Below, piece after piece: positions 1-64,000 of a stretch of DNA of 64,000 bases. The position numbers and the translations under genes were made by a program. Source of the stretch: Crocinitomicaceae bacterium (GTDB lineage Bacteria; Bacteroidota; Bacteroidia; Flavobacteriales_D; Crocinitomicaceae); contig JAGNZC010000002.1 of NCBI GenBank assembly GCA_017984635.1, positions 62,001 to 126,000 of the forward strand, in the 5' to 3' direction. A model generated the notes under the pieces. That model saw only the letters and a program-made list of their open reading frames with translations, made no database searches and was not told the DNA's origin. How positions within the stretch are numbered: the stretch's first letter is position 1; every line of letters starts with the position of its first letter.

Positions 1-1
1 A

Positions 2-2398
2 GTTCAAAGTCCTAAAGAGTATTTTGGGTATGAATTAGGAACTTATTTCACACGTCATCACCAAGTTGTTGATTATTTCAGACAGTTAGAAAAAAACGCA
101 CCTTCTTCAATTTCCGTTCAACAGTATGGCTCAACAAATGAGAAAAGAGATTTAATTGTTGCGTATATTTCTACACCCGAAAATTTAAAAAACTTAGAAC
201 AATTAAAACAAAATCACAGTAATCTGGCCAATGAATCTGTAGCATTTGTTTGGTTAAGCTACAATGTACACGGAAACGAAAGCGCAGGAACTGAAGCAGC
301 CATGCAAACGGCTTTCGAGCTCATCACACAGCGTCAAGATTGGTTAAAATCAACTGTTGTGATTTTGGATCCATGTATCAATCCTGATGGAAGAGATCGA
401 TATGTGAATTGGTACAATCAACAACACAACAAAGTATTAAACAGTGATCGTGTAACCAATGAACACAATGAACCTTGGCCTTCTGGTCGCCCAAATCATT
501 ATTTATTTGATTTAAATAGAGATTGGGCTTGGTTAACACAAGTAGAATCAAAAAAACGCATTGCATTGTACAATCAATGGTTGCCTCATGTTCATGTTGA
601 TTTTCATGAACAAGGCATGAACGCTCCTTATTATTTTGCACCAGCTGCAGAACCTTATCACGAAGTAATTACAGATTTCCAACGCAAGTTTCAAACAGAA
701 ATCGGTAAAAACAATGCAAAATATTTTGATCGAAACGGATGGTTTTATTTTACAAAAGAAATATTTGACCTTTTGTACCCAAGTTACGGTGATACCTACC
801 CTACTTACAGCGGAGCAGTTGGAATGACATACGAACAAGGAGGAAGCGGTCGAGGAGGAATTGGTGTAATGAATAACGACGGAAAATTAATCACTTTAAA
901 AGATCGCGTTTTACACCACCATACAGCTGGTCTTTCAACTATTGAACATGCTGCATTGAATGCTTCAAGATTGATAGAAGAATTTCAACAATTTTCAAAA
1001 AATAAAAATTACAAATACAAAAGTTACATCGTTGGAGGTAAAAAAGGAAACATCGATGCATTAAAGCAATTATTAGATGCACATAAAATTGCTTACAGCT
1101 TTGGGAATGATGCAACTGTTTCAGGTTTTGATTATTCTACACTCAAAACAGGTTCAATGAAAGCAACGAACCAACATTTAATTATCAATACCAATCAATT
1201 AAAAGGAACGTTAGTCAATGTTTTGTTTGAACCAAAAACAAAATTGTCGGATTCTTTAACGTATGACATAACTGCTTGGTCTTTGCCTTATGCGTATGGA
1301 TTATATGCAATTGGATCTGAAAAACTAGTGGTTGGAACGAATCAAAATACTCCAACAATTAAAAACAAAAAAGAAACCGATTTATATGCATATATCGCAA
1401 CTTGGAATGGATTACAAGATGCTCGTTTTTTAAGTGCTTTAATTCAAAAAGGCATAAAAGTGAGAACGGCAGAAAACCCATTTACGTTGAATGGTATAAA
1501 TTACAACCGAGGAACATTATTAATCACAAAAGAAGACAATGGAACTGGCTTCGAAGATCAAATTGTTACCATCGCCAATGAATTTCAAGTTCAATTAACA
1601 CCAACTACGACTGGTTTAGTTGAAAAAGGCAATGATTTTGGTTCTTCTTCTGTTAAATTAATCAAGAAACAAAGTGTTGCACTATTGTCAGACGAAAACG
1701 CATCTTCACTGAATGTAGGTGAAGTTTGGCACTTTTTTGAAGAACAATTAAATTATCCAATTTCGTTAATATCTTCAAATAGTATCGATAAAACAATGCT
1801 GGCACGATTTACAACATTAATTGTTCCGGAAGGCTATTTCAATTATTTTACCAATGAAGAAAATTTAAACACCATTAAAGAATGGATAGGAAATGGTGGA
1901 AAGTTAATCGCAATTGGCTATGCAGTAGATCACTTTACAACTAAAAATGGTTTTGCATTGAAACCAAAAAATGAAGCAACAGCAACAGAAGATAAAAAAG
2001 AAGAAAAACACGAACATGCACCGATTGTTTACAATCAACAAGAACGTGAAGCAATTAAAAACACTATTACAGGAGCGATTTATGCGTGTCAGGTAGAGCA
2101 AACTAACCCGCTTGCATTTGGATATGGTTCAACCTATAACAGTTTAAAATTAAGTGCATCAGCTTACGAATGGTTAGAAAATCAACTTTCTGTAGTTTAC
2201 ACATCTGAAAACGCAGAGATATTAGGCGGTTTCGTTGGAAGCAATGTGAAAAAAGATCAAAATAAATCGCTGATAATTGGTCAAGAAAACCGTGGAAATG
2301 GAAGCGTGATTTATTTCATTGACAACCCACTTTTTAGAGGCTTTTGGGAAAATGGGAAGTTATTCTTTGCAAACGCTTTGTTTATGACAAACAATTAA
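2..2398 (+). CDS. M14 family zinc carboxypeptidase (5'-truncated by window edge)
   Basis: The reading frame is open from the first bases of the window, so the N-terminus lies outside it. The metal-binding HGNE motif (HxxE) of M14 peptidases is at about 269-280, upstream of the first in-frame ATG (302), so that ATG cannot be the start. Further M14 hallmarks follow: DLNRDW, a DFHEQG segment that would supply the third zinc-ligand His, and a YEQGG segment placed like the catalytic Glu. After about 330 residues of peptidase the protein continues into a large C-terminal region resembling the GATase1-like/Rossmann tail of Bacteroidota M14 proteins (LIVPEGYFN, GGKLIAIGYAVDHF), with a charged linker near the end. 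Such proteins are usually exported peptidases; the signal peptide is not visible here. The substrate is unknown. A terminator follows the stop codon. Confidence 0.88.
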   Translation, partial: VQSPKEYFGYELGTYFTRHHQVVDYFRQLEKNAPSSISVQQYGSTNEKRDLIVAYISTPENLKNLEQLKQNHSNLANESVAFVWLSYNVHGNESAGTEAAMQTAFELITQRQDWLKSTVVILDPCINPDGRDRYVNWYNQQHNKVLNSDRVTNEHNEPWPSGRPNHYLFDLNRDWAWLTQVESKKRIALYNQWLPHVHVDFHEQGMNAPYYFAPAAEPYHEVITDFQRKFQTEIGKNNAKYFDRNGWFYFTKEIFDLLYPSYGDTYPTYSGAVGMTYEQGGSGRGGIGVMNNDGKLITLKDRVLHHHTAGLSTIEHAALNASRLIEEFQQFSKNKNYKYKSYIVGGKKGNIDALKQLLDAHKIAYSFGNDATVSGFDYSTLKTGSMKATNQHLIINTNQLKGTLVNVLFEPKTKLSDSLTYDITAWSLPYAYGLYAIGSEKLVVGTNQNTPTIKNKKETDLYAYIATWNGLQDARFLSALIQKGIKVRTAENPFTLNGINYNRGTLLITKEDNGTGFEDQIVTIANEFQVQLTPTTTGLVEKGNDFGSSSVKLIKKQSVALLSDENASSLNVGEVWHFFEEQLNYPISLISSNSIDKTMLARFTTLIVPEGYFNYFTNEENLNTIKEWIGNGGKLIAIGYAVDHFTTKNGFALKPKNEATATEDKKEEKHEHAPIVYNQQEREAIKNTITGAIYACQVEQTNPLAFGYGSTYNSLKLSASAYEWLENQLSVVYTSENAEILGGFVGSNVKKDQNKSLIIGQENRGNGSVIYFIDNPLFRGFWENGKLFFANALFMTNN

Positions 2399-2426
2399 TC
2401 AGATTCGATTTTATAACTTTAACAAA

Positions 2427-2469
2427 AAGTGGATACTTATTGAACAGATATTTATCCACTTCTTTTTTT
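2427..2469 (+). terminator. Rho-independent terminator after the M14 peptidase
   Basis: Perfect 9-bp stem AAGTGGATA / TATCCACTT (2427-2435 with 2453-2461), a 17-nt loop and a run of seven T. It lies 28 bp after the peptidase stop codon and before the next gene. Confidence 0.7.
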
Positions 2470-2476
2470 AATTTTG
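2469..2476 (+). promoter_or_regulatory. Bacteroidota -7 promoter element
   Basis: TAATTTTG matches TAnnTTTG, overlaps the end of the terminator T-run and lies about 25 bp before the TTG start at 2502. No -33 TTG at the usual 17-23 bp spacing is present; the nearest is 26 bp upstream. Confidence 0.45.
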
Positions 2477-2501
2477 TACACGTATTTAAAAATAGTATTC
2501 C

Positions 2502-3626
2502 TTGAGAAAAATTGTGAAAAAAAAATGGTTTAAAATTCCATTTTATATAGTATTAGTAAGTTTTGCCTTGATAGGTTTCTTTCTAACCGCTTCATATGTA
2601 GCCATAAAATTTAGATTAACCGATGAAAAAGGTTCTGTTGATACCAATAATCGCTATTTCAACGAAATAAAAGATAAATACAACCAATCCTTTAAAAAAG
2701 ATACCTCATCGGTTGATTTTAATGATTACGAAGTGTTGCAACGCATCGTATTGTTAAATAAATACTATCCTAAAAATGCGCAATACATTCTTCATGCATA
2801 TGAAAAAAGTAAAAACGATGCTGAAGTATTAAGAATGATTGAAGCAGTTGGTATTCAATTAAAATCGAATAAACAGTACCAAAAAGAAGTTTATAAATTA
2901 GATTATAAAATCAAACACGCGCGTTACAATTTTAAACACGAAAGCGCTTTCGATTGGATGAACATTGCAGAATGGCAAACATTTAAAGAAGCCGTTGTGA
3001 AAGATAAAAAGTTAATTGACAGTGTTGCCAACCAAACAGGTGTAGAAAGCAGATTAATTGTTGCATGTTTAGTGGGCGAACAAATTCGTTTGTTTAATTC
3101 CAATCGGGAAGCGTACAAAAAATGGATCGGACCGTTGAAGGTATTATCTGTTGAATCTCAATTTTCGTTTGGTGTAACAGGAATCAAAGAACCAACTGCT
3201 CAAAAAATTGAAGCCTTATTAAAAGATCCAACCAGCGAATACTATTTAGGAAAGCAATACGAAACATTGTTGGATTTTTCAACTGAAAACCACCAACAAG
3301 AACGCATGGATCGTTTGACTTCTTTCAGAAATCATTACTATTCATACATGTATGCAGCAGTATTTTTAAAACAAGTGAAAGTACAATGGGAACGAGCAGG
3401 ATTCTCTATCGATAATCGACCAGAAATTTTAGCGACCTTATTCAATGTTGGTTACCCGCAATCTGTTCCGAAAAAAGATCCAAAAGTTGGAGGTTCAACC
3501 ATCAAAATTTACGATAAACCCTATTCATTTGGTGCGATTTCGTATCAATTTTATTATTCAGGTGAATTATTTGATGTGTTCCCTTTCAAACCAAAAAAAT
3601 TCGATTGGAATGAATTACCTGTTTAA
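2502..3626 (+). CDS. Putative lysozyme-like/transglycosylase-fold membrane-anchored protein
   Basis: 374 residues with a short basic N-terminus and one transmembrane segment (about residues 12-38), so most of the protein should be periplasmic. The C-terminal half carries features of lysozyme/lytic-transglycosylase folds: GVESRLIVACLVGEQIR (the Glu would be a candidate acid), FGVTGIKEPTAQKIE resembling the S/T-x-G-x-x-Q region, and ATLFNVGYP resembling the A-x-YNxG motif. I do not recognise a named family with certainty, and the catalytic assignment is inference. The start is TTG at 2502 (a GTG at 2514 is also possible); both precede the membrane segment. The 3' end overlaps the next gene by 17 bp, so the two are probably co-translated. 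Confidence 0.6.
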   Translation: MRKIVKKKWFKIPFYIVLVSFALIGFFLTASYVAIKFRLTDEKGSVDTNNRYFNEIKDKYNQSFKKDTSSVDFNDYEVLQRIVLLNKYYPKNAQYILHAYEKSKNDAEVLRMIEAVGIQLKSNKQYQKEVYKLDYKIKHARYNFKHESAFDWMNIAEWQTFKEAVVKDKKLIDSVANQTGVESRLIVACLVGEQIRLFNSNREAYKKWIGPLKVLSVESQFSFGVTGIKEPTAQKIEALLKDPTSEYYLGKQYETLLDFSTENHQQERMDRLTSFRNHYYSYMYAAVFLKQVKVQWERAGFSIDNRPEILATLFNVGYPQSVPKKDPKVGGSTIKIYDKPYSFGAISYQFYYSGELFDVFPFKPKKFDWNELPV

Positions 3627-4464
3627 TCTTATTGTGTTTTTTGGTGTCATTTCTTTTCAGGCATGCTCACAAAACTCGCAACAAGAATCTAAAAAAAACG
3701 CTTATAATTGGCAACTATTAGCAAAAGGCTTAGAATTTTGTGAAATAGATGCTCCAACCAAATCAATTTTAGGGGATTCAAAACTAACGTTAGTAAGAAT
3801 TACACCTTCCTATTTTGATTTTCACTTATATACTGCAACGGAACACAATAAAACAAAATACACCGTTGATCAATTATGTGATTCACTTCAATTAAACATT
3901 GCGTTAAACGCTGGAATGTATGATTTAGCGAATGGACTCATCAACAGAGGTTTCATGAAAAATTTCAATCATCTAAATAATCCACAAGTTACTCCTAATT
4001 ACAACGCTTTAATTGCTTTCAATCCTACTCAAGACAAAAAATTATATCCATTTAAAATTATAGATTTAGAATGCGAAAATTGGTCAGTAGTGAAAGATGA
4101 TTACCATTGTTTTGCACAAGGAATGCGGATGATTGATTGCAATAAAAACCCAATGAATTGGAGTAAGAAAAAACAATCTTGTAGTATGTTATTGGCTTCA
4201 ACTGACGTTCAAAACAGAATCTATTTTGTTTTTACTCGTTCTCCATACACGCACAATGAAATGATAGGATTTTTAAAAGCAATGCCTTTTAATTTAGCGA
4301 ATACCATTTATTTAGAAGGTGGCCCAGAAACAAGTTTATACATTAAAGTTGGTGATACAGTCATTGAAAAAGTAGGAAGTTACGTTTCTCAAACTTATCC
4401 AACTGATGATAATGTTTGTTTTTGGAAATTGCCAAACATTATTGGCTTAAAATTAAAAAATTAA
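3610..4464 (+). CDS. Phosphodiester glycosidase-family (NAGPA/YigE-like) lipoprotein
   Basis: 284 residues from the ATG at 3610. That start gives a clean lipoprotein signal, a hydrophobic stretch ending in FQAC, so the mature N-terminal Cys would be lipidated. An in-frame extension upstream lies inside the previous gene and has no signal sequence, so it was not used. The body has the signature of the phosphodiester glycosidase domain (formerly DUF2233; NAGPA and E. coli YigE): LNAGMYD, NRGFMKN, FAQGMRM, MLLAST and YLEGGPETSLYI near the C-terminus. The family cleaves GlcNAc-1-phosphodiester-type bonds; the envelope substrate here is unknown. It overlaps the preceding lysozyme-like gene, which suggests a shared role in cell-wall or glycan turnover. 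Its stop codon overlaps the convergent next gene. Confidence 0.82.
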   Translation: MNYLFNLIVFFGVISFQACSQNSQQESKKNAYNWQLLAKGLEFCEIDAPTKSILGDSKLTLVRITPSYFDFHLYTATEHNKTKYTVDQLCDSLQLNIALNAGMYDLANGLINRGFMKNFNHLNNPQVTPNYNALIAFNPTQDKKLYPFKIIDLECENWSVVKDDYHCFAQGMRMIDCNKNPMNWSKKKQSCSMLLASTDVQNRIYFVFTRSPYTHNEMIGFLKAMPFNLANTIYLEGGPETSLYIKVGDTVIEKVGSYVSQTYPTDDNVCFWKLPNIIGLKLKN

Positions 4465-5228
4465 TCTACACTGATTTTCATTCCATCGTAAGCCGCGAAA
4501 ACATTCGAAGGTAATAATTTTTCTATTTCTTGGTGACGACCAAATAAATGTGAAATATGCGTTATGTAGGCTTTTTCCGGATTAATTCGCGCTATAAAGG
4601 CTAATGCTTCTTCTAAATTAAAATGTGAAATATGTGGCGATAAGTGCAAGGCGTTTACGATCAAAACTTTTGTTCCTAGAACTTTTACTATTTCTTCTTC
4701 TGAAATCGTTTTAGCATCAGTAATGTAGGTGAAATCGCCCAATCTAAAACCAAGAACTGGCATTTTGTAATGAAGTACTTCTATTGGTTGAACGTATGTC
4801 CCATTGTTCAATTGAAAACGATTTGTTGAAATTTGATTCAAGTTGATTTTAGGAACACCTGGATAATTAGCATTTTCAAAAATATAATAGAATTCTCTTT
4901 TCAATGCTTGTTCAACCGCAGCATTACAATAAACATCCATCGGACGATTTTGCTTATAATTAAATGCTCTTACATCGTCTAAGCCTGCAATGTGATCTTT
5001 GTGTTCGTGTGTAAATAAGATACCTGATAATTGTTGCACATTTTCGCGTAACAATTGCGTTCTAAAATCAGGGCCAGCATCTACAACAAAATTCTCCTCA
5101 TCAATTTTTATTAATAGTGAAGCACGTAGACGCTTGTCTTTTGTGTCACTTGATAGACAAACGGCACAATCACAAGCAATAACTGGCACACCCTGTGAAG
5201 TTCCCGATCCTAAAATGGTAATTTCCAT
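4461..5228 (-). CDS. PhnP-like MBL-fold metallo-hydrolase
   Basis: 255 residues. The metallo-beta-lactamase zinc motif appears as FTHEHKDHIAGL (HxHxDH) at about residue 74, with later ligands in YITDAK and THISHLFGRH. The N-terminal GSGTSQGVPVIACDCAVC contains the Cys cluster that forms the structural zinc site of PhnP-type phosphoribosyl 1,2-cyclic phosphate phosphodiesterases and their relatives. Family membership is clear but the substrate is not; no C-P lyase genes are nearby. It is the last gene of the minus-strand operon that starts at radC, and its ATG directly abuts the stop codon of the DUF423 gene. Its stop overlaps that of the convergent glycosidase gene (4461-4464). Confidence 0.86.
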   Translation of the reverse strand: MEITILGSGTSQGVPVIACDCAVCLSSDTKDKRLRASLLIKIDEENFVVDAGPDFRTQLLRENVQQLSGILFTHEHKDHIAGLDDVRAFNYKQNRPMDVYCNAAVEQALKREFYYIFENANYPGVPKINLNQISTNRFQLNNGTYVQPIEVLHYKMPVLGFRLGDFTYITDAKTISEEEIVKVLGTKVLIVNALHLSPHISHFNLEEALAFIARINPEKAYITHISHLFGRHQEIEKLLPSNVFAAYDGMKISVD

Positions 5229-5615
5229 TTATTTCGATTGTTTAATTAATTGATAAATCAACAGAATCCATCCAATTATTTGAAACAACCCACCAAGTGG
5301 TGTAATTGGACCTAAAAATTTTAAAGAAACAGAAAACACTTCCTGCAATGCCAAACCGTAAATAGACCCTGAAAATAATACAATGCCAATCAATAATGAG
5401 CGTACAATCCATTTCAATGAAAAGTGAAAACGATCTGCATTCAAACCCAAAATAAAAAGAGCAAAACCAGCATACATTTGATACCTAACGCCTGTTTCAA
5501 ATGATTGCAAACGTTCTACACTTAGAATTGGTTTTAACCCGTGTGCCCCAAAAGCACCTAATACGATTCCTACAACACACAAAAGTGCACCTATAATTAC
5601 TGTTTTATTATTCAT
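5229..5615 (-). CDS. DUF423 small integral membrane protein (YgdD-like)
   Basis: 128 residues with four predicted membrane segments. Hallmarks of DUF423 are the N-terminal GAFGAHGLKP, FETGVRYQMYAGFALF, FSGSIYGLAL, and the C-terminal TPLGGLFQIIGW motif. Function in the family is unknown. The ATG overlaps the stop codon of the upstream polysaccharide deacetylase (ATGA, 5612-5615), and its stop abuts the ATG of the downstream hydrolase, so it is translationally coupled on both sides. Confidence 0.88.
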   Translation of the reverse strand: MNNKTVIIGALLCVVGIVLGAFGAHGLKPILSVERLQSFETGVRYQMYAGFALFILGLNADRFHFSLKWIVRSLLIGIVLFSGSIYGLALQEVFSVSLKFLGPITPLGGLFQIIGWILLIYQLIKQSK

Positions 5616-6898
5616 TTTTTATTCAAATTTAAGGTGTAATCTAAAACGGTACTCCATCCTTTCCATTTTCGGTAATCGCCAATTGTTTCATTGTGCCAAA
5701 TAAAAACAAAATCCCCTCTTACATGAGCAACTTCTTTATAAAGTGCTGAAATACAATTTTTCGCTTCGTTGATGCTTAAGTGTAAATATTCATTCAATGT
5801 ACCATCCATATATGCAAAAGGATGAATCGTTAACGTAGTTTGTTGTTCCTCCATCAAATCATACCATTTATAAGGTCGACACGTTCCTGCTCTAAAACCA
5901 GCAACTTCGGCATAACCCATAGTATAATCATGTTGAATTCCCATTGAAAGTGCGATTGGATATGTTTCCTTGACATTCAACTTTAAATAATGCTGACGAG
6001 AATTAACAACTTCTTTATTGATGATTTTTTCCAAACGCTCTTTTTCATGCAATAAATGTAATTCATATGAATTCGATTTATAACTAGGATGAATTCCAAC
6101 GTCTGCTATTTCAGCCATTTGTCGAATGATCTTTTGATGCATTTTTGATTTATGTGAAACATTTTTATCAAATTTGGCATAGTCTCCTAATAACCAAAAT
6201 AATTTCACTGGAAATCCTTGTTCAGCAATAGAAGTGATTTTATCATACGTATCGTAAGGATCTTTCTTTAATCCCAATAAAACTTTTGTGCGTTGTTGTA
6301 TTCTATAAAAATCACCTTTTAAAAAATCTTTAACGATTGATAAACTTTTACGAATCTTTCCTTTGTGACGATACGCATAAGCATTGTCAATGTCAAAGGT
6401 TGGAATCATCGTAACAGAAGTACTAGATTGTTCAATTTTCAATCCTGCTTGTTGCTTCAAAAGATTAATAATTGAATTGGACCAACGATCACACATCGCT
6501 TTTTGCAACCAATCAAAACGTGTCAATACACTATTTACTGCTTCAAACCGCCCATGTTTGTCGAATTTTTTGGTTTGGTATTCTTCCATACGCGAAAGCA
6601 TGTAAAAGATACTTGCTAAGGGATCAACCACTTCATTAAATGCAAGACATTCTTCTCCTTCAAACTTTCCTTTGGTGATACCGTAAACAGGAAGCCCTTT
6701 ATCAAATAAAACAACAGAAGGTTGAATGGTACAAACACCTTCTATTCGAGTGGATGAATAATTTAATTTTGCATCCTCGGATAATTCAAATGTTTGTAAA
6801 TTAGATGTGATTTCATACGAAATGGAAGCATAAGAACAGATGACATCTATCACATATGCTAATCGTGTTGAATTTTCTTTCGTATAAACCAACAACAT
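5612..6898 (-). CDS. Polysaccharide deacetylase family protein
   Basis: 428 residues from the ATG at 6898, two bases after the wecB stop codon. A longer frame reaching back into wecB lacks homology-like character and was rejected. The C-terminal two thirds resemble NodB-type (carbohydrate esterase 4) proteins: PTFDIDNAYAY supplies the catalytic/metal Asp pair, GIHPSYKSN the metal His, followed by SRQHYLK, GFRAGTCRPYKWYD and a late IWHNET. The roughly 150-residue N-terminal region is typical of the Bacteroidota subgroup and has no signal peptide. Such enzymes deacetylate N-acetylated sugars, and the coupling to UDP-GlcNAc 2-epimerase supports a role in making a surface polysaccharide with N-acetylmannosamine-derived sugars. 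The exact substrate is inferred only from this neighbourhood. Confidence 0.8.
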   Translation of the reverse strand: MLLVYTKENSTRLAYVIDVICSYASISYEITSNLQTFELSEDAKLNYSSTRIEGVCTIQPSVVLFDKGLPVYGITKGKFEGEECLAFNEVVDPLASIFYMLSRMEEYQTKKFDKHGRFEAVNSVLTRFDWLQKAMCDRWSNSIINLLKQQAGLKIEQSSTSVTMIPTFDIDNAYAYRHKGKIRKSLSIVKDFLKGDFYRIQQRTKVLLGLKKDPYDTYDKITSIAEQGFPVKLFWLLGDYAKFDKNVSHKSKMHQKIIRQMAEIADVGIHPSYKSNSYELHLLHEKERLEKIINKEVVNSRQHYLKLNVKETYPIALSMGIQHDYTMGYAEVAGFRAGTCRPYKWYDLMEEQQTTLTIHPFAYMDGTLNEYLHLSINEAKNCISALYKEVAHVRGDFVFIWHNETIGDYRKWKGWSTVLDYTLNLNKK

Positions 6899-6900
6899 TT

Positions 6901-8049
6901 TTATAAGTCTTCTAGTATTTTTTGGCAAATAAACTCAGCTGCATGACCATCTCCGTATAGAGGTGGATACGAAAAGTCTGACTTTGCTAACAATGAATTA
7001 AATCCAGCCACAATTTTTTGATAATCTGATCCTGCTAAAAGAGCATTCCCATTAGATACGATTTCAACCCATTCTGTTTGTGGACGCAAAATCACACAAG
7101 GTTTCTGAAAGAAATATGCTTCTTTTTGTAAACCACCACTATCAGTAATGATCATTCGTGCATTTTTCTCCAATGCGATGATATCAATAAAACCTGCTGG
7201 AGGAATTATTTTAAATTGAGCATTGGTTGAAATTTTAGTAAATAAATCTGTAGGAAGTTGAGCTTCCATTTTACTTTTCGTACGTGGATGAATCGGTAAA
7301 ACAATCGTTAAATTTGTAGCCTGTTGAATGTCAAATAAGGCTTGAAATATTGCCGTCATATTTTCAGCAATATCCGTATTTGAATCTCGGTGAATGGTTG
7401 TTAATACATATTGATTTTCTATTAGTCCAAGATCTGCTAATAAGGTTGAGTTACTTGCTGACACATTCGAGAAATACAAACTATTATCAAACATTACATC
7501 ACCGCAATGGTATACTTTTGGATGGTTTGCAGATGCTTTTTCTACTTGGTTTTCTTTGAATCCTTCGTTTTTTAAATTTTCAAATCCCGTACTTGTAGGT
7601 GTAAACAATAACGTTGACATGTGATCACACGCAATTCGATTCACTTCTTCAGGCATCGCTTTGTTGAAACTTCTTAATCCTGCTTCTACATGTATTACAG
7701 GAATATGAATTTTTGCTGCAGCTAATGCACCAGCAATTGTTGAATTGGTGTCACCATATACTAATACAGCAGTTGGATGCTCTTTTAAAAAAATCTCTTC
7801 TAAGCCTTCTATCATTTTGGCTGTTTGCTGCCCATGACTTCCGCTTCCTACATTTAAATTGTAATTTGGAGTTGGAATACCCATTTCTTGAAAGAAAATA
7901 GCAGACATGTTTTCATCGTAATGTTGACCAGTATGAACAATAATTTCTTCTAATTGATCATTAAAATGTGTTTTTATTGCACGATTTATTGCGGAAGATT
8001 TTATGATTTGTGGGCGCGCACCTATAATTGTAACGATCTTTTTTTTCAC
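6901..8049 (-). CDS. wecB: UDP-N-acetylglucosamine 2-epimerase (non-hydrolysing)
   Basis: 382 residues, the normal length. It interconverts UDP-GlcNAc and UDP-ManNAc in the cytoplasm as a precursor step for surface polysaccharide. Motifs in order: GARPQIIK at the N-terminus, HTGQHYD, YGDTNSTIAGALAA, IHVEAGLRSF with MPEEVNR, TTIHRDSN, LPIHPRTK, and TDSGGLQKEAYF with RPQTEWVE, together the nucleotide- and substrate-binding set. The start is GTG at 8049 (GTG AAA AAA AAG), 12 bp after radC. It is tightly followed by the polysaccharide deacetylase, which supports joint glycan synthesis. No UDP-ManNAc dehydrogenase is seen in the window. Confidence 0.95.
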   Translation of the reverse strand: MKKKIVTIIGARPQIIKSSAINRAIKTHFNDQLEEIIVHTGQHYDENMSAIFFQEMGIPTPNYNLNVGSGSHGQQTAKMIEGLEEIFLKEHPTAVLVYGDTNSTIAGALAAAKIHIPVIHVEAGLRSFNKAMPEEVNRIACDHMSTLLFTPTSTGFENLKNEGFKENQVEKASANHPKVYHCGDVMFDNSLYFSNVSASNSTLLADLGLIENQYVLTTIHRDSNTDIAENMTAIFQALFDIQQATNLTIVLPIHPRTKSKMEAQLPTDLFTKISTNAQFKIIPPAGFIDIIALEKNARMIITDSGGLQKEAYFFQKPCVILRPQTEWVEIVSNGNALLAGSDYQKIVAGFNSLLAKSDFSYPPLYGDGHAAEFICQKILEDL

Positions 8050-8061
8050 GAGTATTTGTAG

Positions 8062-8763
8062 TTAATTCAACTTGCCTTCATCTGCGAAGCTAAAATAGCC
8101 ATTATCTGTGAATATTAAGTGATCTAAAATCGGTAAATCAATCATTTTACCAAATTCTACTAAATTTTTGGTCAATTTTTCATCATTTACACTCGGAGCT
8201 TTCGTTCCACTTGGATGATTGTGAATTAAAATCAACCCTTGCGCTTTTAATTCCAATGCAAAATTAAAAATGAGTTTTGCATCAACGACTGTACCTGCCA
8301 TCCCTCCTATTGATAATTGCTTGTGTTGAATCAATTGACTTGCACGATTCAAGTAAATCACGTGAAATTCTTCGTGCTGTAAATCGAGCAAAAAAGGAGC
8401 GATAAACTCATAAACTGCTTTAGAACTGATAAATCTCAATTTCTCAATTTGATTGGAAGTTTTTCTTCTTCTGCCTAATTCCAGTGCAGCAATTAAAGTT
8501 ACCGCTTTTGCTTCGCCAATTCCTGAGAATCTCATTAAATCTTGCGCCGTTAATTTTGAAAAATGAATCAAATCATTTTCAACGGATTGCAACAACTCTT
8601 TGGCTAAATCTAACGCACTTTTTGAGCGCGATCCCGAACCTAATAAAATGGCAACTAATTCAGCATCACTTAAAATACTTCTTCCTTTTTGAAGTAACTT
8701 TTCTCGAGGTCGATCATCTTCTGACCACGTTTTAATGGATTGGTGGTGGTTTCTATAATTCAT
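8062..8763 (-). CDS. radC: RadC family protein (JAB/MPN domain)
   Basis: 233 residues from ATG 8763 (a TTG two codons earlier is possible). The N-terminal half is a helix-hairpin-helix-like DNA-binding region (LLGSGSRSKSALDLA, RFSGIGEAKAVTLIAALELGRR). The C-terminal half is a JAB1/MPN fold with the complete JAMM signature HNHPSGTKAPSVND. Despite its name, the family is not clearly a repair factor and its biochemical role is unsettled. It heads the operon continuing into wecB (12-bp gap); this coupling is probably transcriptional only. Confidence 0.93.
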   Translation of the reverse strand: MNYRNHHQSIKTWSEDDRPREKLLQKGRSILSDAELVAILLGSGSRSKSALDLAKELLQSVENDLIHFSKLTAQDLMRFSGIGEAKAVTLIAALELGRRRKTSNQIEKLRFISSKAVYEFIAPFLLDLQHEEFHVIYLNRASQLIQHKQLSIGGMAGTVVDAKLIFNFALELKAQGLILIHNHPSGTKAPSVNDEKLTKNLVEFGKMIDLPILDHLIFTDNGYFSFADEGKLN

Positions 8764-8789
8764 ATACAATTAAAGATAGTGAAAAAAAG

Positions 8790-8797
8790 TATATTTG
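8790..8797 (+). promoter_or_regulatory. Bacteroidota -7 promoter element for the 8822 gene
   Basis: TATATTTG fits TAnnTTTG and ends 24 bp before the ATG at 8822, in the divergent radC/hydrolase gap. No clear -33 TTG is present. Confidence 0.5.
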
Positions 8798-8821
8798 TTG
8801 CCATCAATCTGAAAAATTATA

Positions 8822-9841
8822 ATGGATTCACTAACACAAATTGTTTTAGGCGCAGGTGTTGCAGAAGCGGTAGCTGGAAAAAAAATGGGCAACAAAGCTG
8901 TTCTTTGGGGAGCTGTTGCTGGTACAATTCCTGATTTAGATGTTTTCTTGCGTTTCTTTTATCATCCCATTGATGCAGCTTTAGTTCACAGAGGATTTTC
9001 GCATTCGTTGCTTTTTGGACTTTTGATGGGTCCACTTTTGGGTTTTGTATTTTTCAAATTATACAAACAAAAATATGAACTAAAAACATGGATTTGGTTG
9101 TTCTTTTTAGGAATTGTGACGCATCCAATTTTAGATATGTTTACCAATTATGGTACGCAATTTTTATGGCCATTCAATTTTAGAATCACCTTCAATTCTG
9201 TTTTTGTAATTGATCCTTTGTACACCGTTCCTTTCATGGTTTGCATTATTGTTGCAATGACGATGAACCGTGAAAATCCGAAACGAAAAAAATGGAACTT
9301 ATTTGGTATCTATTATTCTACCAGTTATTTACTCTATGGTGTGATTGTTAAATTGATCATCCTTTCCAACGCAACAGCCTTCTTTCAAAAAGACAATCGT
9401 AACGTTAAGAACCCAATGGTAACACCGATGCCGCTGACAAGTTTTTATTGGATGATTTTAACAGAAGATGATTCAAATTATTACGTTGGTTATAAATCGC
9501 TCTTTTATGAATTCAATCCTGCGGACATTGATACAGTAAAAAAAGACAAACAAGCACTTTACAACCTAAAATGGAAAGGTAAAAATTATGCCAAACAATT
9601 GGATTTCATTTCAAATGGTTATTACACCACTGAATTAAAAAATGATACTTTGCGTTTTTACGATATGCGTTTTGGCTTAACTTCTAAACTGAGTAACCAG
9701 CAAGTAAATATCCCTGTTAAATCATTTACGATGGTTATTGACAACAACACTGTTCAAAAAACTTTTGAAACCTTCTCCAAAGATCTCTTTAAGAAGGTTA
9801 CTTTTGGAAAATATATACACAAAATAATTTCAAATGAGTAA
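8822..9841 (+). CDS. Membrane-bound metal-dependent hydrolase (YdjM/DUF457-like)
   Basis: 339 residues. The N-terminal MDSLTQIVLGAGVAEA, then GTIPDLDVF and HRGFSHSLLFG, are the hallmark of the YdjM/LexA-regulated membrane hydrolase family, with conserved Asp and His residues as probable metal ligands. Another His-Asp motif, THPILDMFTNYGTQ, follows. Four to five hydrophobic segments span roughly residues 50-190. The C-terminal 140 residues are soluble and lack recognisable motifs. The reaction catalysed is not established for this family. The 3' end overlaps the NagZ-like gene by 8 bp, so the two are translationally coupled. Confidence 0.85.
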   Translation: MDSLTQIVLGAGVAEAVAGKKMGNKAVLWGAVAGTIPDLDVFLRFFYHPIDAALVHRGFSHSLLFGLLMGPLLGFVFFKLYKQKYELKTWIWLFFLGIVTHPILDMFTNYGTQFLWPFNFRITFNSVFVIDPLYTVPFMVCIIVAMTMNRENPKRKKWNLFGIYYSTSYLLYGVIVKLIILSNATAFFQKDNRNVKNPMVTPMPLTSFYWMILTEDDSNYYVGYKSLFYEFNPADIDTVKKDKQALYNLKWKGKNYAKQLDFISNGYYTTELKNDTLRFYDMRFGLTSKLSNQQVNIPVKSFTMVIDNNTVQKTFETFSKDLFKKVTFGKYIHKIISNE

Positions 9842-10973
9842 AACAATTTTAATTCCAGTGCTTTTTGCAGTACTTTTTCAAAGCTGTGCACAAAGTAATG
9901 ATAAAAAGACAGCTCCGATTCGTCAAAAACCAAAAGTTGCTACTTCGTTTCAATTAACTGATTTCTTAAGCGATAATGCAGATTTAACAGCTGCAACGGA
10001 TAAAGTATTTGCTTCTTTAGATGACACAGCAATTGTTGCGCAGTTAATCATGCCAGCTGTTGGACGTTTGGGGCAAACGGAAGAAACCATTAAAGCGCAC
10101 ATTAAAAGTAGAATTATTGGTGGTGTTTTATTGTTGAATGGAACAAAAACAGGATTTACTTCTTGGGTAAAAACATTTGAAAGCATGAATGATTCAATTG
10201 GTAACTTACCTTTTTTATACAGTGCTGATGCGGAACCAAGTTTGGTGAACCGTAAAATTGAAGGTTCTAAACCGGTGAAAAAAGCAAACGAATTGGTTTC
10301 CATTGACGAAGTTAGAACTGTAGCAAATACCATTTCAGACGAATTAAATGCGATTGGGATCAATTACAATTTCTCACCTGTTGTTGACATGTCGCCAAAT
10401 AAAACAGTTGGTTTCAGAAGTTTTGGAGCTATTCCTGCAAACATCATTCCTTGGTCACAAGCGTTCATTGAAGAAACACAAGCGAAAAACATCATCGCAA
10501 CGGCGAAACATTTCCCAGGACATGGTTTGGTTTCTGGTGATACGCACAAGTCTTTACAAACGATTGACGGAGAATTAAAAGAAATTGGCAACTACCCAAC
10601 TTTGATTGAAAAAGGTGTTTTGTCGATTATGGTTGCACACATCGGTGTCATGAACAATCCAAAATACGATACAAAAGGAATGCCGGCTACAACGTCTGAA
10701 ACAATCGTAACGAAATTGTTGCGCAACGAATACAAATTCAAAGGGTTAATTGTAACTGATGCCATGAACATGGGTGGAGTTGCAAGTATTCCAAATTGTG
10801 AATTGAAAGCCATTGAAGCAGGATGCGACATCGCGTTAATGCCTGTTGATGCGAAGAAAGCGCATGCTGACATCATTAAAAAATACAATACAGATCCAAC
10901 TTTCAAGAAAAAAGTGGACGCATCTGCGAAACGTGTGATTCGTATGAAAATCGCATTGGGATTGTTGAAATAA
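9834..10973 (+). CDS. nagZ: NagZ-like beta-N-acetylhexosaminidase (GH3), predicted lipoprotein
   Basis: 379 residues of glycoside hydrolase family 3. The lipoprotein signal ends in FQSC (Cys18), so the enzyme should sit in the periplasm or outer membrane, unlike cytoplasmic E. coli NagZ. The NagZ signature KHFPGHG at about residue 225 is followed by GDTHKSLQ, the mobile loop carrying the general acid/base His, and TDAMNMGGV contains the nucleophile Asp at about residue 309. NagZ enzymes remove terminal GlcNAc from muropeptides; a muropeptide substrate is likely here but not proven. No beta-lactamase-like C-terminal domain, which some Bacteroidota homologues carry, is present. It overlaps the upstream membrane hydrolase and is followed by a strong terminator. 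Confidence 0.87.
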   Translation: MSKTILIPVLFAVLFQSCAQSNDKKTAPIRQKPKVATSFQLTDFLSDNADLTAATDKVFASLDDTAIVAQLIMPAVGRLGQTEETIKAHIKSRIIGGVLLLNGTKTGFTSWVKTFESMNDSIGNLPFLYSADAEPSLVNRKIEGSKPVKKANELVSIDEVRTVANTISDELNAIGINYNFSPVVDMSPNKTVGFRSFGAIPANIIPWSQAFIEETQAKNIIATAKHFPGHGLVSGDTHKSLQTIDGELKEIGNYPTLIEKGVLSIMVAHIGVMNNPKYDTKGMPATTSETIVTKLLRNEYKFKGLIVTDAMNMGGVASIPNCELKAIEAGCDIALMPVDAKKAHADIIKKYNTDPTFKKKVDASAKRVIRMKIALGLLK

Positions 10974-10993
10974 GCTTGTTAATTGATTAAGAG

Positions 10994-11025
10994 ATGGCAA
11001 TCATTTATTTGATTGCCATTTTTTT
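10994..11025 (+). terminator. Rho-independent terminator after nagZ
   Basis: Stem ATGGCAATC / GATTGCCAT with an 8-nt loop and a run of seven T, 20 bp downstream of the stop codon. Confidence 0.85.
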
Positions 11026-11076
11026 ATATATTTACTTTTAATTTTTTCAACTCAATTAATAACTAATCTTTTTAAA

Positions 11077-11736
11077 ATGAAAAAAATACTATTATCACTT
11101 ATTATTGGTATATCTACTTTTATATCATTGGCTCAAACTCCTGATTCTTTAGGTACTAACTCGCTCTTAATTTCAAGAAGCGAATTTAATTCGATGAATA
11201 TGATTGATACAGTTTTTGTTGATTGGAGCTTGTACAATCGTGTGAAAATTGACTCTGTAAGCATAAAATATCCAAATTCATTTGTTAAATATAATAATGG
11301 TGCGCCAATTTCATTAGATACTAACAGCTTGAATCAACAGAATATTTTTGTTCGATATTATTCATTTTCCCCTTCAAACTATTGGGCAGAAATCAATTTT
11401 GGACAAAGTAATGGTATTAAAAATTGGATTATTACACTTGTATTTAGATACAATATGGTTATTAGTGATTACAAAACAATTTCATTTGTTTTTAACAATT
11501 TGACTTCATCGTTGGATGATTTAATAAAATCAGATTTTAAAATTTATCCAAATCCAACTAGCGACATAATAAATTTAGATCTCAACAACAATTCTAATAG
11601 TGATTTTGAAATATATGATATTTCAGGGAAATTATTAATTAAAACAAATGAAAAATCAATAGATCTAAGTAATTTAAGCCCATCAATTTATCTGCTTAAA
11701 GTAGGGAATACCATAAAGAAATTTCAAAAAATATAA
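11077..11736 (+). CDS. T9SS type A sorting domain-containing secreted protein
   Basis: 219 residues. An N-terminal Sec signal (MKKILLSLIIGISTF, cleavage near SLAQ) is followed by about 120 residues I cannot assign. The last 75 residues are a type A T9SS C-terminal sorting domain: FKIYPNPTSD, FEIYDISGKLLI, and a final LSPSIYLLKVGNTIKKF. The protein is therefore expected to cross the outer membrane through the type IX system and be surface-attached or released. It stands alone between two terminators. Its function is unknown; the short passenger region argues against a large enzyme. Confidence 0.88.
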   Translation: MKKILLSLIIGISTFISLAQTPDSLGTNSLLISRSEFNSMNMIDTVFVDWSLYNRVKIDSVSIKYPNSFVKYNNGAPISLDTNSLNQQNIFVRYYSFSPSNYWAEINFGQSNGIKNWIITLVFRYNMVISDYKTISFVFNNLTSSLDDLIKSDFKIYPNPTSDIINLDLNNNSNSDFEIYDISGKLLIKTNEKSIDLSNLSPSIYLLKVGNTIKKFQKI

Positions 11737-11749
11737 CTATTAAATATAC

Positions 11750-11777
11750 AAAAAAGGCAATCAATGATTGCCTTTTT
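11750..11777. terminator. Bidirectional terminator between convergent genes
   Basis: A-run, stem GGCAATCA/TGATTGCC with a tight loop, then a T-run (11750-11777). It is symmetrical, so it can end both the T9SS cargo gene and the convergent VOC gene. Confidence 0.85.
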
Positions 11778-11790
11778 TGTTTCTATCAGA

Positions 11791-12216
11791 TCAACAATTT
11801 TCTAATGTTGCAATGTCAAATTTTTTCATTTTTAAGAATGCGGCAACAACACGCTGACCTTTTTCAGGATCAGTCATTAATTTGCCAAGTACAGCCGGAA
11901 CAACTTGCCAAGAAACACCAAATTGATCTTTACACCAACCGCATTGTCCCTCTTCTCCTCCATTTGAAGTTAATTCATTCCAATAACGATCAATTTCCTG
12001 TTGATCTTCGCAGGTAATAACAAAAGAAACAGCTTCATTAAATTTAAACTGATTCCCGCCATTTAAGCCCATAAATCGTTGTTCATTGATTTCAAAACTC
12101 ACAACCATTCCTGAATCATGTAAGATACTTGAATTCGGGAAAATTGAACAGTAAAATGCTGCTGCTGCTTGGGCTTTTCCATCAAACCATAAGCATGTTT
12201 GTAGTGGTTTTATCAT
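11791..12216 (-). CDS. VOC family protein (PhnB-like glyoxalase fold)
   Basis: 141 residues. It opens with QTCLWFDGKAQAAAAFYCSIF, the typical start of the PhnB/3-demethylubiquinone methyltransferase-like subgroup of the vicinal oxygen chelate superfamily, followed by VSFEINEQRFMGLNGG, FVITCEDQQEIDRYW, and GWCKDQFGVSWQVVP near the end. It is a small cytoplasmic protein of unknown reaction; proteins of this group are often called antibiotic-resistance or methyltransferase proteins without experimental basis. It follows purT by 15 bp and is probably co-transcribed with it. Confidence 0.88.
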   Translation of the reverse strand: MIKPLQTCLWFDGKAQAAAAFYCSIFPNSSILHDSGMVVSFEINEQRFMGLNGGNQFKFNEAVSFVITCEDQQEIDRYWNELTSNGGEEGQCGWCKDQFGVSWQVVPAVLGKLMTDPEKGQRVVAAFLKMKKFDIATLENC

Positions 12217-12231
12217 GTGTTTAATCTTTCA

Positions 12232-13392
12232 TTAATTTACAGTAATACACGCAGCAACTTCTTTTGCTTTCACTACTAAATCTTCTACTTTTTCGGTTCC
12301 ATAAGTCAACACAACGGCCATTCTTCTGTATGGACGTGTCGTTGGTTTTCCAAACAGTTTAAAATCTGAATTGGTAAAACGAGCTGCTTCATTCAACCCT
12401 TTAAATTCTGGTTGTTGATTGCTTTCAGCTGTAGCCAATACAACGGCACTCGCTCCATTGCGCTCTAGTTTTATTTCTGTTATAGGAATGCCTAATATAG
12501 CTCTTGCGTGGATTTCAAATTCTGAAAAATTTTGCGTTCCCGCCAATGTTACCATTCCCGTATCGTGTGGTCGAGGTGATAATTCAGAAAAATAAGCACC
12601 ATCTTTCGTTATAAAGAATTCAACACCCCAAATACCAGCACCACCTAAAGCTGCTGTAACTTCTGAAGCCATTTTTTGAGCTTCTGCTAAATGAGCTGGA
12701 TTCATTGGCATGGGTTGCCAACTTTCTTGGTAATCTCCTCGTTCTTGTCTGTGACCAATTGGTGGACAAAACAAGGTTGGTCCATCTTTTTGCGTAACCG
12801 TCAGTAAAGTGATTTCGTAGTCAAAGTCAATAAAACCTTCAACAATCACTTCTTTTAAATCTCCACGAGATCCTTCTAGCGCGTAGTTCCAAGCTTTTTC
12901 AATATCCGATTCCGATTTTATTACCGATTGTCCTTTTCCTGAAGAAGACATTAAAGGTTTAACTACACATGGAATTCCTGTAACGGCAACACCTGCTTTT
13001 AATTCTTCGAAAGAAGTTGCATAGCGATAGGTTGCAGTTTTTACGCCTACTTCAATTGCTGCTAAATCGCGAATAGCTTTTCGATTCATCGTGAAATTGG
13101 CAGCTTTAGCACTTGGGACAACTTGAATCCCTTGTGCTTCATATGCATAAAATCGCTCAGTTCGTATGGCTTCAATTTCTGGAACAATTAAATCCGGTTG
13201 ATGTTTGGCAATAATGCGATCTAACGCATCACCATCCAACATATCTATGACTTCAAACTCATGTGCCACTTGCATTGCAGGAGCACCAGCATAACTATCA
13301 ACAGCAACAACGTATTGACCTAAACGTTGACAAGCAATAACGAATTCTTTACCTAATTCGCCAGACCCTAAGAGTACGATTTTCTTTCTCAT
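12232..13392 (-). CDS. purT: Formate-dependent phosphoribosylglycinamide formyltransferase 2
   Basis: 386 residues, close to the 392 of E. coli PurT. It uses formate and ATP to make formyl-GAR in purine synthesis, an alternative to folate-dependent PurN. Features of the ATP-grasp family: [11 protein letters not shown] at the N-terminus, VPEIEAI, the ATP-binding [34 protein letters not shown], and [15 protein letters not shown], which carries metal- and ATP-binding residues. The ATG lies only four bases after a consensus -7 element, so its mRNA may be nearly leaderless. The VOC gene follows in the same orientation. Confidence 0.95.
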
Positions 13393-13396
13393 TGAA

Positions 13397-13404
13397 CAAA
13401 GTTA
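13397..13404 (-). promoter_or_regulatory. Bacteroidota -7 element upstream of purT
   Basis: TAACTTTG on the minus strand (13404 to 13397) ends four bases before the purT ATG at 13392. Transcription from it would start at or next to the start codon. Confidence 0.5.
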
Positions 13405-13461
13405 AAATTTCAAAATGAATTTGAAAAAAATAACCTTGTTTAAACTAAATTAAATTGAGCT

Positions 13462-15867
13462 TTATTGCTTAAACTCAATAATAATTCCTAATGATGGTTG
13501 TAAAATTCCAGAAGTATTTTCAATGAATTTTGTCTTATATCGCGTTGGGTCGTTTGGATCTGTAATTGGATTTCCAGCTACGTCTTTTTCAACCAATAAA
13601 ATCGGAGCAACTTTTGTTTTTGCAGCATATGCATTTTGGATATCCAAATAAAAATTCAAGGTCCATTTTTTCAAATAGTATTTTTTATCAACGCGAATAT
13701 TTAATTGGTGGAAACTTCCTTCTCGCTCAGTATTCAATTTCGAATAATCCAACAATCCTCTTCCATTCACATCCCATACAGCTTTTAAACTTGAAGTTGC
13801 AACATCGATTGGCGTGTATGGCGAACCACCAGAATACAACCAACGAACGCCAATTTCCCAGCCATTTTTAAAGCGTTTTCCACCTGTTAATGAAACGATG
13901 TTTTTACTGTCCCATGAACTAGCAGCATACGTGTTATTTGAAGTTAAAAATTCTGACGTTACAAACGTGTATGCTACAACTCCGTAAAATCCTTTTACCA
14001 TTTTTTGTTGGTATAAAAATTCAGTTCCGTAAGCTCTTCCTATGGATACAGATCGAACAGCTTCGTTGCCAACAATACCAAAATCAGAACCCACATTTGC
14101 TAGAGAGATTGAATCGTTGATGGAAAACGGATAATTGTTATATTTTTTATAAAATCCTTCAACAGAAAAACGCGCATTGAATTCTGTCAAATATGCTGTT
14201 CCAAAGACAAAATGATCCGCAGTAATGTATTTTAATTCGTTTTGTTTATTTACTAATTCGCCCGAAGCATTTCTATAGCCTAAGATGGTGTAAGCTGGCA
14301 ATTGATTGTAACGCGCGACGTTGGCATTGATCGTCCAACTTGGCGTTAATTTATAACTCGCAGAAAACATAGGTGACAATTGATTCAATGGATTAGACAT
14401 CGATGAACTATACGAATTTATATCTGTTCTTAATCCTAAAGAAAGATTCATTCTTCCATCTAAATATGCTTTTGAAACTTGACCAAAGGCTGCTGCTTTA
14501 CTCATGTATAGATTCGATTGATTATCAATCGTAATCACATTTCCTTGTATCGCAATTTTGTTATAATTAGAAGAGAAATAACGGGCGTATTCGTAACCTA
14601 CACCTAAGTTGAACTTATATCCATTTTTTGTAAATTGGTGTTCAAATCGAAATTTATTTTCAGCTTCAAATGAACTGTAATCTAAAATACGATTAATAGG
14701 TTCTTCAATATTATTGAAATAACGAACAGAAGAATTATTTAACATATTTCGACTCGCTACAAACGTTTGAATTGAATTTTTAGAATAATGCTGCCAATTC
14801 ATTCCGATCGTATAATTCCATTGTTTTTGTGTTGGAATATTTCCTAAAATGAAATTGTTGTATTCTAATTTTGTTGTATCGCTAATACCCTCGTTTACTG
14901 AAGTGTTCAAAGCAAAATCATCAAACGCCCCTAAACCAATGATTGAAATCTTATTTTTATCGTTGGGACGAAAGTTAACTTTAAACTGTGAATCGTTGTA
15001 AGTTGGTAAAAAAGGTAATTTTAAAGCCGAAAACAAAAACTGTAAGTATGAACGACGAATGGAAAAAATGAAATCAGCTTTTTTCCCTAATGGCCCATCA
15101 AAAGTTAAGGCTGCATCACTTGATCCTAAAGCAAAATTGGTGACCAATTTCTCTTTGTTACCATCTTTTTGATTGAATGAAATAACTGAACTCAATCCAT
15201 TTGCACGATTAGCCGGAAAAGCTCCTGAATAAAAATCTACTTCACGAATGAAATTAACGTTTAATAAACCAACAGGCCCACCACTACTTCCTTGTGTTGC
15301 AAAGTGATTGATGTTTGGAACTTCAATTCCATCTAAGTAAAATTTATTTTCTCCAGGTGATCCACCACGAATGATGATGTCATTTCTAAATGTTGGGCGC
15401 AATGCAACTCCTGGTAAAGCTTGTAGTACTTTACTCACATCTCTTCCAGCTCCTGGTAAACGCTCAATCTCAGCTGCATTTAATGTTCGCAATGAAACAG
15501 GTGATTCAGGATTCTTTTTAAACGGAGAAGCTTTCACTTTCACCTCTTGTTGCTCTTTAAACAAAGGTTCTAATGTGAAATTCAATTCTACTTTTCGTGT
15601 GTAGGTTACAGCAATCTCATTGAATACTTGCTCATCAAAACCTGTCGCTTTCGCTTTGAACGTGTACAAACCTGGAACTATATTTTCAAACGAAAAAACG
15701 CCATATTTATCCGTAAAAACTATTTTTTGAAGTTCAACGATGGTAACACTAGCCATTTCAATTGATTCATTGGAAAGATTATTCACAACGCGTCCACTCA
15801 CGCTTACTTGTTGAGCAAACAATTGAAAAGAACTTGTGAAAAATAAAAAAGAAAATAAAAACTTCAT
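13462..15867 (-). CDS. TonB-dependent receptor with carboxypeptidase-regulatory-like N-terminal domain
   Basis: 801 residues. A Sec signal (cleavage near LFAQQ) is followed by a carboxypeptidase-regulatory-like beta-sandwich (about 20-110; VSGRVVNN, TDKYGVFSFENI), then a plug domain (about 120-240) with LPGAGRDVSKVLQALPG, IIIRGGSPGENKFYLDGI and FYSGAFPANRANGLSSVI. The remainder is an outer-membrane beta-barrel ending in an aromatic/hydrophobic strand (SLGIIIEFKQ). It should import a substrate across the outer membrane using TonB energy. No SusD partner or metal-uptake genes are adjacent, so the substrate is unknown. It is flanked by gaps of 69 bp (purT side) and 108 bp (DUF2147 side, with a terminator) and looks monocistronic. 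Confidence 0.92.
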   Translation of the reverse strand: MKFLFSFLFFTSSFQLFAQQVSVSGRVVNNLSNESIEMASVTIVELQKIVFTDKYGVFSFENIVPGLYTFKAKATGFDEQVFNEIAVTYTRKVELNFTLEPLFKEQQEVKVKASPFKKNPESPVSLRTLNAAEIERLPGAGRDVSKVLQALPGVALRPTFRNDIIIRGGSPGENKFYLDGIEVPNINHFATQGSSGGPVGLLNVNFIREVDFYSGAFPANRANGLSSVISFNQKDGNKEKLVTNFALGSSDAALTFDGPLGKKADFIFSIRRSYLQFLFSALKLPFLPTYNDSQFKVNFRPNDKNKISIIGLGAFDDFALNTSVNEGISDTTKLEYNNFILGNIPTQKQWNYTIGMNWQHYSKNSIQTFVASRNMLNNSSVRYFNNIEEPINRILDYSSFEAENKFRFEHQFTKNGYKFNLGVGYEYARYFSSNYNKIAIQGNVITIDNQSNLYMSKAAAFGQVSKAYLDGRMNLSLGLRTDINSYSSSMSNPLNQLSPMFSASYKLTPSWTINANVARYNQLPAYTILGYRNASGELVNKQNELKYITADHFVFGTAYLTEFNARFSVEGFYKKYNNYPFSINDSISLANVGSDFGIVGNEAVRSVSIGRAYGTEFLYQQKMVKGFYGVVAYTFVTSEFLTSNNTYAASSWDSKNIVSLTGGKRFKNGWEIGVRWLYSGGSPYTPIDVATSSLKAVWDVNGRGLLDYSKLNTEREGSFHQLNIRVDKKYYLKKWTLNFYLDIQNAYAAKTKVAPILLVEKDVAGNPITDPNDPTRYKTKFIENTSGILQPSLGIIIEFKQ

Positions 15868-15929
15868 AAAATAACTTTAAATACTAAAAATATGTAACAA
15901 ATTAAATTGACTTATGTTTTTAAATGCAA

Positions 15930-15959
15930 AAAAAAAGACTACTAAATGTAGTCTTTTTT
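15930..15959 (-). terminator. Terminator after the DUF2147 gene
   Basis: Stem AAAAAAGACTAC / GTAGTCTTTTTT with a 5-nt loop. On the minus strand it ends in a T-run and lies 16 bp past the DUF2147 stop codon. It separates that gene from the TonB receptor gene. Confidence 0.8.
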
Positions 15960-15975
15960 CTTAAATTTCAAACGA

Positions 15976-16404
15976 TTATTCTGTACGAATCCATTTTTGA
16001 GTTCGGTATAAAATTCCAATATATCCTCTTACATTTAAATATTTTGGATTTCCTGGTTCTAACCACATTTTCACAGTGTATACTTTACCGATTTCAGGAT
16101 CTAAGATTGTTCCATCTTCCCATTCTTCTCCATCCCAATTTAAACCACGTGCAATTTGCATTCCTAAAATTGGCTGACCTTTTCGATCGTCCGTACATTT
16201 TTTGCATTTTGGATTGTCTTCACGGCCTTCACGAGGATACAAATGAACAATTTTTCCGTACAATTTACCATCTACTTTGTACAATTCAACAATGGATTTT
16301 TTCTTTCCAGTTTCATCATCAATCGTTGTCCATTTACCAACACATGTCTGAGAAAATGTGATAAATGAAATAAAAATACTTGCAATTAAAAGGGTTACTT
16401 TCAT
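15976..16404 (-). CDS. DUF2147 domain exported protein
   Basis: 142 residues with a short Sec signal (MKVTLLIASIFISFITFS, cleavage before QTCVG). The mature part is a complete DUF2147 domain: GKWTTIDDETGKKKSIVELY, GKLYGKIVHL, CKKCTDDRKGQPILGMQI, WEDGTILDPEIGKVY, and the terminal NVRGYIGILYRTQKWIR. The family is a small periplasmic beta-barrel-like protein of unknown function. The CKKC pair is typical of family members. It is followed by its own terminator and preceded by a -7 element, so it is likely monocistronic. Confidence 0.9.
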   Translation of the reverse strand: MKVTLLIASIFISFITFSQTCVGKWTTIDDETGKKKSIVELYKVDGKLYGKIVHLYPREGREDNPKCKKCTDDRKGQPILGMQIARGLNWDGEEWEDGTILDPEIGKVYTVKMWLEPGNPKYLNVRGYIGILYRTQKWIRTE

Positions 16405-16428
16405 AGTCTATTTAAATTAGTTTTTTTT

Positions 16429-16436
16429 CAAACATA
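16429..16436 (-). promoter_or_regulatory. Bacteroidota -7 element upstream of the DUF2147 gene
   Basis: TATGTTTG on the minus strand (16436 to 16429), 24 bp before the ATG at 16404. Confidence 0.4.
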
Positions 16437-16444
16437 CTAAAATA

Positions 16445-17005
16445 TTACAGCAATAAAAAATTCTGTAAAATTTCTTTTCCATTTTCTGTCAAGATCGATT
16501 CTGGATGAAATTGAACTCCATAAATTGAATAAACTGAATGTTCTAAAGCCATCAAAACATTATTTTCAGAGAAAGCTAGTGGTTTAAGTTCTGATTGGTT
16601 AGAAAGTTCAACCGCCCAACTGTGATATAACCCAACTTGAAATTCTGGTGGTAAATTTTTAAAAAGTGTCGTAGAATTAAGAATGTTAATTTTTTCAGAA
16701 ACTCCATGTTTTACTTGTACTTGATTATACAATTGACCTCCAAAATAATCTGCAATTCCTTGCATTCCCAAACAAATTCCTAAAATTTTCTTTGAAGAAG
16801 CATATTCCTTTAAAACTTTGAACATGGAATGTGTTTCTGATGGTAAACCAGGTCCAGGAGAAAAAACGATGGCATCAAAACGATCAATTTCCGCTAAAAC
16901 GATTTTTTTATCCTCGACTACTTCTACCTCTGCCCCACAACTTTCTAGGTAATGTGCAATCAAAAATGTAAAGGAATCATAAAAATCTATGAGGAGAACT
17001 TTCAA
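16445..17005 (-). CDS. Anthranilate/aminodeoxychorismate synthase glutaminase subunit (TrpG/PabA)
   Basis: 186 residues, a complete class I glutamine amidotransferase. IDFYDSFTFLIAHYL opens the protein; FSPGPGLPSE, the nucleophile motif GICLGMQGIADYFGG, YHSWAVE and GVQFHPESILTENG supply the oxyanion loop, catalytic Cys and the His-Glu pair. It supplies ammonia to a chorismate-converting subunit, giving anthranilate (Trp) or aminodeoxychorismate (folate). Neither trpE nor pabB is adjacent, so the pathway cannot be decided here. The start is TTG at 17005; no ATG exists upstream near the conserved N-terminus. It is divergent from ridA. Confidence 0.9.
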   Translation of the reverse strand: MKVLLIDFYDSFTFLIAHYLESCGAEVEVVEDKKIVLAEIDRFDAIVFSPGPGLPSETHSMFKVLKEYASSKKILGICLGMQGIADYFGGQLYNQVQVKHGVSEKINILNSTTLFKNLPPEFQVGLYHSWAVELSNQSELKPLAFSENNVLMALEHSVYSIYGVQFHPESILTENGKEILQNFLLL

Positions 17006-17034
17006 TTAATTTAGCTTTAATTCTTAAACTTGTA

Positions 17035-17042
17035 CAAAGTTA
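17035..17042 (-). promoter_or_regulatory. Candidate -7 element for the TrpG/PabA gene
   Basis: TAACTTTG on the minus strand (17042 to 17035), 29 bp before the TTG start at 17005. No convincing -33 element. Confidence 0.35.
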
Positions 17043-17067
17043 ATGTAAAAATCAAAAAATACATGTT

Positions 17068-17075
17068 TACTTTTG
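17068..17075 (+). promoter_or_regulatory. Bacteroidota -7 element upstream of ridA
   Basis: TACTTTTG (TAnnTTTG) ends 10 bp before the ridA ATG at 17086, giving a very short leader. Confidence 0.45.
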
Positions 17076-17085
17076 TGATATAACT

Positions 17086-17463
17086 ATGAAAAAAGCAATA
17101 CAAATTCCTGGTGCTCCTGCGCCAATCGGACCATACAGTCAAGCGATTTTAACAGATGACACATTATATGTTAGCGGTCAAATCCCATTGAATCCATTCA
17201 CAGGAGAATTAGTTGTAGATTCAATTGAAGAAGCAACACATCAAATCTTAAAAAACATTACTGCCTTATTAGAAGAAGCGTCAATGCAACTTTCTGACAT
17301 TGTTAAATGTTCTATTTTCTTGACGAATATGGATGATTTTGTCTCAATGAATGCAGTGTATAGCAGTTATTTTTCTGATTGTCCACCAGCAAGAGAAACA
17401 GTTCAAGTGGTGAAATTACCGATGAATGTTTCGATTGAAATTTCATGCATCGCTAAAAAGTAA
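17086..17463 (+). CDS. ridA: RidA family reactive intermediate deaminase
   Basis: 125 residues, the full family length. It hydrolyses reactive enamine/imine intermediates released by PLP enzymes such as threonine dehydratase. Signature features: APAPIGPYSQA at the N-terminus, LYVSGQIPLNP, the helix EEATHQILKNITALL, and the closing CPPARETVQVVKLPMNVSIEI, whose Arg (ARE) is the substrate-carboxylate-binding residue of active RidA proteins. It is divergent from the TrpG/PabA gene and followed after 5 bp by the glycosyltransferase fusion gene, so the two are probably co-transcribed, although a functional link is not obvious. Confidence 0.95.
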   Translation: MKKAIQIPGAPAPIGPYSQAILTDDTLYVSGQIPLNPFTGELVVDSIEEATHQILKNITALLEEASMQLSDIVKCSIFLTNMDDFVSMNAVYSSYFSDCPPARETVQVVKLPMNVSIEISCIAKK

Positions 17464-17468
17464 TAAAA

Positions 17469-19418
17469 TTGTCGAACCCATTTCAACATAAAATTGCTGT
17501 TATCATTGTCAACTACAATGTGGAATTCTTTTTGGAACAATGTTTAAATTCTGTTCAAAAAGCATTGGAAAATGTATCTGGACAAGTTTTTGTGATTGAT
17601 AACAATTCCATCGATGGTTCCGTTGAAATGGTTGAACGAAAATTTCCACAATTCAATTTAATTGCGAACAAAGACAATAAAGGATTTTCTAAAGCGAATA
17701 ACCAAGGAATCCTATTAGCAGATGCAGAATACATTTTATTGTTAAATCCAGATACAGTAGTTGAAGAAGATACTTTTTCAAAAGTCATCGAATACATGGA
17801 TGCACATCCAAAAACTGGAGGTTTAGGCGTTCGAATGCTCGATGGTAAGGGACATTTTTTACCTGAATCAAAACGTGGGCTTCCTACTCCAGCTGTTGCA
17901 TTCTATAAGATTTTTGGCCTTTCTAAATTATTTCCTAAATCGAAAAAATTTGGTCAATACCATGCTGGAAATTTAAGTGAATTTGAAACCAATAATATTG
18001 ACATATTAAGCGGTGCTTTCATGTTAATGCGGAGAGATGCATTGGATAAAGTTGGCTTACTAGATGAAGCATTTTTCATGTACGGAGAAGACATTGATTT
18101 GTCTTACAGAATTCAACAAGGTGGATATGAAAATGTGTATTTTCCAGAAACAAGAATCATTCATTATAAAGGAGAAAGCACCAAAAAAAGTTCTGTAAAT
18201 TATGTGTTTGTTTTTTACCGAGCGATGATCATTTTTGCTAAAAAACATTTTTCACAAAAAAATGCCAAATTATTCTCTTTCTTTATACACTTAGCAATTT
18301 ATTTTAGAGCATTTTTGGCAATTACAGCGCGTTTCATCAAACATTCTTTCTTACCGTTTATTGATTTCAGTATCATATTAATTGGATTCAATTTACTATC
18401 GAATCAATGGAAACATGAAAACATTTTATTTCCTGAAAACATTATTCATTTTGCATTTCCTGCCTACGCAATAATTTGGGTACTTAGTATTTTATTTCAT
18501 GGTGGCTATGACGCTCCCTTGAAAATGAAAAAGTTTGTAAAAGGAGATGTAATCGGAACATTAATCATACTAGTTGTTTACGCCCTTCTTCCAAAAGCAT
18601 GGCAATTTTCACGTTTATTTATATTAATTGCTGCTCTAGGAATTGTGATCTATTATACATTAAGTAGAGTCCTATTACATTTTGCGATTGGTAAAAAATA
18701 CAATTTAGCAAAACGTAAAAACAAAAAATTTGCGATCGTTGGAGGATTAGATGAATTTAAACGTGTAAAAGAGATTTTGAAACAAACCAATGATGAAATC
18801 GACGAAATCGTATTTGTTTCAATCGATGAAAAAGAAAAAGAGGCAATTGGCACATTAAATCAATTGGATCAAATTACATTTATACATCAAATCAACGAAA
18901 TTATTTTTTGTGCAAAAGACACCTCTGCTCAATCAATAATTTATTGGATGACCAAAATAAATGCTGAAAAAATAGATTTTAAAATCGCACAACCAGATAG
19001 TTTATCGCTAATTGGAAGTAATTCGATTGAAACAGCAGGTGATTTATATGTACTCAACATTAATTCTATTACAAAAGATGAAAACATTCGTACTAAAAGA
19101 ACATTTGATGTTTTAGTAAGTTTATTCTTTTTGTTGTTGATACCTATTTTTATGGTTATAGTAAAAAACAAAAAGAAATTCATTACGAATATGTTTCATG
19201 TTTTGGTTGGAAAAAAATCAATCGTAGGTTATGTTGCATTGACTCAAACCTCTCTTGATTTACCAAGAATCAAACCTGGAATTCTTCACCCTGCAGATGA
19301 ATTGTCTTTTCAAGATGATTCAATAATTGATAAATTAAACCTCATCTATGCCCGTGATTATAAAGTAGTTAAAGATTTTACAATTCTATCTAAAGCTTAC
19401 AAAAAATTAGATCGTTAA
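17469..19418 (+). CDS. Family 2 glycosyltransferase fused to a degenerate polyprenyl glycosylphosphotransferase-like region
   Basis: 649 residues. Residues 8-240 are a GT2 rhamnosyltransferase-like domain: AVIIVNYNVEFFLEQCL, VIDNNSIDGS, NKGFSKANNQG, LLLNPDTVVE (DxD-type site), SGAFMLMRRDAL, FFMYGEDIDLSYR. About five membrane segments follow (265-390), then a nucleotide-binding-like segment (KKFAIVGGLDEFKRV, about 415-530) as in WbaP/UndPP sugar transferases, then RTKRTFDVLVSLFFLLLIP. The expected catalytic block (ERIG..KFRTM..LDEFPQ..GDMSLVGPRP) is missing; only SIVGY and RIKPGIL remain. The GT2 half is probably active and the transferase half probably not. The start must be TTG at 17469, since the next in-frame ATG would remove the core. 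Confidence 0.8.
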   Translation: MSNPFQHKIAVIIVNYNVEFFLEQCLNSVQKALENVSGQVFVIDNNSIDGSVEMVERKFPQFNLIANKDNKGFSKANNQGILLADAEYILLLNPDTVVEEDTFSKVIEYMDAHPKTGGLGVRMLDGKGHFLPESKRGLPTPAVAFYKIFGLSKLFPKSKKFGQYHAGNLSEFETNNIDILSGAFMLMRRDALDKVGLLDEAFFMYGEDIDLSYRIQQGGYENVYFPETRIIHYKGESTKKSSVNYVFVFYRAMIIFAKKHFSQKNAKLFSFFIHLAIYFRAFLAITARFIKHSFLPFIDFSIILIGFNLLSNQWKHENILFPENIIHFAFPAYAIIWVLSILFHGGYDAPLKMKKFVKGDVIGTLIILVVYALLPKAWQFSRLFILIAALGIVIYYTLSRVLLHFAIGKKYNLAKRKNKKFAIVGGLDEFKRVKEILKQTNDEIDEIVFVSIDEKEKEAIGTLNQLDQITFIHQINEIIFCAKDTSAQSIIYWMTKINAEKIDFKIAQPDSLSLIGSNSIETAGDLYVLNINSITKDENIRTKRTFDVLVSLFFLLLIPIFMVIVKNKKKFITNMFHVLVGKKSIVGYVALTQTSLDLPRIKPGILHPADELSFQDDSIIDKLNLIYARDYKVVKDFTILSKAYKKLDR

Positions 19419-19434
19419 TTCTGCCCTTACTTTA

Positions 19435-19465
19435 TTGTTTAAAATCATTTTTTCAATTACTTTTG
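19435..19465 (+). promoter_or_regulatory. Bacteroidota promoter (-33 TTG and -7 TACTTTTG)
   Basis: TTG at 19435-19437, 20-bp spacer, then TACTTTTG at 19458-19465. This is one of the best matches to the flavobacterial consensus in the window, 26 bp before the E2 ATG at 19492. Confidence 0.65.
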
Positions 19466-19491
19466 CAAGCATAAAATTCATTTAGAAAAAA

Positions 19492-20844
19492 ATGGCACAA
19501 ATCGAAATCAGACTTCCTAAAATGGGAGAAAGCGTAACAGAAGCTACGATCACAAATTGGTTAAAAAACATTGGGGATTCCGTAGAAATGGATGAACCTT
19601 TAGTAGAAGTTGCAACCGATAAAGTTGACAATGAATTACCGTCAGAAGCTGCTGGTATTTTGGTGAAATGCCTTTTTGAAAAAGATCAAGTAGCACAAGT
19701 TGGTGATGTTATTGCAATTATTTCTACTGATGGTGACACGAGTGTTGCTGCTTCTGTTGAAGAAAAAACGGCTTCTCCTATTGTTGCTGCTCCAACAACT
19801 GAAGTTGAAATAAATGCAACAATTGACGCTGTTGTTTCTAACAATTACGATAACTCTGATAAATTCTATTCTCCTTTAGTTAAAAGCATTGCTGAAAAAG
19901 AAGGGATTTCGTTGAGTGAATTAGATGGATTAACAGGTTCTGGTCAAGGAGGTCGCGTTACGAAAAAAGATATTTTAGATTACATCGACACAAGAGGTTC
20001 ACAACCTAAAGCAGCAAGTACTGCTGGTGTTGTTACCATTCAAGATACTCCTAAAGTTGCTCCTGCTATGCCTGCAACTGAAAATGGATCTAACTTCTTA
20101 TCTTCAATTAAAGCACCAATTGTTGTTCCAAATCCAGGTGATGAAATCATTGAAATGGATCGTATGCGAAAAATCATCGCTGATCATATGGTGATGTCAG
20201 TACATGTTGCACCTCATGTAACTTCATACGTTGAAGCAGATGTTACAGAAATTGTAAACTGGAGAAATAAAGTGAAAAAAGGTTTTGCTGAACGAGAAGG
20301 TGAAAATATTACCTTCACTCCTATTATTATAGAGGCAATTGTAAAAGCAATCAAAGATTTTCCAATGATTAATGTTTCAGTAAGCGGAACAACTATCATT
20401 AAACGAAAAGATATCAATATTGGAATGGCAACAGCTTTGCCTTCTGGTAACTTAATTGTTCCAGTGATTAAAAATGCGGATCGTATGAATTTAGTTGGTT
20501 TAACTAAATCTGTAAATGAGTTAGCAAACAATGCACGTAACAATAAATTGAAGCCTGAGGATATTCAAGGAGGTACATTTACGGTTACAAATGTTGGATC
20601 TTTTGGAAATGTAATGGGAACACCTATTATCAATCAACCGCAAGTTGCAATTTTAGCTTTAGGAGCAATTCGTAAAGTTCCTGCAGTAATAGAAACACCA
20701 CATGGAGATTTCATTGGTATTCGTCACAAAATGTACCTTTCCCATTCATATGACCACAGAGTTGTTGATGGTTCATTAGGTGGCCAATTTGTCAGAAGAG
20801 TCGCTGATTACTTAGAACAATTTGACGAAAACAGAGAATTATAA
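19492..20844 (+). CDS. 2-oxo acid dehydrogenase complex E2 (dihydrolipoamide acyltransferase)
   Basis: 450 residues with the full E2 layout. The N-terminal lipoyl domain (1-80) has its lipoylated Lys44 in ATDKVDNE. A flexible Ala/Pro/Thr-rich linker follows, then a peripheral-subunit-binding domain (about 125-163; SPLVKSIAEKEGISLSEL, GSGQGGRVTKKDIL), a second linker, and the catalytic domain with SHSYDHRVVDGSLGG, whose His and Asp are the acyltransfer residues. It transfers acyl groups from an E1 to CoA. The DKVDNE form is common in branched-chain or broad-specificity Bacteroidota E2s, so the substrate is not certain. No E1 or E3 gene is adjacent. It sits 18 bp before the first PorE-like gene. 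Confidence 0.92.
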   Translation: MAQIEIRLPKMGESVTEATITNWLKNIGDSVEMDEPLVEVATDKVDNELPSEAAGILVKCLFEKDQVAQVGDVIAIISTDGDTSVAASVEEKTASPIVAAPTTEVEINATIDAVVSNNYDNSDKFYSPLVKSIAEKEGISLSELDGLTGSGQGGRVTKKDILDYIDTRGSQPKAASTAGVVTIQDTPKVAPAMPATENGSNFLSSIKAPIVVPNPGDEIIEMDRMRKIIADHMVMSVHVAPHVTSYVEADVTEIVNWRNKVKKGFAEREGENITFTPIIIEAIVKAIKDFPMINVSVSGTTIIKRKDINIGMATALPSGNLIVPVIKNADRMNLVGLTKSVNELANNARNNKLKPEDIQGGTFTVTNVGSFGNVMGTPIINQPQVAILALGAIRKVPAVIETPHGDFIGIRHKMYLSHSYDHRVVDGSLGGQFVRRVADYLEQFDENREL

Positions 20845-20862
20845 TTAAACAAACCAATTTTC

Positions 20863-23214
20863 ATGAAACCACTCAACTTAATTAAAAGTCTAACTTTTAT
20901 CCTTCCTTTTTTTGTTGTAAATTTCACTTTCAGTCAAAGAACTGAAATTGAAATTCGACGTTTAGCTCGAACAGGTTCTGAACAAGAAATTTTAGTAGGC
21001 TCTTCCGAATTATTGCAAGAAAATTATTTCTATTTATCCGAACTATTAATCGATAAGTTATTACAAAAAAATCCTATTAGTTGTAATTACAACTACAGAA
21101 AAGGATTTGTGACAATGGCATTGAATGAAAATTTTGAAAAAGCCATAGCCTATTTAGAAAAAGCAATTGAAAATACAGATAAAAATTATGACATGTATTC
21201 ATCTTCCGAGAAAAGTGCCTCTACTGACGCATTTTTTCACTTAGGAAAGTGTTATCATCTAAATAATCAATTAGACTTAGCTATTGAAACCTTTCAAAAA
21301 TTTATACAACAATCTGAAAGAAAATCACCGCTTATTGTTGATGCATTGCTACACATAGAACAATGTAAAATCGCCAAAAAAGTTTTGAAAAAACCCACAA
21401 TTTTTGAGACAAAGATGGGGAATATAATAAATACTAAAAATTCTGAATATGCACCTGTTATTTCATTAGATGGGAAAAATATGTACTTTACCTCTAAACG
21501 TCAATGGCCTGATAAATCAAATGAATCAGACAAAGATGAAAGCACCAATGAATATTTTGAAGACATCTATTTCACTCAAAAAGCAACCGATTCAAGTTGG
21601 AATAAACCAAAAAAACTATCCTTTTGTTTACCAGAAAGAAATGAAGCTTCCGTTTCGACTTCATTAGATGAACGTCAACTATTTTTTTACAATGATTACA
21701 CAGGGAATGGCGATGTTTTTGAAACAACAATTGAAAATGGTGATTTTGTAAATCCAAAAACAATCAATGAAGAAAACATTAATACTATGTATTTGGAATC
21801 CCATTATTATCATTCAATCGATAAAAAACAAATCTATTTTGTGTCGAATAAACCTGGAGGATTTGGTGGAAGAGATATTTATCGTAAAACATTAAAAAAT
21901 GATGGTATTTGGAGTGAACCTGAAAACCTTGGGCCTTCAATTAATTCACCATATGACGAAGAGTCACCATTTTTATCATTCGATAATACTACTTTGTATT
22001 TTTCTTCTAATGGTAAAACAAGTATGGGTGGATATGATGTGTTTGAATCAAAAATTAGCAATGATAAGAGCTATAGTTTAGCACAAAACATGGGAACTCC
22101 TATCAACTCAACCTGTGATGATTTATTCTTTTCACTTACAGCTGATGCATCAACTGCATTTTTAAGTTCGAATAGAAAGAATGGACTTGGTGAAAAAGAT
22201 ATTTATACTTTCAACATGAATAAAAATACAAAAAGTGCTGCTCATTTAATAAACGCACAAATAAAATCAAAAAATTCAAACAAAATCCCCGAATCCTTTC
22301 ATGTAATCATTCAATGTTTGAATTGTAATAATTCAGAAAAAGATAAATTTTCACCAAGAATGAATGATGGAGTGCTTATTGCACCACTAAAAACTTGTAC
22401 AAAATACAAGTTAAGCTTTAAAATTGATAATTATTCACCTGTATTCTATGAAGAAGAATTACTTACAAATTGTGAAAACGACTATGAAGAAATAATAAAA
22501 ACTTACACCATTGATTTTGACCAAAAAATGGTAATTCCTGAAATTAAATCACGAAATACAATTCAAATTTGTGATACTCAAAAAATTGGACTAAATGATG
22601 TTAAGGTAGAAATAACATCCAATTATAAAAGCGAACAAATTTCATTGAATACAAACAATGAAGGTTTTATTTTTTTGGATTTTCTCGAAAATAGGACTCA
22701 AAACGATTCTATACACTTACTGGTGAAAACCTATAAAGATGGTTACTTCAACACTACCTTTCAACTAAAAATGAGCGCTGAAAGAGAAAAAACAATGAAT
22801 GAAATATACGTCTTGCACAAAAATGAATTGGGACAAGATTTAGCAAAAATAGTGAATATTAATTCGATTTACTATGAAATTGGAAGTGCAGAAATTAAAA
22901 ATGAGTCAAAAGTTGAATTGGATAAAATAGTTCAATTTCTCAATAATAATACTGAAACAATCATTGAAATTGGTTCACATACGGATTGCAAAGGAGATGC
23001 AAAGAAAAATTTAAGCTTATCTAAACAAAGAGCTGAAACAGTAAAGCAGTACATCCAAAAATATTGCAAAAACCCTGAAAGAATTATAAGTATTGGATAT
23101 GGAGAAACCCAATTACTAAGTGCGTGTTCATGCGAAAAGAAAGCAAAAAAAACGTGTACTGAACAAGATCATAAACAAAATAGGAGAACAGAATTTAGAA
23201 TTATTAAAAAATAA
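20863..23214 (+). CDS. PorE-like OmpA family protein, copy 1 (TPR-PD40-regulatory-OmpA)
   Basis: 783 residues. Sec signal (FTFSQ), TPR-like helices (about 50-165; AFFHLGKCYHLNNQLDLAIETF), PD40/WD40-like propeller repeats (about 190-460; FVSNKPGGFGGRDIY, YFSSNGKTSMGGYDVF, FLSSNRKNGLGEKDIY), a carboxypeptidase-regulatory-like part (about 560-645), and an OmpA-like peptidoglycan-binding domain (about 665-783) with IEIGSHTDCKGD, KQRAETVKQYI and NRRTEF. This order matches Porphyromonas PorE (PG1058), which links the T9SS to peptidoglycan. Whether these paralogues serve the T9SS is inference. It is the first of three tandem copies, 18 bp after the E2 gene. Confidence 0.88.
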   Translation: MKPLNLIKSLTFILPFFVVNFTFSQRTEIEIRRLARTGSEQEILVGSSELLQENYFYLSELLIDKLLQKNPISCNYNYRKGFVTMALNENFEKAIAYLEKAIENTDKNYDMYSSSEKSASTDAFFHLGKCYHLNNQLDLAIETFQKFIQQSERKSPLIVDALLHIEQCKIAKKVLKKPTIFETKMGNIINTKNSEYAPVISLDGKNMYFTSKRQWPDKSNESDKDESTNEYFEDIYFTQKATDSSWNKPKKLSFCLPERNEASVSTSLDERQLFFYNDYTGNGDVFETTIENGDFVNPKTINEENINTMYLESHYYHSIDKKQIYFVSNKPGGFGGRDIYRKTLKNDGIWSEPENLGPSINSPYDEESPFLSFDNTTLYFSSNGKTSMGGYDVFESKISNDKSYSLAQNMGTPINSTCDDLFFSLTADASTAFLSSNRKNGLGEKDIYTFNMNKNTKSAAHLINAQIKSKNSNKIPESFHVIIQCLNCNNSEKDKFSPRMNDGVLIAPLKTCTKYKLSFKIDNYSPVFYEEELLTNCENDYEEIIKTYTIDFDQKMVIPEIKSRNTIQICDTQKIGLNDVKVEITSNYKSEQISLNTNNEGFIFLDFLENRTQNDSIHLLVKTYKDGYFNTTFQLKMSAEREKTMNEIYVLHKNELGQDLAKIVNINSIYYEIGSAEIKNESKVELDKIVQFLNNNTETIIEIGSHTDCKGDAKKNLSLSKQRAETVKQYIQKYCKNPERIISIGYGETQLLSACSCEKKAKKTCTEQDHKQNRRTEFRIIKK

Positions 23215-23262
23215 TTTGTAATTTAGTCGAGAATAAAAAAAATACTTAATTTTTTATACATT

Positions 23263-25611
23263 ATGAAAACCATTCTATCTACGTTGACAATACTATTGTC
23301 AGTAAATTTATTGTTTAGTCAAAAAACAGATGAACAAGTCACTGAATTCACAAAAACAGCAAATGAACTTGAACTTGTAACAGAAAGTTCTCGATTAATC
23401 GATGAAGGCTATCTTTATCAAGCTGAAATTGTAGTAAACGCTTTATTAAATTTAAAGCCAGATAATGCAAATTACAATTATCGAAAAGGATTTTTATTAT
23501 TAGAATCTAGAAAAGATAGTAAAACAGCACTTCCTTTTTTATTAAAAGCAGTTTCAAATAACAAAAAGAAATATGATGCTTATTCTACTAAAGAAATAAG
23601 TGCTCCTTTTGATGCTTTTTTCCATTTGGGACATTGCTATCATCTTGCAGGAGATATTGAAAATGCTGAAATTAATTATAAATTATTTTTAGATAAATCG
23701 TTTGCAAAATCTTCCTTAGTGCCTTTTGCTAAATTAAATTTAAAACAATGTGAAGTTGCTAAAAATTTAATGAGCAAACCTATCAATGTTAGTTTAAAAA
23801 ACATTGGTTCTTCGGTAAACAATGAATATCCTGATTATAGTCCGGTTATTTCATTAGACGGTTCTGCATTATATTTCACATCAAGAAGACCTTGGGAAGA
23901 TAAAAAATCAGAAGCTTTTAAAGACGTTTCTAATAACTTTTATCCAGAAGATGTATATGTCAGTTATATGGATTTTGATTCTAGTTGGACCGAAGCAACA
24001 AAATTAGACTTCTGTAGAGCAGATAGAAACGAAGCAACGATTGCTGTTAGTTCTGATGAAAGAAAAATTTACTTATATGAGGATACAACAGGTAATGGAG
24101 ATGTATATTATAGTGATTTTTATGGTCAAAAATTTAATGAAATTAAAAAATTAGAAAATACTGAATTAAATTCAGATGCTTGGGAGACACATTGTTATTT
24201 ATCTTTAGATAAAACTAAAATGTACTTTGTTTCAGATCGTCCAGGTGGATTTGGAGGTAGAGATATTTACGTAACACGAAAAAACGAAGATAATTCTTGG
24301 GGGAAAGCTGAAAATTTAGGCGCAAATATCAACACAGCAGCAGATGAAGACGCTCCTTTTTTATCAGTAGATGGAAAACAATTGTTTTATTCTTCAAACG
24401 GGGATAAAAGTATGGGTGGTTTTGATGTAATGGTTTGTGAAATAGAAAGTGATGGTAATTGGGGAATGTCAAAAAATGTTGGATACCCTTTTAATTCAAC
24501 GAATGATGATATCTTCTATACAACAACTATAGATGGATTAAGAGGATACATGACTTCATTTAGAAATGATGGATTTGGTGAAAAAGATATCTATGAAATC
24601 AAAAATGATTACTTAGGTGTTCGTTCTTTAATTGTATTAAAAGGTAATGTTGTTATGTCAGACGGATCTGCTTTACCTGAAAATTTCCCTGTATCAATCG
24701 CATTGAAATGTAAAAATTGTGATGTAAAAACTACGCGCCAAATCTATGCGCGTTTACGTGACGGTTTTTTCATGAGTGATTTACAACCTGGTAAAGAATA
24801 TGAATTAAGCTATTCGAACCCTGATGAAGATAAAAAATTGTATGCAGAATCATTTATCGCTCCAACAGAGAACAATTCTGAAATCGTTAAAAAAGTAATT
24901 TTAGATGTTAAAAAGAAAAACATCACACCACAAAAAATCTATACGATTGCAGGGAATATTAAAGAAAAAGGAACGGCTAATACTGTTCAAAATGCAAAAG
25001 TAGAGATCATACACATGGAAACTGGTGAAATAATTGGTACAACCAATACCGATAAAAATGGATTGTATAAAATTAAAAACATTGAAAATGTAAGTTCTAA
25101 AAACACAACTAACTTTAAAGTTAGAGTATCAAAAGAAAATTACATTACGGAAACTTTTGATATTAACCAAGATGTAAATCAAGACGAAAACATTAAAAAA
25201 TCTTTTGAAATTAACACTTCTGATTTAGGAAGTGATTTATCTAAATTATTTAATTTAAAACCTATATATTTCAATTTTAATAAAGACAACATTCGAAAAG
25301 ATGCTAAAATAGAACTAAACAAAATCGTTAAGATCTTGAATGAGAATCCAACAATGGAAATTGAACTTGGATCTCACACTGACTGTAGAGGGTCTCAAGA
25401 ATATAATACTGACCTTTCTAAAAGAAGAGCGGAATCTTCAGCAGCTTATATAAAGAAACGAATTAAACAACCAACTAGAATAACTAGTTATGGTTTTGGT
25501 GAATCTAAACTTGTAAACATATGTGAATGTGAAGGTGAAAATGAATCTACATGTTCTGAAAATCAACACCAAGAAAATAGAAGAACTGAATTCAAAATAA
25601 CGAAAAAATAA
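23263..25611 (+). CDS. PorE-like OmpA family protein, copy 2
   Basis: 782 residues and co-linear with copy 1 throughout: Sec signal (LLFSQ), TPR-like region (DAFFHLGHCYHLAGDIENAE), propeller motifs (FVSDRPGGFGGRDIYV, YSSNGDKSMGGFDVMV, FRNDGFGEKDIYEI), a clearer regulatory-like beta-sandwich (about 565-645; VQNAKVEIIHMETGEIIG, TDKNGLYKIKNI), and an intact OmpA-like domain (IELGSHTDCRGS, DLSKRRAESSAAYI, ENRRTEF). The Asp and Arg that contact diaminopimelate in OmpA-like domains (TDCRG and KRR) are present, so peptidoglycan binding is likely. It lies 48 bp after copy 1 and ends with a strong terminator. Confidence 0.88.
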   Translation: MKTILSTLTILLSVNLLFSQKTDEQVTEFTKTANELELVTESSRLIDEGYLYQAEIVVNALLNLKPDNANYNYRKGFLLLESRKDSKTALPFLLKAVSNNKKKYDAYSTKEISAPFDAFFHLGHCYHLAGDIENAEINYKLFLDKSFAKSSLVPFAKLNLKQCEVAKNLMSKPINVSLKNIGSSVNNEYPDYSPVISLDGSALYFTSRRPWEDKKSEAFKDVSNNFYPEDVYVSYMDFDSSWTEATKLDFCRADRNEATIAVSSDERKIYLYEDTTGNGDVYYSDFYGQKFNEIKKLENTELNSDAWETHCYLSLDKTKMYFVSDRPGGFGGRDIYVTRKNEDNSWGKAENLGANINTAADEDAPFLSVDGKQLFYSSNGDKSMGGFDVMVCEIESDGNWGMSKNVGYPFNSTNDDIFYTTTIDGLRGYMTSFRNDGFGEKDIYEIKNDYLGVRSLIVLKGNVVMSDGSALPENFPVSIALKCKNCDVKTTRQIYARLRDGFFMSDLQPGKEYELSYSNPDEDKKLYAESFIAPTENNSEIVKKVILDVKKKNITPQKIYTIAGNIKEKGTANTVQNAKVEIIHMETGEIIGTTNTDKNGLYKIKNIENVSSKNTTNFKVRVSKENYITETFDINQDVNQDENIKKSFEINTSDLGSDLSKLFNLKPIYFNFNKDNIRKDAKIELNKIVKILNENPTMEIELGSHTDCRGSQEYNTDLSKRRAESSAAYIKKRIKQPTRITSYGFGESKLVNICECEGENESTCSENQHQENRRTEFKITKK

Positions 25612-25630
25612 AAACGATTAAAATGAATAA

Positions 25631-25659
25631 AAGTCCAATGAAAATTGGACTTTTTTTTT
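25631..25659 (+). terminator. Terminator between PorE-like copies 2 and 3
   Basis: Perfect 9-bp stem AAGTCCAAT / ATTGGACTT with a GAAA loop and nine T, 19 bp after the copy 2 stop codon. Confidence 0.9.
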
Positions 25660-25660
25660 G

Positions 25661-25668
25661 TAAATTTG
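25661..25668 (+). promoter_or_regulatory. -7 promoter element of PorE-like copy 3
   Basis: TAAATTTG (TAnnTTTG) directly follows the terminator and lies 26 bp before the ATG at 25695. Copy 3 therefore appears to have its own promoter. Confidence 0.5.
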
Positions 25669-25694
25669 TGTACCACTCAATTATTAATATTATC

Positions 25695-27779
25695 ATGAAA
25701 CGAATTACATTTCTTCTATTTTTAAACTTCTCAACCTTTACCTTTTCTCAATTATTAGATCAAACTGTAGAACAACTCATTAAAACAGGAAATGAAAATC
25801 AACTGTTAAAAGAATCTACACGCCTAATTCAAAATGAAATCTATTTTCATGCCAACAAATTGGTTGATAAACTTTTAGAAAAAAATTTGGAGAGTTTCAA
25901 TTACAATTATAGAAAAGGATTTCTTCTAACGAAATTAAACAATCAATACAAAAGTGCAATTCCTTTTTTTGAAAAAGCGAAAGACCACATTTCCGTTAAT
26001 TACGATATGTTTAGTACGAATGAAAAAAATGCACCGGTTGATTTATATTATCATTTAGCAACTTGTTATCAAAAGGATAATCAATTAGTAAAAGCAAAAG
26101 ATTATTTTAACAAATTTATCACGCTATCAAAAGTAAAATCTGAATTAGTTGACTTAGCTAAATTAAAATTAACACAATGTGACAATTTAGCCAACAAAGA
26201 AATACAGCAACAAAACTTTATAATTAAAAATTTGGGAAGTACTATCAATACAGAATACCCAGAGTATACTCCTGTCATTTCAATGGATGGTTCATCTCTC
26301 TATTTTACAGCACGTAAAAAATGGAAAAAAAACGATCAAATTATTGATCCTACCTCTAATTTACCTTTTGAAGATATTTACGTAAGTTATATGAATTTGG
26401 ACTCAAGCTGGACCAAACCCGAAAAATTAGGAATTTGTTTACCAAATAGAAATGAAGCTACAATCGCAATTAGTGCAGATGAACGACAATTATATTTATA
26501 CCAAGACACAACTGGAAATGGTGATATTTATTCAACTGAAATAAATTCAAAAAAGAAAAACAAGATAGAAATTGTTTCCATTAATGGATTAAATACCGAA
26601 TTTTGGGAAACACATTGTACATTCTCTCAAGACAAAAATACAGTATATTTTACGTCTGATCGACCAGGAGGATTTGGAGGGCGTGATATCTACTTTATGA
26701 AGAGAATAAATGAAAAAGAATGGTCTAAACCTGAAAATATGGGGCCAAACATAAATTCTAAATACGAAGAAGATGCTCCTTTTATTAGTGCTGATCACAA
26801 AAAAATCTATTTTGCTTCAAATGGACCTAAAAGCATAGGCGGTTTTGATATTTTGGTAGCCGAAAATGAAAATGGAATTTGGGGAATCGCTGAAAATATG
26901 GGTTCCCCTATCAACACAACCAATGATGAGATTTACTTCACATCAACATTAGATGGATCAAGAGGTTTTATAACTTCTGATCGCCCAAATGGATTTGGTG
27001 AAAAGGATATTTATGAACTAATAAATCCAAACGTACAAAATAAAAATACAATTGTATTTGAAGGCCACATTAAAACAAGTGACAATTCACCTTTACCAAA
27101 TGACTTATTACTGGAACTTGATTATAAATGTGAGGATTGTAATGAATTAGAAAAAAATCAAAAAATTTATCCAAGATTGCGAGATGGACTTCTCTTTTTT
27201 GGATTACAACCAGATAAAACCTATGAATTTACCTACACCAAAGATGATGGAATTAAAGATTTATTTGGTGAATCAATTACAACATCAGCCATTGATAAAA
27301 ATGAACGAATTATAAGAAATTATATTTATGACCCAACTACAAAATCTATAAAACTGATAAAAGATTCAATAAAAGAAATCAAAGAAATTGTAGTTTCAAC
27401 CTATAAAAACTTGGAATTTCTTCATTATTTTGAATACAATAAAAATAAGATTACCACTAGAAAAGGTGATTTAAAAAAGTTTTTAAAACAAATTATTGAA
27501 CAATTAGAAAATGGAAGAAAAAGCGTTACAATAAACATCTATTCATCTGCATCCAATGTGCCAACAAAAGCTTACGAATCAAATGAAGAATTAACAGTAA
27601 TGCGTGCTGAAAATTTAAAATATGACCTTATTTTATATTTTGATGAAATTCCTGAATACAAAGGTCTTGTCAACATTGTTATAACTTCTGCAATTGTAGA
27701 TGGGCCACCCTACGAATCAGATGCAACAAATTTTGATAAATATACACCCTATCAATTTGTAGGATTAAAAACGGAATAA
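25695..27779 (+). CDS. PorE-like family protein, copy 3 (divergent, no canonical OmpA domain)
   Basis: 694 residues from the ATG at 25695, which opens a Sec signal (MKRITFLLFLNFSTF, cleavage near TFSQ). A longer frame beginning at 25623 would translate the terminator hairpin and was rejected. TPR-like and PD40 regions match copies 1 and 2 (FTSDRPGGFGGRDIYF, FASNGPKSIGGFDILV, RPNGFGEKDIYEL). After about residue 550 it diverges: the separate regulatory-like domain is gone, and the C-terminus (FEYNKNKITTRKGD, VTINIYSSASNVP, VMRAENLKYDLI) has OmpA-like strand-helix order but lacks TDxxG, the conserved Arg pair and NRRTEF. Peptidoglycan binding is doubtful. It is probably monocistronic. Confidence 0.85.
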   Translation: MKRITFLLFLNFSTFTFSQLLDQTVEQLIKTGNENQLLKESTRLIQNEIYFHANKLVDKLLEKNLESFNYNYRKGFLLTKLNNQYKSAIPFFEKAKDHISVNYDMFSTNEKNAPVDLYYHLATCYQKDNQLVKAKDYFNKFITLSKVKSELVDLAKLKLTQCDNLANKEIQQQNFIIKNLGSTINTEYPEYTPVISMDGSSLYFTARKKWKKNDQIIDPTSNLPFEDIYVSYMNLDSSWTKPEKLGICLPNRNEATIAISADERQLYLYQDTTGNGDIYSTEINSKKKNKIEIVSINGLNTEFWETHCTFSQDKNTVYFTSDRPGGFGGRDIYFMKRINEKEWSKPENMGPNINSKYEEDAPFISADHKKIYFASNGPKSIGGFDILVAENENGIWGIAENMGSPINTTNDEIYFTSTLDGSRGFITSDRPNGFGEKDIYELINPNVQNKNTIVFEGHIKTSDNSPLPNDLLLELDYKCEDCNELEKNQKIYPRLRDGLLFFGLQPDKTYEFTYTKDDGIKDLFGESITTSAIDKNERIIRNYIYDPTTKSIKLIKDSIKEIKEIVVSTYKNLEFLHYFEYNKNKITTRKGDLKKFLKQIIEQLENGRKSVTINIYSSASNVPTKAYESNEELTVMRAENLKYDLILYFDEIPEYKGLVNIVITSAIVDGPPYESDATNFDKYTPYQFVGLKTE

Positions 27780-27782
27780 CAT

Positions 27783-27813
27783 AAGAGGCTGTCAGAAATG
27801 AACAGCCTCTTTT
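27783..27813 (+). terminator. Terminator after PorE-like copy 3
   Basis: 10-bp stem AAGAGGCTGT / ACAGCCTCTT with a 9-nt loop and a short T-run, immediately after the stop codon. Confidence 0.8.
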
Positions 27814-27825
27814 GGTTATTTGTAT

Positions 27826-27833
27826 TAACTTTG
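27826..27833 (+). promoter_or_regulatory. -7 element upstream of the exonuclease gene
   Basis: TAACTTTG, 15 bp before the ATG at 27849 and directly after the preceding terminator. Confidence 0.5.
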
Positions 27834-27848
27834 TAAAAACACATTCAA

Positions 27849-28688
27849 ATGAAGTTAACTTTAAAAAAACCATTGGCCATTTTTGACCTTGAAACAACAG
27901 GTACTAACGTAACAAGTGATCGAATTGTTGAGATTGCAATAATAAAAGTACATATTGATGGTTCTGAAGAAAAATATTTGAAGCGTGTTAATCCCGAAAT
28001 GAAAATACCAGCTGAAGTAAGTGAAATTCATGGTATCTATGATAAAGACATCGCAGATGCACCTACTTTCACGCAAATTGCAGCTGAAGTTGTTGCTTTT
28101 ATAGGTGATGCAGATTTAGCAGGTTACAATTCAAATAAATTTGATATTCCCGTTCTTGCGGAAGAATTAATGCGTGCCAAATCGACTTTTGATGTTTCAA
28201 ATAGACAATTTGTTGATGTTCAAAATATTTTTCACAAAATGGAACAACGCACATTAGCTGCTGCATATAAATTCTATTGTGATAAAGAAATTCAAAACGC
28301 ACACAATGCTATGTATGATGCAGAAGCTACTTGGCATGTTTTATTAGCACAAATTGAACGATATGATTCTTTAGACGGTTCAGTTGATTATTTGTCAAAT
28401 TTCTCGAAAGCTGGAAACAACAATTTATTAGATTTCGCTGGTCGTTTGGCCATCAATGATAAAGGCGAAGCTATTTACAATTTTGGGAAACATAAAAACA
28501 AAACAATAAAAGAAGTTGCAAAAAGTGAACCAGGTTACTATGGTTGGATGTTAGATGCTGATTTCCCATTGTATACCAAACAATGTTTACGAAAAGAAAT
28601 GGAGAAAATAAAATTGGAAAAGGAAATAAAAGCGACTACCGAATCCTTAGAAGATAAATTAAATGCATTAAAAAATAAATTTAATTAA
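27849..28688 (+). CDS. DEDDh 3'-5' exonuclease with ExoX-like C-terminal domain
   Basis: 279 residues. The N-terminal 165 residues are a DnaQ-type exonuclease: IFDLETTG (DxE), GYNSNKFDIPVL (third Asp), and HNAMYDAEAT (His and final Asp of DEDDh). The C-terminal part contains YNFGKHKNKTIKEVA and PGYYGWML, the small domain also found at the end of exodeoxyribonuclease X-like proteins, then a charged helix. It could be a proofreading-type or repair exonuclease; the lack of polymerase-associated domains argues against it being the main epsilon subunit. It is one base upstream of the FAH-family gene and co-transcribed with it. Confidence 0.92.
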   Translation: MKLTLKKPLAIFDLETTGTNVTSDRIVEIAIIKVHIDGSEEKYLKRVNPEMKIPAEVSEIHGIYDKDIADAPTFTQIAAEVVAFIGDADLAGYNSNKFDIPVLAEELMRAKSTFDVSNRQFVDVQNIFHKMEQRTLAAAYKFYCDKEIQNAHNAMYDAEATWHVLLAQIERYDSLDGSVDYLSNFSKAGNNNLLDFAGRLAINDKGEAIYNFGKHKNKTIKEVAKSEPGYYGWMLDADFPLYTKQCLRKEMEKIKLEKEIKATTESLEDKLNALKNKFN

Positions 28689-28689
28689 A

Positions 28690-29301
28690 ATGAAAATCAT
28701 TTGTATCGGAAGAAATTATTCTGAACATGCGAAAGAAATGAATGCGCAAGTTTCAGAAACACCTGTTTTTTTCATGAAACCGGATACAGCGATTCTAAGA
28801 AACGGTTACGATTTTTACATGCCAGATTTCACCAAAGATTTACATTATGAATGTGAATTAGTTTATAGAATTGATAAAGTAGGTAAAAATATTGCAGAAA
28901 AATTTGCCCATAAATACTATGCAACTGTTACTCTTGGCATAGATTTTACAGCACGTGATCTTCAACAAACTTGTAAAGAAAAAGGATTGCCTTGGGAAAT
29001 AGCTAAATCTTGGGAACACAGTGCTCCTATTTCAACTGAATTTATAGATTTAAGTACCCTGAGTCAAAAAAGTATTTCCTTTGAATTAAAGAAAAATGGT
29101 GTTAGTGTCCAGAAAGGTAATTCATCTGACATGCTTTTCAACATCGATCAAATCATTGCTTACATCTCATCTTTTATGACTTTGAAAAAAGGTGATTTGA
29201 TTTTCACAGGAACCCCTGCAGGTGTAGGACCAGTTGCAATAGGAGATGAATTAGAAGGTTTTTTAGAAGGTAAAAAAATGTTTTCGTTTAAAGTAAAGTA
29301 A
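28690..29301 (+). CDS. Fumarylacetoacetate hydrolase family protein
   Basis: 203 residues, the length of the short acylpyruvase/fumarylpyruvate hydrolase group. Motifs: ICIGRNYSEHAKEMN, FFMKPDTA, HYECELVYRI (metal-binding Glu pair), GIDFTARDLQQ, GLPWEIAKSWEHSAP, MLFNIDQIIAYIS, and FTGTPAGVGPV near the end. These proteins cleave carbon-carbon bonds in acylpyruvates or decarboxylate oxaloacetate; the substrate cannot be read from sequence. Its stop codon directly abuts the stop codon of the convergent sugar transferase gene, leaving no intergenic base. Confidence 0.92.
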   Translation: MKIICIGRNYSEHAKEMNAQVSETPVFFMKPDTAILRNGYDFYMPDFTKDLHYECELVYRIDKVGKNIAEKFAHKYYATVTLGIDFTARDLQQTCKEKGLPWEIAKSWEHSAPISTEFIDLSTLSQKSISFELKKNGVSVQKGNSSDMLFNIDQIIAYISSFMTLKKGDLIFTGTPAGVGPVAIGDELEGFLEGKKMFSFKVK

Positions 29302-30693
29302 TCATTTTCCTTTAGCTTTAATGACGATCAAAATTGTGTAAAGCATAATTTTGAAATCCAAGGCCAACGTCCTATTTTTCAAGTATAATAAATCAAATTT
29401 CATTCGTTCCAACATTTGTTCGACGTTTTCCGCATACCCAAATTTAACTTGTCCCCAAGAAGTAATTCCCGGGCGAACTTTCGTTAAATGCAAATATTGT
29501 GGCTCAATTTCACTGATTTGATCAATGTAAAATTGACGTTCTGGTCGAGGTCCAACCAACGACATATCACCTAGAATAACATTCATAAATTGTGGAAACT
29601 CATCCAATCTTAACTTGCGCATAAAACGTCCAATTGGAGTGATTCTTGGATCATTTGACGAGGATAATTGTGGACCTAATTTTTCAGCATCTACAAACAT
29701 TGTTCTGAACTTTATTATTTGAAATGGTTTTCCATTTAATCCTATTCGTTCTTGTAAAAAGAAAATCGGTCCTTTAGAAGATAACTTTACAGCTATAGCT
29801 AATAATAAATACAATGGGATCAATAAAACAACAGCTGTAATTGAAATCAAAACATCTAAGAATCGTTTTACAGATTGTTGCCAAATAGGCATTGTTTCGG
29901 CGTTTACTTCAATTAACAATGGCGAAAAGATATTCGTCATTTTAACATGCCCTGATAAAATATCATATAAATCAGGTAAGATACGTATACGAACAGAACT
30001 TCCTTCTAACTTACCAACAATAGATTTTAACTTATTATGCTCCGTACTTTCTAATGCAATAATCACCTCTTCAATTTCATGTTCTCTCATGATTATTTCG
30101 AGATCTTTAGCGTGGCCAAAATAACTAAGTTGATTTTCTAATAATTTATCAACGCCATTTATATTAACAAACCCAATAAAATCATTGATTCCCTTTGGTA
30201 AATTTTGCAATTCATTATAGATATCAACTGCTTTTTCACTTCCTCCAATTAATAATGTTTTAAAACGAAATTTCCCTGAATGTATGCGCTTTACAAGTAC
30301 TGTAATAAAAACCATTCTTGAAATGACCGTGACACAAAAATGAATAGAAAAAATCAATATAATCAGCTTATAATATAATTTATAACCATCAATTTGATCG
30401 TCTAATAGTAATACAAAAAAGATGAAAATGGAACCAATTACTGAACCAAAAAAGGTAAGATTTAGTAACTTAAAACGGTAATGACGTTTAATTTCATGAT
30501 ATGTACCTTGAAAATAATACAATAACAACCAAGCAATAGGAACAATAATTGCACCTAAATAGAAATTATCACTTGTAACAAATTCTTTTTTTTCTATGAT
30601 CGTTTGTCGAAAATAAAAAAAGCTAGTCCAAGCCAAAGTAGCGGTGAACCAATCAATAAAAATTAAAATTATTAATAAATGACGTTGTTTCAT
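29302..30693 (-). CDS. Polyprenyl glycosylphosphotransferase (WbaP-like sugar transferase)
   Basis: 463 residues. Four to five N-terminal membrane segments (about 1-140), a CoA-binding-like Rossmann segment (TLLIGGSEKAVDIYNEL, about 145-250), one further membrane helix after SVKRFLDVLIS, then the complete catalytic domain: FFLQERIGLNGKPFQIIKFR, LRLDEFPQFMNV with its Asp-Glu dyad, GDMSLVGPRPE, and KVRPGITSWGQV. It moves a sugar-1-phosphate from a nucleotide sugar to undecaprenyl phosphate at the inner membrane, the first step of surface-polysaccharide assembly. The gene starts one base after the lipoprotein stop codon (TAAAATG). It makes a useful contrast with the degenerate copy fused to the GT2 at 17469. 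Confidence 0.93.
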   Translation of the reverse strand: MKQRHLLIILIFIDWFTATLAWTSFFYFRQTIIEKKEFVTSDNFYLGAIIVPIAWLLLYYFQGTYHEIKRHYRFKLLNLTFFGSVIGSIFIFFVLLLDDQIDGYKLYYKLIILIFSIHFCVTVISRMVFITVLVKRIHSGKFRFKTLLIGGSEKAVDIYNELQNLPKGINDFIGFVNINGVDKLLENQLSYFGHAKDLEIIMREHEIEEVIIALESTEHNKLKSIVGKLEGSSVRIRILPDLYDILSGHVKMTNIFSPLLIEVNAETMPIWQQSVKRFLDVLISITAVVLLIPLYLLLAIAVKLSSKGPIFFLQERIGLNGKPFQIIKFRTMFVDAEKLGPQLSSSNDPRITPIGRFMRKLRLDEFPQFMNVILGDMSLVGPRPERQFYIDQISEIEPQYLHLTKVRPGITSWGQVKFGYAENVEQMLERMKFDLLYLKNRTLALDFKIMLYTILIVIKAKGK

Positions 30694-30694
30694 T

Positions 30695-31558
30695 TTAAAA
30701 ATGGATCACTTTTAGGTTATCAATGCAAATTTTTCCACTTGCCTGTCCTTCAGGTAAAAGCGATTGAAATGACATTTTAAAATATTCAGCATTTTGTGCA
30801 TTTGAAACAATTTCTTTCAAATCAATGTATATTTTCTTCCATTTAACCGTTGTTTCACTTTGTTTATTCAATTGAATGTTTTGATTATTATTTACAGCCG
30901 AAGCTCCAATAGCTAAAACACCCGTTACAAGATTTGCCGTGTTGTAATAATCAATTTCAAGGTAAGTTTCAGTCCATTTTGGCAAAATCATATCCGTACT
31001 AGTATATGCAACCCACAAAGAATCGGAAGATGTAAGATCTACATTTCCATAAAAATTACCCCATTTTAAAATTGAAGAATTGTTACCTGTAAATAATTGA
31101 ACAGCTGAATTAGGATCATTTTCAATTTTAACAGCAGCATCTTCAAAATCTTCTAACCAAACATTTACAAATTCTTTGTAACGTGTTACTGGATTAATTT
31201 CTAAGGTTTGATTTTGAACTAGATTTGCAGTTATCTCATAATATTCAACAAACGGATATTTTTTCTTAGTAGCTGAAATTCCGTTGTTTTTAATCGTCGG
31301 ATAAATACGAATTAGTTTCATACCCGATTTCAAGACCGGAATTTTAAAAGGTATTTCAAAAACTCCAATCAATTCATTATCAACATATACAGTTGCATCT
31401 GTAAAGTTTTGCGTTAATTCACCTACCGGATATTGTGAATCTGGATTTTCAATCAATGTCCATTTATTCACTTGAATCCAAGCAGGGTCAGGATTGTTTT
31501 TTTCACAAGCAAATAGACTTAGTAATGCCGAGAATAATATTATTTTTTTTAAAAACAT
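30695..31558 (-). CDS. Hypothetical lipoprotein
   Basis: 287 residues. A lipoprotein signal (MFLKKIILFSALLSLFAC, Cys18) is followed by EKNNPDP, a spacer typical of Bacteroidota lipoproteins. The mature part looks like beta-sandwich: a first domain with ATVYVDNELIGVFEIPFKIP resembling a PEGA-like or tether module, and a second half resembling a carbohydrate-binding jelly-roll (LWVAYTSTDMILPKWTETYL, KWKKIYIDLKEI, GKICIDNLKVIHF). I do not recognise a named family. It is the gene immediately before the glycosylphosphotransferase and tightly coupled to it, so a surface-glycan or envelope role is reasonable but inferred. Confidence 0.8.
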   Translation of the reverse strand: MFLKKIILFSALLSLFACEKNNPDPAWIQVNKWTLIENPDSQYPVGELTQNFTDATVYVDNELIGVFEIPFKIPVLKSGMKLIRIYPTIKNNGISATKKKYPFVEYYEITANLVQNQTLEINPVTRYKEFVNVWLEDFEDAAVKIENDPNSAVQLFTGNNSSILKWGNFYGNVDLTSSDSLWVAYTSTDMILPKWTETYLEIDYYNTANLVTGVLAIGASAVNNNQNIQLNKQSETTVKWKKIYIDLKEIVSNAQNAEYFKMSFQSLLPEGQASGKICIDNLKVIHF

Positions 31559-31605
31559 AATACATTAATGAGTGAATACAACGAATTAAAATGAAATTTA
31601 TTGTA

Positions 31606-32592
31606 TTAATTTAAAGAATTAGACGATTTTAATTTTTCTAAAATACGCTGTGCAACATCTAAAGCATTGTAACCATCTTCTATTGACACAATTGGTGTTT
31701 GATCCAAAATAATTGCTTCATGAAAAGTTCTTAACTCTTCTTTTATAGCATTTAATTCTGCCAATTCTGGTTTATCAAAATAAATTTTCTTCGTTGGTTT
31801 TCCAGGACCTAAATCAAAAACAACATCTAATGGATTGGGTTCACCTTCCACGTCTTCCATACGAACCACTTCTAATTCTTTGGTTAAAAAATCAACACTG
31901 ATGTAAGCATCTTTTTGAAAAAAACGCGATTTCCGCATGTTTTTCATTGATATTCGGGAAGCCGTCAGATTGGCTACGCAACCGTTATCAAATTCAATAC
32001 GTGCATTGGTGATGTCATGCGTATCGCTTACTACTGATACACCAGAAGCAGAAATTCTTTTTATACCTGAATTTACAACACTTAAAATTATATCTAAATC
32101 ATGTATCATTAAATCCAACACAACTGGCACATCTGTTCCTCTTGGATTGAATTGAGCCAATCGATGGGTCTCAATAAATAAGGGCTTATTAAAATAAGGA
32201 ACAGCTGCTTGAAAAGCCGGATTAAAACGCTCAACATGACCAACTTGAACTTTAACATTTGCTTCACGCGCCAATAGCATTAACGCTTTTGCTTCTTCGG
32301 TTGTTTCCGTGATAGGCTTTTCAATGAAAACATGTTTGCTATTTTTCAAGGCAATTGATGCGGGTTCAAAATGTGCAAAAGTTGGCGTTACAATATCCAC
32401 ACAATCTACTTGTGCGAGTAAAGATTCATAGGAAGCAAATCGTTGAATACCAAATTTCTCAATAACATCTGATGCAATATCATCGTTAGGATCAAAAAAA
32501 CCAACCAATTCAAACTCATCTACTAGCTCCAATAACAGTCGGATATGAATTTTTCCGAGATGACCCGCACCTACAACTCCAATTTTTAACAT
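31606..32592 (-). CDS. Gfo/Idh/MocA family NAD(P)-dependent oxidoreductase
   Basis: 328 residues. A Rossmann fold opens with IGVVGAGHLGKIHIRLL (GxGxxG), followed by VDIVTPTFAHFEPA and FIEKPITET, the EKP motif whose Lys is catalytic in this family. The second domain includes HVERFNPAF, DVPVVLDLMIHDLDIIL (His-Asp pair) and the beta-sheet that binds sugar substrates. Members oxidise or reduce hydroxyls on sugars, often nucleotide sugars. It is 47 bp upstream of the lipoprotein/glycosylphosphotransferase pair on the same strand, so a role in nucleotide-sugar modification for the same glycan is plausible. Confidence 0.9.
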   Translation of the reverse strand: MLKIGVVGAGHLGKIHIRLLLELVDEFELVGFFDPNDDIASDVIEKFGIQRFASYESLLAQVDCVDIVTPTFAHFEPASIALKNSKHVFIEKPITETTEEAKALMLLAREANVKVQVGHVERFNPAFQAAVPYFNKPLFIETHRLAQFNPRGTDVPVVLDLMIHDLDIILSVVNSGIKRISASGVSVVSDTHDITNARIEFDNGCVANLTASRISMKNMRKSRFFQKDAYISVDFLTKELEVVRMEDVEGEPNPLDVVFDLGPGKPTKKIYFDKPELAELNAIKEELRTFHEAIILDQTPIVSIEDGYNALDVAQRILEKLKSSNSLN

Positions 32593-32608
32593 GGTTTCCT
32601 TTTTTTTA

Positions 32609-32616
32609 CAAATTTA
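32609..32616 (-). promoter_or_regulatory. -7 element upstream of the Gfo/Idh/MocA gene
   Basis: TAAATTTG on the minus strand (32616 to 32609), 16 bp before the ATG at 32592. Confidence 0.45.
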
Positions 32617-32684
32617 ATCGTAGTAAGTCTTTTCTTAACCCGTTTTAAATAGATTTATTAACAACTTTTTTTGATAACCTCTCC

Positions 32685-33200
32685 TTAATTAAGGTTTTTA
32701 AACTCATTTAATTGATTCAAATCTATACCTCCATAAAAAGAAGTATCTTTATTTGTCAACCATTTTGTTAAGGTAGTAATTTGTCCAGTATGATAAGAAA
32801 AGTGCTCAATTACATGAACAAGAATGGAAAAGCCCGTTACAGTAAAACCTTGAATAATCATTTCCGTTTCAAGTTGTTCATTTGATACATTTTGAACAGT
32901 CGTTTTTAAATTCACCTTTAAATGTTCTAGCAGAAAAAGTAAATCTGATTTTTTAATTTTTTCTTGTCGCACAAATTCTTCATCTCTTTTCCTGTTATCA
33001 ATTCGATCACCTAAACCTGCTAAAATCCATTGTTGCGCATTTCCACTTAAATGTAAAATTAAGTTACCAATTGGAGGAATTGTAGCATTGGGAGATTGCC
33101 AAATCTGCTGATCAGTTAACATCGATAAACATTTATAGATACGATCATACGATTCATTAAACACCCTGAATTCAAATTCTTTAACTAATAATTCTTTCAT
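32685..33200 (-). CDS. DinB family protein
   Basis: 171 residues, one four-helix-bundle DinB/YfiT-like domain. Metal-binding His residues are visible in GNLILHLSGNAQQWIL and VIEHFSYHTGQITTLTKWL, the usual H-x3-H placement near the C-terminus. Family members include thiol transferases and uncharacterised stress proteins; no specific reaction can be assigned. It lies 92 bp upstream of the Gfo/Idh/MocA gene on the same strand, but a -7 element between them suggests separate transcription. Confidence 0.87.
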   Translation of the reverse strand: MKELLVKEFEFRVFNESYDRIYKCLSMLTDQQIWQSPNATIPPIGNLILHLSGNAQQWILAGLGDRIDNRKRDEEFVRQEKIKKSDLLFLLEHLKVNLKTTVQNVSNEQLETEMIIQGFTVTGFSILVHVIEHFSYHTGQITTLTKWLTNKDTSFYGGIDLNQLNEFKNLN

Positions 33201-33258
33201 TTAAAACCTATTTTTTTTCATTTAAGCACTCTAAAAGTAAAAAAAATAAAGAAATATA

Positions 33259-33288
33259 TTTGTTTGAATTAGATTTTACGTATATTTG
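33259..33288 (+). promoter_or_regulatory. tRNA-His promoter (-33 TTTG, -7 TATATTTG)
   Basis: TTTG at 33259-33262, 18-bp spacer, TATATTTG at 33281-33288, ending 12 bp before the tRNA. A second TATATTTG overlaps the -33 at 33255-33262 and could be another start. Confidence 0.65.
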
Positions 33289-33300
33289 CACCCACAAAAT

Positions 33301-33378
33301 GGTGGATGTAGCTCAGTTGGTTAGAGCATCGGTTTGTGGTGCCGAGGGTCGTGGGTTCGAGCCCCATCTTCCACCCCA
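33301..33378 (+). tRNA. tRNA-His (anticodon GTG)
   Basis: A full cloverleaf can be folded by hand. Acceptor GTGGATG (33302-33308) pairs with CTTCCAC (33368-33374) except for a T:T mismatch at pair 6:67. The D stem is GCTC/GAGC. The anticodon stem TCGGT/GCCGA encloses loop TTGTGGT with anticodon GTG at 33336-33338. The T stem is GTGGG/CCCAT with loop TTCGAGC. The histidine-specific extra G(-1) is encoded at 33301 opposite discriminator C73 (33375), and the 3' CCA is encoded (33376-33378). It has its own promoter and a strong terminator, so it is a single-gene transcript. Confidence 0.97.
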
Positions 33379-33384
33379 TTTATG

Positions 33385-33412
33385 AGGCTGAGTTTATACT
33401 CAGCCTTTTTTT
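33385..33412 (+). terminator. Terminator after tRNA-His
   Basis: 9-bp stem AGGCTGAGT / ACTCAGCCT with a TTAT loop and a run of seven T, six bases after the CCA end. Confidence 0.92.
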
Positions 33413-33451
33413 GTTATTACAACAGTATAAATACTTTTCACTTTCATTCGT

Positions 33452-35044
33452 ATGAAAAACAAAGAAGCAATAGAAAAAAGAAGAACGTTTGGTATTATCG
33501 CGCATCCCGATGCAGGTAAAACAACCTTAACTGAAAAATTATTGCTTTTCGGTGGAGCTATTCAAACAGCAGGGGCTGTTAAAAATAATAAAATCAAAAA
33601 AACAGCTACGTCGGATTTCATGGAAATTGAAAAACAACGTGGTATTTCCGTTGCAACTTCTGTAATGGCTTTTGAATATGGCGGAAAACAAGTAAATATT
33701 TTAGATACTCCAGGTCACAAGGATTTTGCTGAAGACACCTACAGAACACTAACTGCTGTCGATAGTGTAATATTAGTGATTGACTGTGCAAATGGTGTTG
33801 AAACACAAACAGAAAAGTTAATGGAAGTGTGTCGTATGCGAAAAACGCCTGTGATTATTTTTGTTAACAAAATGGACCGTGAGGGGAAAGATGCTTTTTC
33901 TTTATTGGATGAATTAGAAGAAAAATTAGACTTAAAAGTTCGACCTCTTACCTGGCCTATTGGAATGGGAGATCGTTTTAAAGGGGTTTACAATATTTAC
34001 CAAAAAGGATTGAATTTATTTCAAGCAAATAAAACCAAACGCGAAGAAGAAATTGTATCAATCAGTGATTTAAACGATCCTGCATTAGACGAATTAGTAA
34101 CACCTGCATTTGCGAATGAACTGCGTGAAGAATTAGACATTATTGATGGTGTTTACGATGCCTTTGACCGTGAGAAATATTTATCAGGTGAAATTGCACC
34201 TGTATTTTTTGGTTCAGCAGTGAATAATTTTGGCGTACAAGAACTATTAGACACATTTATTGCTATCTCACCTTCACCTATTGGTCGAGAAACAGATGTT
34301 CGTTTTATTGAACCAAGTGAAGATAAATTCTCTGGTTTCGTTTTCAAAATACATGCTAATTTAGATCCTAAACACCGCGATAGAATTGCTTTCTTACGCA
34401 TCGTATCAGGGAAATTTGAACGCAATAAATTTTATAATCACGTTCGACTTGCCAAAAACTTTAAGTTTCCGAATCCTACATCGTTTATGGCACAAGACAA
34501 AAGTGTGATCGATGAAGCATTCCCTGGAGATGTTATTGGTTTGTACGATACTGGTAATTTTAAAATTGGTGACACTTTAACAGAAGGTGAAAAAATGATG
34601 TATAAAGGAATTCCTTCTTTCTCTCCTGAAATTTTCATGGAATTAGAAAATTTAGATCCTTTAAAATCAAAACAATTAGACAAAGGAATTCACCAATTAA
34701 CCGACGAAGGAGTTGCCCAAATGTTTATCATGCAACCTGGTAATCGTAAAATTGTTGGAACAGTTGGAATGTTACAATTCGAAGTTATCCAGCACCGTTT
34801 AATTAATGAATACGGAGCAAATTGTCGATTTGTACCTAAAAATTACCATAAAGCATGTTGGATCACAACTGACAATGAAGAACAATTAGCCAACTTTATC
34901 CGATCAAAAGCGAATTACATGGCAAAAGATAAGGACGACAATTTTGTTTTCTTAGCTGAAACGTCGTTTTTATTAACGATGGCTGAACAAGATTATCCAG
35001 ACATTACATTCCATAAAACTTCAGAATTTAAATTAGAAGTTTAA
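33452..35044 (+). CDS. prfC: Peptide chain release factor 3
   Basis: 530 residues, the normal RF3 length. It is a translational GTPase that recycles RF1/RF2 after termination. GTPase motifs: G1 [14 protein letters not shown]2 region [13 protein letters not shown]3 [15 protein letters not shown]4 NKMDREGKD. The RF3-specific domains follow ([34 protein letters not shown]). The ATG at 33452 gives the conserved N-terminus ([16 protein letters not shown]). Its stop codon overlaps the stop of the convergent HsdR_N gene (35041-35044). Confidence 0.97.
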
Positions 35045-35496
35045 GCTATTTCATTCCAATCGGGAAGATTTTCTAAATATTGAATGGCGTTTGTTTTTCG
35101 ATTGATGAAACAATAATAATGCTCAATTCCATTGGTAATTAGTAAATAATCTACATTTAATTTAGAATTGTATTGTGCGATTTGATACACAACTTTTTCA
35201 GTCAAATTCACATCAGGAGCCTTGCATTCTACTAAAACAATAGGTTTACCTGATTGATTGTAAACAACTAAATCACAACGCCTTAACAAACCATTTACTT
35301 GAATCGATTGTTCAGAAGCAATAACGCCCAAAGGAACATTATTTTCTTGAATTAAAAAGTGAATAACATGCTGACGCACCCACTCTTCAGGTGTCAATTG
35401 TAATTTCTTTTTCCGTATTTCACACCAAACAAAAACAACCTCATCTTTGCGAGAAAGTTTCAACGGAGCTTTTGGAAGATTTAACGGTTGAATCAT
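35041..35496 (-). CDS. HsdR N-terminal-domain protein (PD-(D/E)XK nuclease-like, standalone)
   Basis: 151 residues, only the nuclease-like domain found at the N-terminus of type I restriction R subunits. The PD-(D/E)XK core is readable: [27 protein letters not shown] (Asp), VLVECKAP (ExK), and [19 protein letters not shown]. There is no helicase, methylase or specificity gene nearby, so this is not a restriction system. Standalone proteins like this are common in Bacteroidota, with unknown function. It is the last gene of the porX-tsaE-ald operon, seven bases after ald. Confidence 0.87.
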
Positions 35497-35503
35497 TCTT
35501 TTG

Positions 35504-36724
35504 TTAGATACCTAAAAGCAATAATTCAATGTTTTTATATTTCAGGTCAAATACTTTTCCTAAAACTTCATTGGTCAATGTACCATTGTAAATGTATACA
35601 CCACCTCTAAAACCTTCATCTGATTTTATTAAATCTTTACATCCTCCACGATCCCCCATTTCTACTAAAATCGGAGAAAAGATATTTGATAAAGCAAATG
35701 ATGCAGTTCTAGCTACACGGGAAGCAATATTTGGAACACAATAATGAATCACTCCATGCTCAACAAAAGTTGGTTCATTGTGATTCGTTACACGCGAAGT
35801 TTCAAAACAACCACCTTGATCGATACTTACATCAACAGCTACAGAACCGCTTTTCATGCTTTGTATCATCTCTTCTGTTACAACGCATGGTGTTCGTCCT
35901 AATGGCGATCGTAAGGCTCCAATCACAACATCTGCACGTTTGATAGATTTTGCCAATACTTTTGGATTCAACACAGAAGTATAAATGCGCGTACCAATAT
36001 TATTTTGCAACCTTCTTAAACGTGACAAAGAATTATCAAAAACCTTCACACTTGCCCCTAAACCTAAGGCAGCGCGGGTTGCAAATTCCCCAACTGTTCC
36101 TGCTCCAATAACAAGCACTTCTGTTGGTGTAACACCAGCAATTCCTCCTAACATAATTCCTTTTCCAGATGAAAAAGAAGACAATAACTCACCTGCTACT
36201 AAAACAGAAGTTGTGCCAGCGATTTCTCCCATAGTTCGAACAACTGGAAAAACACCCTCTTCATCGCGAATGTAATCCCACGCAATCGCAGTAATTTTCT
36301 TTTCCATCAATTTTTGCAAAATAACTTTTGGTTGAATTGATAGCTGTAAAGCAGAAATTAACGTTTGATTTCCACGCATCATTTCCACTTCTTCTTCTGA
36401 AGGCGGAGCTACTTTAAAAATGATATCGCACTCAAAGATTTCTTTTGGATTGTGACAAATCTCTGCTCCTGCTTCACTGTATTCATTATCAGTGAAATTA
36501 GACGCTTCGCCACTTTTTGATTCTATTTTAACGCGGTGACCATTTGCAACTAATACAGTAACAGCTTCTGGAACCAATGCAACTCTTCGTTCTTGAAAAG
36601 ATGTTTCTTTCGGAATCCCGATAAATAAACTTCCTTTTTTACGAGCGATTTCCAACATTTCTTCTTTCGGAAGCAGACTTCCTTGTTGGATTAATTTTTT
36701 TAATATCTGCGGATCCGTCATCAT
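35504..36724 (-). CDS. ald: Alanine dehydrogenase / PNT family protein
   Basis: 406 residues. The N-terminal substrate domain carries IGIPKETSFQERRVALVPE (substrate Arg and Lys in the family), and IAWDYIRDEEGVFPVVRTMGEIAG. The NAD-binding domain has EVLVIGAGTVGEFATRAA, then RADVVIGALRSPLGRTPCVV, AVDVSIDQGGCFETSR and HYCVPNIASRVARTAS. It is longer than classical Ald (about 370), as in the Bacteroidota-type enzymes that carry an N-terminal 30-residue helical extension. The likely reaction is NAD-dependent alanine/pyruvate interconversion; transhydrogenase-alpha-like function is less likely without a beta subunit. The start overlaps the tsaE stop codon (36721-36724). Confidence 0.88.
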   Translation of the reverse strand: MMTDPQILKKLIQQGSLLPKEEMLEIARKKGSLFIGIPKETSFQERRVALVPEAVTVLVANGHRVKIESKSGEASNFTDNEYSEAGAEICHNPKEIFECDIIFKVAPPSEEEVEMMRGNQTLISALQLSIQPKVILQKLMEKKITAIAWDYIRDEEGVFPVVRTMGEIAGTTSVLVAGELLSSFSSGKGIMLGGIAGVTPTEVLVIGAGTVGEFATRAALGLGASVKVFDNSLSRLRRLQNNIGTRIYTSVLNPKVLAKSIKRADVVIGALRSPLGRTPCVVTEEMIQSMKSGSVAVDVSIDQGGCFETSRVTNHNEPTFVEHGVIHYCVPNIASRVARTASFALSNIFSPILVEMGDRGGCKDLIKSDEGFRGGVYIYNGTLTNEVLGKVFDLKYKNIELLLLGI

Positions 36725-37137
36725 TCTTTTACAGTAATAGTTCGCGAATTATCTTCATTTCTACGAAGATACACCCAAATTGTGTTTTCTGGAAGTAAAT
36801 CAATGACTTTTTCTGGCCATTCAACAAAACAAATGCCTCCACTGTAAAACATTTCTTCAATTCCAATGTCAAAAGCTTCCAATTGATTTTTCAGACGATA
36901 CACATCAAAATGATAGATTTTACCAAACATAACACTGTCGTAAACATTGACCAAAGAATAGGTTGGGGAACCTTCCAATTCATTGATTCCCATTGCTTTT
37001 AACAAACCTGTAATGAACGTTGTTTTACCAACACCCATTTCAGCATCAAAAGCAAATACTTTCCCTTGTGGATGGTCTTCTAAAAATTGTTTAGCTACAG
37101 TTGGAATAGCTGCAACATCTTCAATGGTGTAAATCAT
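36721..37137 (-). CDS. tsaE: tRNA threonylcarbamoyladenosine biosynthesis ATPase TsaE
   Basis: 138 residues. The Walker A motif GVGKTTFITGLLKAMG is followed by SPTYSLVNVYD, the TsaE-specific switch, then YHFDVYRL (Walker B-like) and CFVEWPEKVIDLLPENT. TsaE works with TsaB and TsaD to make t6A37 in ANN-decoding tRNAs. The gene is 26 bp after porX and overlaps ald, an arrangement I recall from other Bacteroidota genomes, where it sits next to the T9SS regulator without an obvious functional reason. Confidence 0.95.
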   Translation of the reverse strand: MIYTIEDVAAIPTVAKQFLEDHPQGKVFAFDAEMGVGKTTFITGLLKAMGINELEGSPTYSLVNVYDSVMFGKIYHFDVYRLKNQLEAFDIGIEEMFYSGGICFVEWPEKVIDLLPENTIWVYLRRNEDNSRTITVKE

Positions 37138-37163
37138 TCTTTATCGTTTGAAAACAAATTTAC

Positions 37164-38708
37164 TTATTTCGCTTTTAAAACCACAAAAGGAATCAACATT
37201 TCCTCTAAAGAAATTCCGCCGTGTTGAAACGTTTGACCATAATAATTCACAAAATGATTGTAGTTATTTGGATACACAAAAAAGTCTGCTTCACGCGCAA
37301 AGACAAATTCACTCGACAATTTATTTTTTGGTAAAAAGGCTTCTTCTGGATGAGCTACTTGAAAAACTTCTTTTTTATTGTACGATAATCCGCGCCCTAC
37401 TTTGTAGCGTAAATTCGTATTTGTATTTCGTTCTCCAACAATTTTTACTGGATTGGTAACTTTTACTGTTCCGTGATCTGTTGTGATGATTAATTTCGCT
37501 CCAAAGTCTGCAATTTTCTTAACGATTTCACTCAATGCAGAATGCTCAAACCACGACAAAGTCAACGAACGGTATGCTGCTTCATCGTCTGCCAATTCGC
37601 GAATTACTTCCATTTCTGTGCGCGCATGTGACAACATATCAACAAAATTGTAAACGATGAAATTGACATCATTTTCTTTGAGCTGATTCATGTTATCCAA
37701 TAATTTTCTACCAGCATCTAAATTGGTGATTTTATTGTAAGACCATTTTACATTTTTACCCAAACGTTTTAAATTCGCTTCCAACAATTCTTTTTCATGC
37801 ATGTTTTTTCCGCCTTCATCTTCTTCATTCAACCAAAGATTGGGGAATTTCTTTTCTATTTCACTCGGCATTAAGCCTGCAAAAAAGGCATTTCTAGCAT
37901 AATGAGTAGCTGTTGGAAGAATCGAAAAGATCATTTCTTCACTTTCTTGACTGAAGTATTTTGAGAAAATTGGTTGCAATACTTTCCATTGATCGAAACG
38001 CAGATTATCTATGACCAAAACGAATAATTTTTCTTTTCCAATCGAAGGTGCTATTTTATCTTTAATCAAGGTGTGCAACATTTGTGGAGCCTCTTCCGTT
38101 CCATTCAACCAATCTAAATAGTTGTTTTCAATAAAACGTGCAAACAAGTTATTCGCTTCTTTCTTTTGCATTTCCAAGATTTCACGCATACCAGCATCTT
38201 CAATCTTTTCGAGTTCTAATTCCCAAAAAACTAATTTAGCATACAATTCGCGCCATTCATCTGCATCCATTCTTGAATTCAATTGATTACCCAATTGACG
38301 AAATTCTTGTTGGTAATTGGAGTTTGTTTTTTGAGAGACTAATTTCCCTTGATCCAAGTTCTTTTTAATACTCAATAAAATTTGATTGGGATTCACTGGT
38401 TTGATTAAATAATCTGCGATTTTACTTCCAATCGCTTCCTCCATGATGTGTTCTTCTTCACTCTTCGTGATCATCACAACTGGAACATAAGGTTTTGCTT
38501 CTTTTATGCGTGCCAAGGCCTCTAAACCAGAAATACCGGGCATATTTTCATCTAAGAAAATAATATCATACGTTGTAGATTCACTTTTCTCAACTGCCTC
38601 CGAACCATTATTTACAGCATCTACGGTATATCCTTTTGCTTCTAAAAACAAGATATGTGGCTTTAATAATTCGATTTCATCATCTGCCCAAAGTATTTTG
38701 ACTTGCAT
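37164..38708 (-). CDS. porX: PorX, response regulator with PglZ/alkaline-phosphatase-like output domain (T9SS regulator)
   Basis: 514 residues, essentially the length of Porphyromonas gingivalis PorX. The receiver domain (1-120) has the acidic pair ADDE, phospho-acceptor Asp53 in IIFLDENMPG, and the Lys of MITKSEEEH. A helical linker (about 120-200) follows, then a PglZ-type domain of the alkaline phosphatase superfamily: LFVLVIDNLRFDQW, LPTATHYARNAFF with the Thr nucleophile position, and IITTDHGTVKV supplying metal ligands. PorX controls type IX secretion genes and has phosphodiesterase activity on oligonucleotides in studied species. The partner kinase PorY and the sigma factor SigP are not in the window. 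It is first gene of porX-tsaE-ald-hsdR_N, divergent from the HD protein. Confidence 0.95.
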   Translation of the reverse strand: MQVKILWADDEIELLKPHILFLEAKGYTVDAVNNGSEAVEKSESTTYDIIFLDENMPGISGLEALARIKEAKPYVPVVMITKSEEEHIMEEAIGSKIADYLIKPVNPNQILLSIKKNLDQGKLVSQKTNSNYQQEFRQLGNQLNSRMDADEWRELYAKLVFWELELEKIEDAGMREILEMQKKEANNLFARFIENNYLDWLNGTEEAPQMLHTLIKDKIAPSIGKEKLFVLVIDNLRFDQWKVLQPIFSKYFSQESEEMIFSILPTATHYARNAFFAGLMPSEIEKKFPNLWLNEEDEGGKNMHEKELLEANLKRLGKNVKWSYNKITNLDAGRKLLDNMNQLKENDVNFIVYNFVDMLSHARTEMEVIRELADDEAAYRSLTLSWFEHSALSEIVKKIADFGAKLIITTDHGTVKVTNPVKIVGERNTNTNLRYKVGRGLSYNKKEVFQVAHPEEAFLPKNKLSSEFVFAREADFFVYPNNYNHFVNYYGQTFQHGGISLEEMLIPFVVLKAK

Positions 38709-38723
38709 GTGCGCTTTATTTTA

Positions 38724-38731
38724 TAAATTTG
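38724..38731 (+). promoter_or_regulatory. -7 element for the HD-domain gene
   Basis: TAAATTTG (TAnnTTTG), 23 bp before the TTG codon at 38755. It lies downstream of the in-frame ATG at 38707, so it argues against that ATG as the start. Confidence 0.5.
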
Positions 38732-38754
38732 AAATAGTTTTTAAAATTATTCAA

Positions 38755-39993
38755 TTGCGACCATATCTCAACCGAAATAACAAAAAGAAAATTTTTAACG
38801 ATCCAGTATACGGATTTATTTCAATTCCTGACGCATTTATTTTCGACTTGATTGAACACCCATATATGCAACGTTTGAGACGCATCATGCAACTTGGTAT
38901 GAGTCATTTGGTCTATCCAGGAGCTTTACACACTCGCTTTCATCATGTTTTAGGCGCGATGCATTTGATGACCTTGGCAATTTCTACAATTCGCAGAAAG
39001 GGACATGAAATCACCGCTGAAGAAGAAAGAGCCGTTTTAATTGCCATTTTATTACATGATATTGGTCACGGACCTTTTAGTCATGCCCTAGAATACGACA
39101 TCGTTAGCGGTGTAAGTCACGAAGCGATTTCAGGATTTTTCATCGAACGCTTAAGCAAAGAGTTTGGTAGCGACTTAGATCATGCGTTACAAATTTTTGA
39201 AAACACTTATCCAAAACCCTTTTTACACCAATTGGTTTCAAGTCAGTTAGACATGGATCGTTTAGATTATTTGAACAGAGATAGTTTTTACACGGGCGTA
39301 AGCGAAGGAATTATTGGCAGTGATCGATTGATCGAAATGTTAAACGTGAAAGATGGCAACCTTGTTTTAGAGGAAAAAGGAATTTATTCAATTGAAAAAT
39401 TCATTGTTGCACGACGTTTAATGTATTGGCAAGTTTATTTGCACAAAACAGTTGTTGCAGCAGAATTTATGTTGATTCATATTTTACGACGTGCTAAGTT
39501 TTTAGCGAAACGTGGAGATGAATTATTTGCAAGTCCTTCTTTAAACTTCTTCTTAACACATGATTTAACGCACGATGATTTCAAAAAAGATGCTTCGCTG
39601 TTGGATTTATTTGCTGATTTAGATGATTATGATATTTTGGGTGCTATCAAAGTTTGGCAAAAACATCCAGATAAAATACTTGCGATGCTGTCTCAAAAAT
39701 TAGTCAATCGTGCATTGTTTAAAATTGAAATCTCAAAAGAACCTTTCAGCGAAGAACGTATTCAAAAAGAAAAAGAACACTTAATGAATGCCTTAGATTT
39801 AACGAAAGAGGAAGTAGCTTATTTTGTTTATACAGATGTTTTAAGCAACAAAGCTTACAATCAGAACAAACAGAATATCAATATTTTACTAAAGAAAGGA
39901 TCAACCATTGATTTAAGTGATGCTTCTGATAATTTAAACATTTCTGCATTGGCTAGTCCAGTTGAGAAATACTTTTTGTGTTACCCTATTTAA
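38755..39993 (+). CDS. HD domain phosphohydrolase (dNTPase-like)
   Basis: 412 residues from the TTG at 38755. An ATG at 38707 is in frame, but it lies upstream of the likely promoter and inside the first bases of porX, and the sequence between has no conserved character. The HD core: IFNDPVYGFISIP, LIEHPYMQRLRRIMQLGM, HTRFHHVLGAMHLM (first His), ILLHDIGHGPFSH (HD), and SSQLDMDRLDYLNRDS (last Asp). This matches the SamHD1/YdhJ-like deoxynucleotide-phosphohydrolase group. The substrate in bacteria is usually a dNTP or unknown. It is divergent from porX. Confidence 0.88.
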   Translation: MRPYLNRNNKKKIFNDPVYGFISIPDAFIFDLIEHPYMQRLRRIMQLGMSHLVYPGALHTRFHHVLGAMHLMTLAISTIRRKGHEITAEEERAVLIAILLHDIGHGPFSHALEYDIVSGVSHEAISGFFIERLSKEFGSDLDHALQIFENTYPKPFLHQLVSSQLDMDRLDYLNRDSFYTGVSEGIIGSDRLIEMLNVKDGNLVLEEKGIYSIEKFIVARRLMYWQVYLHKTVVAAEFMLIHILRRAKFLAKRGDELFASPSLNFFLTHDLTHDDFKKDASLLDLFADLDDYDILGAIKVWQKHPDKILAMLSQKLVNRALFKIEISKEPFSEERIQKEKEHLMNALDLTKEEVAYFVYTDVLSNKAYNQNKQNINILLKKGSTIDLSDASDNLNISALASPVEKYFLCYPI

Positions 39994-40002
39994 GGACTAA
40001 AT

Positions 40003-40644
40003 TTATTTTTTTCGTGCAATCATTAAACCATCACGAATAGGAAATAACACTTCTTGCACACGATCATCTTCGTGTACTTTTTGGTTATAATCCATGATGA
40101 TTTTGGTTTCTCGATCTAACGAATTGTAATCTTCCAAAACCTTACCTGACCACAACACATTATCTGCGATGATGTAACCGCCCGATTTCACTTTATCAAA
40201 AACCAAATCGTAGTAATTGCAATAATTTTTTTTGTCTGCATCGATAAAAACGATGTCAAATTGCTCATCCAACGTTGGAATAATATCAATTGCATCACCA
40301 ATCAATTGTGTGATTCGATCCCCCATTCCCGCTTTCTCAATGTATGCCGCTACAAAGTCTTCTAGTTCTTCATTTACATCGATTGTGGTCAAGCGACCCT
40401 TTTCTTTCAATCCTTCCGCAAAACACAAAGCAGAATAACCAGTGTAGGTTCCAATTTCCAATACGTTTTCAGGTTGAATCATGTGCGACAACATACTCAA
40501 TACGCGACCTTGATAATGTCCGCTCAACATGCGTGGTTGTATAACAGAAACATGCGTTCTACGGTTTAAATCTGCTAAAATTTCTGGCTCATTTTCTGAA
40601 TGCGCACAAACGTATTGATCTAAATTGTCAGCTATAAATTCCAT
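40003..40644 (-). CDS. Class I SAM-dependent O-methyltransferase
   Basis: 213 residues, the length of the family 3 (catechol/caffeoyl-CoA-type) O-methyltransferases. The SAM-binding motif NVLEIGTYTGYSALCFAEGL is followed by TTIDVNEELEDF, IGDAIDIIPTL, and DIVFIDADKKNYCNYYD, the metal-binding region typical of cation-dependent members, then IIADNVLWSGKV. The natural substrate is unknown. It is convergent with the HD gene (9-bp gap) and lies 44 bp downstream of the toxin-antitoxin pair on the same strand, so read-through from that operon is possible. Confidence 0.92.
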   Translation of the reverse strand: MEFIADNLDQYVCAHSENEPEILADLNRRTHVSVIQPRMLSGHYQGRVLSMLSHMIQPENVLEIGTYTGYSALCFAEGLKEKGRLTTIDVNEELEDFVAAYIEKAGMGDRITQLIGDAIDIIPTLDEQFDIVFIDADKKNYCNYYDLVFDKVKSGGYIIADNVLWSGKVLEDYNSLDRETKIIMDYNQKVHEDDRVQEVLFPIRDGLMIARKK

Positions 40645-40688
40645 TTCGAAAGATTTTTACAAAGATGAGGAAAAAATCACAGTGTTTT

Positions 40689-40976
40689 TCAAGTTGCGGG
40701 TAATGGATTCACAGTTACTTGTCCACCTATTGCTTTAAGCACTTTTATAATGGTAGAAAACTGTGGTTTTGCCCCATCAGAAAGCGCCTTGTACAAACTA
40801 GGTCTACTCATCCCTGTTCTTTCTGCAATTTTAGTCATACCAATGGCTTTAGCAACATGCCCAATGGCTTTAACTAAATCAGTTTCATTTCCATTTTCTA
40901 AAACTTCATTGAGGTATTCAGCAATCATTTCATTGCTGTCTAAATAATCTGAAATCTCAAATTTTGACGGTTCCAT
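40689..40976 (-). CDS. Antitoxin with HTH domain (HI1420/HigA-like addiction module antidote)
   Basis: 95 residues. A typical antidote of the HI1420 group: acidic N-terminus with ISDYLDSNEMIAEYLNEVL, AIGHVAKAIGMTKIAERTG, then the DNA-binding helix-turn-helix MSRPSLYKALSDGAKPQFST, and a short C-terminal tail. It should bind the toxin encoded 23 bp upstream and repress the shared promoter at the palindromes near 41316-41345. Toxin first, antitoxin second is the order of HigBA-type modules. Confidence 0.9.
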   Translation of the reverse strand: MEPSKFEISDYLDSNEMIAEYLNEVLENGNETDLVKAIGHVAKAIGMTKIAERTGMSRPSLYKALSDGAKPQFSTIIKVLKAIGGQVTVNPLPAT

Positions 40977-40999
40977 TTGTTTACTTTTTAACTTATTAT

Positions 41000-41308
41000 T
41001 TATTCCTCATTCGTCTGAAATTGACTTGCGAGTTCTTTGGCTTTTTTTATATCTCTTTGTTGTGACGATTTATTACCACCAATTAACAATAGAATGATTT
41101 TTCCATTTAGCTCTTTATAATAGATGCGATAACCTTTTGCATAATTTATTCTAAGTTCATTCACTCCATCACCAACAGATTTACAATCTCCAAAATGTTC
41201 TTCATTTTCTAATTTTTGCAAGCGCATTAAAATCTTCGCCTTTTCACGTAAATCGTTCAATTTTCTTAACCATTTATCAAATTCTAGTGTTTTTTCAATT
41301 AAATACAT
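41000..41308 (-). CDS. RelE/ParE superfamily toxin (HI1419/HigB-like)
   Basis: 102 residues from ATG 41308. An in-frame extension of nine codons begins inside the palindromic operator and probably is not translated. Family features: EFDKWLRKLNDLREKAKILMRL, HFGDCKSVGDGVNELRINYAKG, YRIYYKEL, ILLLIGGNKSSQQRDIKKAKEL. The Arg and Lys residues in the latter two segments correspond to those that act on mRNA in RelE-like toxins. The likely activity is ribosome-dependent mRNA cleavage; this is family inference. It is followed by its antitoxin. Confidence 0.9.
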   Translation of the reverse strand: MYLIEKTLEFDKWLRKLNDLREKAKILMRLQKLENEEHFGDCKSVGDGVNELRINYAKGYRIYYKELNGKIILLLIGGNKSSQQRDIKKAKELASQFQTNEE

Positions 41309-41315
41309 ATTTAAA

Positions 41316-41345
41316 TTGTATTCAATTGGATACAAATATCCAATT
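41316..41345 (-). promoter_or_regulatory. Overlapping palindromes, candidate operator of the toxin-antitoxin operon
   Basis: Two dyads overlap just upstream of the toxin ATG. 41316-41335: TTGTAT...ATACAA around a CAATTG centre, nine of ten base pairs symmetrical. 41324-41345: arms AATTGGATA / TATCCAATT around CAAA. The second dyad's spacer region reads GATATTTG on the minus strand, one mismatch from the TAnnTTTG promoter element, so a bound repressor would cover the promoter. Confidence 0.65.
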
Positions 41346-41559
41346 ATTTTTTATAAATTCTTTACTTTTTCACGTTTTTTTTGAAAAATAGTTGAAATAA
41401 AAAATTTGAATTAAATTCTGTCAATCTTGTTTAAGTTAAAAATGATAGAACTATTTTATTGACGTATTAACTAAAAAAAAACGGTTTCATTGTATCTAAA
41501 ATACTTAATTTTTCTAATAGCTGAAACTAAATCATAAAGATTTTTCGCACCTTTGTAAT

Positions 41560-42042
41560 GTGAAGACAACAAACAAGGAAGGATATTGCGCGATAGGCGT
41601 TTTTAGAGGTAAAACGGAACACAATTTAGGAACACTTTGGCGTTCTGCTTATATTTTGGGGGCCAGTTATATTTTTACTGTTGATAATCGCTACAAAAAA
41701 CAAAGTTCTGATGTCTTACGAACTTGGTCTAGAATTCCTTTGTTTCACTACAAATCCTTTGACGATTTATTGGCAAACATTCCTTATGATTGTCGTTTGG
41801 TGGGAGTTGAATTAGACGATAATGCTACTTTTTTGCATGAATTTGAGCACCCAAAACGTGCTATTTATTTATTAGGTTCTGAAAATGATGGTTTACCGCA
41901 AGAAGTATTAGATAAATGTCATTTTTTGATCAAACTTCCAGGAAATACATCGTTGAATGTTGGTGTAACAGGTAGCATTGTGTTACATGATCGCGCCACA
42001 AAAGTTCCAACAACATTACCACCTAACCACAAAGACGTTTAA
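41560..42042 (+). CDS. SPOUT (TrmH/SpoU-like) RNA methyltransferase
   Basis: 160 residues from a GTG start at 41560. The three SPOUT motifs are intact: EHNLGTLWRSAYILGA (motif 1), IYLLGSENDGLPQ (motif 2), and SLNVGVTGSIVLHDR (motif 3), which form the knotted SAM site. Lacking an N-terminal extension, it resembles small TrmH-like enzymes that methylate ribose in RNA; the target base is unknown. The 223 bp upstream are non-coding, very AT-rich, and hold only the toxin-antitoxin operator and a near-consensus CACCTTTG six bases before the GTG. MurB starts two bases after its stop codon, so the two are co-transcribed. Confidence 0.9.
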   Translation: MKTTNKEGYCAIGVFRGKTEHNLGTLWRSAYILGASYIFTVDNRYKKQSSDVLRTWSRIPLFHYKSFDDLLANIPYDCRLVGVELDDNATFLHEFEHPKRAIYLLGSENDGLPQEVLDKCHFLIKLPGNTSLNVGVTGSIVLHDRATKVPTTLPPNHKDV

Positions 42043-42044
42043 AC

Positions 42045-43055
42045 ATGTTAGAGAAAAACTGTAGCCTCCAGCCTTATAATACATTTGGAATTGATGTTCA
42101 AGCAACAGCATTTGATCGTTTTTCATCTGTATCTTCATTAGAAACTTGTCTAAAAAACAATACAACAGGACTTGAACTATTAATTGTAGGAGGAGGTAGT
42201 AATATCTTGTTAACCAAAAACTTCGATGGTTTAGTTTTAAAAAATGAAATCAAAGGATTCGAAGTAATTTCTGAAAATGATCAAGCTGTAATCGTTCAAG
42301 TTGGAGCCGGAGAAATTTGGCATGAGTTCGTATTGAAATGCATTGAACTAGGATTTGCTGGTGTTGAAAACATGAGTTTAATCCCAGGAAGTGTTGGTGC
42401 AAGTCCAATGCAAAACATTGGTGCATACGGCGTTGAAATTAAAGACGTCTTTCATTCTTTAGAAGCCTACCATATTGAAAGTGGTGCTATTCACACGTTT
42501 GATAAAGAACAATGCGAATTTGGCTACCGCGAAAGTGTATTTAAACGCAAATTAAAAGGACAATACGTGATTGTTTCCGTTTCATTTCAACTTTCTAAAA
42601 TAGCTACAATCCATAAAAATTACGGAGCCATTGAAACTCAGTTATCAGAAATGGGTATTTCAACTCCAAGTATCAAAGACATTAGCGATGCAGTGATTGC
42701 CATTCGACGTTCAAAACTACCAGACCCAGCTGTTTTAGGAAATGCAGGTAGCTTTTTCAAGAATCCAGTTGTTGACCAAGAAATTGTAGCAATAATTTTA
42801 CAAAAATTCCCAGATGCGCCCAACTACCCTGCTGAAACAGGAAAACGAAAATTAGCCGCTGGTTGGTTGATCGAACAAACAGGTTGGAAAGGAAAAACAA
42901 TCGACACGTGTGGCGTTCACAAATTACAAGCGCTGGTATTAGTGAATTACGGTGGTTCAACCGGACAACAGATTTACGATTTATCAACACAAATCATAGC
43001 GTCTGTTCATGAGAAATTTGGCGTTACGCTAGAGCGCGAAGTAAATATATTGTAA
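42045..43055 (+). CDS. murB: UDP-N-acetylenolpyruvoylglucosamine reductase
   Basis: 336 residues of the E. coli-type (type I) MurB. This cytoplasmic FAD enzyme reduces UDP-GlcNAc-enolpyruvate to UDP-MurNAc for peptidoglycan synthesis. Motifs: NTFGIDVQA, the FAD site VGGGSNILL, IPGSVGASPMQNIGAYGVE, FGYRESVFK, NAGSFFKNPVV (catalytic Ser), AGWLIEQTGWKG, and a C-terminal REVNIL whose Glu is the proton-transfer residue of the family. It is coupled to the upstream SPOUT methyltransferase and followed by the uncharacterised gene at 43078. Confidence 0.96.
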   Translation: MLEKNCSLQPYNTFGIDVQATAFDRFSSVSSLETCLKNNTTGLELLIVGGGSNILLTKNFDGLVLKNEIKGFEVISENDQAVIVQVGAGEIWHEFVLKCIELGFAGVENMSLIPGSVGASPMQNIGAYGVEIKDVFHSLEAYHIESGAIHTFDKEQCEFGYRESVFKRKLKGQYVIVSVSFQLSKIATIHKNYGAIETQLSEMGISTPSIKDISDAVIAIRRSKLPDPAVLGNAGSFFKNPVVDQEIVAIILQKFPDAPNYPAETGKRKLAAGWLIEQTGWKGKTIDTCGVHKLQALVLVNYGGSTGQQIYDLSTQIIASVHEKFGVTLEREVNIL

Positions 43056-43077
43056 GAATTTTAGTTTTTATTCAGTT

Positions 43078-43746
43078 ATGAATACATTCTATCAACAACC
43101 TAAAATTTTACAATGGATTCTATCCCTATCCTTTTTAATTATTGGCTTTTTACCAGCGATTTATTTAATTGATAAAGGTCATTTTCAGCCTTTCTATTAC
43201 ACTTTATTCTTTTTTTACATTCCAATAAGTCAATTTGCCATCACACCGTTCTTTCGGCTTATTGGGATTTACAAGTACTACTCCCCTATGCTACTTGGTT
43301 ACATGGCCAATCAAAAACAAATCGATTTACACAGCGGTGGAAGTTTTGATTACTTATTTGTCATGAAGAATTACAAAGCTGGCAATGAAATGAGAAACAG
43401 ATTGTTACTTTATCATTTAGAAGGTTTATTACACTTAATCGATTTAATTGAGCAAAAAAGCATTCCGGAAACGGTCGAAATCAGCGGAACTTCTTATTTC
43501 TTTAAGGATGAAACAATGCAAAAAATTGGATTTAATCTTGAACAACCCACATTATTTTACAGAATCAATCTTTTCCTAAATTGCATTGATTTAATATGGA
43601 TGTATTCCTTATCGAGAGGAACGATTTCAATGCCAAAAATATGGAATGCCAAAAAAGTGACTATTTCAGGAACAAATTTATTGAAGAGTAAAGAACAACT
43701 TGAAACCATTTATTTTAAGTTGAAAAGTAGAACAAAATCATTTTAA
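43078..43746 (+). CDS. Uncharacterised membrane protein
   Basis: 222 residues and not recognised. Two hydrophobic segments (about 13-32 and 38-58) form an N-terminal hairpin; the remaining 160 residues are probably cytoplasmic, with aliphatic and aromatic-rich stretches (MRNRLLLYHLEGLLHLIDLI, LFYRINLFLNCIDLIWMYSL) and a basic end. No catalytic motif is apparent. It lies 22 bp after murB and 12 bp before the GNAT gene on the same strand, so it appears to be in the SPOUT-murB-GNAT transcript. Confidence 0.75.
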   Translation: MNTFYQQPKILQWILSLSFLIIGFLPAIYLIDKGHFQPFYYTLFFFYIPISQFAITPFFRLIGIYKYYSPMLLGYMANQKQIDLHSGGSFDYLFVMKNYKAGNEMRNRLLLYHLEGLLHLIDLIEQKSIPETVEISGTSYFFKDETMQKIGFNLEQPTLFYRINLFLNCIDLIWMYSLSRGTISMPKIWNAKKVTISGTNLLKSKEQLETIYFKLKSRTKSF

Positions 43747-43758
43747 AAATTTACAACC

Positions 43759-44271
43759 TTGCACCTTCAAAAAGTCAACATACAATCACTTAAACGCATC
43801 CAACAAATTGGAAGAACAACTTTTGAAGAAACCTTTTCACCATTCAACACAGCAGAAAACATGCTTTCTTATTTGGAAAATGAATTTTCTACTGAAAAAT
43901 TAACAGAAGAATTATTGGAACCCAATTCTGAATTTTACATTGTTTCAGAGAATGATCAAGTAATTGGCTATTTAAAAGTGAATATTGGCACAGCACAAAC
44001 GGAATTCAATACTGCAAATAGTTTAGAAATTCAACGAATTTATGTTTTGAAAGCCTACCACGGCAAAAAAGTTGGACAACTGCTTTATGCTCAAGCAGAA
44101 GAACTTGCCCAGAAAAAACAAGTTGATTTCATTTGGTTGGGGGTTTGGGAGAAAAACGAACGCGCCATTCGTTTTTATCAAAAAAATGGTTTTGATATTA
44201 TTGATCAACATATCTTTAAATTGGGAACTGATTTACAGACAGATTACATTATGAAAAAATTGATCAACTAA
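43759..44271 (+). CDS. GNAT family N-acetyltransferase
   Basis: 170 residues. The acetyl-CoA site appears as IQRIYVLKAYHGKKVGQLL (R/Q-x-x-G-x-G/A region, here HGKKVG), preceded by VIGYLKVN and followed by FIWLGVWEKNERAIRFYQKNGF and the C-terminal DYIMKKLI, a layout like PaiA/RimI-type small-molecule or protein acetyltransferases. The substrate is unknown. The start is TTG at 43759; no ATG is available before the conserved N-terminal helix. Confidence 0.9.
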   Translation: MHLQKVNIQSLKRIQQIGRTTFEETFSPFNTAENMLSYLENEFSTEKLTEELLEPNSEFYIVSENDQVIGYLKVNIGTAQTEFNTANSLEIQRIYVLKAYHGKKVGQLLYAQAEELAQKKQVDFIWLGVWEKNERAIRFYQKNGFDIIDQHIFKLGTDLQTDYIMKKLIN

Positions 44272-44297
44272 AAAAGCCGATCTTTCAATCGGCTTTT
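44272..44297. terminator. Bidirectional terminator between GNAT gene and katG
   Basis: 10-bp stem AAAAGCCGAT / ATCGGCTTTT with a 6-nt loop; A-run and T-run flank it, so it can serve both convergent genes. It begins right at the GNAT stop codon. Confidence 0.75.
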
Positions 44298-44314
44298 CTA
44301 TTCTATTCAATCAA

Positions 44315-46597
<2,283 letters not shown>

Positions 46598-46613
46598 TTA
46601 CATTTTTATACTT

Positions 46614-46621
46614 CAAAATTA
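46614..46621 (-). promoter_or_regulatory. katG -7 promoter element
   Basis: TAATTTTG on the minus strand (46621 to 46614), 28 bp before the ATG at 46585. The -33 position holds only T/A bases, consistent with a promoter needing an activator. Confidence 0.5.
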
Positions 46622-46626
46622 ATGCA

Positions 46627-46634
46627 TAGCTTTG
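46627..46634 (+). promoter_or_regulatory. oxyR -7 promoter element
   Basis: TAGCTTTG on the plus strand, 43 bp before the oxyR ATG at 46678, nearly back to back with the katG element. Confidence 0.45.
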
Positions 46635-46646
46635 TTTTATAAAAAC

Positions 46647-46671
46647 GATATTTTGAATATCAATATTGATA
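46647..46671. promoter_or_regulatory. Candidate OxyR binding region between katG and oxyR
   Basis: Dyad GATATT-TTG-AATATC (46647-46661) overlaps a perfect 14-bp palindrome TATCAATATTGATA (46658-46671). The GATA/TATC tetranucleotides start at 46647, 46658 and 46668, about one helical turn apart, as LysR-type tetramers require. The region lies roughly 38-62 bp upstream of the expected katG start and inside the oxyR leader. Confidence 0.5.
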
Positions 46672-46677
46672 AAATAG

Positions 46678-47628
46678 ATGAACATACAACAATTTCAATA
46701 CGTGCTAGCAGTTGCTGAAAATCGTCACTTTGAATTAGCAGCCGAAAAGTGTTTTATCACACAATCAACATTAAGTACCATGATTTCAAAATTCGAAGAT
46801 GAAATCGGTATTTTAATTTTTGACAGGAAGAAAAAGCCTGTTGAAATTACGACTGAAGGTTTGTTAATCATTGAGCAATTAAAAATAATTCAGAATAACA
46901 TTGAACAATTAAAAGAATTTACCAAAGAATTAAAAGGAGAAATCAAAGGCAATTTAACGCTATCTGTTATTCCAACTATTGCTCCTTTTCTATTGCCTTT
47001 ATTTCTTCAAAAATTTGCAACAAAATTCCCTGAGTTATCTATTACAGTAAAAGAACAAACGACAGCTGAAATCATCCGAGCAATTAAAGCGCGTGAATTG
47101 GACATGGGAATCATTTCAATACCTGTTTTAGACAAAGATTTAATAGAAATAAAATTGTATGATGAAGCCTTTATTTTTTATGACACCAACAGTAATTCAA
47201 AACAAGAGATAACCGTTGACGGAATCAACATGGAGAACTTATGTTTGTTAGAAGAAGGTCATTGCATGCGCACGCAAGTCATCAAATTATGTGACATCCA
47301 CAAAAAACCCTATTCAAACAAGTTAAATTTTGAATACAAAGCAGGATCAATAGATAGTTTGTTGCGTTTTGTAAAAGCAAACAATGCTTCAACACTCCTT
47401 CCCTATTTATCAACGTTAGATTTCAATGAAAAAGAAAAGAATCACGTCAGTGAATTTTCGGAACCAATTCCATTTAGAAGTGTTGGAATTGTTGTTCACC
47501 GTCATTTTGTGAAAAAGAAATTATTAGAGATCATGCAAGAAGACATTATAAATCAAATTAAAAAACATCTTCCAAATCAATCTATTGATGGCCTTAAATT
47601 AATGCCTTTAAATGAGACTATAAAATAA
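46678..47628 (+). CDS. oxyR: OxyR-type LysR family hydrogen peroxide sensor
   Basis: 316 residues. An N-terminal winged HTH (MNIQQFQYVLAVAENRHFEL, CFITQSTLSTMISKFEDEIG) is followed by a LysR effector domain with the OxyR redox pair: Cys196 in LLEEGHCMRTQ and Cys205 in VIKLCDIHKK, separated by eight residues exactly as Cys199/Cys208 of E. coli OxyR. Peroxide oxidation of these should form a disulfide and turn on katG. It is divergent from katG and probably controls both genes. Convergent, nine bases later, is the YeiH-like gene. Confidence 0.93.
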   Translation: MNIQQFQYVLAVAENRHFELAAEKCFITQSTLSTMISKFEDEIGILIFDRKKKPVEITTEGLLIIEQLKIIQNNIEQLKEFTKELKGEIKGNLTLSVIPTIAPFLLPLFLQKFATKFPELSITVKEQTTAEIIRAIKARELDMGIISIPVLDKDLIEIKLYDEAFIFYDTNSNSKQEITVDGINMENLCLLEEGHCMRTQVIKLCDIHKKPYSNKLNFEYKAGSIDSLLRFVKANNASTLLPYLSTLDFNEKEKNHVSEFSEPIPFRSVGIVVHRHFVKKKLLEIMQEDIINQIKKHLPNQSIDGLKLMPLNETIK

Positions 47629-47637
47629 ATTAAGCAT

Positions 47638-48603
47638 TTACTGAAACTGAATAAAGAGTGCTAATAAAAGTATTTGAACCAAAAAAACTACTAATCCAAG
47701 AGTTAAACCTTTTCTTCCTGATCGCACTAATTTTTTAAAACTAACTTTCATTCCAATTGCACCCATGGCAATGGTTAAGATAATTTTACCAATGGTTCCC
47801 ATTAATGTTAAATAATTTTCTGAGAAAGTAACAAAGGTTCCAATAAGCGTAATGATTATAAATCCAATTAAGTACCAAGGAAGTTTAAAGTGATCTTTCC
47901 AAGATGTAGCAGATTTTCTATTGACTAAAAAATTGATAAAAATCAAACCTGGAGTCAATAGAGCAACTCGAGCTAATTTAATTGTGATTGCTGCCTCTCC
48001 TGCTTCAGCTCCGATTGAAAATCCGGCACCGGCAACATTCCCAATTGAATGTAAAGAACCACCTATCATCAATCCCATTTGATTAACTGATAAATGAAGT
48101 GGTATCAAAATCAAGGGTAAAACAATCATTCCGATTGTACCGTACAAATTAACAACAGCCATTGAGATAGCAACATCCTCCTTATCTTTTGAAACAGAAG
48201 GAGCAAGTGCAGCGATTGCAGATGAACCACAAATTGCAGTCCCAAAACCAACTAACCATCCAGTTGAACCTGGACATTTAAATTTTTTAGCAATAAAAAC
48301 AGTCAAAACTAAAATGGTGAAAAGAACAACTGCAACCGCAACAAAACTAAACCCTCCTAATTTGGCAATATTTGAATAATTGATGTCAAAGGCTAGAAAT
48401 AAAATTGAAAGCTCTAAAAGTTTACTACTTGTAAAAGTAATCCCACTTGTAAAATTGTCTGGAAGTTTAACTGTATTTCCTATTGTAATACCAAGAAATA
48501 GAGCGATCATTACACTATTTATAGCAGCTGGTGTGTACATAGAAAGTACATAGGAAATTATTCCAACAACAACTGCTATTAATATACCTCTCAATTTAGA
48601 CAT
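47638..48603 (-). CDS. YeiH/UPF0324 family putative sulfate exporter
   Basis: 321 residues from ATG 48603 (a TTG two codons upstream is possible). About ten hydrophobic segments form an integral membrane protein. UPF0324 hallmarks: MIALFLGITIGN, KLLELSILFLAF, GWLVGFGTAICGSSAIAALA, MGLMIGGSLHSIGNVAGAGF, and the C-terminal GMKVSFKKL. The family is called sulfate exporter on slight evidence; the substrate is not settled. It follows the rhodanese gene by seven bases, so the two form an operon that fits sulfite/sulfate or other sulfur handling. Confidence 0.88.
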   Translation of the reverse strand: MSKLRGILIAVVVGIISYVLSMYTPAAINSVMIALFLGITIGNTVKLPDNFTSGITFTSSKLLELSILFLAFDINYSNIAKLGGFSFVAVAVVLFTILVLTVFIAKKFKCPGSTGWLVGFGTAICGSSAIAALAPSVSKDKEDVAISMAVVNLYGTIGMIVLPLILIPLHLSVNQMGLMIGGSLHSIGNVAGAGFSIGAEAGEAAITIKLARVALLTPGLIFINFLVNRKSATSWKDHFKLPWYLIGFIIITLIGTFVTFSENYLTLMGTIGKIILTIAMGAIGMKVSFKKLVRSGRKGLTLGLVVFLVQILLLALFIQFQ

Positions 48604-48610
48604 TGACAAC

Positions 48611-49027
48611 TTATTTTTTCACAATTTTACCTTTCCAATTCATGATTCCACCAGCTAAATTGTAAACTTTTTTAAATCCACTATTGACAAAAACTTGAGC
48701 CGCTGCTGAACTTCTAGCACCACTTCTACAATATAAAATGTAATTTTTAGATTTATCTAATTTAGCAATATCAGATGTAAAACTTGATGAATTATAATCA
48801 AAATACATATCCACACCTTCAATCACACCTTGAGCAGTTTCTGAAGCAGTACGCACATCTATTACAACTGTGTTTTTGTTTTTTTCAAGTGAACTAAATT
48901 CTGGTGCAGCTATTGTCACTACTTTTGAAGATGGTTGTTTAAAGTTTGTTGATTCCTTAAAAGACATAGCTGTTATTGAAACGGAAGCAATTAAGACGAA
49001 TGATACTGAATTTATTCTATTTTTCAT
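48611..49027 (-). CDS. Exported rhodanese-like domain protein
   Basis: 138 residues. An N-terminal signal (FVLIASVSITAMSF) precedes a single rhodanese domain: VVIDVRTASE, then the active-site loop YCRSGARSS with catalytic Cys100, and VYNLAGGIMNW. The CRSGxRS loop is typical of single-domain sulfurtransferases. Export suggests periplasmic sulfur transfer, for instance on thiosulfate or polysulfide; the actual acceptor is unknown. It heads the operon with the YeiH-like gene, downstream of a Crp/Fnr-like palindrome. Confidence 0.9.
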   Translation of the reverse strand: MKNRINSVSFVLIASVSITAMSFKESTNFKQPSSKVVTIAAPEFSSLEKNKNTVVIDVRTASETAQGVIEGVDMYFDYNSSSFTSDIAKLDKSKNYILYCRSGARSSAAAQVFVNSGFKKVYNLAGGIMNWKGKIVKK

Positions 49028-49040
49028 ATTATTTTTTTTT

Positions 49041-49048
49041 CAAAAATA
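49041..49048 (-). promoter_or_regulatory. -7 element of the rhodanese-YeiH operon
   Basis: TATTTTTG on the minus strand (49048 to 49041), 13 bp before the ATG at 49027. It sets the palindrome at 49069-49086 near -41.5. Confidence 0.5.
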
Positions 49049-49068
49049 CCAACACAAATATTAATTTC

Positions 49069-49086
49069 TTGTAACAATAGTTACAA
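49069..49086 (-). promoter_or_regulatory. Crp/Fnr-like palindromic site upstream of the rhodanese-YeiH operon
   Basis: Perfect dyad TTGTAAC-AATA-GTTACAA: 7-bp arms with a 4-bp spacer, the architecture of Crp/Fnr family sites. If transcription starts at about 49036, five bases past the -7 element, the dyad centre at 49077.5 falls at about -41.5, the class II activation position. The regulator is unknown. Confidence 0.6.
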
Positions 49087-49106
49087 ATAAATCTATCAAA
49101 TGGAAT

Positions 49107-50330
49107 TTACCATTCGTCTTCTGTTCCGTCATCTTTATTGGCTTGGTCGATTAATTTCTTCCAATTATAACCACCTTCTTCACTATCGTTTAAAATGTCC
49201 ATGTACTCATCTTTCGTGATGTCGTAATGTTCAATTTCTTCACCAGTGTATTCTTCGATGGCCTCCAATAAAACTTTTTCGGCATCACTACAAAACGAAA
49301 GCGCTTGACCTCTTCGGTTACCACGACCAGTTCTTCCACATCGGTGAACATAGTTTTCTGCATCGTCTGGTAAATCGTAATTGATGACATAATCCATTGT
49401 TGGAATATCAATTCCACGCGCTGCAACATCTGTTGTGATTAACACTTTATTTTCACCTGAACGAAAACGGTCTAGAATTGCAAAACGATCTTTTTGTTCC
49501 ACACCTCCATGCAAGGCTTCTGTTTTAATTTGAACACGTTCCATAGCAGCAACAATTCGTTCAACTCGTACTTTCGTTCGAGCAAATACGATGAATTGTT
49601 TGTCTTCGTATTCTTTTAATATATTTTCCAGGAAAAAACGTTTATCGTCCATATCGACAAAAGCAACAGCATGATCGATGTTTTTAGCCACTGGATTTTT
49701 GGGTGAAATTTGAATACGAATTGCATTTTTCACCACTGAGTATGCTAAATTCTTAATCTTTTTAGAAATTGTTGCTGTAAAAAATAAGGTTTGTCGTTTA
49801 CTTGGAATGTGTTTTAAAACGTCTTCAATATCTTTCATAAACCCAAGATCAAGCATCAAATCCGCTTCATCTAACACTAGAAATTCTAAACGAGAAATAT
49901 CTAAAAATCCTTGTGAAATTAAGTCAAACATTCGTCCAGGAGTTGTAACGACAACATCTAATCCGTTGTTCAACGTTCGAATTTGTTGTTCTTGTTCTAC
50001 TCCACCATACAATCCAAATGTTTTCACACTTGTTCGGCGACCAATTTCATTAAATACGCCAGAAATTTGTTTCGCTAATTCACGTGTAGGCACCATGACC
50101 AAGCAGCGAACACCTTTGTATCCTTTGCGATTTCTTTTTTCTAATTTATCAATAACAGGAATAGCAAAAGCAGCAGTTTTACCTGTACCTGTTTGCGCAA
50201 CTGCCATTACATCTTCTCCTTCAAGAATGTGTTTAATCGCTTTAAACTGAATGTCTGTAGGTTTTTTAAAACCCATTTCATTCAATTGCTCCTTTACTAA
50301 ATTTGAAATTGGATAATCGCTAAATTTCAT
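49107..50330 (-). CDS. DEAD-box RNA helicase (RhlE-like)
   Basis: 407 residues with the full DEAD-box set: Q motif (GFKKPTDIQFKAI), I AQTGTGKTAAF, Ia VPTRELA, Ib TTPGRMFDLI, II VLDEADLM, III FTATIS (usual SAT is FTA-T here), IV region FIVFARTKVR, V TDVAARGIDIP, VI HRCGRTGR. The C-terminal tail is short and acidic. Such helicases help RNA decay or ribosome assembly; RhlE is the closest type by length, but RhlB/SrmB-like cannot be excluded. It lies 79 bp downstream of the rhodanese promoter region and is preceded by the terminator at 50344. Confidence 0.92.
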   Translation of the reverse strand: MKFSDYPISNLVKEQLNEMGFKKPTDIQFKAIKHILEGEDVMAVAQTGTGKTAAFAIPVIDKLEKRNRKGYKGVRCLVMVPTRELAKQISGVFNEIGRRTSVKTFGLYGGVEQEQQIRTLNNGLDVVVTTPGRMFDLISQGFLDISRLEFLVLDEADLMLDLGFMKDIEDVLKHIPSKRQTLFFTATISKKIKNLAYSVVKNAIRIQISPKNPVAKNIDHAVAFVDMDDKRFFLENILKEYEDKQFIVFARTKVRVERIVAAMERVQIKTEALHGGVEQKDRFAILDRFRSGENKVLITTDVAARGIDIPTMDYVINYDLPDDAENYVHRCGRTGRGNRRGQALSFCSDAEKVLLEAIEEYTGEEIEHYDITKDEYMDILNDSEEGGYNWKKLIDQANKDDGTEDEW

Positions 50331-50343
50331 CTTTTCCTTGTAT

Positions 50344-50372
50344 AAAAAAATAGGGCGGAAAAATCCGCCCTA
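50344..50372 (-). terminator. Terminator after the zinc-ribbon gene
   Basis: 9-bp stem TAGGGCGGA / TCCGCCCTA with an AAAA loop; read on the minus strand it ends in a run of seven T. It lies 37 bp past the zinc-ribbon stop codon. Confidence 0.85.
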
Positions 50373-50408
50373 AACTATTTCTTTTGCGGAACAAAATCCG
50401 CTATTAAA

Positions 50409-51155
50409 TTATGCTTCTTCTGTTGGAACTAAAATACGTCCACAGTGTTCACATACTAAAACTTTCTTTTTAGATTGGATATCCAATTGACGTTGAGGTG
50501 GAATTTTGTTAAAACATCCTCCACAAGAATCACGATCAACTGGAACAACTGCTAAACCATTTTTAGCATTTTCTCTTAGTCTATTGTATGCAAAAGCCAA
50601 ACGAGAATCAATTTTTTTCAAAGCAGCGTCTGATTTTTTGATTAATTCGTCTTCTTCTTTTTGTGTTTCGCTCACGATTTCATCCAACTCAGCTTTTTTC
50701 GTTTTCAAATCACCTTGACGGAATTCGTAACGCTCTTTTGCTTCGTCTAATGTTTCTTTTTTAGAAGTTAATTTAAATTTCGCTTCTTTCGATTTCTTTT
50801 CGTGCAATTTAATTTCCAATTCTTGGAATTCAATTTCTTTTGCTAACGATTCAAATTCTCTGTTATTTCTAACATTATTTTGTTGCTCTTTGTATTTAGC
50901 AATCGCTGTTTCAGAATCTTTAGTAGCATTTTTACGATCTAAAATTTCAGTATCAAGATCTTTGATCTCTTCTTGAATTTTTGCAATACGTGTTTCTAAG
51001 CCCTCTAATTCGTCTTCCAAATCTTGCACTTCCAAAGGTAGTTCACCTCGGATGGTTCTTATTCTATCAATCTCTGAATCAATCTTTTGCAATTCAAATA
51101 AGGCGTCTAACTTTTCCGCCACTGATACTTCTTTTTTAGTCGCAGTTCCTGCCAT
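50409..51155 (-). CDS. Coiled-coil C4 zinc-ribbon protein
   Basis: 248 residues. Residues about 15-190 are a long charged coiled coil (EDELEGLETRIAKIQEEIKD, RNNREFESLAKEIEFQELEI). The C-terminus carries a zinc ribbon with two Cys pairs, CGGCFNKIPPQRQ and VCEHCGRIL. This is the zf-RING_7/CT398-type family usually encoded beside Nif3, as here. Its role is unknown, though nucleic-acid or secretion-scaffold functions have been proposed for homologues. It is four bases past the Nif3 stop codon in the same operon. Confidence 0.9.
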   Translation of the reverse strand: MAGTATKKEVSVAEKLDALFELQKIDSEIDRIRTIRGELPLEVQDLEDELEGLETRIAKIQEEIKDLDTEILDRKNATKDSETAIAKYKEQQNNVRNNREFESLAKEIEFQELEIKLHEKKSKEAKFKLTSKKETLDEAKERYEFRQGDLKTKKAELDEIVSETQKEEDELIKKSDAALKKIDSRLAFAYNRLRENAKNGLAVVPVDRDSCGGCFNKIPPQRQLDIQSKKKVLVCEHCGRILVPTEEA

Positions 51156-51158
51156 GTG

Positions 51159-52253
51159 CTAAAAATAATTTATAGGATTCGTATTTATTCCCGTTAAATG
51201 AACGGCAAAGGTAGTAAATTTTTTCTTCAAAATATCAGCAATTAAATTACTTGTGTATTGTTCACTCTCAAAATGACCAATATCTGCAATAACTATTTGA
51301 TTTTCAGCGTCAAAAAATTCGTGATATTTATAATCGCCTGTGATAAAAATATCTGCATTTTGATTTTTAGCATCCTGCAACAAAAAGCCACCTGCTCCAC
51401 CACAAAAAGCAACACGTTGAATCGGTTTATTTAACAAATCAGTATGTCGAATACACCCTGTTTTAAATAGCTCTTTTACAAACATTAAAAACGATTTCTC
51501 ATCCATTGGATCTGCTAATTCACCGATCATTCCGGCGCCAATTGTTTGATCCACATTCGATAATGGAACAAGATCGTATGCAACTTCTTCATATGGATGA
51601 ACTGCAATTAGTGATTTCAACACTTTTCCCAATAAATGATTTTGAACTAAATACTCAACGCGGTATTCTTCCACTTCTTCGTATTCACCCGACTTGCCAA
51701 TTACAGGCTGAGCCTCATTATTTGGTTCAAAAGAACCTGTTCCAGCTGAACGAAAATGACACGATGAATAATTCCCAATTGACCCTGCTCCTACTTCGAA
51801 TAATGCTACATTAATAGCTGAAAGTGAATCTTTTGGAAGGTAAACCACTAATTTACTCAGTTGTTGTTTTTTAGGTGCTAGAATTTTTAAGTTTTTCAAT
51901 CCCAAACGATTGCCAATTTCAAAGTTCACGCCTTTATCAAAGTGGTCTAAATTCGTGTGAATCGCATAAATCGCAATGGAATGCTTGATTGCTTTAATGA
52001 CCGTTCGTTGCACATAATCCGAACCTGTAATTTTCTTTAACCCTGAAAACACAAGAGGATGATGTGCAATGATTAAATTACACCCTTTATCAATTGCCTC
52101 TTGAATAATCTCTTCCGTACAATCTAAACAGGTTAAAACAGCAGTAACCTCAGCATTTTTATCACCAACAAGTAACCCACAATTATCATAAGACTCTTGC
52201 CAATTCAACGGAACTAATTCCTCTAAATAATTTGTTATTTCACTTATTTTCAT
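51159..52253 (-). CDS. Nif3/YbgI-like dinuclear metal-centre protein (with inserted PII-like domain)
   Basis: 364 residues, the long form of the family. The two metal-binding halves are at the ends (IIAHHPLVFSGLKKI, YAIHTNLDHFDKGVN near the N-terminus; FITGDYKYHEF, ADIGHFESEQY near the C-terminus), and the middle (about 135-235; KLVVYLPKDSLSAINVALFE, PYEEVAYDL) is the PII-like insertion typical of YqfO-type members. Sometimes labelled GTP cyclohydrolase I type 2; that activity is not general. Its ATG overlaps the stop codon of the upstream outer-membrane protein gene (TAATG). Confidence 0.93.
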   Translation of the reverse strand: MKISEITNYLEELVPLNWQESYDNCGLLVGDKNAEVTAVLTCLDCTEEIIQEAIDKGCNLIIAHHPLVFSGLKKITGSDYVQRTVIKAIKHSIAIYAIHTNLDHFDKGVNFEIGNRLGLKNLKILAPKKQQLSKLVVYLPKDSLSAINVALFEVGAGSIGNYSSCHFRSAGTGSFEPNNEAQPVIGKSGEYEEVEEYRVEYLVQNHLLGKVLKSLIAVHPYEEVAYDLVPLSNVDQTIGAGMIGELADPMDEKSFLMFVKELFKTGCIRHTDLLNKPIQRVAFCGGAGGFLLQDAKNQNADIFITGDYKYHEFFDAENQIVIADIGHFESEQYTSNLIADILKKKFTTFAVHLTGINTNPINYF

Positions 52254-53014
52254 TACATTTTTTTTGTGAGTCCAAAACTAATTCCATACGCTTGATTTTT
52301 ATGGATATATGATTGGTATTGATCAAATGACGAGTTGAATTGAACCCGCATTTCTGGGGAAATCAAGAGTGAAAAACCTTTATTAAAATCAATCATTAAA
52401 CCAAAATTCAATAAACCACTAACACTAAAAGGAGAAGTTTTTTCAGACAATCCTTCTGTTAATTCTTTCGCTGATTCATTGTTTACTTGCCAATTAATGG
52501 TTCTTTTTGAAGATATGTTCATTTGCGGTAACAAGCCAATTCCAGCATAAAAATGAAAACGATTTTTTTGAACTTTATAATTCACCCTCAAAGGCATCGA
52601 AATGTAATGATAGCGTGTTTGATAAGAATAGGTTGAATCAGATCCAACAAAAGAGTAATCTTCACCATTTTGAACATAAGCAATTCCTGCATCCCAAAAA
52701 ATATGTTTGGTCAAATCATTTTGAATCCCTAAACAATAAGACCATAGCTGAGCTGCTTTCTCATCGGCTCTTTTACCAAGCGGATCTCCATACAAAGGCC
52801 CATTTTCAGTTAAGGTTCTAAATGAACTAGACCAATTTGCTGTTAGACATACACGTGTACCCAATTCCGTTAAAGGAACAAATTTCAATTCTTTCGGTTT
52901 TTCGGTTTTTTTCTTTTCTGTTTTTCCTTTTGTTTCTGGAGCTCCAATTAATACCTGAGCGTTACCAATTGAAACAAAAAATAAAAGTCCAAATAGTAGA
53001 ATATATTGCTTCAT
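52253..53014 (-). CDS. Predicted outer-membrane beta-barrel protein
   Basis: 253 residues. A Sec signal (FGLLFFVSIGNAQ) is followed by a Lys/Glu/Thr-rich linker, then alternating beta-strand pattern typical of PorT/OmpW-like eight-stranded barrels: FWDAGIAYVQNG, RYHYISMPLRVNYKV, FHFYAGIGLLPQM, SGLLNFGLMIDFNKGF, LLISPEMRVQF, and a final aromatic strand (YGISFGLTKKM). No enzymatic motif. It begins the operon with Nif3 and the zinc-ribbon gene. It resembles PorT-family outer-membrane proteins in general pattern only. Confidence 0.82.
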   Translation of the reverse strand: MKQYILLFGLLFFVSIGNAQVLIGAPETKGKTEKKKTEKPKELKFVPLTELGTRVCLTANWSSSFRTLTENGPLYGDPLGKRADEKAAQLWSYCLGIQNDLTKHIFWDAGIAYVQNGEDYSFVGSDSTYSYQTRYHYISMPLRVNYKVQKNRFHFYAGIGLLPQMNISSKRTINWQVNNESAKELTEGLSEKTSPFSVSGLLNFGLMIDFNKGFSLLISPEMRVQFNSSFDQYQSYIHKNQAYGISFGLTKKM

Positions 53015-53075
53015 TTTTTGTTAATTTTACATTCCTAATTATTAAGCAAATATCGTTAATTTAAATACGCATCCT

Positions 53076-55958
53076 ATGAATTCAACTGAAAAAAAGAAAA
53101 AAAGTCTTGTGAAAAGAATATTAAAATGGAGTGGAATTGTTTTTATCACTTTTTTAGCCCTATTAATTGCACTTCCTTATTTCTTCAAAGACGATATTAA
53201 ACAATTAGTCATTGATGAAGTAAATAAATCGTTGAATGCAAAATTATCAATGGGAGAATTTGACTTAACATTCGTCAGTACGTTCCCCAATATGACTATT
53301 GAATTAAATGATACAAAATTAGAAGGAATCAATGAATTCAAAGGAGTTGAACTTGCAAATATCAAACAATTTAGTGCTCATGTAGGATTTTGGAATGTTG
53401 TTGGAGGCGATCAAATTGAAATAAAAGCGATTCATTTAGTAGAGCCTAAATTTGATGTACGCATTTTAAAAAATGGAAAAGCGAATTACGACATCGTAAA
53501 GCCAGATTCTGTTAAACCTGTCGAACAAGCAGAAGAACCTTCTAATTTCAAACTTTCGCTAAAAGAATACTCCATTAAAAATGGAACCGTGAAATACGAC
53601 GACCAAACTTCTGATATGTTGTTGGATATTCAAAATTTAAATCACAACGGAAAGGGAGATTTAACTGCGGATATAATCGATTTTGAAACAACAACTTCTA
53701 TGGATAAAATGTCGTTTAATATGGATGGCGTATCTTATTTATCTGAAGTAAAAACAAACTTTATCGTTAATCTGTTAATGGAACTCGGTGAAAATAGCTC
53801 GAAATTTACATTAAGAGAAAATGAATTTAAGTTAAATGCTTTAACGTTCTCATTGGATGGCTTTTATGAAATGTTAGAAAATTCATCCAATATGGATTTT
53901 AAAATCAATGCAGCACAAGCGACATTCAAAGATTTTCTTTCGTTGATTCCAACATTCTACCAATCAGGCTATGAATCAATTATTACAAAAGGTTCGTTGG
54001 ATTTTGGCGGATTCTTAAAAGGTAAAATGGACGATAAAAACATGCCTGCATGGGATTTCAAGTTAAATGTTGCCAATGCTTCAATCAAATATCCAGATTT
54101 ACCTGGAACGATTAAGAACATTGTTATAAAAGCTGCATCCAGATTTAAAGGTGGTTCAAACATGGATAACATGACCGTTGATGTAGATAAATTCCATGCT
54201 GACTTTGCAGGTAACACATTGGATGCAACATTAAAAATGCGCAATCCTATGACAGACCCATTGTTGATTGCATCCGTATTAGCCAATGTGGATTTAGCAA
54301 GTTTGAAACAAGTTATTCCAATGGGAGAAGGCGAATCTTATAAAGGAAAATTAAAAGCTGATGTGAAATTAAATGGACGAATGAGTGCTATAGACAATGG
54401 CAATTACGAAGCATTTAAAGCAGCTGGAACGCTTGAGTTGTGGAACATGCTCTACAAATCAAAAGATTTCAAAGAACCTATTGAAATTGCTAACTTAATT
54501 TTTAGATTCACTCCTAAAAACTTAAATCTTGAAAAATTAATTGCTAAAACAGGTCGCTCAGACTTTCAAATGAATGGAACAATTGATAATTACATGGGAT
54601 ATGTTTTCAGGGAAGAATTATTGAAAGGAAATTTTGCTTTTACAAGTAATTATTTAGACATCGATCAATTAATGGGGTTAGTTCCTGCTCAAGATAACAA
54701 ACCTGATGCAGCATCCTCTGAACCAGCAGCAAAAACTACACCATCTTCTGAACCTATCTTAATTCCTGATAATATTGATTTTAATTTAACAACTGCTATC
54801 GCTACTGTTCATTATAATAAAATGAATATAAAAAATGTATCTGGAGGAATAAAAGTGAAAGATGAAGTGGCAATTCTTTCAAATTTAATGATGAATACAA
54901 TGGGAGGTTCAATAGGATTATCCGGTGACTTCTCAACAGTTGATCATTACAAACCAGCTGTTAATTTTGCTTACAATTTAAAGGAAATTGATGTGACAGA
55001 ATTGGCTACAAACTTCATCACAATTGAAAAAATTGCACCCATTACAAAATATGCGCAAGGGAAAATAAGTTCAACTTTCACAATGAAATCTGCTTTAACT
55101 TCCAACCTTGATCCTATTTATCCTTCGTTGAATGCAGCAGGTGATTTTTCAACAAAATCATTGACTGTTTCTGGATTTAAACCTTTAGAAGAATTAGCAA
55201 CAGCTTTGAAAAAAGAAGCTTATGCGAAACAGACGTTGAAAGATGTTTATTTGAAATTCAAATTAACGGATGGTAAATTAAGTGTGACTCCATTTGATGT
55301 GAAATTAGGGAAAATGAATGCTAATATCGCTGGTTACACAAGCTTAGATCAATCTATTAATTACGATATTAAATTATTGGTTCCGAAAGAAGAAATTCCT
55401 GCAGAAATGATCAAAACAGCTGAAAAAGCATTAGCAAAAGTAAATTCTATGCTTCCAAAATTAAATCTTGCTTCAATTCCTGCACAAATTCCTGTTAAAG
55501 TAAACATGATTGGAACAGTTACTAATCCAAAAATCAATACAGATTTTAAAGAAGCATTATTAGCTGCAACAGGAAATTTAAAAGGTAATCTTGAAAATGC
55601 AAAACAAGCAATTAAAGACACTGCAAAAGCAATTATCAATCAAAAAATAAATGAAGTTCGCGAGGATTTAAATGCTAAAAAAGCACAAATAATGGCTGAT
55701 GCTCAGCGTCAAGCAGATAAAGTAAAGGCTGAAGCTAAAAAACAAGCGGACGATTTGAAAGCACAAACAAAAAAAGAAGTGGAAGAATTGGTGAATAAAG
55801 CTGGTGGCAATCCATTCCAGAAAAAAGCGGCTGAAATAGCTGGAAATAAAATGCTTAAAGTAGCTGATGAAAAAATCAATAAAATCAATATTGAAGCGGA
55901 TAAAAAAGCAGATGCTATTCTGCAAGAAGCAAAAGACAGAGCAGATAAAATCAAATAA
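53076..55958 (+). CDS. AsmA family protein with long C-terminal helical tail
   Basis: 960 residues. A basic N-terminus and one membrane helix (about 18-34; FITFLALLIALPYFF) are followed by AsmA-type domains: LSMGEFDLTFVSTFPNMTIE (the DLTFxxxFPNxxI motif of Bacteroidota AsmA proteins), a beta-rich core, and an AsmA_2-like segment (LSGDFSTVDHYKPAVNFAYN, KLSVTPFDVKLGKMN) near residues 620-830. AsmA-like proteins act in inner-to-outer-membrane lipid traffic. The last about 110 residues are a charged, Ala/Lys/Glu-rich helical tail with repeated QADKVKAEAKKQ-type steps. The gene stands alone, with a terminator after it. Confidence 0.88.
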   Translation: MNSTEKKKKSLVKRILKWSGIVFITFLALLIALPYFFKDDIKQLVIDEVNKSLNAKLSMGEFDLTFVSTFPNMTIELNDTKLEGINEFKGVELANIKQFSAHVGFWNVVGGDQIEIKAIHLVEPKFDVRILKNGKANYDIVKPDSVKPVEQAEEPSNFKLSLKEYSIKNGTVKYDDQTSDMLLDIQNLNHNGKGDLTADIIDFETTTSMDKMSFNMDGVSYLSEVKTNFIVNLLMELGENSSKFTLRENEFKLNALTFSLDGFYEMLENSSNMDFKINAAQATFKDFLSLIPTFYQSGYESIITKGSLDFGGFLKGKMDDKNMPAWDFKLNVANASIKYPDLPGTIKNIVIKAASRFKGGSNMDNMTVDVDKFHADFAGNTLDATLKMRNPMTDPLLIASVLANVDLASLKQVIPMGEGESYKGKLKADVKLNGRMSAIDNGNYEAFKAAGTLELWNMLYKSKDFKEPIEIANLIFRFTPKNLNLEKLIAKTGRSDFQMNGTIDNYMGYVFREELLKGNFAFTSNYLDIDQLMGLVPAQDNKPDAASSEPAAKTTPSSEPILIPDNIDFNLTTAIATVHYNKMNIKNVSGGIKVKDEVAILSNLMMNTMGGSIGLSGDFSTVDHYKPAVNFAYNLKEIDVTELATNFITIEKIAPITKYAQGKISSTFTMKSALTSNLDPIYPSLNAAGDFSTKSLTVSGFKPLEELATALKKEAYAKQTLKDVYLKFKLTDGKLSVTPFDVKLGKMNANIAGYTSLDQSINYDIKLLVPKEEIPAEMIKTAEKALAKVNSMLPKLNLASIPAQIPVKVNMIGTVTNPKINTDFKEALLAATGNLKGNLENAKQAIKDTAKAIINQKINEVREDLNAKKAQIMADAQRQADKVKAEAKKQADDLKAQTKKEVEELVNKAGGNPFQKKAAEIAGNKMLKVADEKINKINIEADKKADAILQEAKDRADKIK

Positions 55959-55973
55959 AAAATATCAATTACT

Positions 55974-56005
55974 AAAAAAGCTGGATTATACATTCCAGCT
56001 TTTTT
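55974..56005. terminator. Bidirectional terminator between asmA-like and chaN-like genes
   Basis: 12-bp stem AAAAAAGCTGGA / TCCAGCTTTTTT with an 8-nt loop between convergent genes, so it can act in both directions. Confidence 0.88.
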
Positions 56006-56023
56006 GTTTATAAATAAATCTGA

Positions 56024-56884
56024 TTAATACGTTCGGGTCATATCATCCGCAATACAAATAATAAATGGCGCTTTATTCATATGTTCTTTTTCTAATCGAT
56101 CAATTGATTTTTGTGTTACTGTAGAAATTGAAATAGTAGCTAACGAAGGAACAGATTGCTGAATATACCACATAATTCCTTGATTAAAATCGGTATGGTA
56201 CGCACCATTGAAATGTAGAATTTTCTTTCCTTTTTTTATACTTTCCAATAGAAAAAAGGCCATTGTAGCATCTTTTAAAGCTTGTGCTGCTAACATATGT
56301 TTTCCTCCCATGTGTTGTTCCATTTCTTTTAATGCCGCATATTGTGTCAAAGTTGAATCGATAGAAAATGGCAACGGAACCATGTTACTTTTATCTTCAA
56401 CACTTAACGTATCCAACGCTTTTTGTCCTTTTTTGAAAAGTAAATTCGCAAACTTTCTAGGAACATTTGTTGCAATACCATTCAGTTGTTTTTCTCTCAT
56501 GAAAAGCAATAATGGTTTGTAATCGGTAGAATAATTATTCCACTGACGCACCGTATCTTTAAATTGCTTTTCATTTAATTGTTTATTCAAAAACTGGGTA
56601 AAAAGTGCTTGCTGATCGTGTTCATACATTTCAAAACCAACAACCAATTCTGAATGATGTTCGGCTTCCATTTTTGTTAACACTTGTAATTCAATCCAAT
56701 GTGCGATTGGATTATCGTGTTGCTCTCCAAAAAATACAGCATCTTTTTTCGACAATGTATTTAACATTTTTTCCAAAGAGACCTTTTTTCCTTTTGCAGT
56801 ATAAATGACAAAAGCACCATCATTTTGAGCGTAGAGAAGAACGGTGGAATAAAATGAAAGTGATAAGAGAATTTTTTTAAGCAT
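56024..56884 (-). CDS. ChaN family haem-binding uptake/Tiki-superfamily protein
   Basis: 286 residues with an N-terminal signal (MLKKILLSLSFYSTVLLYAQ). The ChaN/Tiki motifs are in order: FFGEQHDNPIAHWIELQV, VGFEMYEHDQQALFTQFL, the MEQHMGGKHMLAAQALKDAT helix, and LHFNGAYHTDFNQGIMWYI. ChaN-type proteins bind haem as a stacked pair in some species, and others of the superfamily may be metalloproteases; the conserved His and Glu residues fit either. No iron-uptake neighbours are present. It is convergent with the AsmA-like gene. Confidence 0.87.
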   Translation of the reverse strand: MLKKILLSLSFYSTVLLYAQNDGAFVIYTAKGKKVSLEKMLNTLSKKDAVFFGEQHDNPIAHWIELQVLTKMEAEHHSELVVGFEMYEHDQQALFTQFLNKQLNEKQFKDTVRQWNNYSTDYKPLLLFMREKQLNGIATNVPRKFANLLFKKGQKALDTLSVEDKSNMVPLPFSIDSTLTQYAALKEMEQHMGGKHMLAAQALKDATMAFFLLESIKKGKKILHFNGAYHTDFNQGIMWYIQQSVPSLATISISTVTQKSIDRLEKEHMNKAPFIICIADDMTRTY

Positions 56885-56943
56885 ATTTCGATTTTTTTAA
56901 CAACTTGTTGGCACAATAATAGGAAACTTCAGTAGAATATTCC

Positions 56944-56951
56944 TAATTTTG
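56944..56951 (+). promoter_or_regulatory. -7 element just before the LtaS-like gene
   Basis: TAATTTTG ends only eight bases before the ATG at 56960, so the mRNA would be leaderless or nearly so. Confidence 0.45.
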
Positions 56952-56959
56952 ACTAGAAT

Positions 56960-58846
56960 ATGAATAAAATCATTGGTGTTGTAAACGGAATAAAACCATT
57001 ATTCCAAAGATTAGCTATCATTTTTATGATGATGACAATCACCCGCCTTTTGTTTTATGGCTTCAACAATGCTAGTTTTACTTCAATTTCACTGAAAGAT
57101 TATGGTGTTGCAGCTTGGTTTGATTCCATGACTATCGCGCTCTATTTTTCTCCATTCATTTTCATTTCTTTAATTCCAATGCCTCAAAGTTGGTTTAAAT
57201 GGAAAGAAATTTGTTTGAAAATCTATTTTCACAGTATCAGTGCGTTGATGATTGCCCTTAACTTAATGGATATTGAATATTTCAAATATACGAGTAAGCG
57301 ATCAACATTTGACTTGTTAACGATTGTTGGAACAGGTAACGACCTTCAACAATTAGCAACTACTTTCGTAAAGGATTTTTGGTTAATTATTTTATTGTTT
57401 GTTGGTGTTATTCTTTTGAATGAGTGGTTATACCGCAAAACCAAGACTTCTTTCACACCTTTACGTCCTTTATTTGCAGGACTTCTGTTTCGTTTCGCGA
57501 TTGTTTTACCAGCGTTTATTCTACTTTCAAGAGGTGGAATTCAATTGCGCCCAATTGGTATTGTTGAAGCGTCTCAATATTCAAACCCAGAAAATTCTGC
57601 ATTTATCTTGAATACGCCACTTACGATGTTAAAATCATACGGAAAAGAGCGATTAGAACTGAAAAATTATTTTACAGAAAAACAAAACGACCAACTATTT
57701 AATCCAATTCAATCATCACATCCACAACATATTCTACCAGATGGAACCAATGTAATGATCATCATTTTAGAAAGTTTTGGAAATGAGTTTGTCGGTGCTT
57801 TCAACCATGGTAAATCCTATACTCCGTTTTTTGATTCACTTATCAATCAGTCACTTACTTTTGAATACGGCATTGCAAATGGAAAAAAATCGATCGAAGC
57901 AGTTCCATCCATCATTGCTTCCATACCAAGTTTAATGGATAATCCCTATATTTCCTCTCCTTATGGAAATAACAAGGTGAATTCATTAGTTTCAATACTA
58001 AAGAAAAAAGGATATGATTCAGGCTTTTACCATGGAGCTACCAATGGATCAATGCGCTTCAATGGTTTTGCTGCACAATTAGGCTTTAATCATTATTTTG
58101 GTCGTTTTGAATACAACAACGATCAACATTTTGATAAAACTTGGGGCATTTTAGACGAATACTTCAATCCGTGGACAGCGCAACAACTTTCCGCTTTAAA
58201 ACAGCCCTTTATTGGCACTTTATTTACGTTATCTTCTCACCATCCGTATTTTGTGCCACCACATTGGAAAAACAAAGTAATCAAAGGAAACCAACCCATT
58301 TGTGCTTCAATTAGCTACGGAGATATCTCTTTAAAAAAGTTTTTTGAAACGGCTAAAAAACAAGCATGGTACAACAATACATTATTTGTTTTGGTAGCTG
58401 ATCATACACCTGCAACTATAAATCAATTGTATAATGATCGTCGTTTTAAATATCAAATTCCGATTGTTTTTTACCACCCTAAAAAATTGCTTCCGGTGAA
58501 AAAAGAGCGGAAAATTATTCAACAATTAGATATTATGCCTACAATATTGGATTTACTAAACATCCAAACGAATTTCTATGCTTATGGCCAATCCATTTAT
58601 AAAAATTCAGAACGAGAAGCATTTACCTATTTAGAAGGTTCTTATTTTTACTTTACTAAAAATCATCTGTATACTTTTACAAATGAAAAGGCACGAAATT
58701 TGTTCGATTTCACCGATAAAAAGATGTTTCCTAATGATTCACTTTCTTTTTACAAAATGGAATCGAAACGTGTTGAAAAACGATTAAAAGCAATCATTCA
58801 GCGCTACAATCGTGATTTGATTCACAATAAAACTGCAGTGAAATGA
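56960..58846 (+). CDS. LTA synthase-like/sulfatase membrane phosphotransferase
   Basis: 628 residues. Five N-terminal membrane segments (about 10-210) are followed by an extracytoplasmic alkaline-phosphatase-superfamily domain: NVMIIILESFGNEF (metal Glu), IANGKKSIEAVPSIIASIPS (Ser/Thr nucleophile region), YHGATNGSMRFNGFAAQLGF, and LVADHTPA (Asp-His metal ligands). This is the LtaS/OpgB/EptA architecture; such enzymes move a phosphoglycerol or phosphoethanolamine group from a phospholipid to a glycan or lipid, leaving diacylglycerol. The donor here is not known. The 3' end overlaps the lipid kinase gene by four bases (ATGA), which suits recycling of the diacylglycerol product. Confidence 0.88.
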   Translation: MNKIIGVVNGIKPLFQRLAIIFMMMTITRLLFYGFNNASFTSISLKDYGVAAWFDSMTIALYFSPFIFISLIPMPQSWFKWKEICLKIYFHSISALMIALNLMDIEYFKYTSKRSTFDLLTIVGTGNDLQQLATTFVKDFWLIILLFVGVILLNEWLYRKTKTSFTPLRPLFAGLLFRFAIVLPAFILLSRGGIQLRPIGIVEASQYSNPENSAFILNTPLTMLKSYGKERLELKNYFTEKQNDQLFNPIQSSHPQHILPDGTNVMIIILESFGNEFVGAFNHGKSYTPFFDSLINQSLTFEYGIANGKKSIEAVPSIIASIPSLMDNPYISSPYGNNKVNSLVSILKKKGYDSGFYHGATNGSMRFNGFAAQLGFNHYFGRFEYNNDQHFDKTWGILDEYFNPWTAQQLSALKQPFIGTLFTLSSHHPYFVPPHWKNKVIKGNQPICASISYGDISLKKFFETAKKQAWYNNTLFVLVADHTPATINQLYNDRRFKYQIPIVFYHPKKLLPVKKERKIIQQLDIMPTILDLLNIQTNFYAYGQSIYKNSEREAFTYLEGSYFYFTKNHLYTFTNEKARNLFDFTDKKMFPNDSLSFYKMESKRVEKRLKAIIQRYNRDLIHNKTAVK

Positions 58847-59721
58847 AACAAAAAATTCGATTTATCATCAACCCAATTTCAGGGGTCGGCAAAAAGGGTG
58901 ATTTACCTTTTTTGATCGAACAAAATTTGGATCATTCAAAATTTGAGTACGACATCAAATACACTGAATACAGAAAGCATGCAAAAGAAATTGCACGAAC
59001 TGCTTCCGATGAAAAAATTGATATTGTGTGTGCTGTCGGTGGTGATGGCTCCGTTCATGAAGTTGGAACAGCTTTAATTGGATCTGCAACAAAATTAGCG
59101 ATAATACCTTGTGGTTCAGGTAACGGATTAGCACGACATTTAGGCATACCAGTTGATATTGTGAAATCAATACTAACAATGAATACTGCTCCAATAGTAA
59201 AAATGGATACTGTATTGGTTAATGACAAACCTTTTTTAGGAATTGGAGGCTATGGATTTGACGCACACATTGCTAAAATGTTCGATAATTATCACAAACG
59301 TGGTTTTTGGAGTTACGTAAAATTAGTAATGAAAGAGTTTTCAACGTTCAAACCAGTTGAAATTGAGATTGATTTGAATGGTGAAAAAACGACAAAAAAA
59401 GTGTTTTTATGCAACATTGCTAACGCTTCTGAATTTGGTAATGGCTTTGTTATTTCACCGAATTCAGATATTACAGATGGTCAATTAGAATTGTGTTTAT
59501 TCAAACCCTTTTCACCCTGGTTAGCCCCATTTGTAGTAAGTCGATTCTTCAAAAGAACTGTTCATCAATCACGTTTTTCTGAAATCATTCAATTTAAAAA
59601 AGTAAGATTGACCTTAGGAAAAACACTTGCGCATTATGATGGAGAACCCTTCCAAGTTCGGAATGAATTAAATGTGGAAGTAATCCCACAAAGTTTATAT
59701 ATTTTAACAGGAAACAAGTAA
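58843..59721 (+). CDS. Diacylglycerol/lipid kinase family protein (YegS/DgkB-like)
   Basis: 292 residues of the diacylglycerol kinase catalytic domain family. INPISGVGKKGD opens the protein, the nucleotide-binding AVGGDGSVHEV (GGDGT-type) follows at about residue 67, and IPCGSGNGLARHLGI is the second signature. The C-terminal part has GGYGFDAHIAKMF, NASEFGNGFVISPNSDITDG and LAHYDGEPFQV. It phosphorylates a lipid hydroxyl, probably diacylglycerol giving phosphatidic acid. It is translationally coupled to the LtaS-like gene, and followed after seven bases by the DUF1569 gene. Confidence 0.92.
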   Translation: MKQKIRFIINPISGVGKKGDLPFLIEQNLDHSKFEYDIKYTEYRKHAKEIARTASDEKIDIVCAVGGDGSVHEVGTALIGSATKLAIIPCGSGNGLARHLGIPVDIVKSILTMNTAPIVKMDTVLVNDKPFLGIGGYGFDAHIAKMFDNYHKRGFWSYVKLVMKEFSTFKPVEIEIDLNGEKTTKKVFLCNIANASEFGNGFVISPNSDITDGQLELCLFKPFSPWLAPFVVSRFFKRTVHQSRFSEIIQFKKVRLTLGKTLAHYDGEPFQVRNELNVEVIPQSLYILTGNK

Positions 59722-59728
59722 TAAAGTT

Positions 59729-60178
59729 ATGGCTTTTATTGAATTAGATATCGCAGAAATGATCCAAACATTGGATAAATTACAACAAGAAACACCTGCA
59801 AAATGGGGAAACCTTTCGGCACAAGGCATGGTGGAACACTTATGTGATGGATTAAAAATGTCTTCTGGAAAACTAAAATTCCCGCTTGAAATAGCACCTG
59901 ACAAAATTGAAAAAATGCAAGCTTTTTTAGCATCAGATAAACCAATGGCAAAAAATATTGAAGTTTCATTTGCTCCAAAAAACACGCCTTTACGTCACGA
60001 AGAAATAGAATTAGCGATTGATGAATTTTTATTGGAATGGATTGATTTTGAAGAACATTTTTCTGATGAAAACACAACTGAACAACACCCATTTTATGGT
60101 GATTTAACGTTTGACCAATGGTGTCAATTACATGCTAAACATTTCACGCATCATTTTGAACAATTTGGATTGATTTAA
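59729..60178 (+). CDS. DUF1569 (DinB-like) protein
   Basis: 149 residues. The DUF1569 pattern is visible: LDKLQQETPAKWGNLSAQGM, VEHLCDGLKMSSG, FYGDLTFDQWCQLHAKHFTH, and the C-terminal HHFEQFGLI, with His residues placed as in DinB-type metal sites. Its function is unknown. It lies seven bases after the lipid kinase gene, and its stop codon overlaps the ATG of the next small gene (TAATG at 60176-60180), so it is part of the same operon. Confidence 0.88.
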   Translation: MAFIELDIAEMIQTLDKLQQETPAKWGNLSAQGMVEHLCDGLKMSSGKLKFPLEIAPDKIEKMQAFLASDKPMAKNIEVSFAPKNTPLRHEEIELAIDEFLLEWIDFEEHFSDENTTEQHPFYGDLTFDQWCQLHAKHFTHHFEQFGLI

Positions 60179-60333
60179 TGGTTTTAATCTATTCTTTTGT
60201 AATTGGAAGTATTGGTGGCATAATTAATTACATTGTCTCCCGAAAAAAAGGACATACTTCCATTTCTATTTTAGTATTAGGAATACTCGCATTTACTGCT
60301 GTAGCATATTCCTTTTTAAAATATATTTTATAG
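60178..60333 (+). CDS. Small two-helix membrane protein (51 residues)
   Basis: 51 residues. ATG at 60178 overlaps the DUF1569 stop codon (TAATG); the frame ends with TAG at 60331-60333. Two hydrophobic helices (about 2-20, LIYSFVIGSIGGIINYIV; and 29-49, ISILVLGILAFTAVAYSFL) flank a basic loop with SRKKGH, a hairpin topology with the loop on the cytoplasmic side by the positive-inside rule. I do not recognise a family. The overlapping start and the clean hydrophobic pattern support it being real; translation is not demonstrated. Confidence 0.6.
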   Translation: MVLIYSFVIGSIGGIINYIVSRKKGHTSISILVLGILAFTAVAYSFLKYIL

Positions 60334-60416
60334 ATTTTATCTTTTCAAAAAGCATTAATCCGTATATTCGTATCATTCAAATTTTACGCACAAAAGTTTG
60401 AAATTGGTTAAGTATT

Positions 60417-61757
60417 ATGATTGGATTAAAAAATGATTTTCCTACCAGCACTTTAGCAGAATGGAAAATTCAATTAGAAAAAGAATTAAAAGGAGCTGAT
60501 TTTTCAGTTTTAGGCCGAACGGACCTAATTGAAGAACTAGAATACCAAACTTTTCATCATTCAGAAAGCGGAGAAATAGCTTTGGAAACGCCTGGATCTT
60601 TTCCCTTTACACGTGGTTTTCAACCTCGCACAAACGATTGGAACATAGGGCAAGAAATAGTAGTGAAAGACGCCAAAATTGCCAATGAAAAAGCGTTGTC
60701 ATTATTAATGAAAGGCTGTAATTATTTGCGTTTTCACTTCGATGAACATCAACCAATCGACTTAGCACAAACATTCAAAGACATTCAATTTGAATACATT
60801 CACGCTTCTTTTACGATTCAATCAATCGCTCAATTTCAAGCTTTTGAAACTTATTTCAATCATTCATTTCCAATCAGTATTCGTTTTTCAATTGACGCAC
60901 AATCAATGAAGAGTGAGTGCTTTGACTACATTGCTGACAAAGCAAAAAACAAACAATTTATTTTTTGTCACATCAATGGATTCGCATTGCAACAAACAGG
61001 AGCGACAACATGGCAAGAAATCGCTTATTCCATTGCGCAAGGACATGAACAAATTGTTGGATTACTTGAACGTGGATTGACGATTGATCAAGCTACAGCT
61101 TGTATTCAATTCAGTTTTGGAATAGGTTCAAATTATTTCTTTGAAATTGCCAAAATCCGAGCTTTTAGAAGTACTTGGTCTAAAATCATACAAGCTTATC
61201 AACCGATTCATTCCTGTTCCTACAATTGTGAAATCACCGCAGAAATAGGACATGTAAATAAATCATTGAAAGATCCTTACACGAATTTCTTGCGTCAAAC
61301 AACAGAAGCAATGTCTGCCTGTTCAGCTGGAGTTACAAACTTAATCGTTCACCCGCATGATGCAATTGCACAAAACAAAACTGCATTAGCGGAACGAATG
61401 GCAATCAATGTTTCATTAATAATAAAAGAAGAAAGTTACTTCGATTCAGTTATTGATCCACTAGGTGGAAGTTATGCGATTGAATTTATTACGCAACAAA
61501 TAGAAAATAAAGCCTGGCATTTGTTTCAAGAAATAGAAAAACGAGCGGGTATCAATTCAAATAATGCGCTAGAAATGTTGAAAGATCAAGTTAAAACGAA
61601 AGCAAAAAATCGAATTCAAGCTTTAAAAGAAAATAAAAATACATTAATTGGAATCAATAAATTTCACTTATCATCGGAAGAAGAAAATACGATTATTGTT
61701 TCTAAAACATTCATAGGATTACCTTTTTTACAGTTGGAAAACCTATTAACAAACTAA
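60417..61757 (+). CDS. mutA: Methylmalonyl-CoA mutase, small subunit
   Basis: 446 residues. It shows the mutase N-terminal (beta-alpha)8 barrel pattern: GSFPFTRGFQPRTNDW, FAHINGF-like FCHINGFALQQTGA, FGIGSNYFFEIAKIRAFRST, and DPLGGSYAIEF. The C-terminal cobalamin-binding domain is absent, as in Bacteroidota-type MutA, which acts as the catalytically inactive partner of MutB. It lies three bases before mutB. Together they interconvert methylmalonyl-CoA and succinyl-CoA in propionate metabolism. No cobalamin riboswitch-like structure is evident in the 83-bp upstream gap. Confidence 0.94.
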   Translation: MIGLKNDFPTSTLAEWKIQLEKELKGADFSVLGRTDLIEELEYQTFHHSESGEIALETPGSFPFTRGFQPRTNDWNIGQEIVVKDAKIANEKALSLLMKGCNYLRFHFDEHQPIDLAQTFKDIQFEYIHASFTIQSIAQFQAFETYFNHSFPISIRFSIDAQSMKSECFDYIADKAKNKQFIFCHINGFALQQTGATTWQEIAYSIAQGHEQIVGLLERGLTIDQATACIQFSFGIGSNYFFEIAKIRAFRSTWSKIIQAYQPIHSCSYNCEITAEIGHVNKSLKDPYTNFLRQTTEAMSACSAGVTNLIVHPHDAIAQNKTALAERMAINVSLIIKEESYFDSVIDPLGGSYAIEFITQQIENKAWHLFQEIEKRAGINSNNALEMLKDQVKTKAKNRIQALKENKNTLIGINKFHLSSEEENTIIVSKTFIGLPFLQLENLLTN

Positions 61758-61760
61758 ACC

Positions 61761-63902
61761 ATGAAACGAATTGATTTTACCTCTACCCCATTTGAGCAAG
61801 TTGTTTCAAACGATATAAAAAAGGCAGTCGTTTCAACGGAAACAGCTGAAAAAATAATCTTACATTCTTTTTATCAAAAAGAAGATATTGAACAAACAGA
61901 GCACATTGGTTATGTTTCTGGAATTGCACCTTTCTTGCGTGGTCCATATGCTTCAATGTACGCCATTCGACCTTGGACGATTCGTCAATATGCTGGGTTT
62001 TCTACTGCCGAAGAATCGAATGCATTTTATAGAAGAAATTTAGCTGCCGGTCAAAAGGGATTATCTGTAGCTTTTGATTTAGCTACACACAGAGGGTATG
62101 ATTCTGATCATGAACGTGTTATTGGAGATGTTGGAAAAGCAGGAGTTGCCATTGATTCCATCTTGGATATGAAAATCTTATTTGATCAAATACCTTTAGA
62201 TGAAATGTCCGTTTCAATGACAATGAATGGAGCTGTTTTACCCATTTTAGCCTTTTACATTGTTGCAGCCGAAGAACAAGGTGTTGCTCAAGAAAAATTG
62301 ACGGGTACAATTCAAAACGATATTTTGAAGGAATTCATGGTGCGCAATACATACATTTACCCACCTGCCCCATCGATGCGAATTATATCTGACATTTTCG
62401 CATACACTTCTAAGCATATGCCGAAGTTTAATTCAATTTCAATTTCTGGTTACCACATGCAAGAAGCTGGTGCCACTGCTGCGATTGAATTAGCATATAC
62501 GCTTGCAGACGGTTTAGAATATATTCGTGCCGGAATTGCTGCTGGAATGGATATCGATTCATTTGCGCCTAGATTGAGCTTTTTCTGGGCAATTGGAATG
62601 AATCACCACATGGAAATCGCAAAATTGAGAGCTGGTCGTTTGATTTGGTCAAAAATTGTCAAACAATTCCAACCAAAAAGCGATAAATCTTTGGCTTTAC
62701 GAACACATTGTCAAACTTCAGGATGGAGTTTAACAGAACAAGATCCGTTTAATAACATAGCAAGAACTTGCATCGAAGCGCTTGGAGCAGTTTTAGGTGG
62801 TACACAATCCTTACATACAAATGCATTGGATGAGGCAATTGCATTACCAACAGATTTTTCTGCTCGCATTGCACGAAATACTCAAATTTACATTCAAGAA
62901 GAAATTGGCGTAACTTCCTTCATTGATCCATTTGGAGGCAGTTATTATGTGGAAAAGTTGACAGAGGAATTGGTCAATGAAGCTTGGAAATTAATGGAAG
63001 AAGTCGAAGCACTTGGTGGTATGGCAAAAGCCATTGAAACAGGCTTACCTAAAATGCGGATTGAAGAAGCAGCTGCTAGGAAACAAGCACGTATTGATTC
63101 AGGAAAAGATGTAATAGTTGGGGTTAACCGATTTGAAATTTCTGAAGAAGAATCAACCAAAATTGATATTTTAGAAGTAGACAATACTAAAGTTCGCACA
63201 GCACAATTAGATCGTTTGAATCAATTGAAATTAGAACGAAATCAAGAAAAAGTAAATGAATTATTGGTTGAATTAGAAAATGCAGCCAAAGAAGGAACTG
63301 GAAATCTTCTTGAAATAGCCGTTCGATGTGCAAGGGAACGCGCATCGTTGGGTGAAATCTCTTTCGCACTTGAAAAAGTTTACGGTCGATACCAAGCAAC
63401 CATTCGTTCTATTTCAGGCGTTTATTCTCATGAAGCTATGGAAGATAAAGATTTTATTATTGCAAAAGAACTGACAGAAGAATTCAGTTTAACCGAAGGT
63501 CGAAGACCGCGTATAATGATTGCGAAAATGGGACAAGATGGTCACGATCGTGGAGCAAAAGTGATTGCATCTTCGTTTGCGGATATTGGTTTTGATGTTG
63601 ATATTGGACCCTTATTTCAAACGCCTGCAGAAGCTGCGAAACAAGCAGTAGAAAATGATGTGCATATTTTAGGCGTGTCATCATTAGCGGCTGGACATAA
63701 AACATTGGTTCCTCAAGTGATTGAAGAATTAAAAAAATTAAACAGAGAAGACATTATGGTTATTGCAGGTGGTGTCATTCCTCAACAAGATTATGATTTT
63801 TTATACAAAGCAGGTGTTTTTGGTATTTTTGGACCAGGGACAAAAATTTCAAAAGCTGCTCAAGAAATTGTTCGTTTATTAATTAAAAGTAACGAAGCAT
63901 AA
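61761..63902 (+). CDS. mutB: Methylmalonyl-CoA mutase, large subunit
   Basis: 713 residues, full length. The barrel domain starts with [20 protein letters not shown] and [16 protein letters not shown], includes [40 protein letters not shown] and [10 protein letters not shown]. The C-terminal cobalamin domain (about 585-713) has the base-off His motif [14 protein letters not shown] (DxHxxG), followed by [15 protein letters not shown] and [11 protein letters not shown]. It is the catalytic subunit for conversion of succinyl-CoA and methylmalonyl-CoA; needs adenosylcobalamin. It is co-transcribed with mutA; no MeaB/ArgK chaperone gene follows within the window. Confidence 0.97.
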
Positions 63903-63978
63903 AACAATTTTGTCGACTGAAATTTGTTTTGTACATTCGGCATAGAATTTGAAAGTAAAACAACAAAATAATTACACC

Positions 63979-64000
63979 ATGAAAAAAATAACAGCATTAG
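63979..64000 (+). CDS. Start of an uncharacterised gene (3'-truncated by window edge)
   Basis: ATG at 63979 followed by codons for KKITAL, then the window ends. The first residues look like the beginning of a Sec signal peptide. Nothing more can be said. Confidence 0.4.

Follow-up and report, generated by a model that had tools for sequence, protein, structure and literature searches.

The 64,000-nucleotide stretch of Crocinitomicaceae DNA analysed here (the window) contains a palindrome just ahead of an operon encoding a rhodanese and a YeiH-type membrane protein, and this locus raises the question of which regulator recognizes the palindrome and to which signal the operon answers. An earlier note on this DNA had described a perfect TTGTAAC-N4-GTTACAA dyad at the distance of a class II activator from a consensus -7 element, and had proposed that a Crp/Fnr-family regulator, possibly sensing oxygen, NO or haem, controls an exported sulfurtransferase and a putative sulfur-anion exporter. 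The dyad, which reads TTGTAACAATAGTTACAA, was confirmed at 49069-49086 by direct reading and by re-extraction (Table 1). In the Bacteroidetes the -7 consensus is TAnnTTTG, and the site of a class II activator is centred near -41.5. The plus strand at 49041-49048 reads CAAAAATA, the reverse complement of which is the -7 element TATTTTTG; the centre of the palindrome lies 29.5 bp from this element and 50.5 bp from the rhodanese ATG (49027, minus strand). The 29.5-bp spacing matches the expectation for a class II (-41.5) activator site, and the proposed distance was thus borne out.

Table 1. Positions of the features of the rhodanese-yeiH locus in the window and of the candidate regulator gene elsewhere in the genome.
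Feature	Position	Strand	Product or reading	Basis
YeiH-type membrane protein, operon gene 2	47638..48609	-	323 aa, putative sulfite exporter	PF03601, E 4.3e-70
Single-domain rhodanese, operon gene 1	48611..49027	-	138 aa	PF00581, E 4.9e-16
-7 element TATTTTTG (TAnnTTTG)	49041..49048	-		direct reading
Palindrome TTGTAAC-N4-GTTACAA	49069..49086	+ (as read)	predicted CC-Crp operator	direct reading
LysR-type gene beside yeiH	46678..47628	+		
CC-Crp gene, behind a DUF983 gene	G000:C39:21375-22031		219 aa, Crp/Fnr family; name given here for C-x5-CC	

The rhodanese shows, by eye, a hydrophobic segment at its N-terminus and is probably exported. The product of the second gene exceeds the cut-off of PF03601 (236.5 against 24.5 bits) and stays below that of TIGR00698 (158.6 against 232.6 bits). 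In published work, YeiH is the main factor for in vitro sulfite resistance in Salmonella (PMC12880088) and is regarded as an exporter of sulfite in Hyphomicrobium (PMC12423496). Because of the Salmonella work, sulfite would be the more likely cargo of the protein considered here. The proposed tie between a sulfurtransferase, a YeiH exporter and a Crp/Fnr protein gained support from the analysis, with the regulator encoded elsewhere in the genome and with export of the sulfurtransferase only probable. On the far side of yeiH, a katG-type catalase-peroxidase gene (minus strand) is divergent from an OxyR-like LysR gene (plus strand), which converges on yeiH (44315-47628).

Perfect dyads of the 7-N4-7 type are not rare, the window holding eight against a mean of 11.9 per shuffle (20 shuffles), and the idea that the palindrome stands out as a rare dyad per se was dropped, such dyads being no scarcer than chance. 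What is rare is the particular sequence: the exact 18-mer occurs once in the 2.65-Mb assembly (94% complete) and is absent from all 200 dinucleotide-shuffled versions of the window, and its core GTAACN4GTTAC appears 0.02 times per dinucleotide shuffle (200 shuffles). A scan of the genome for the palindrome, as proposed in the earlier note, therefore recovered the exact copy, whereas loose matches were unenriched: with up to two mismatches the whole genome holds 45 copies against 58 for the reversed control, and a genome-wide regulon defined in this way was abandoned. Within the window, the 12 matches with up to three mismatches are about the chance number, since 8 of 100 shuffles reach 12. Both one-mismatch matches in the genome fall within reading frames, rplC-like and UbiA-like (named by eye). 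Because perfect dyads alone are not rare, the significance of the palindrome rests on its conservation and on its position and context.

Conservation is seen before other yeiH operons. In four related metagenome-assembled genomes (MAGs) from a named collection, assigned to Fluviicola (two), Flavobacteriales and Crocinitomicaceae, the site precedes the rhodanese ATG with 2, 0, 2 and 0 mismatches (L018-L021, respectively). A family-wide search found yeiH in 24 of 150 genomes, including these four (the same genomes as L035, L036, L034 and L037 by a 400-bp exact match each, and counted once). Rhodanese adjoins yeiH in 10 of the 24 loci, and in nine of these ten a copy of the 18-mer with 0-3 mismatches has its centre 50.5-59.5 bp upstream of the rhodanese ATG; the tenth (L049; G019, 716-1501) carries a three-mismatch copy 56.5 bp before the thioredoxin gene that heads a thioredoxin-rhodanese-yeiH run. 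This run unites thioredoxin and rhodanese-yeiH, which have separate sites in the window's genome. In the remaining yeiH loci the site is missing, degenerate or of another form. A core with one mismatch lies 43.5 bp upstream of yeiH itself in two of them (L047, L048); another (L043, in genome G016) has GTGACTAAAGTCAC at 1149-1162 before a small ORF-yeiH operon, and in a fourth (L042) the small ORF that comes before yeiH is itself preceded by a GTTAC-GTCAC version. The bare family-wide count of the exact 18-mer is no evidence, with 8 of 150 genomes against 6 of 150 for the reversed control; among these matches, one lies inside a long ORF (L026), one inside an ORF near a yeiH (L032) and one before a membrane protein without evident sulfur link (L029). 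Judged by the comparative evidence, the window palindrome is a functional site. In a further genome, the exact palindrome stands before a ccoG-like gene beside cbb3-oxidase-like genes, named by eye (L027, G122:C47:15048-15065), a hint that in another genus the motif may also serve microaerobic respiration.

The core of the palindrome recurs before other genes of the same genome. Four exact GTAAC-N4-GTTAC cores were counted, against 22 for the reversed control, and three of them lie 50.5, 52.5 and 53.5 bp before the rhodanese gene, a thioredoxin gene and a DUF983-Crp operon, respectively, each with TAnnTTTG 28.5-29.5 bp from its centre. The thioredoxin site is also located 65.5 bp before a divergent membrane-protein ORF, and the fourth exact core (L087) has no recognised gene downstream. 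Moreover, the genome holds two persulfide dioxygenases and one SQR-like gene. A one-mismatch core with a -7 box at 29.5 bp is found 57.5 bp before one of the dioxygenases; two further one-mismatch cores, both without TAnnTTTG, lie 60.5 bp before the YgaP-TM gene heading the cluster of that dioxygenase and 61.5 bp before the other dioxygenase. Among the window's 52 genes that encode 100 aa or more, only the rhodanese has a core (up to one mismatch) 45-66 bp upstream, and only two do among 70 genes in 19 other loci of this genome, namely DUF983 and one in a locus fetched for its site. The regulon would thus comprise rhodanese-yeiH, thioredoxin, an operon of persulfide dioxygenase, SQR-like and methyltransferase genes and, with a second promoter inside it, a YgaP-TM-rhodanese-persulfide dioxygenase operon, and from the placement of the sites we regard this content as very probable.

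As to the regulator, the Crp/Fnr protein that the earlier note had led one to expect does exist: a PF13545 search of the genome gave two proteins, encoded near each other on contig C39, and one of them, CC-Crp, has a matching recognition helix. CC-Crp scores 32.7 bits with PF00027 (cut-off 27.5) and 35.4 bits with PF13545 (cut-off 27), which places it in the Crp/Fnr superfamily, and its recognition helix SRVVISR aligns with STRVTVTR of NtcA. Helix residues 180 and 181 of Crp/Fnr proteins track the bases of the motif (Rodionov et al. 2005, PMC1274295), and the homologues of CC-Crp are consistent with such a code. Wherever an exact promoter dyad is present, helix and site agree, in 52 of 52 loci, with GTAAC accompanying V (46 V/A) and GTGAC accompanying E (6 E/G); the count was made on 108 loci and then repeated on 40 freshly fetched ones, the 96 of 148 without an exact promoter dyad being excluded, and one of the 52 (L224), which also has a second, E-type homologue, was scored by the closer one. 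A helix-masked tree implies two independent V/E switches only, so that a sign test is uninformative (p 0.5). One genome, G016, is discordant: its sole sampled regulator has V (L175), yet the dyad before its yeiH operon is the GTGAC type, GTGACTAAAGTCAC; this genome is 79% complete. Because the site precedes the regulator's own operon as well as sulfur genes, and because the helix matches, it is CC-Crp that very likely binds the GTAAC-N4-GTTAC palindrome.

The association of the site with CC-Crp and with sulfur genes extends to relatives. DUF983 stands in front of the regulator in 22 of 30 CC-Crp loci, and in 21 of these 22 operons a site that differs from the 18-mer by 0-4 mismatches lies 41.5-60.5 bp upstream of the ATG of DUF983, with an exact core in 15; a single DUF983 operon (L058) has no site. 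No such site is found at that distance before the regulator in the eight loci that lack DUF983, two of which show a four-mismatch copy before a divergent YgaP-TM gene. In one locus (L022, 6986-7032) the reading frames of DUF983 and CC-Crp overlap by 47 bp; given this overlap and a pairing seen at 22 of 30 loci, DUF983 may contribute to the pathway of sensing or detoxification. In three genomes of the same family (G060, G011, G005) and in other families of the class, CC-Crp lies amid sulfur genes, including SQR-like, SoxC-like, persulfide dioxygenase, TauE, YeeE/DUF6691, YgaP-TM and rhodanese genes (named by eye, with a sample checked by Pfam and phmmer). The core is frequent in the promoters of these neighbours, usually 51-66 bp upstream of the ATG and also at 41.5, 91.5 and 112.5 bp; one of ten neighbourhoods in one set (L162) has no site.

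This association was quantified on 148 de-duplicated regulator loci, chosen by regulator homology except for three chosen by site (L135-L137) and hence not a random genome sample, by counting GTAAC or GTGAC cores with up to one mismatch 45-66 bp upstream of each gene. A core precedes 5 of 8 SQR, 25 of 45 DUF983, 12 of 22 YgaP-TM, 12 of 27 TauE, 7 of 16 YeeE and 15 of 36 PDO genes, against 8 of 813 other genes. The classes rhod (2/45), DUF6691 (0/16), Trx (0/15) and rhodYeiH (0/22) are weak, perhaps since many of their members are inner operon genes or loose matches, and the regulator gene itself is preceded by a core in 5 of 148 loci. With all classes pooled the contrast is 83/400 against 8/813 (Fisher p 1.2e-33, related genomes not being independent). 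The palindrome of the window thus appears to be one copy of a switch site common to sulfide-detoxification genes in many relatives. Sites with up to one mismatch also stand before a SulP-like permease (L110, by eye), before an exported ORF of 601 aa (by eye) that diverges from a molybdenum oxidoreductase, the latter recognised by Pfam (L135), before a similar molybdenum-protein ORF (L158, by eye) and before an OsmC-like ORF (L172, by eye), and these genes are possible further members of the regulon. Additional promoter-placed cores of the same genus were noted at L127 (G134:C5:58533) and L150 (G051:C92:42123), the latter before an SQR-like FAD protein (by eye).

Furthermore, the promoters share a fixed geometry. 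Among 82 unique promoter-proximal dyads, collected before target genes or not and including loci fetched for a site, the median distance from centre to ATG is 55.5 bp, and TAnnTTTG occurs 15-60 bp from the centre in 40, in 39 of which it lies at 28.5 or 29.5 bp; shuffled spacers gave a mean of 1.9 and a maximum of 7. Because of this phasing, the centre would fall near -41.5, the class II position, if the -7 box is at its usual place, and it is quite probable that the site acts as a class II activator promoter. According to the proposal favoured here, a CC-Crp homodimer would bind GTAAC-N4-GTTAC, the centre being near -41.5, and act there as a class II activator that recruits RNA polymerase to promoters whose -7 box is TAnnTTTG; it would control its own DUF983 operon and a sulfide/persulfide-detoxification regulon. 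Taken as a whole, the reading of the palindrome as a CC-Crp operator, with class II activation, a sulfur regulon and sulfane sulfur or sulfide as the likely signal, is considered likely.

Regarding the signal, CC-Crp has no cysteines other than C86, C92 and C93, and thus none of the FNR-type N-terminal ones. Among 148 homologues, C86 is found in all, C92 in 123, C93 in 116 and all three in 115, while 106 possess exactly three cysteines. The C-x5-CC motif sits in the stretch GDTCAMTLQCC, which we take, by alignment, to be the region that holds the cAMP phosphate in CRP. The signal would be sulfane sulfur (persulfide or polysulfide) or sulfide, sensed by C86 together with C92/C93; this proposal follows from the regulon and the conserved cysteines considered together, and sensing of sulfane sulfur by these residues seems rather probable. 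Two features expected of a thiol-based sulfane-sulfur sensor are present, namely conserved cysteines and, as far as the placement of sites goes, a regulon of sulfide/persulfide oxidation. It may further be suggested, with a confidence slightly above even, that a subfamily of Bacteroidota Crp/Fnr proteins has exchanged the cAMP cassette for a three-cysteine C-x5-CC sulfane-sulfur sensor and is a main activator of sulfide/persulfide oxidation in that phylum. In 19 of 148 homologues the motif is C-x5-GG, with one of the three cysteines, and some of these (L208, L209, L244) adjoin YgaP-TM or TauE genes bearing GTAAC sites. Because such homologues sit beside sulfur genes with these sites, the CC pair may not be essential for the role; possibly, the C-x5-GG proteins use the same operator for another signal.

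Conserved cysteines can also be read in another way, in that CC-Crp would bind the site and respond to general thiol oxidation (H2O2 or disulfide stress) instead of sulfane sulfur. The three conserved cysteines and the thioredoxin target in its own genome fit this alternative; most other targets, instead, are genes of sulfide/persulfide oxidation or of sulfur-anion transport, and the katG gene of the window has no core (up to one mismatch) 45-66 bp upstream, so that general thiol oxidation appears unlikely as the signal.

A different binder would be the second PF13545 protein, an FNR-like oxygen sensor of 229 aa that would couple the operon to oxygen. This protein has N-terminal CxxC and CxC motifs, is encoded beside CC-Crp and next to hemN-like and ccoI-like genes (by eye), and scores 88.3 bits with the Fnr model, below the cut-off of 228. 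Apart from CC-Crp it is the sole PF13545 match in the genome, and the exact palindrome before the ccoG-like gene of G122 would suit it. Its helix, TATETLIR (by eye), has no Arg at the equivalent of position 180 and a Glu at position 181, and because of these residues it is predicted to prefer a half-site other than TGTAA (PMC1274295); moreover, the site tracks CC-Crp instead, preceding the operon of CC-Crp and sulfur genes. The FNR-like protein was rejected as the binder for the mismatch of its helix, and we consider its involvement very unlikely.

Another reading takes the palindrome for an HcpR2-type site, with the operon responding to NO; it, too, is rated very improbable. The published HcpR2 consensus upstream of hcp, GTAACnnnnGTTAC, is identical (PMC1274295), and in P. 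gingivalis HcpR is a haem-binding protein that responds to nitrosative stress (PMC12040651). No match to hcp (PF03063) was found in the 94%-complete genome, whereas the control search finds hcp in Bacteroides; position 181 is Pro in most species with HcpR2 (PMC1274295) and Val in CC-Crp, and the CC-Crp regulon consists mostly of sulfur genes. HcpR was rejected as the regulator for lack of an hcp gene among the matches to the genome. The oxygen, NO or haem signal of the earlier note hence appears less likely, given that the helix of the FNR-like protein differs, that hcp was not found, and that the regulator with the matching helix is without N-terminal Fe-S cysteines and has a C-x5-CC motif with a regulon mostly of sulfide/persulfide oxidation.

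According to another alternative, the LysR-type protein encoded beside yeiH would regulate the operon in the manner of Salmonella YeiE, the palindrome being incidental. LysR genes adjoin yeiH in Salmonella (PMC12880088) and in Hyphomicrobium (PMC12423496), and a LysR-like gene (by eye) is also found beside yeiH in one of the four MAG loci (L020). The window protein, on the other hand, scores best as OxyR, with 186 bits, below the cut-off of 329; its gene points away from katG and towards yeiH, and in the other three MAG loci (L018, L019, L021) the site is kept with no LysR-like ORF next to the rhodanese-yeiH pair. This neighbour was rejected as the regulator for its OxyR likeness and for the sites kept without it, and its control of the operon is highly improbable. 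Finally, the palindrome might belong to the upstream DEAD-box helicase gene, 3' of whose stop it lies, as a terminator or RNA hairpin (RNA fold of -8.9 kcal/mol, z -1.78, with 12 of 200 shuffles folding at least as well). This is hardly credible and was rejected, since a terminator search found no terminator-like site, and the palindrome is kept where the upstream gene differs, its spacing being conserved with respect to the ATG and fixed with respect to the -7 box that follow it.

Reading the palindrome as a CC-Crp operator touches on a wider matter. Bacteroidota are common in sulfidic sediments, water and guts, and no description of their switch for sulfide/persulfide detoxification was found in searches of the open-licence PMC literature. 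With an operator, a regulator, a recognition code and candidate sensing cysteines named, such a switch becomes directly testable in a Flavobacterium or Fluviicola laboratory strain, and the sites connect genes whose function is unknown (DUF983, YgaP-TM) with sulfur metabolism. These searches yielded no Crp/Fnr regulator of sulfide/persulfide oxidation in Bacteroidota, no Crp/Fnr protein with a sulfane-sulfur-sensing C-x5-CC motif and no persulfide sensor studied in Bacteroidota. The DNA motif is not new, because the HcpR2 consensus is identical; for the regulator group, the sulfur regulon and the cysteine motif, no report was found in these searches. Many Crp/Fnr subgroups are reported to be uncharacterised (PMC9603854).

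Among known systems, HcpR2 shares with CC-Crp the Crp/Fnr family, the consensus GTAACnnnnGTTAC and the absence of FNR-type cysteines; it differs by its mostly present Pro181 and its hcp/NO regulon (PMC1274295), CC-Crp having Val and its genome no hcp that could be found. Of the features that mark HcpR2, then, CC-Crp displays the motif and neither the hcp target nor the Pro at CRP position 181. The likeness to the Salmonella YeiE-YeiH system lies in the product of yeiH, which there confers sulfite resistance (PMC12880088); the regulator in Salmonella is the LysR-type YeiE next door, whereas here a Crp/Fnr site and a rhodanese partner are found. With CRP, CC-Crp shares the fold (by Pfam domains), the TGTxA-N6-TxACA geometry of the palindrome and the class II position; its score with the CRP model (NCBIfam equivalog) is 42.7 bits against a cut-off of 266, and the region of the cAMP cassette reads GDTCAMTLQCC. 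The R-V-x-V-T-R recognition helix is shared with NtcA of cyanobacteria, and so is the TGTA-N8-TACA site. NtcA senses 2-oxoglutarate and controls nitrogen genes. In CC-Crp the recognition helix alone is NtcA-like, the score with the NtcA model being 35.8 bits against a cut-off of 244.95. FNR is characterised by an N-terminal [4Fe-4S] cysteine cluster, which CC-Crp does not possess.

As for sulfur sensing, the sulfane-sulfur or persulfide sensors BigR/SqrR/SoxR/sHdrR, FisR, OxyR, MarR and PerR have conserved cysteines and several of them control sulfide/persulfide oxidation; these belong to the ArsR, Fis, LysR, MarR or Fur families and not to Crp/Fnr. CstR is such a sensor of the CsoR family. 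The nearest precedent for the proposed chemistry of CC-Crp is the Crp-like protein A1S_1182 of Acinetobacter baumannii, in which a conserved cysteine opposite the ligand pocket is persulfidated in sulfide-exposed cells; it differs in being about 50% identical to E. coli CRP, the effect of its persulfidation is given as unknown, and the sulfide genes of A. baumannii are under FisR and BigR and not Crp (PMC7315123).
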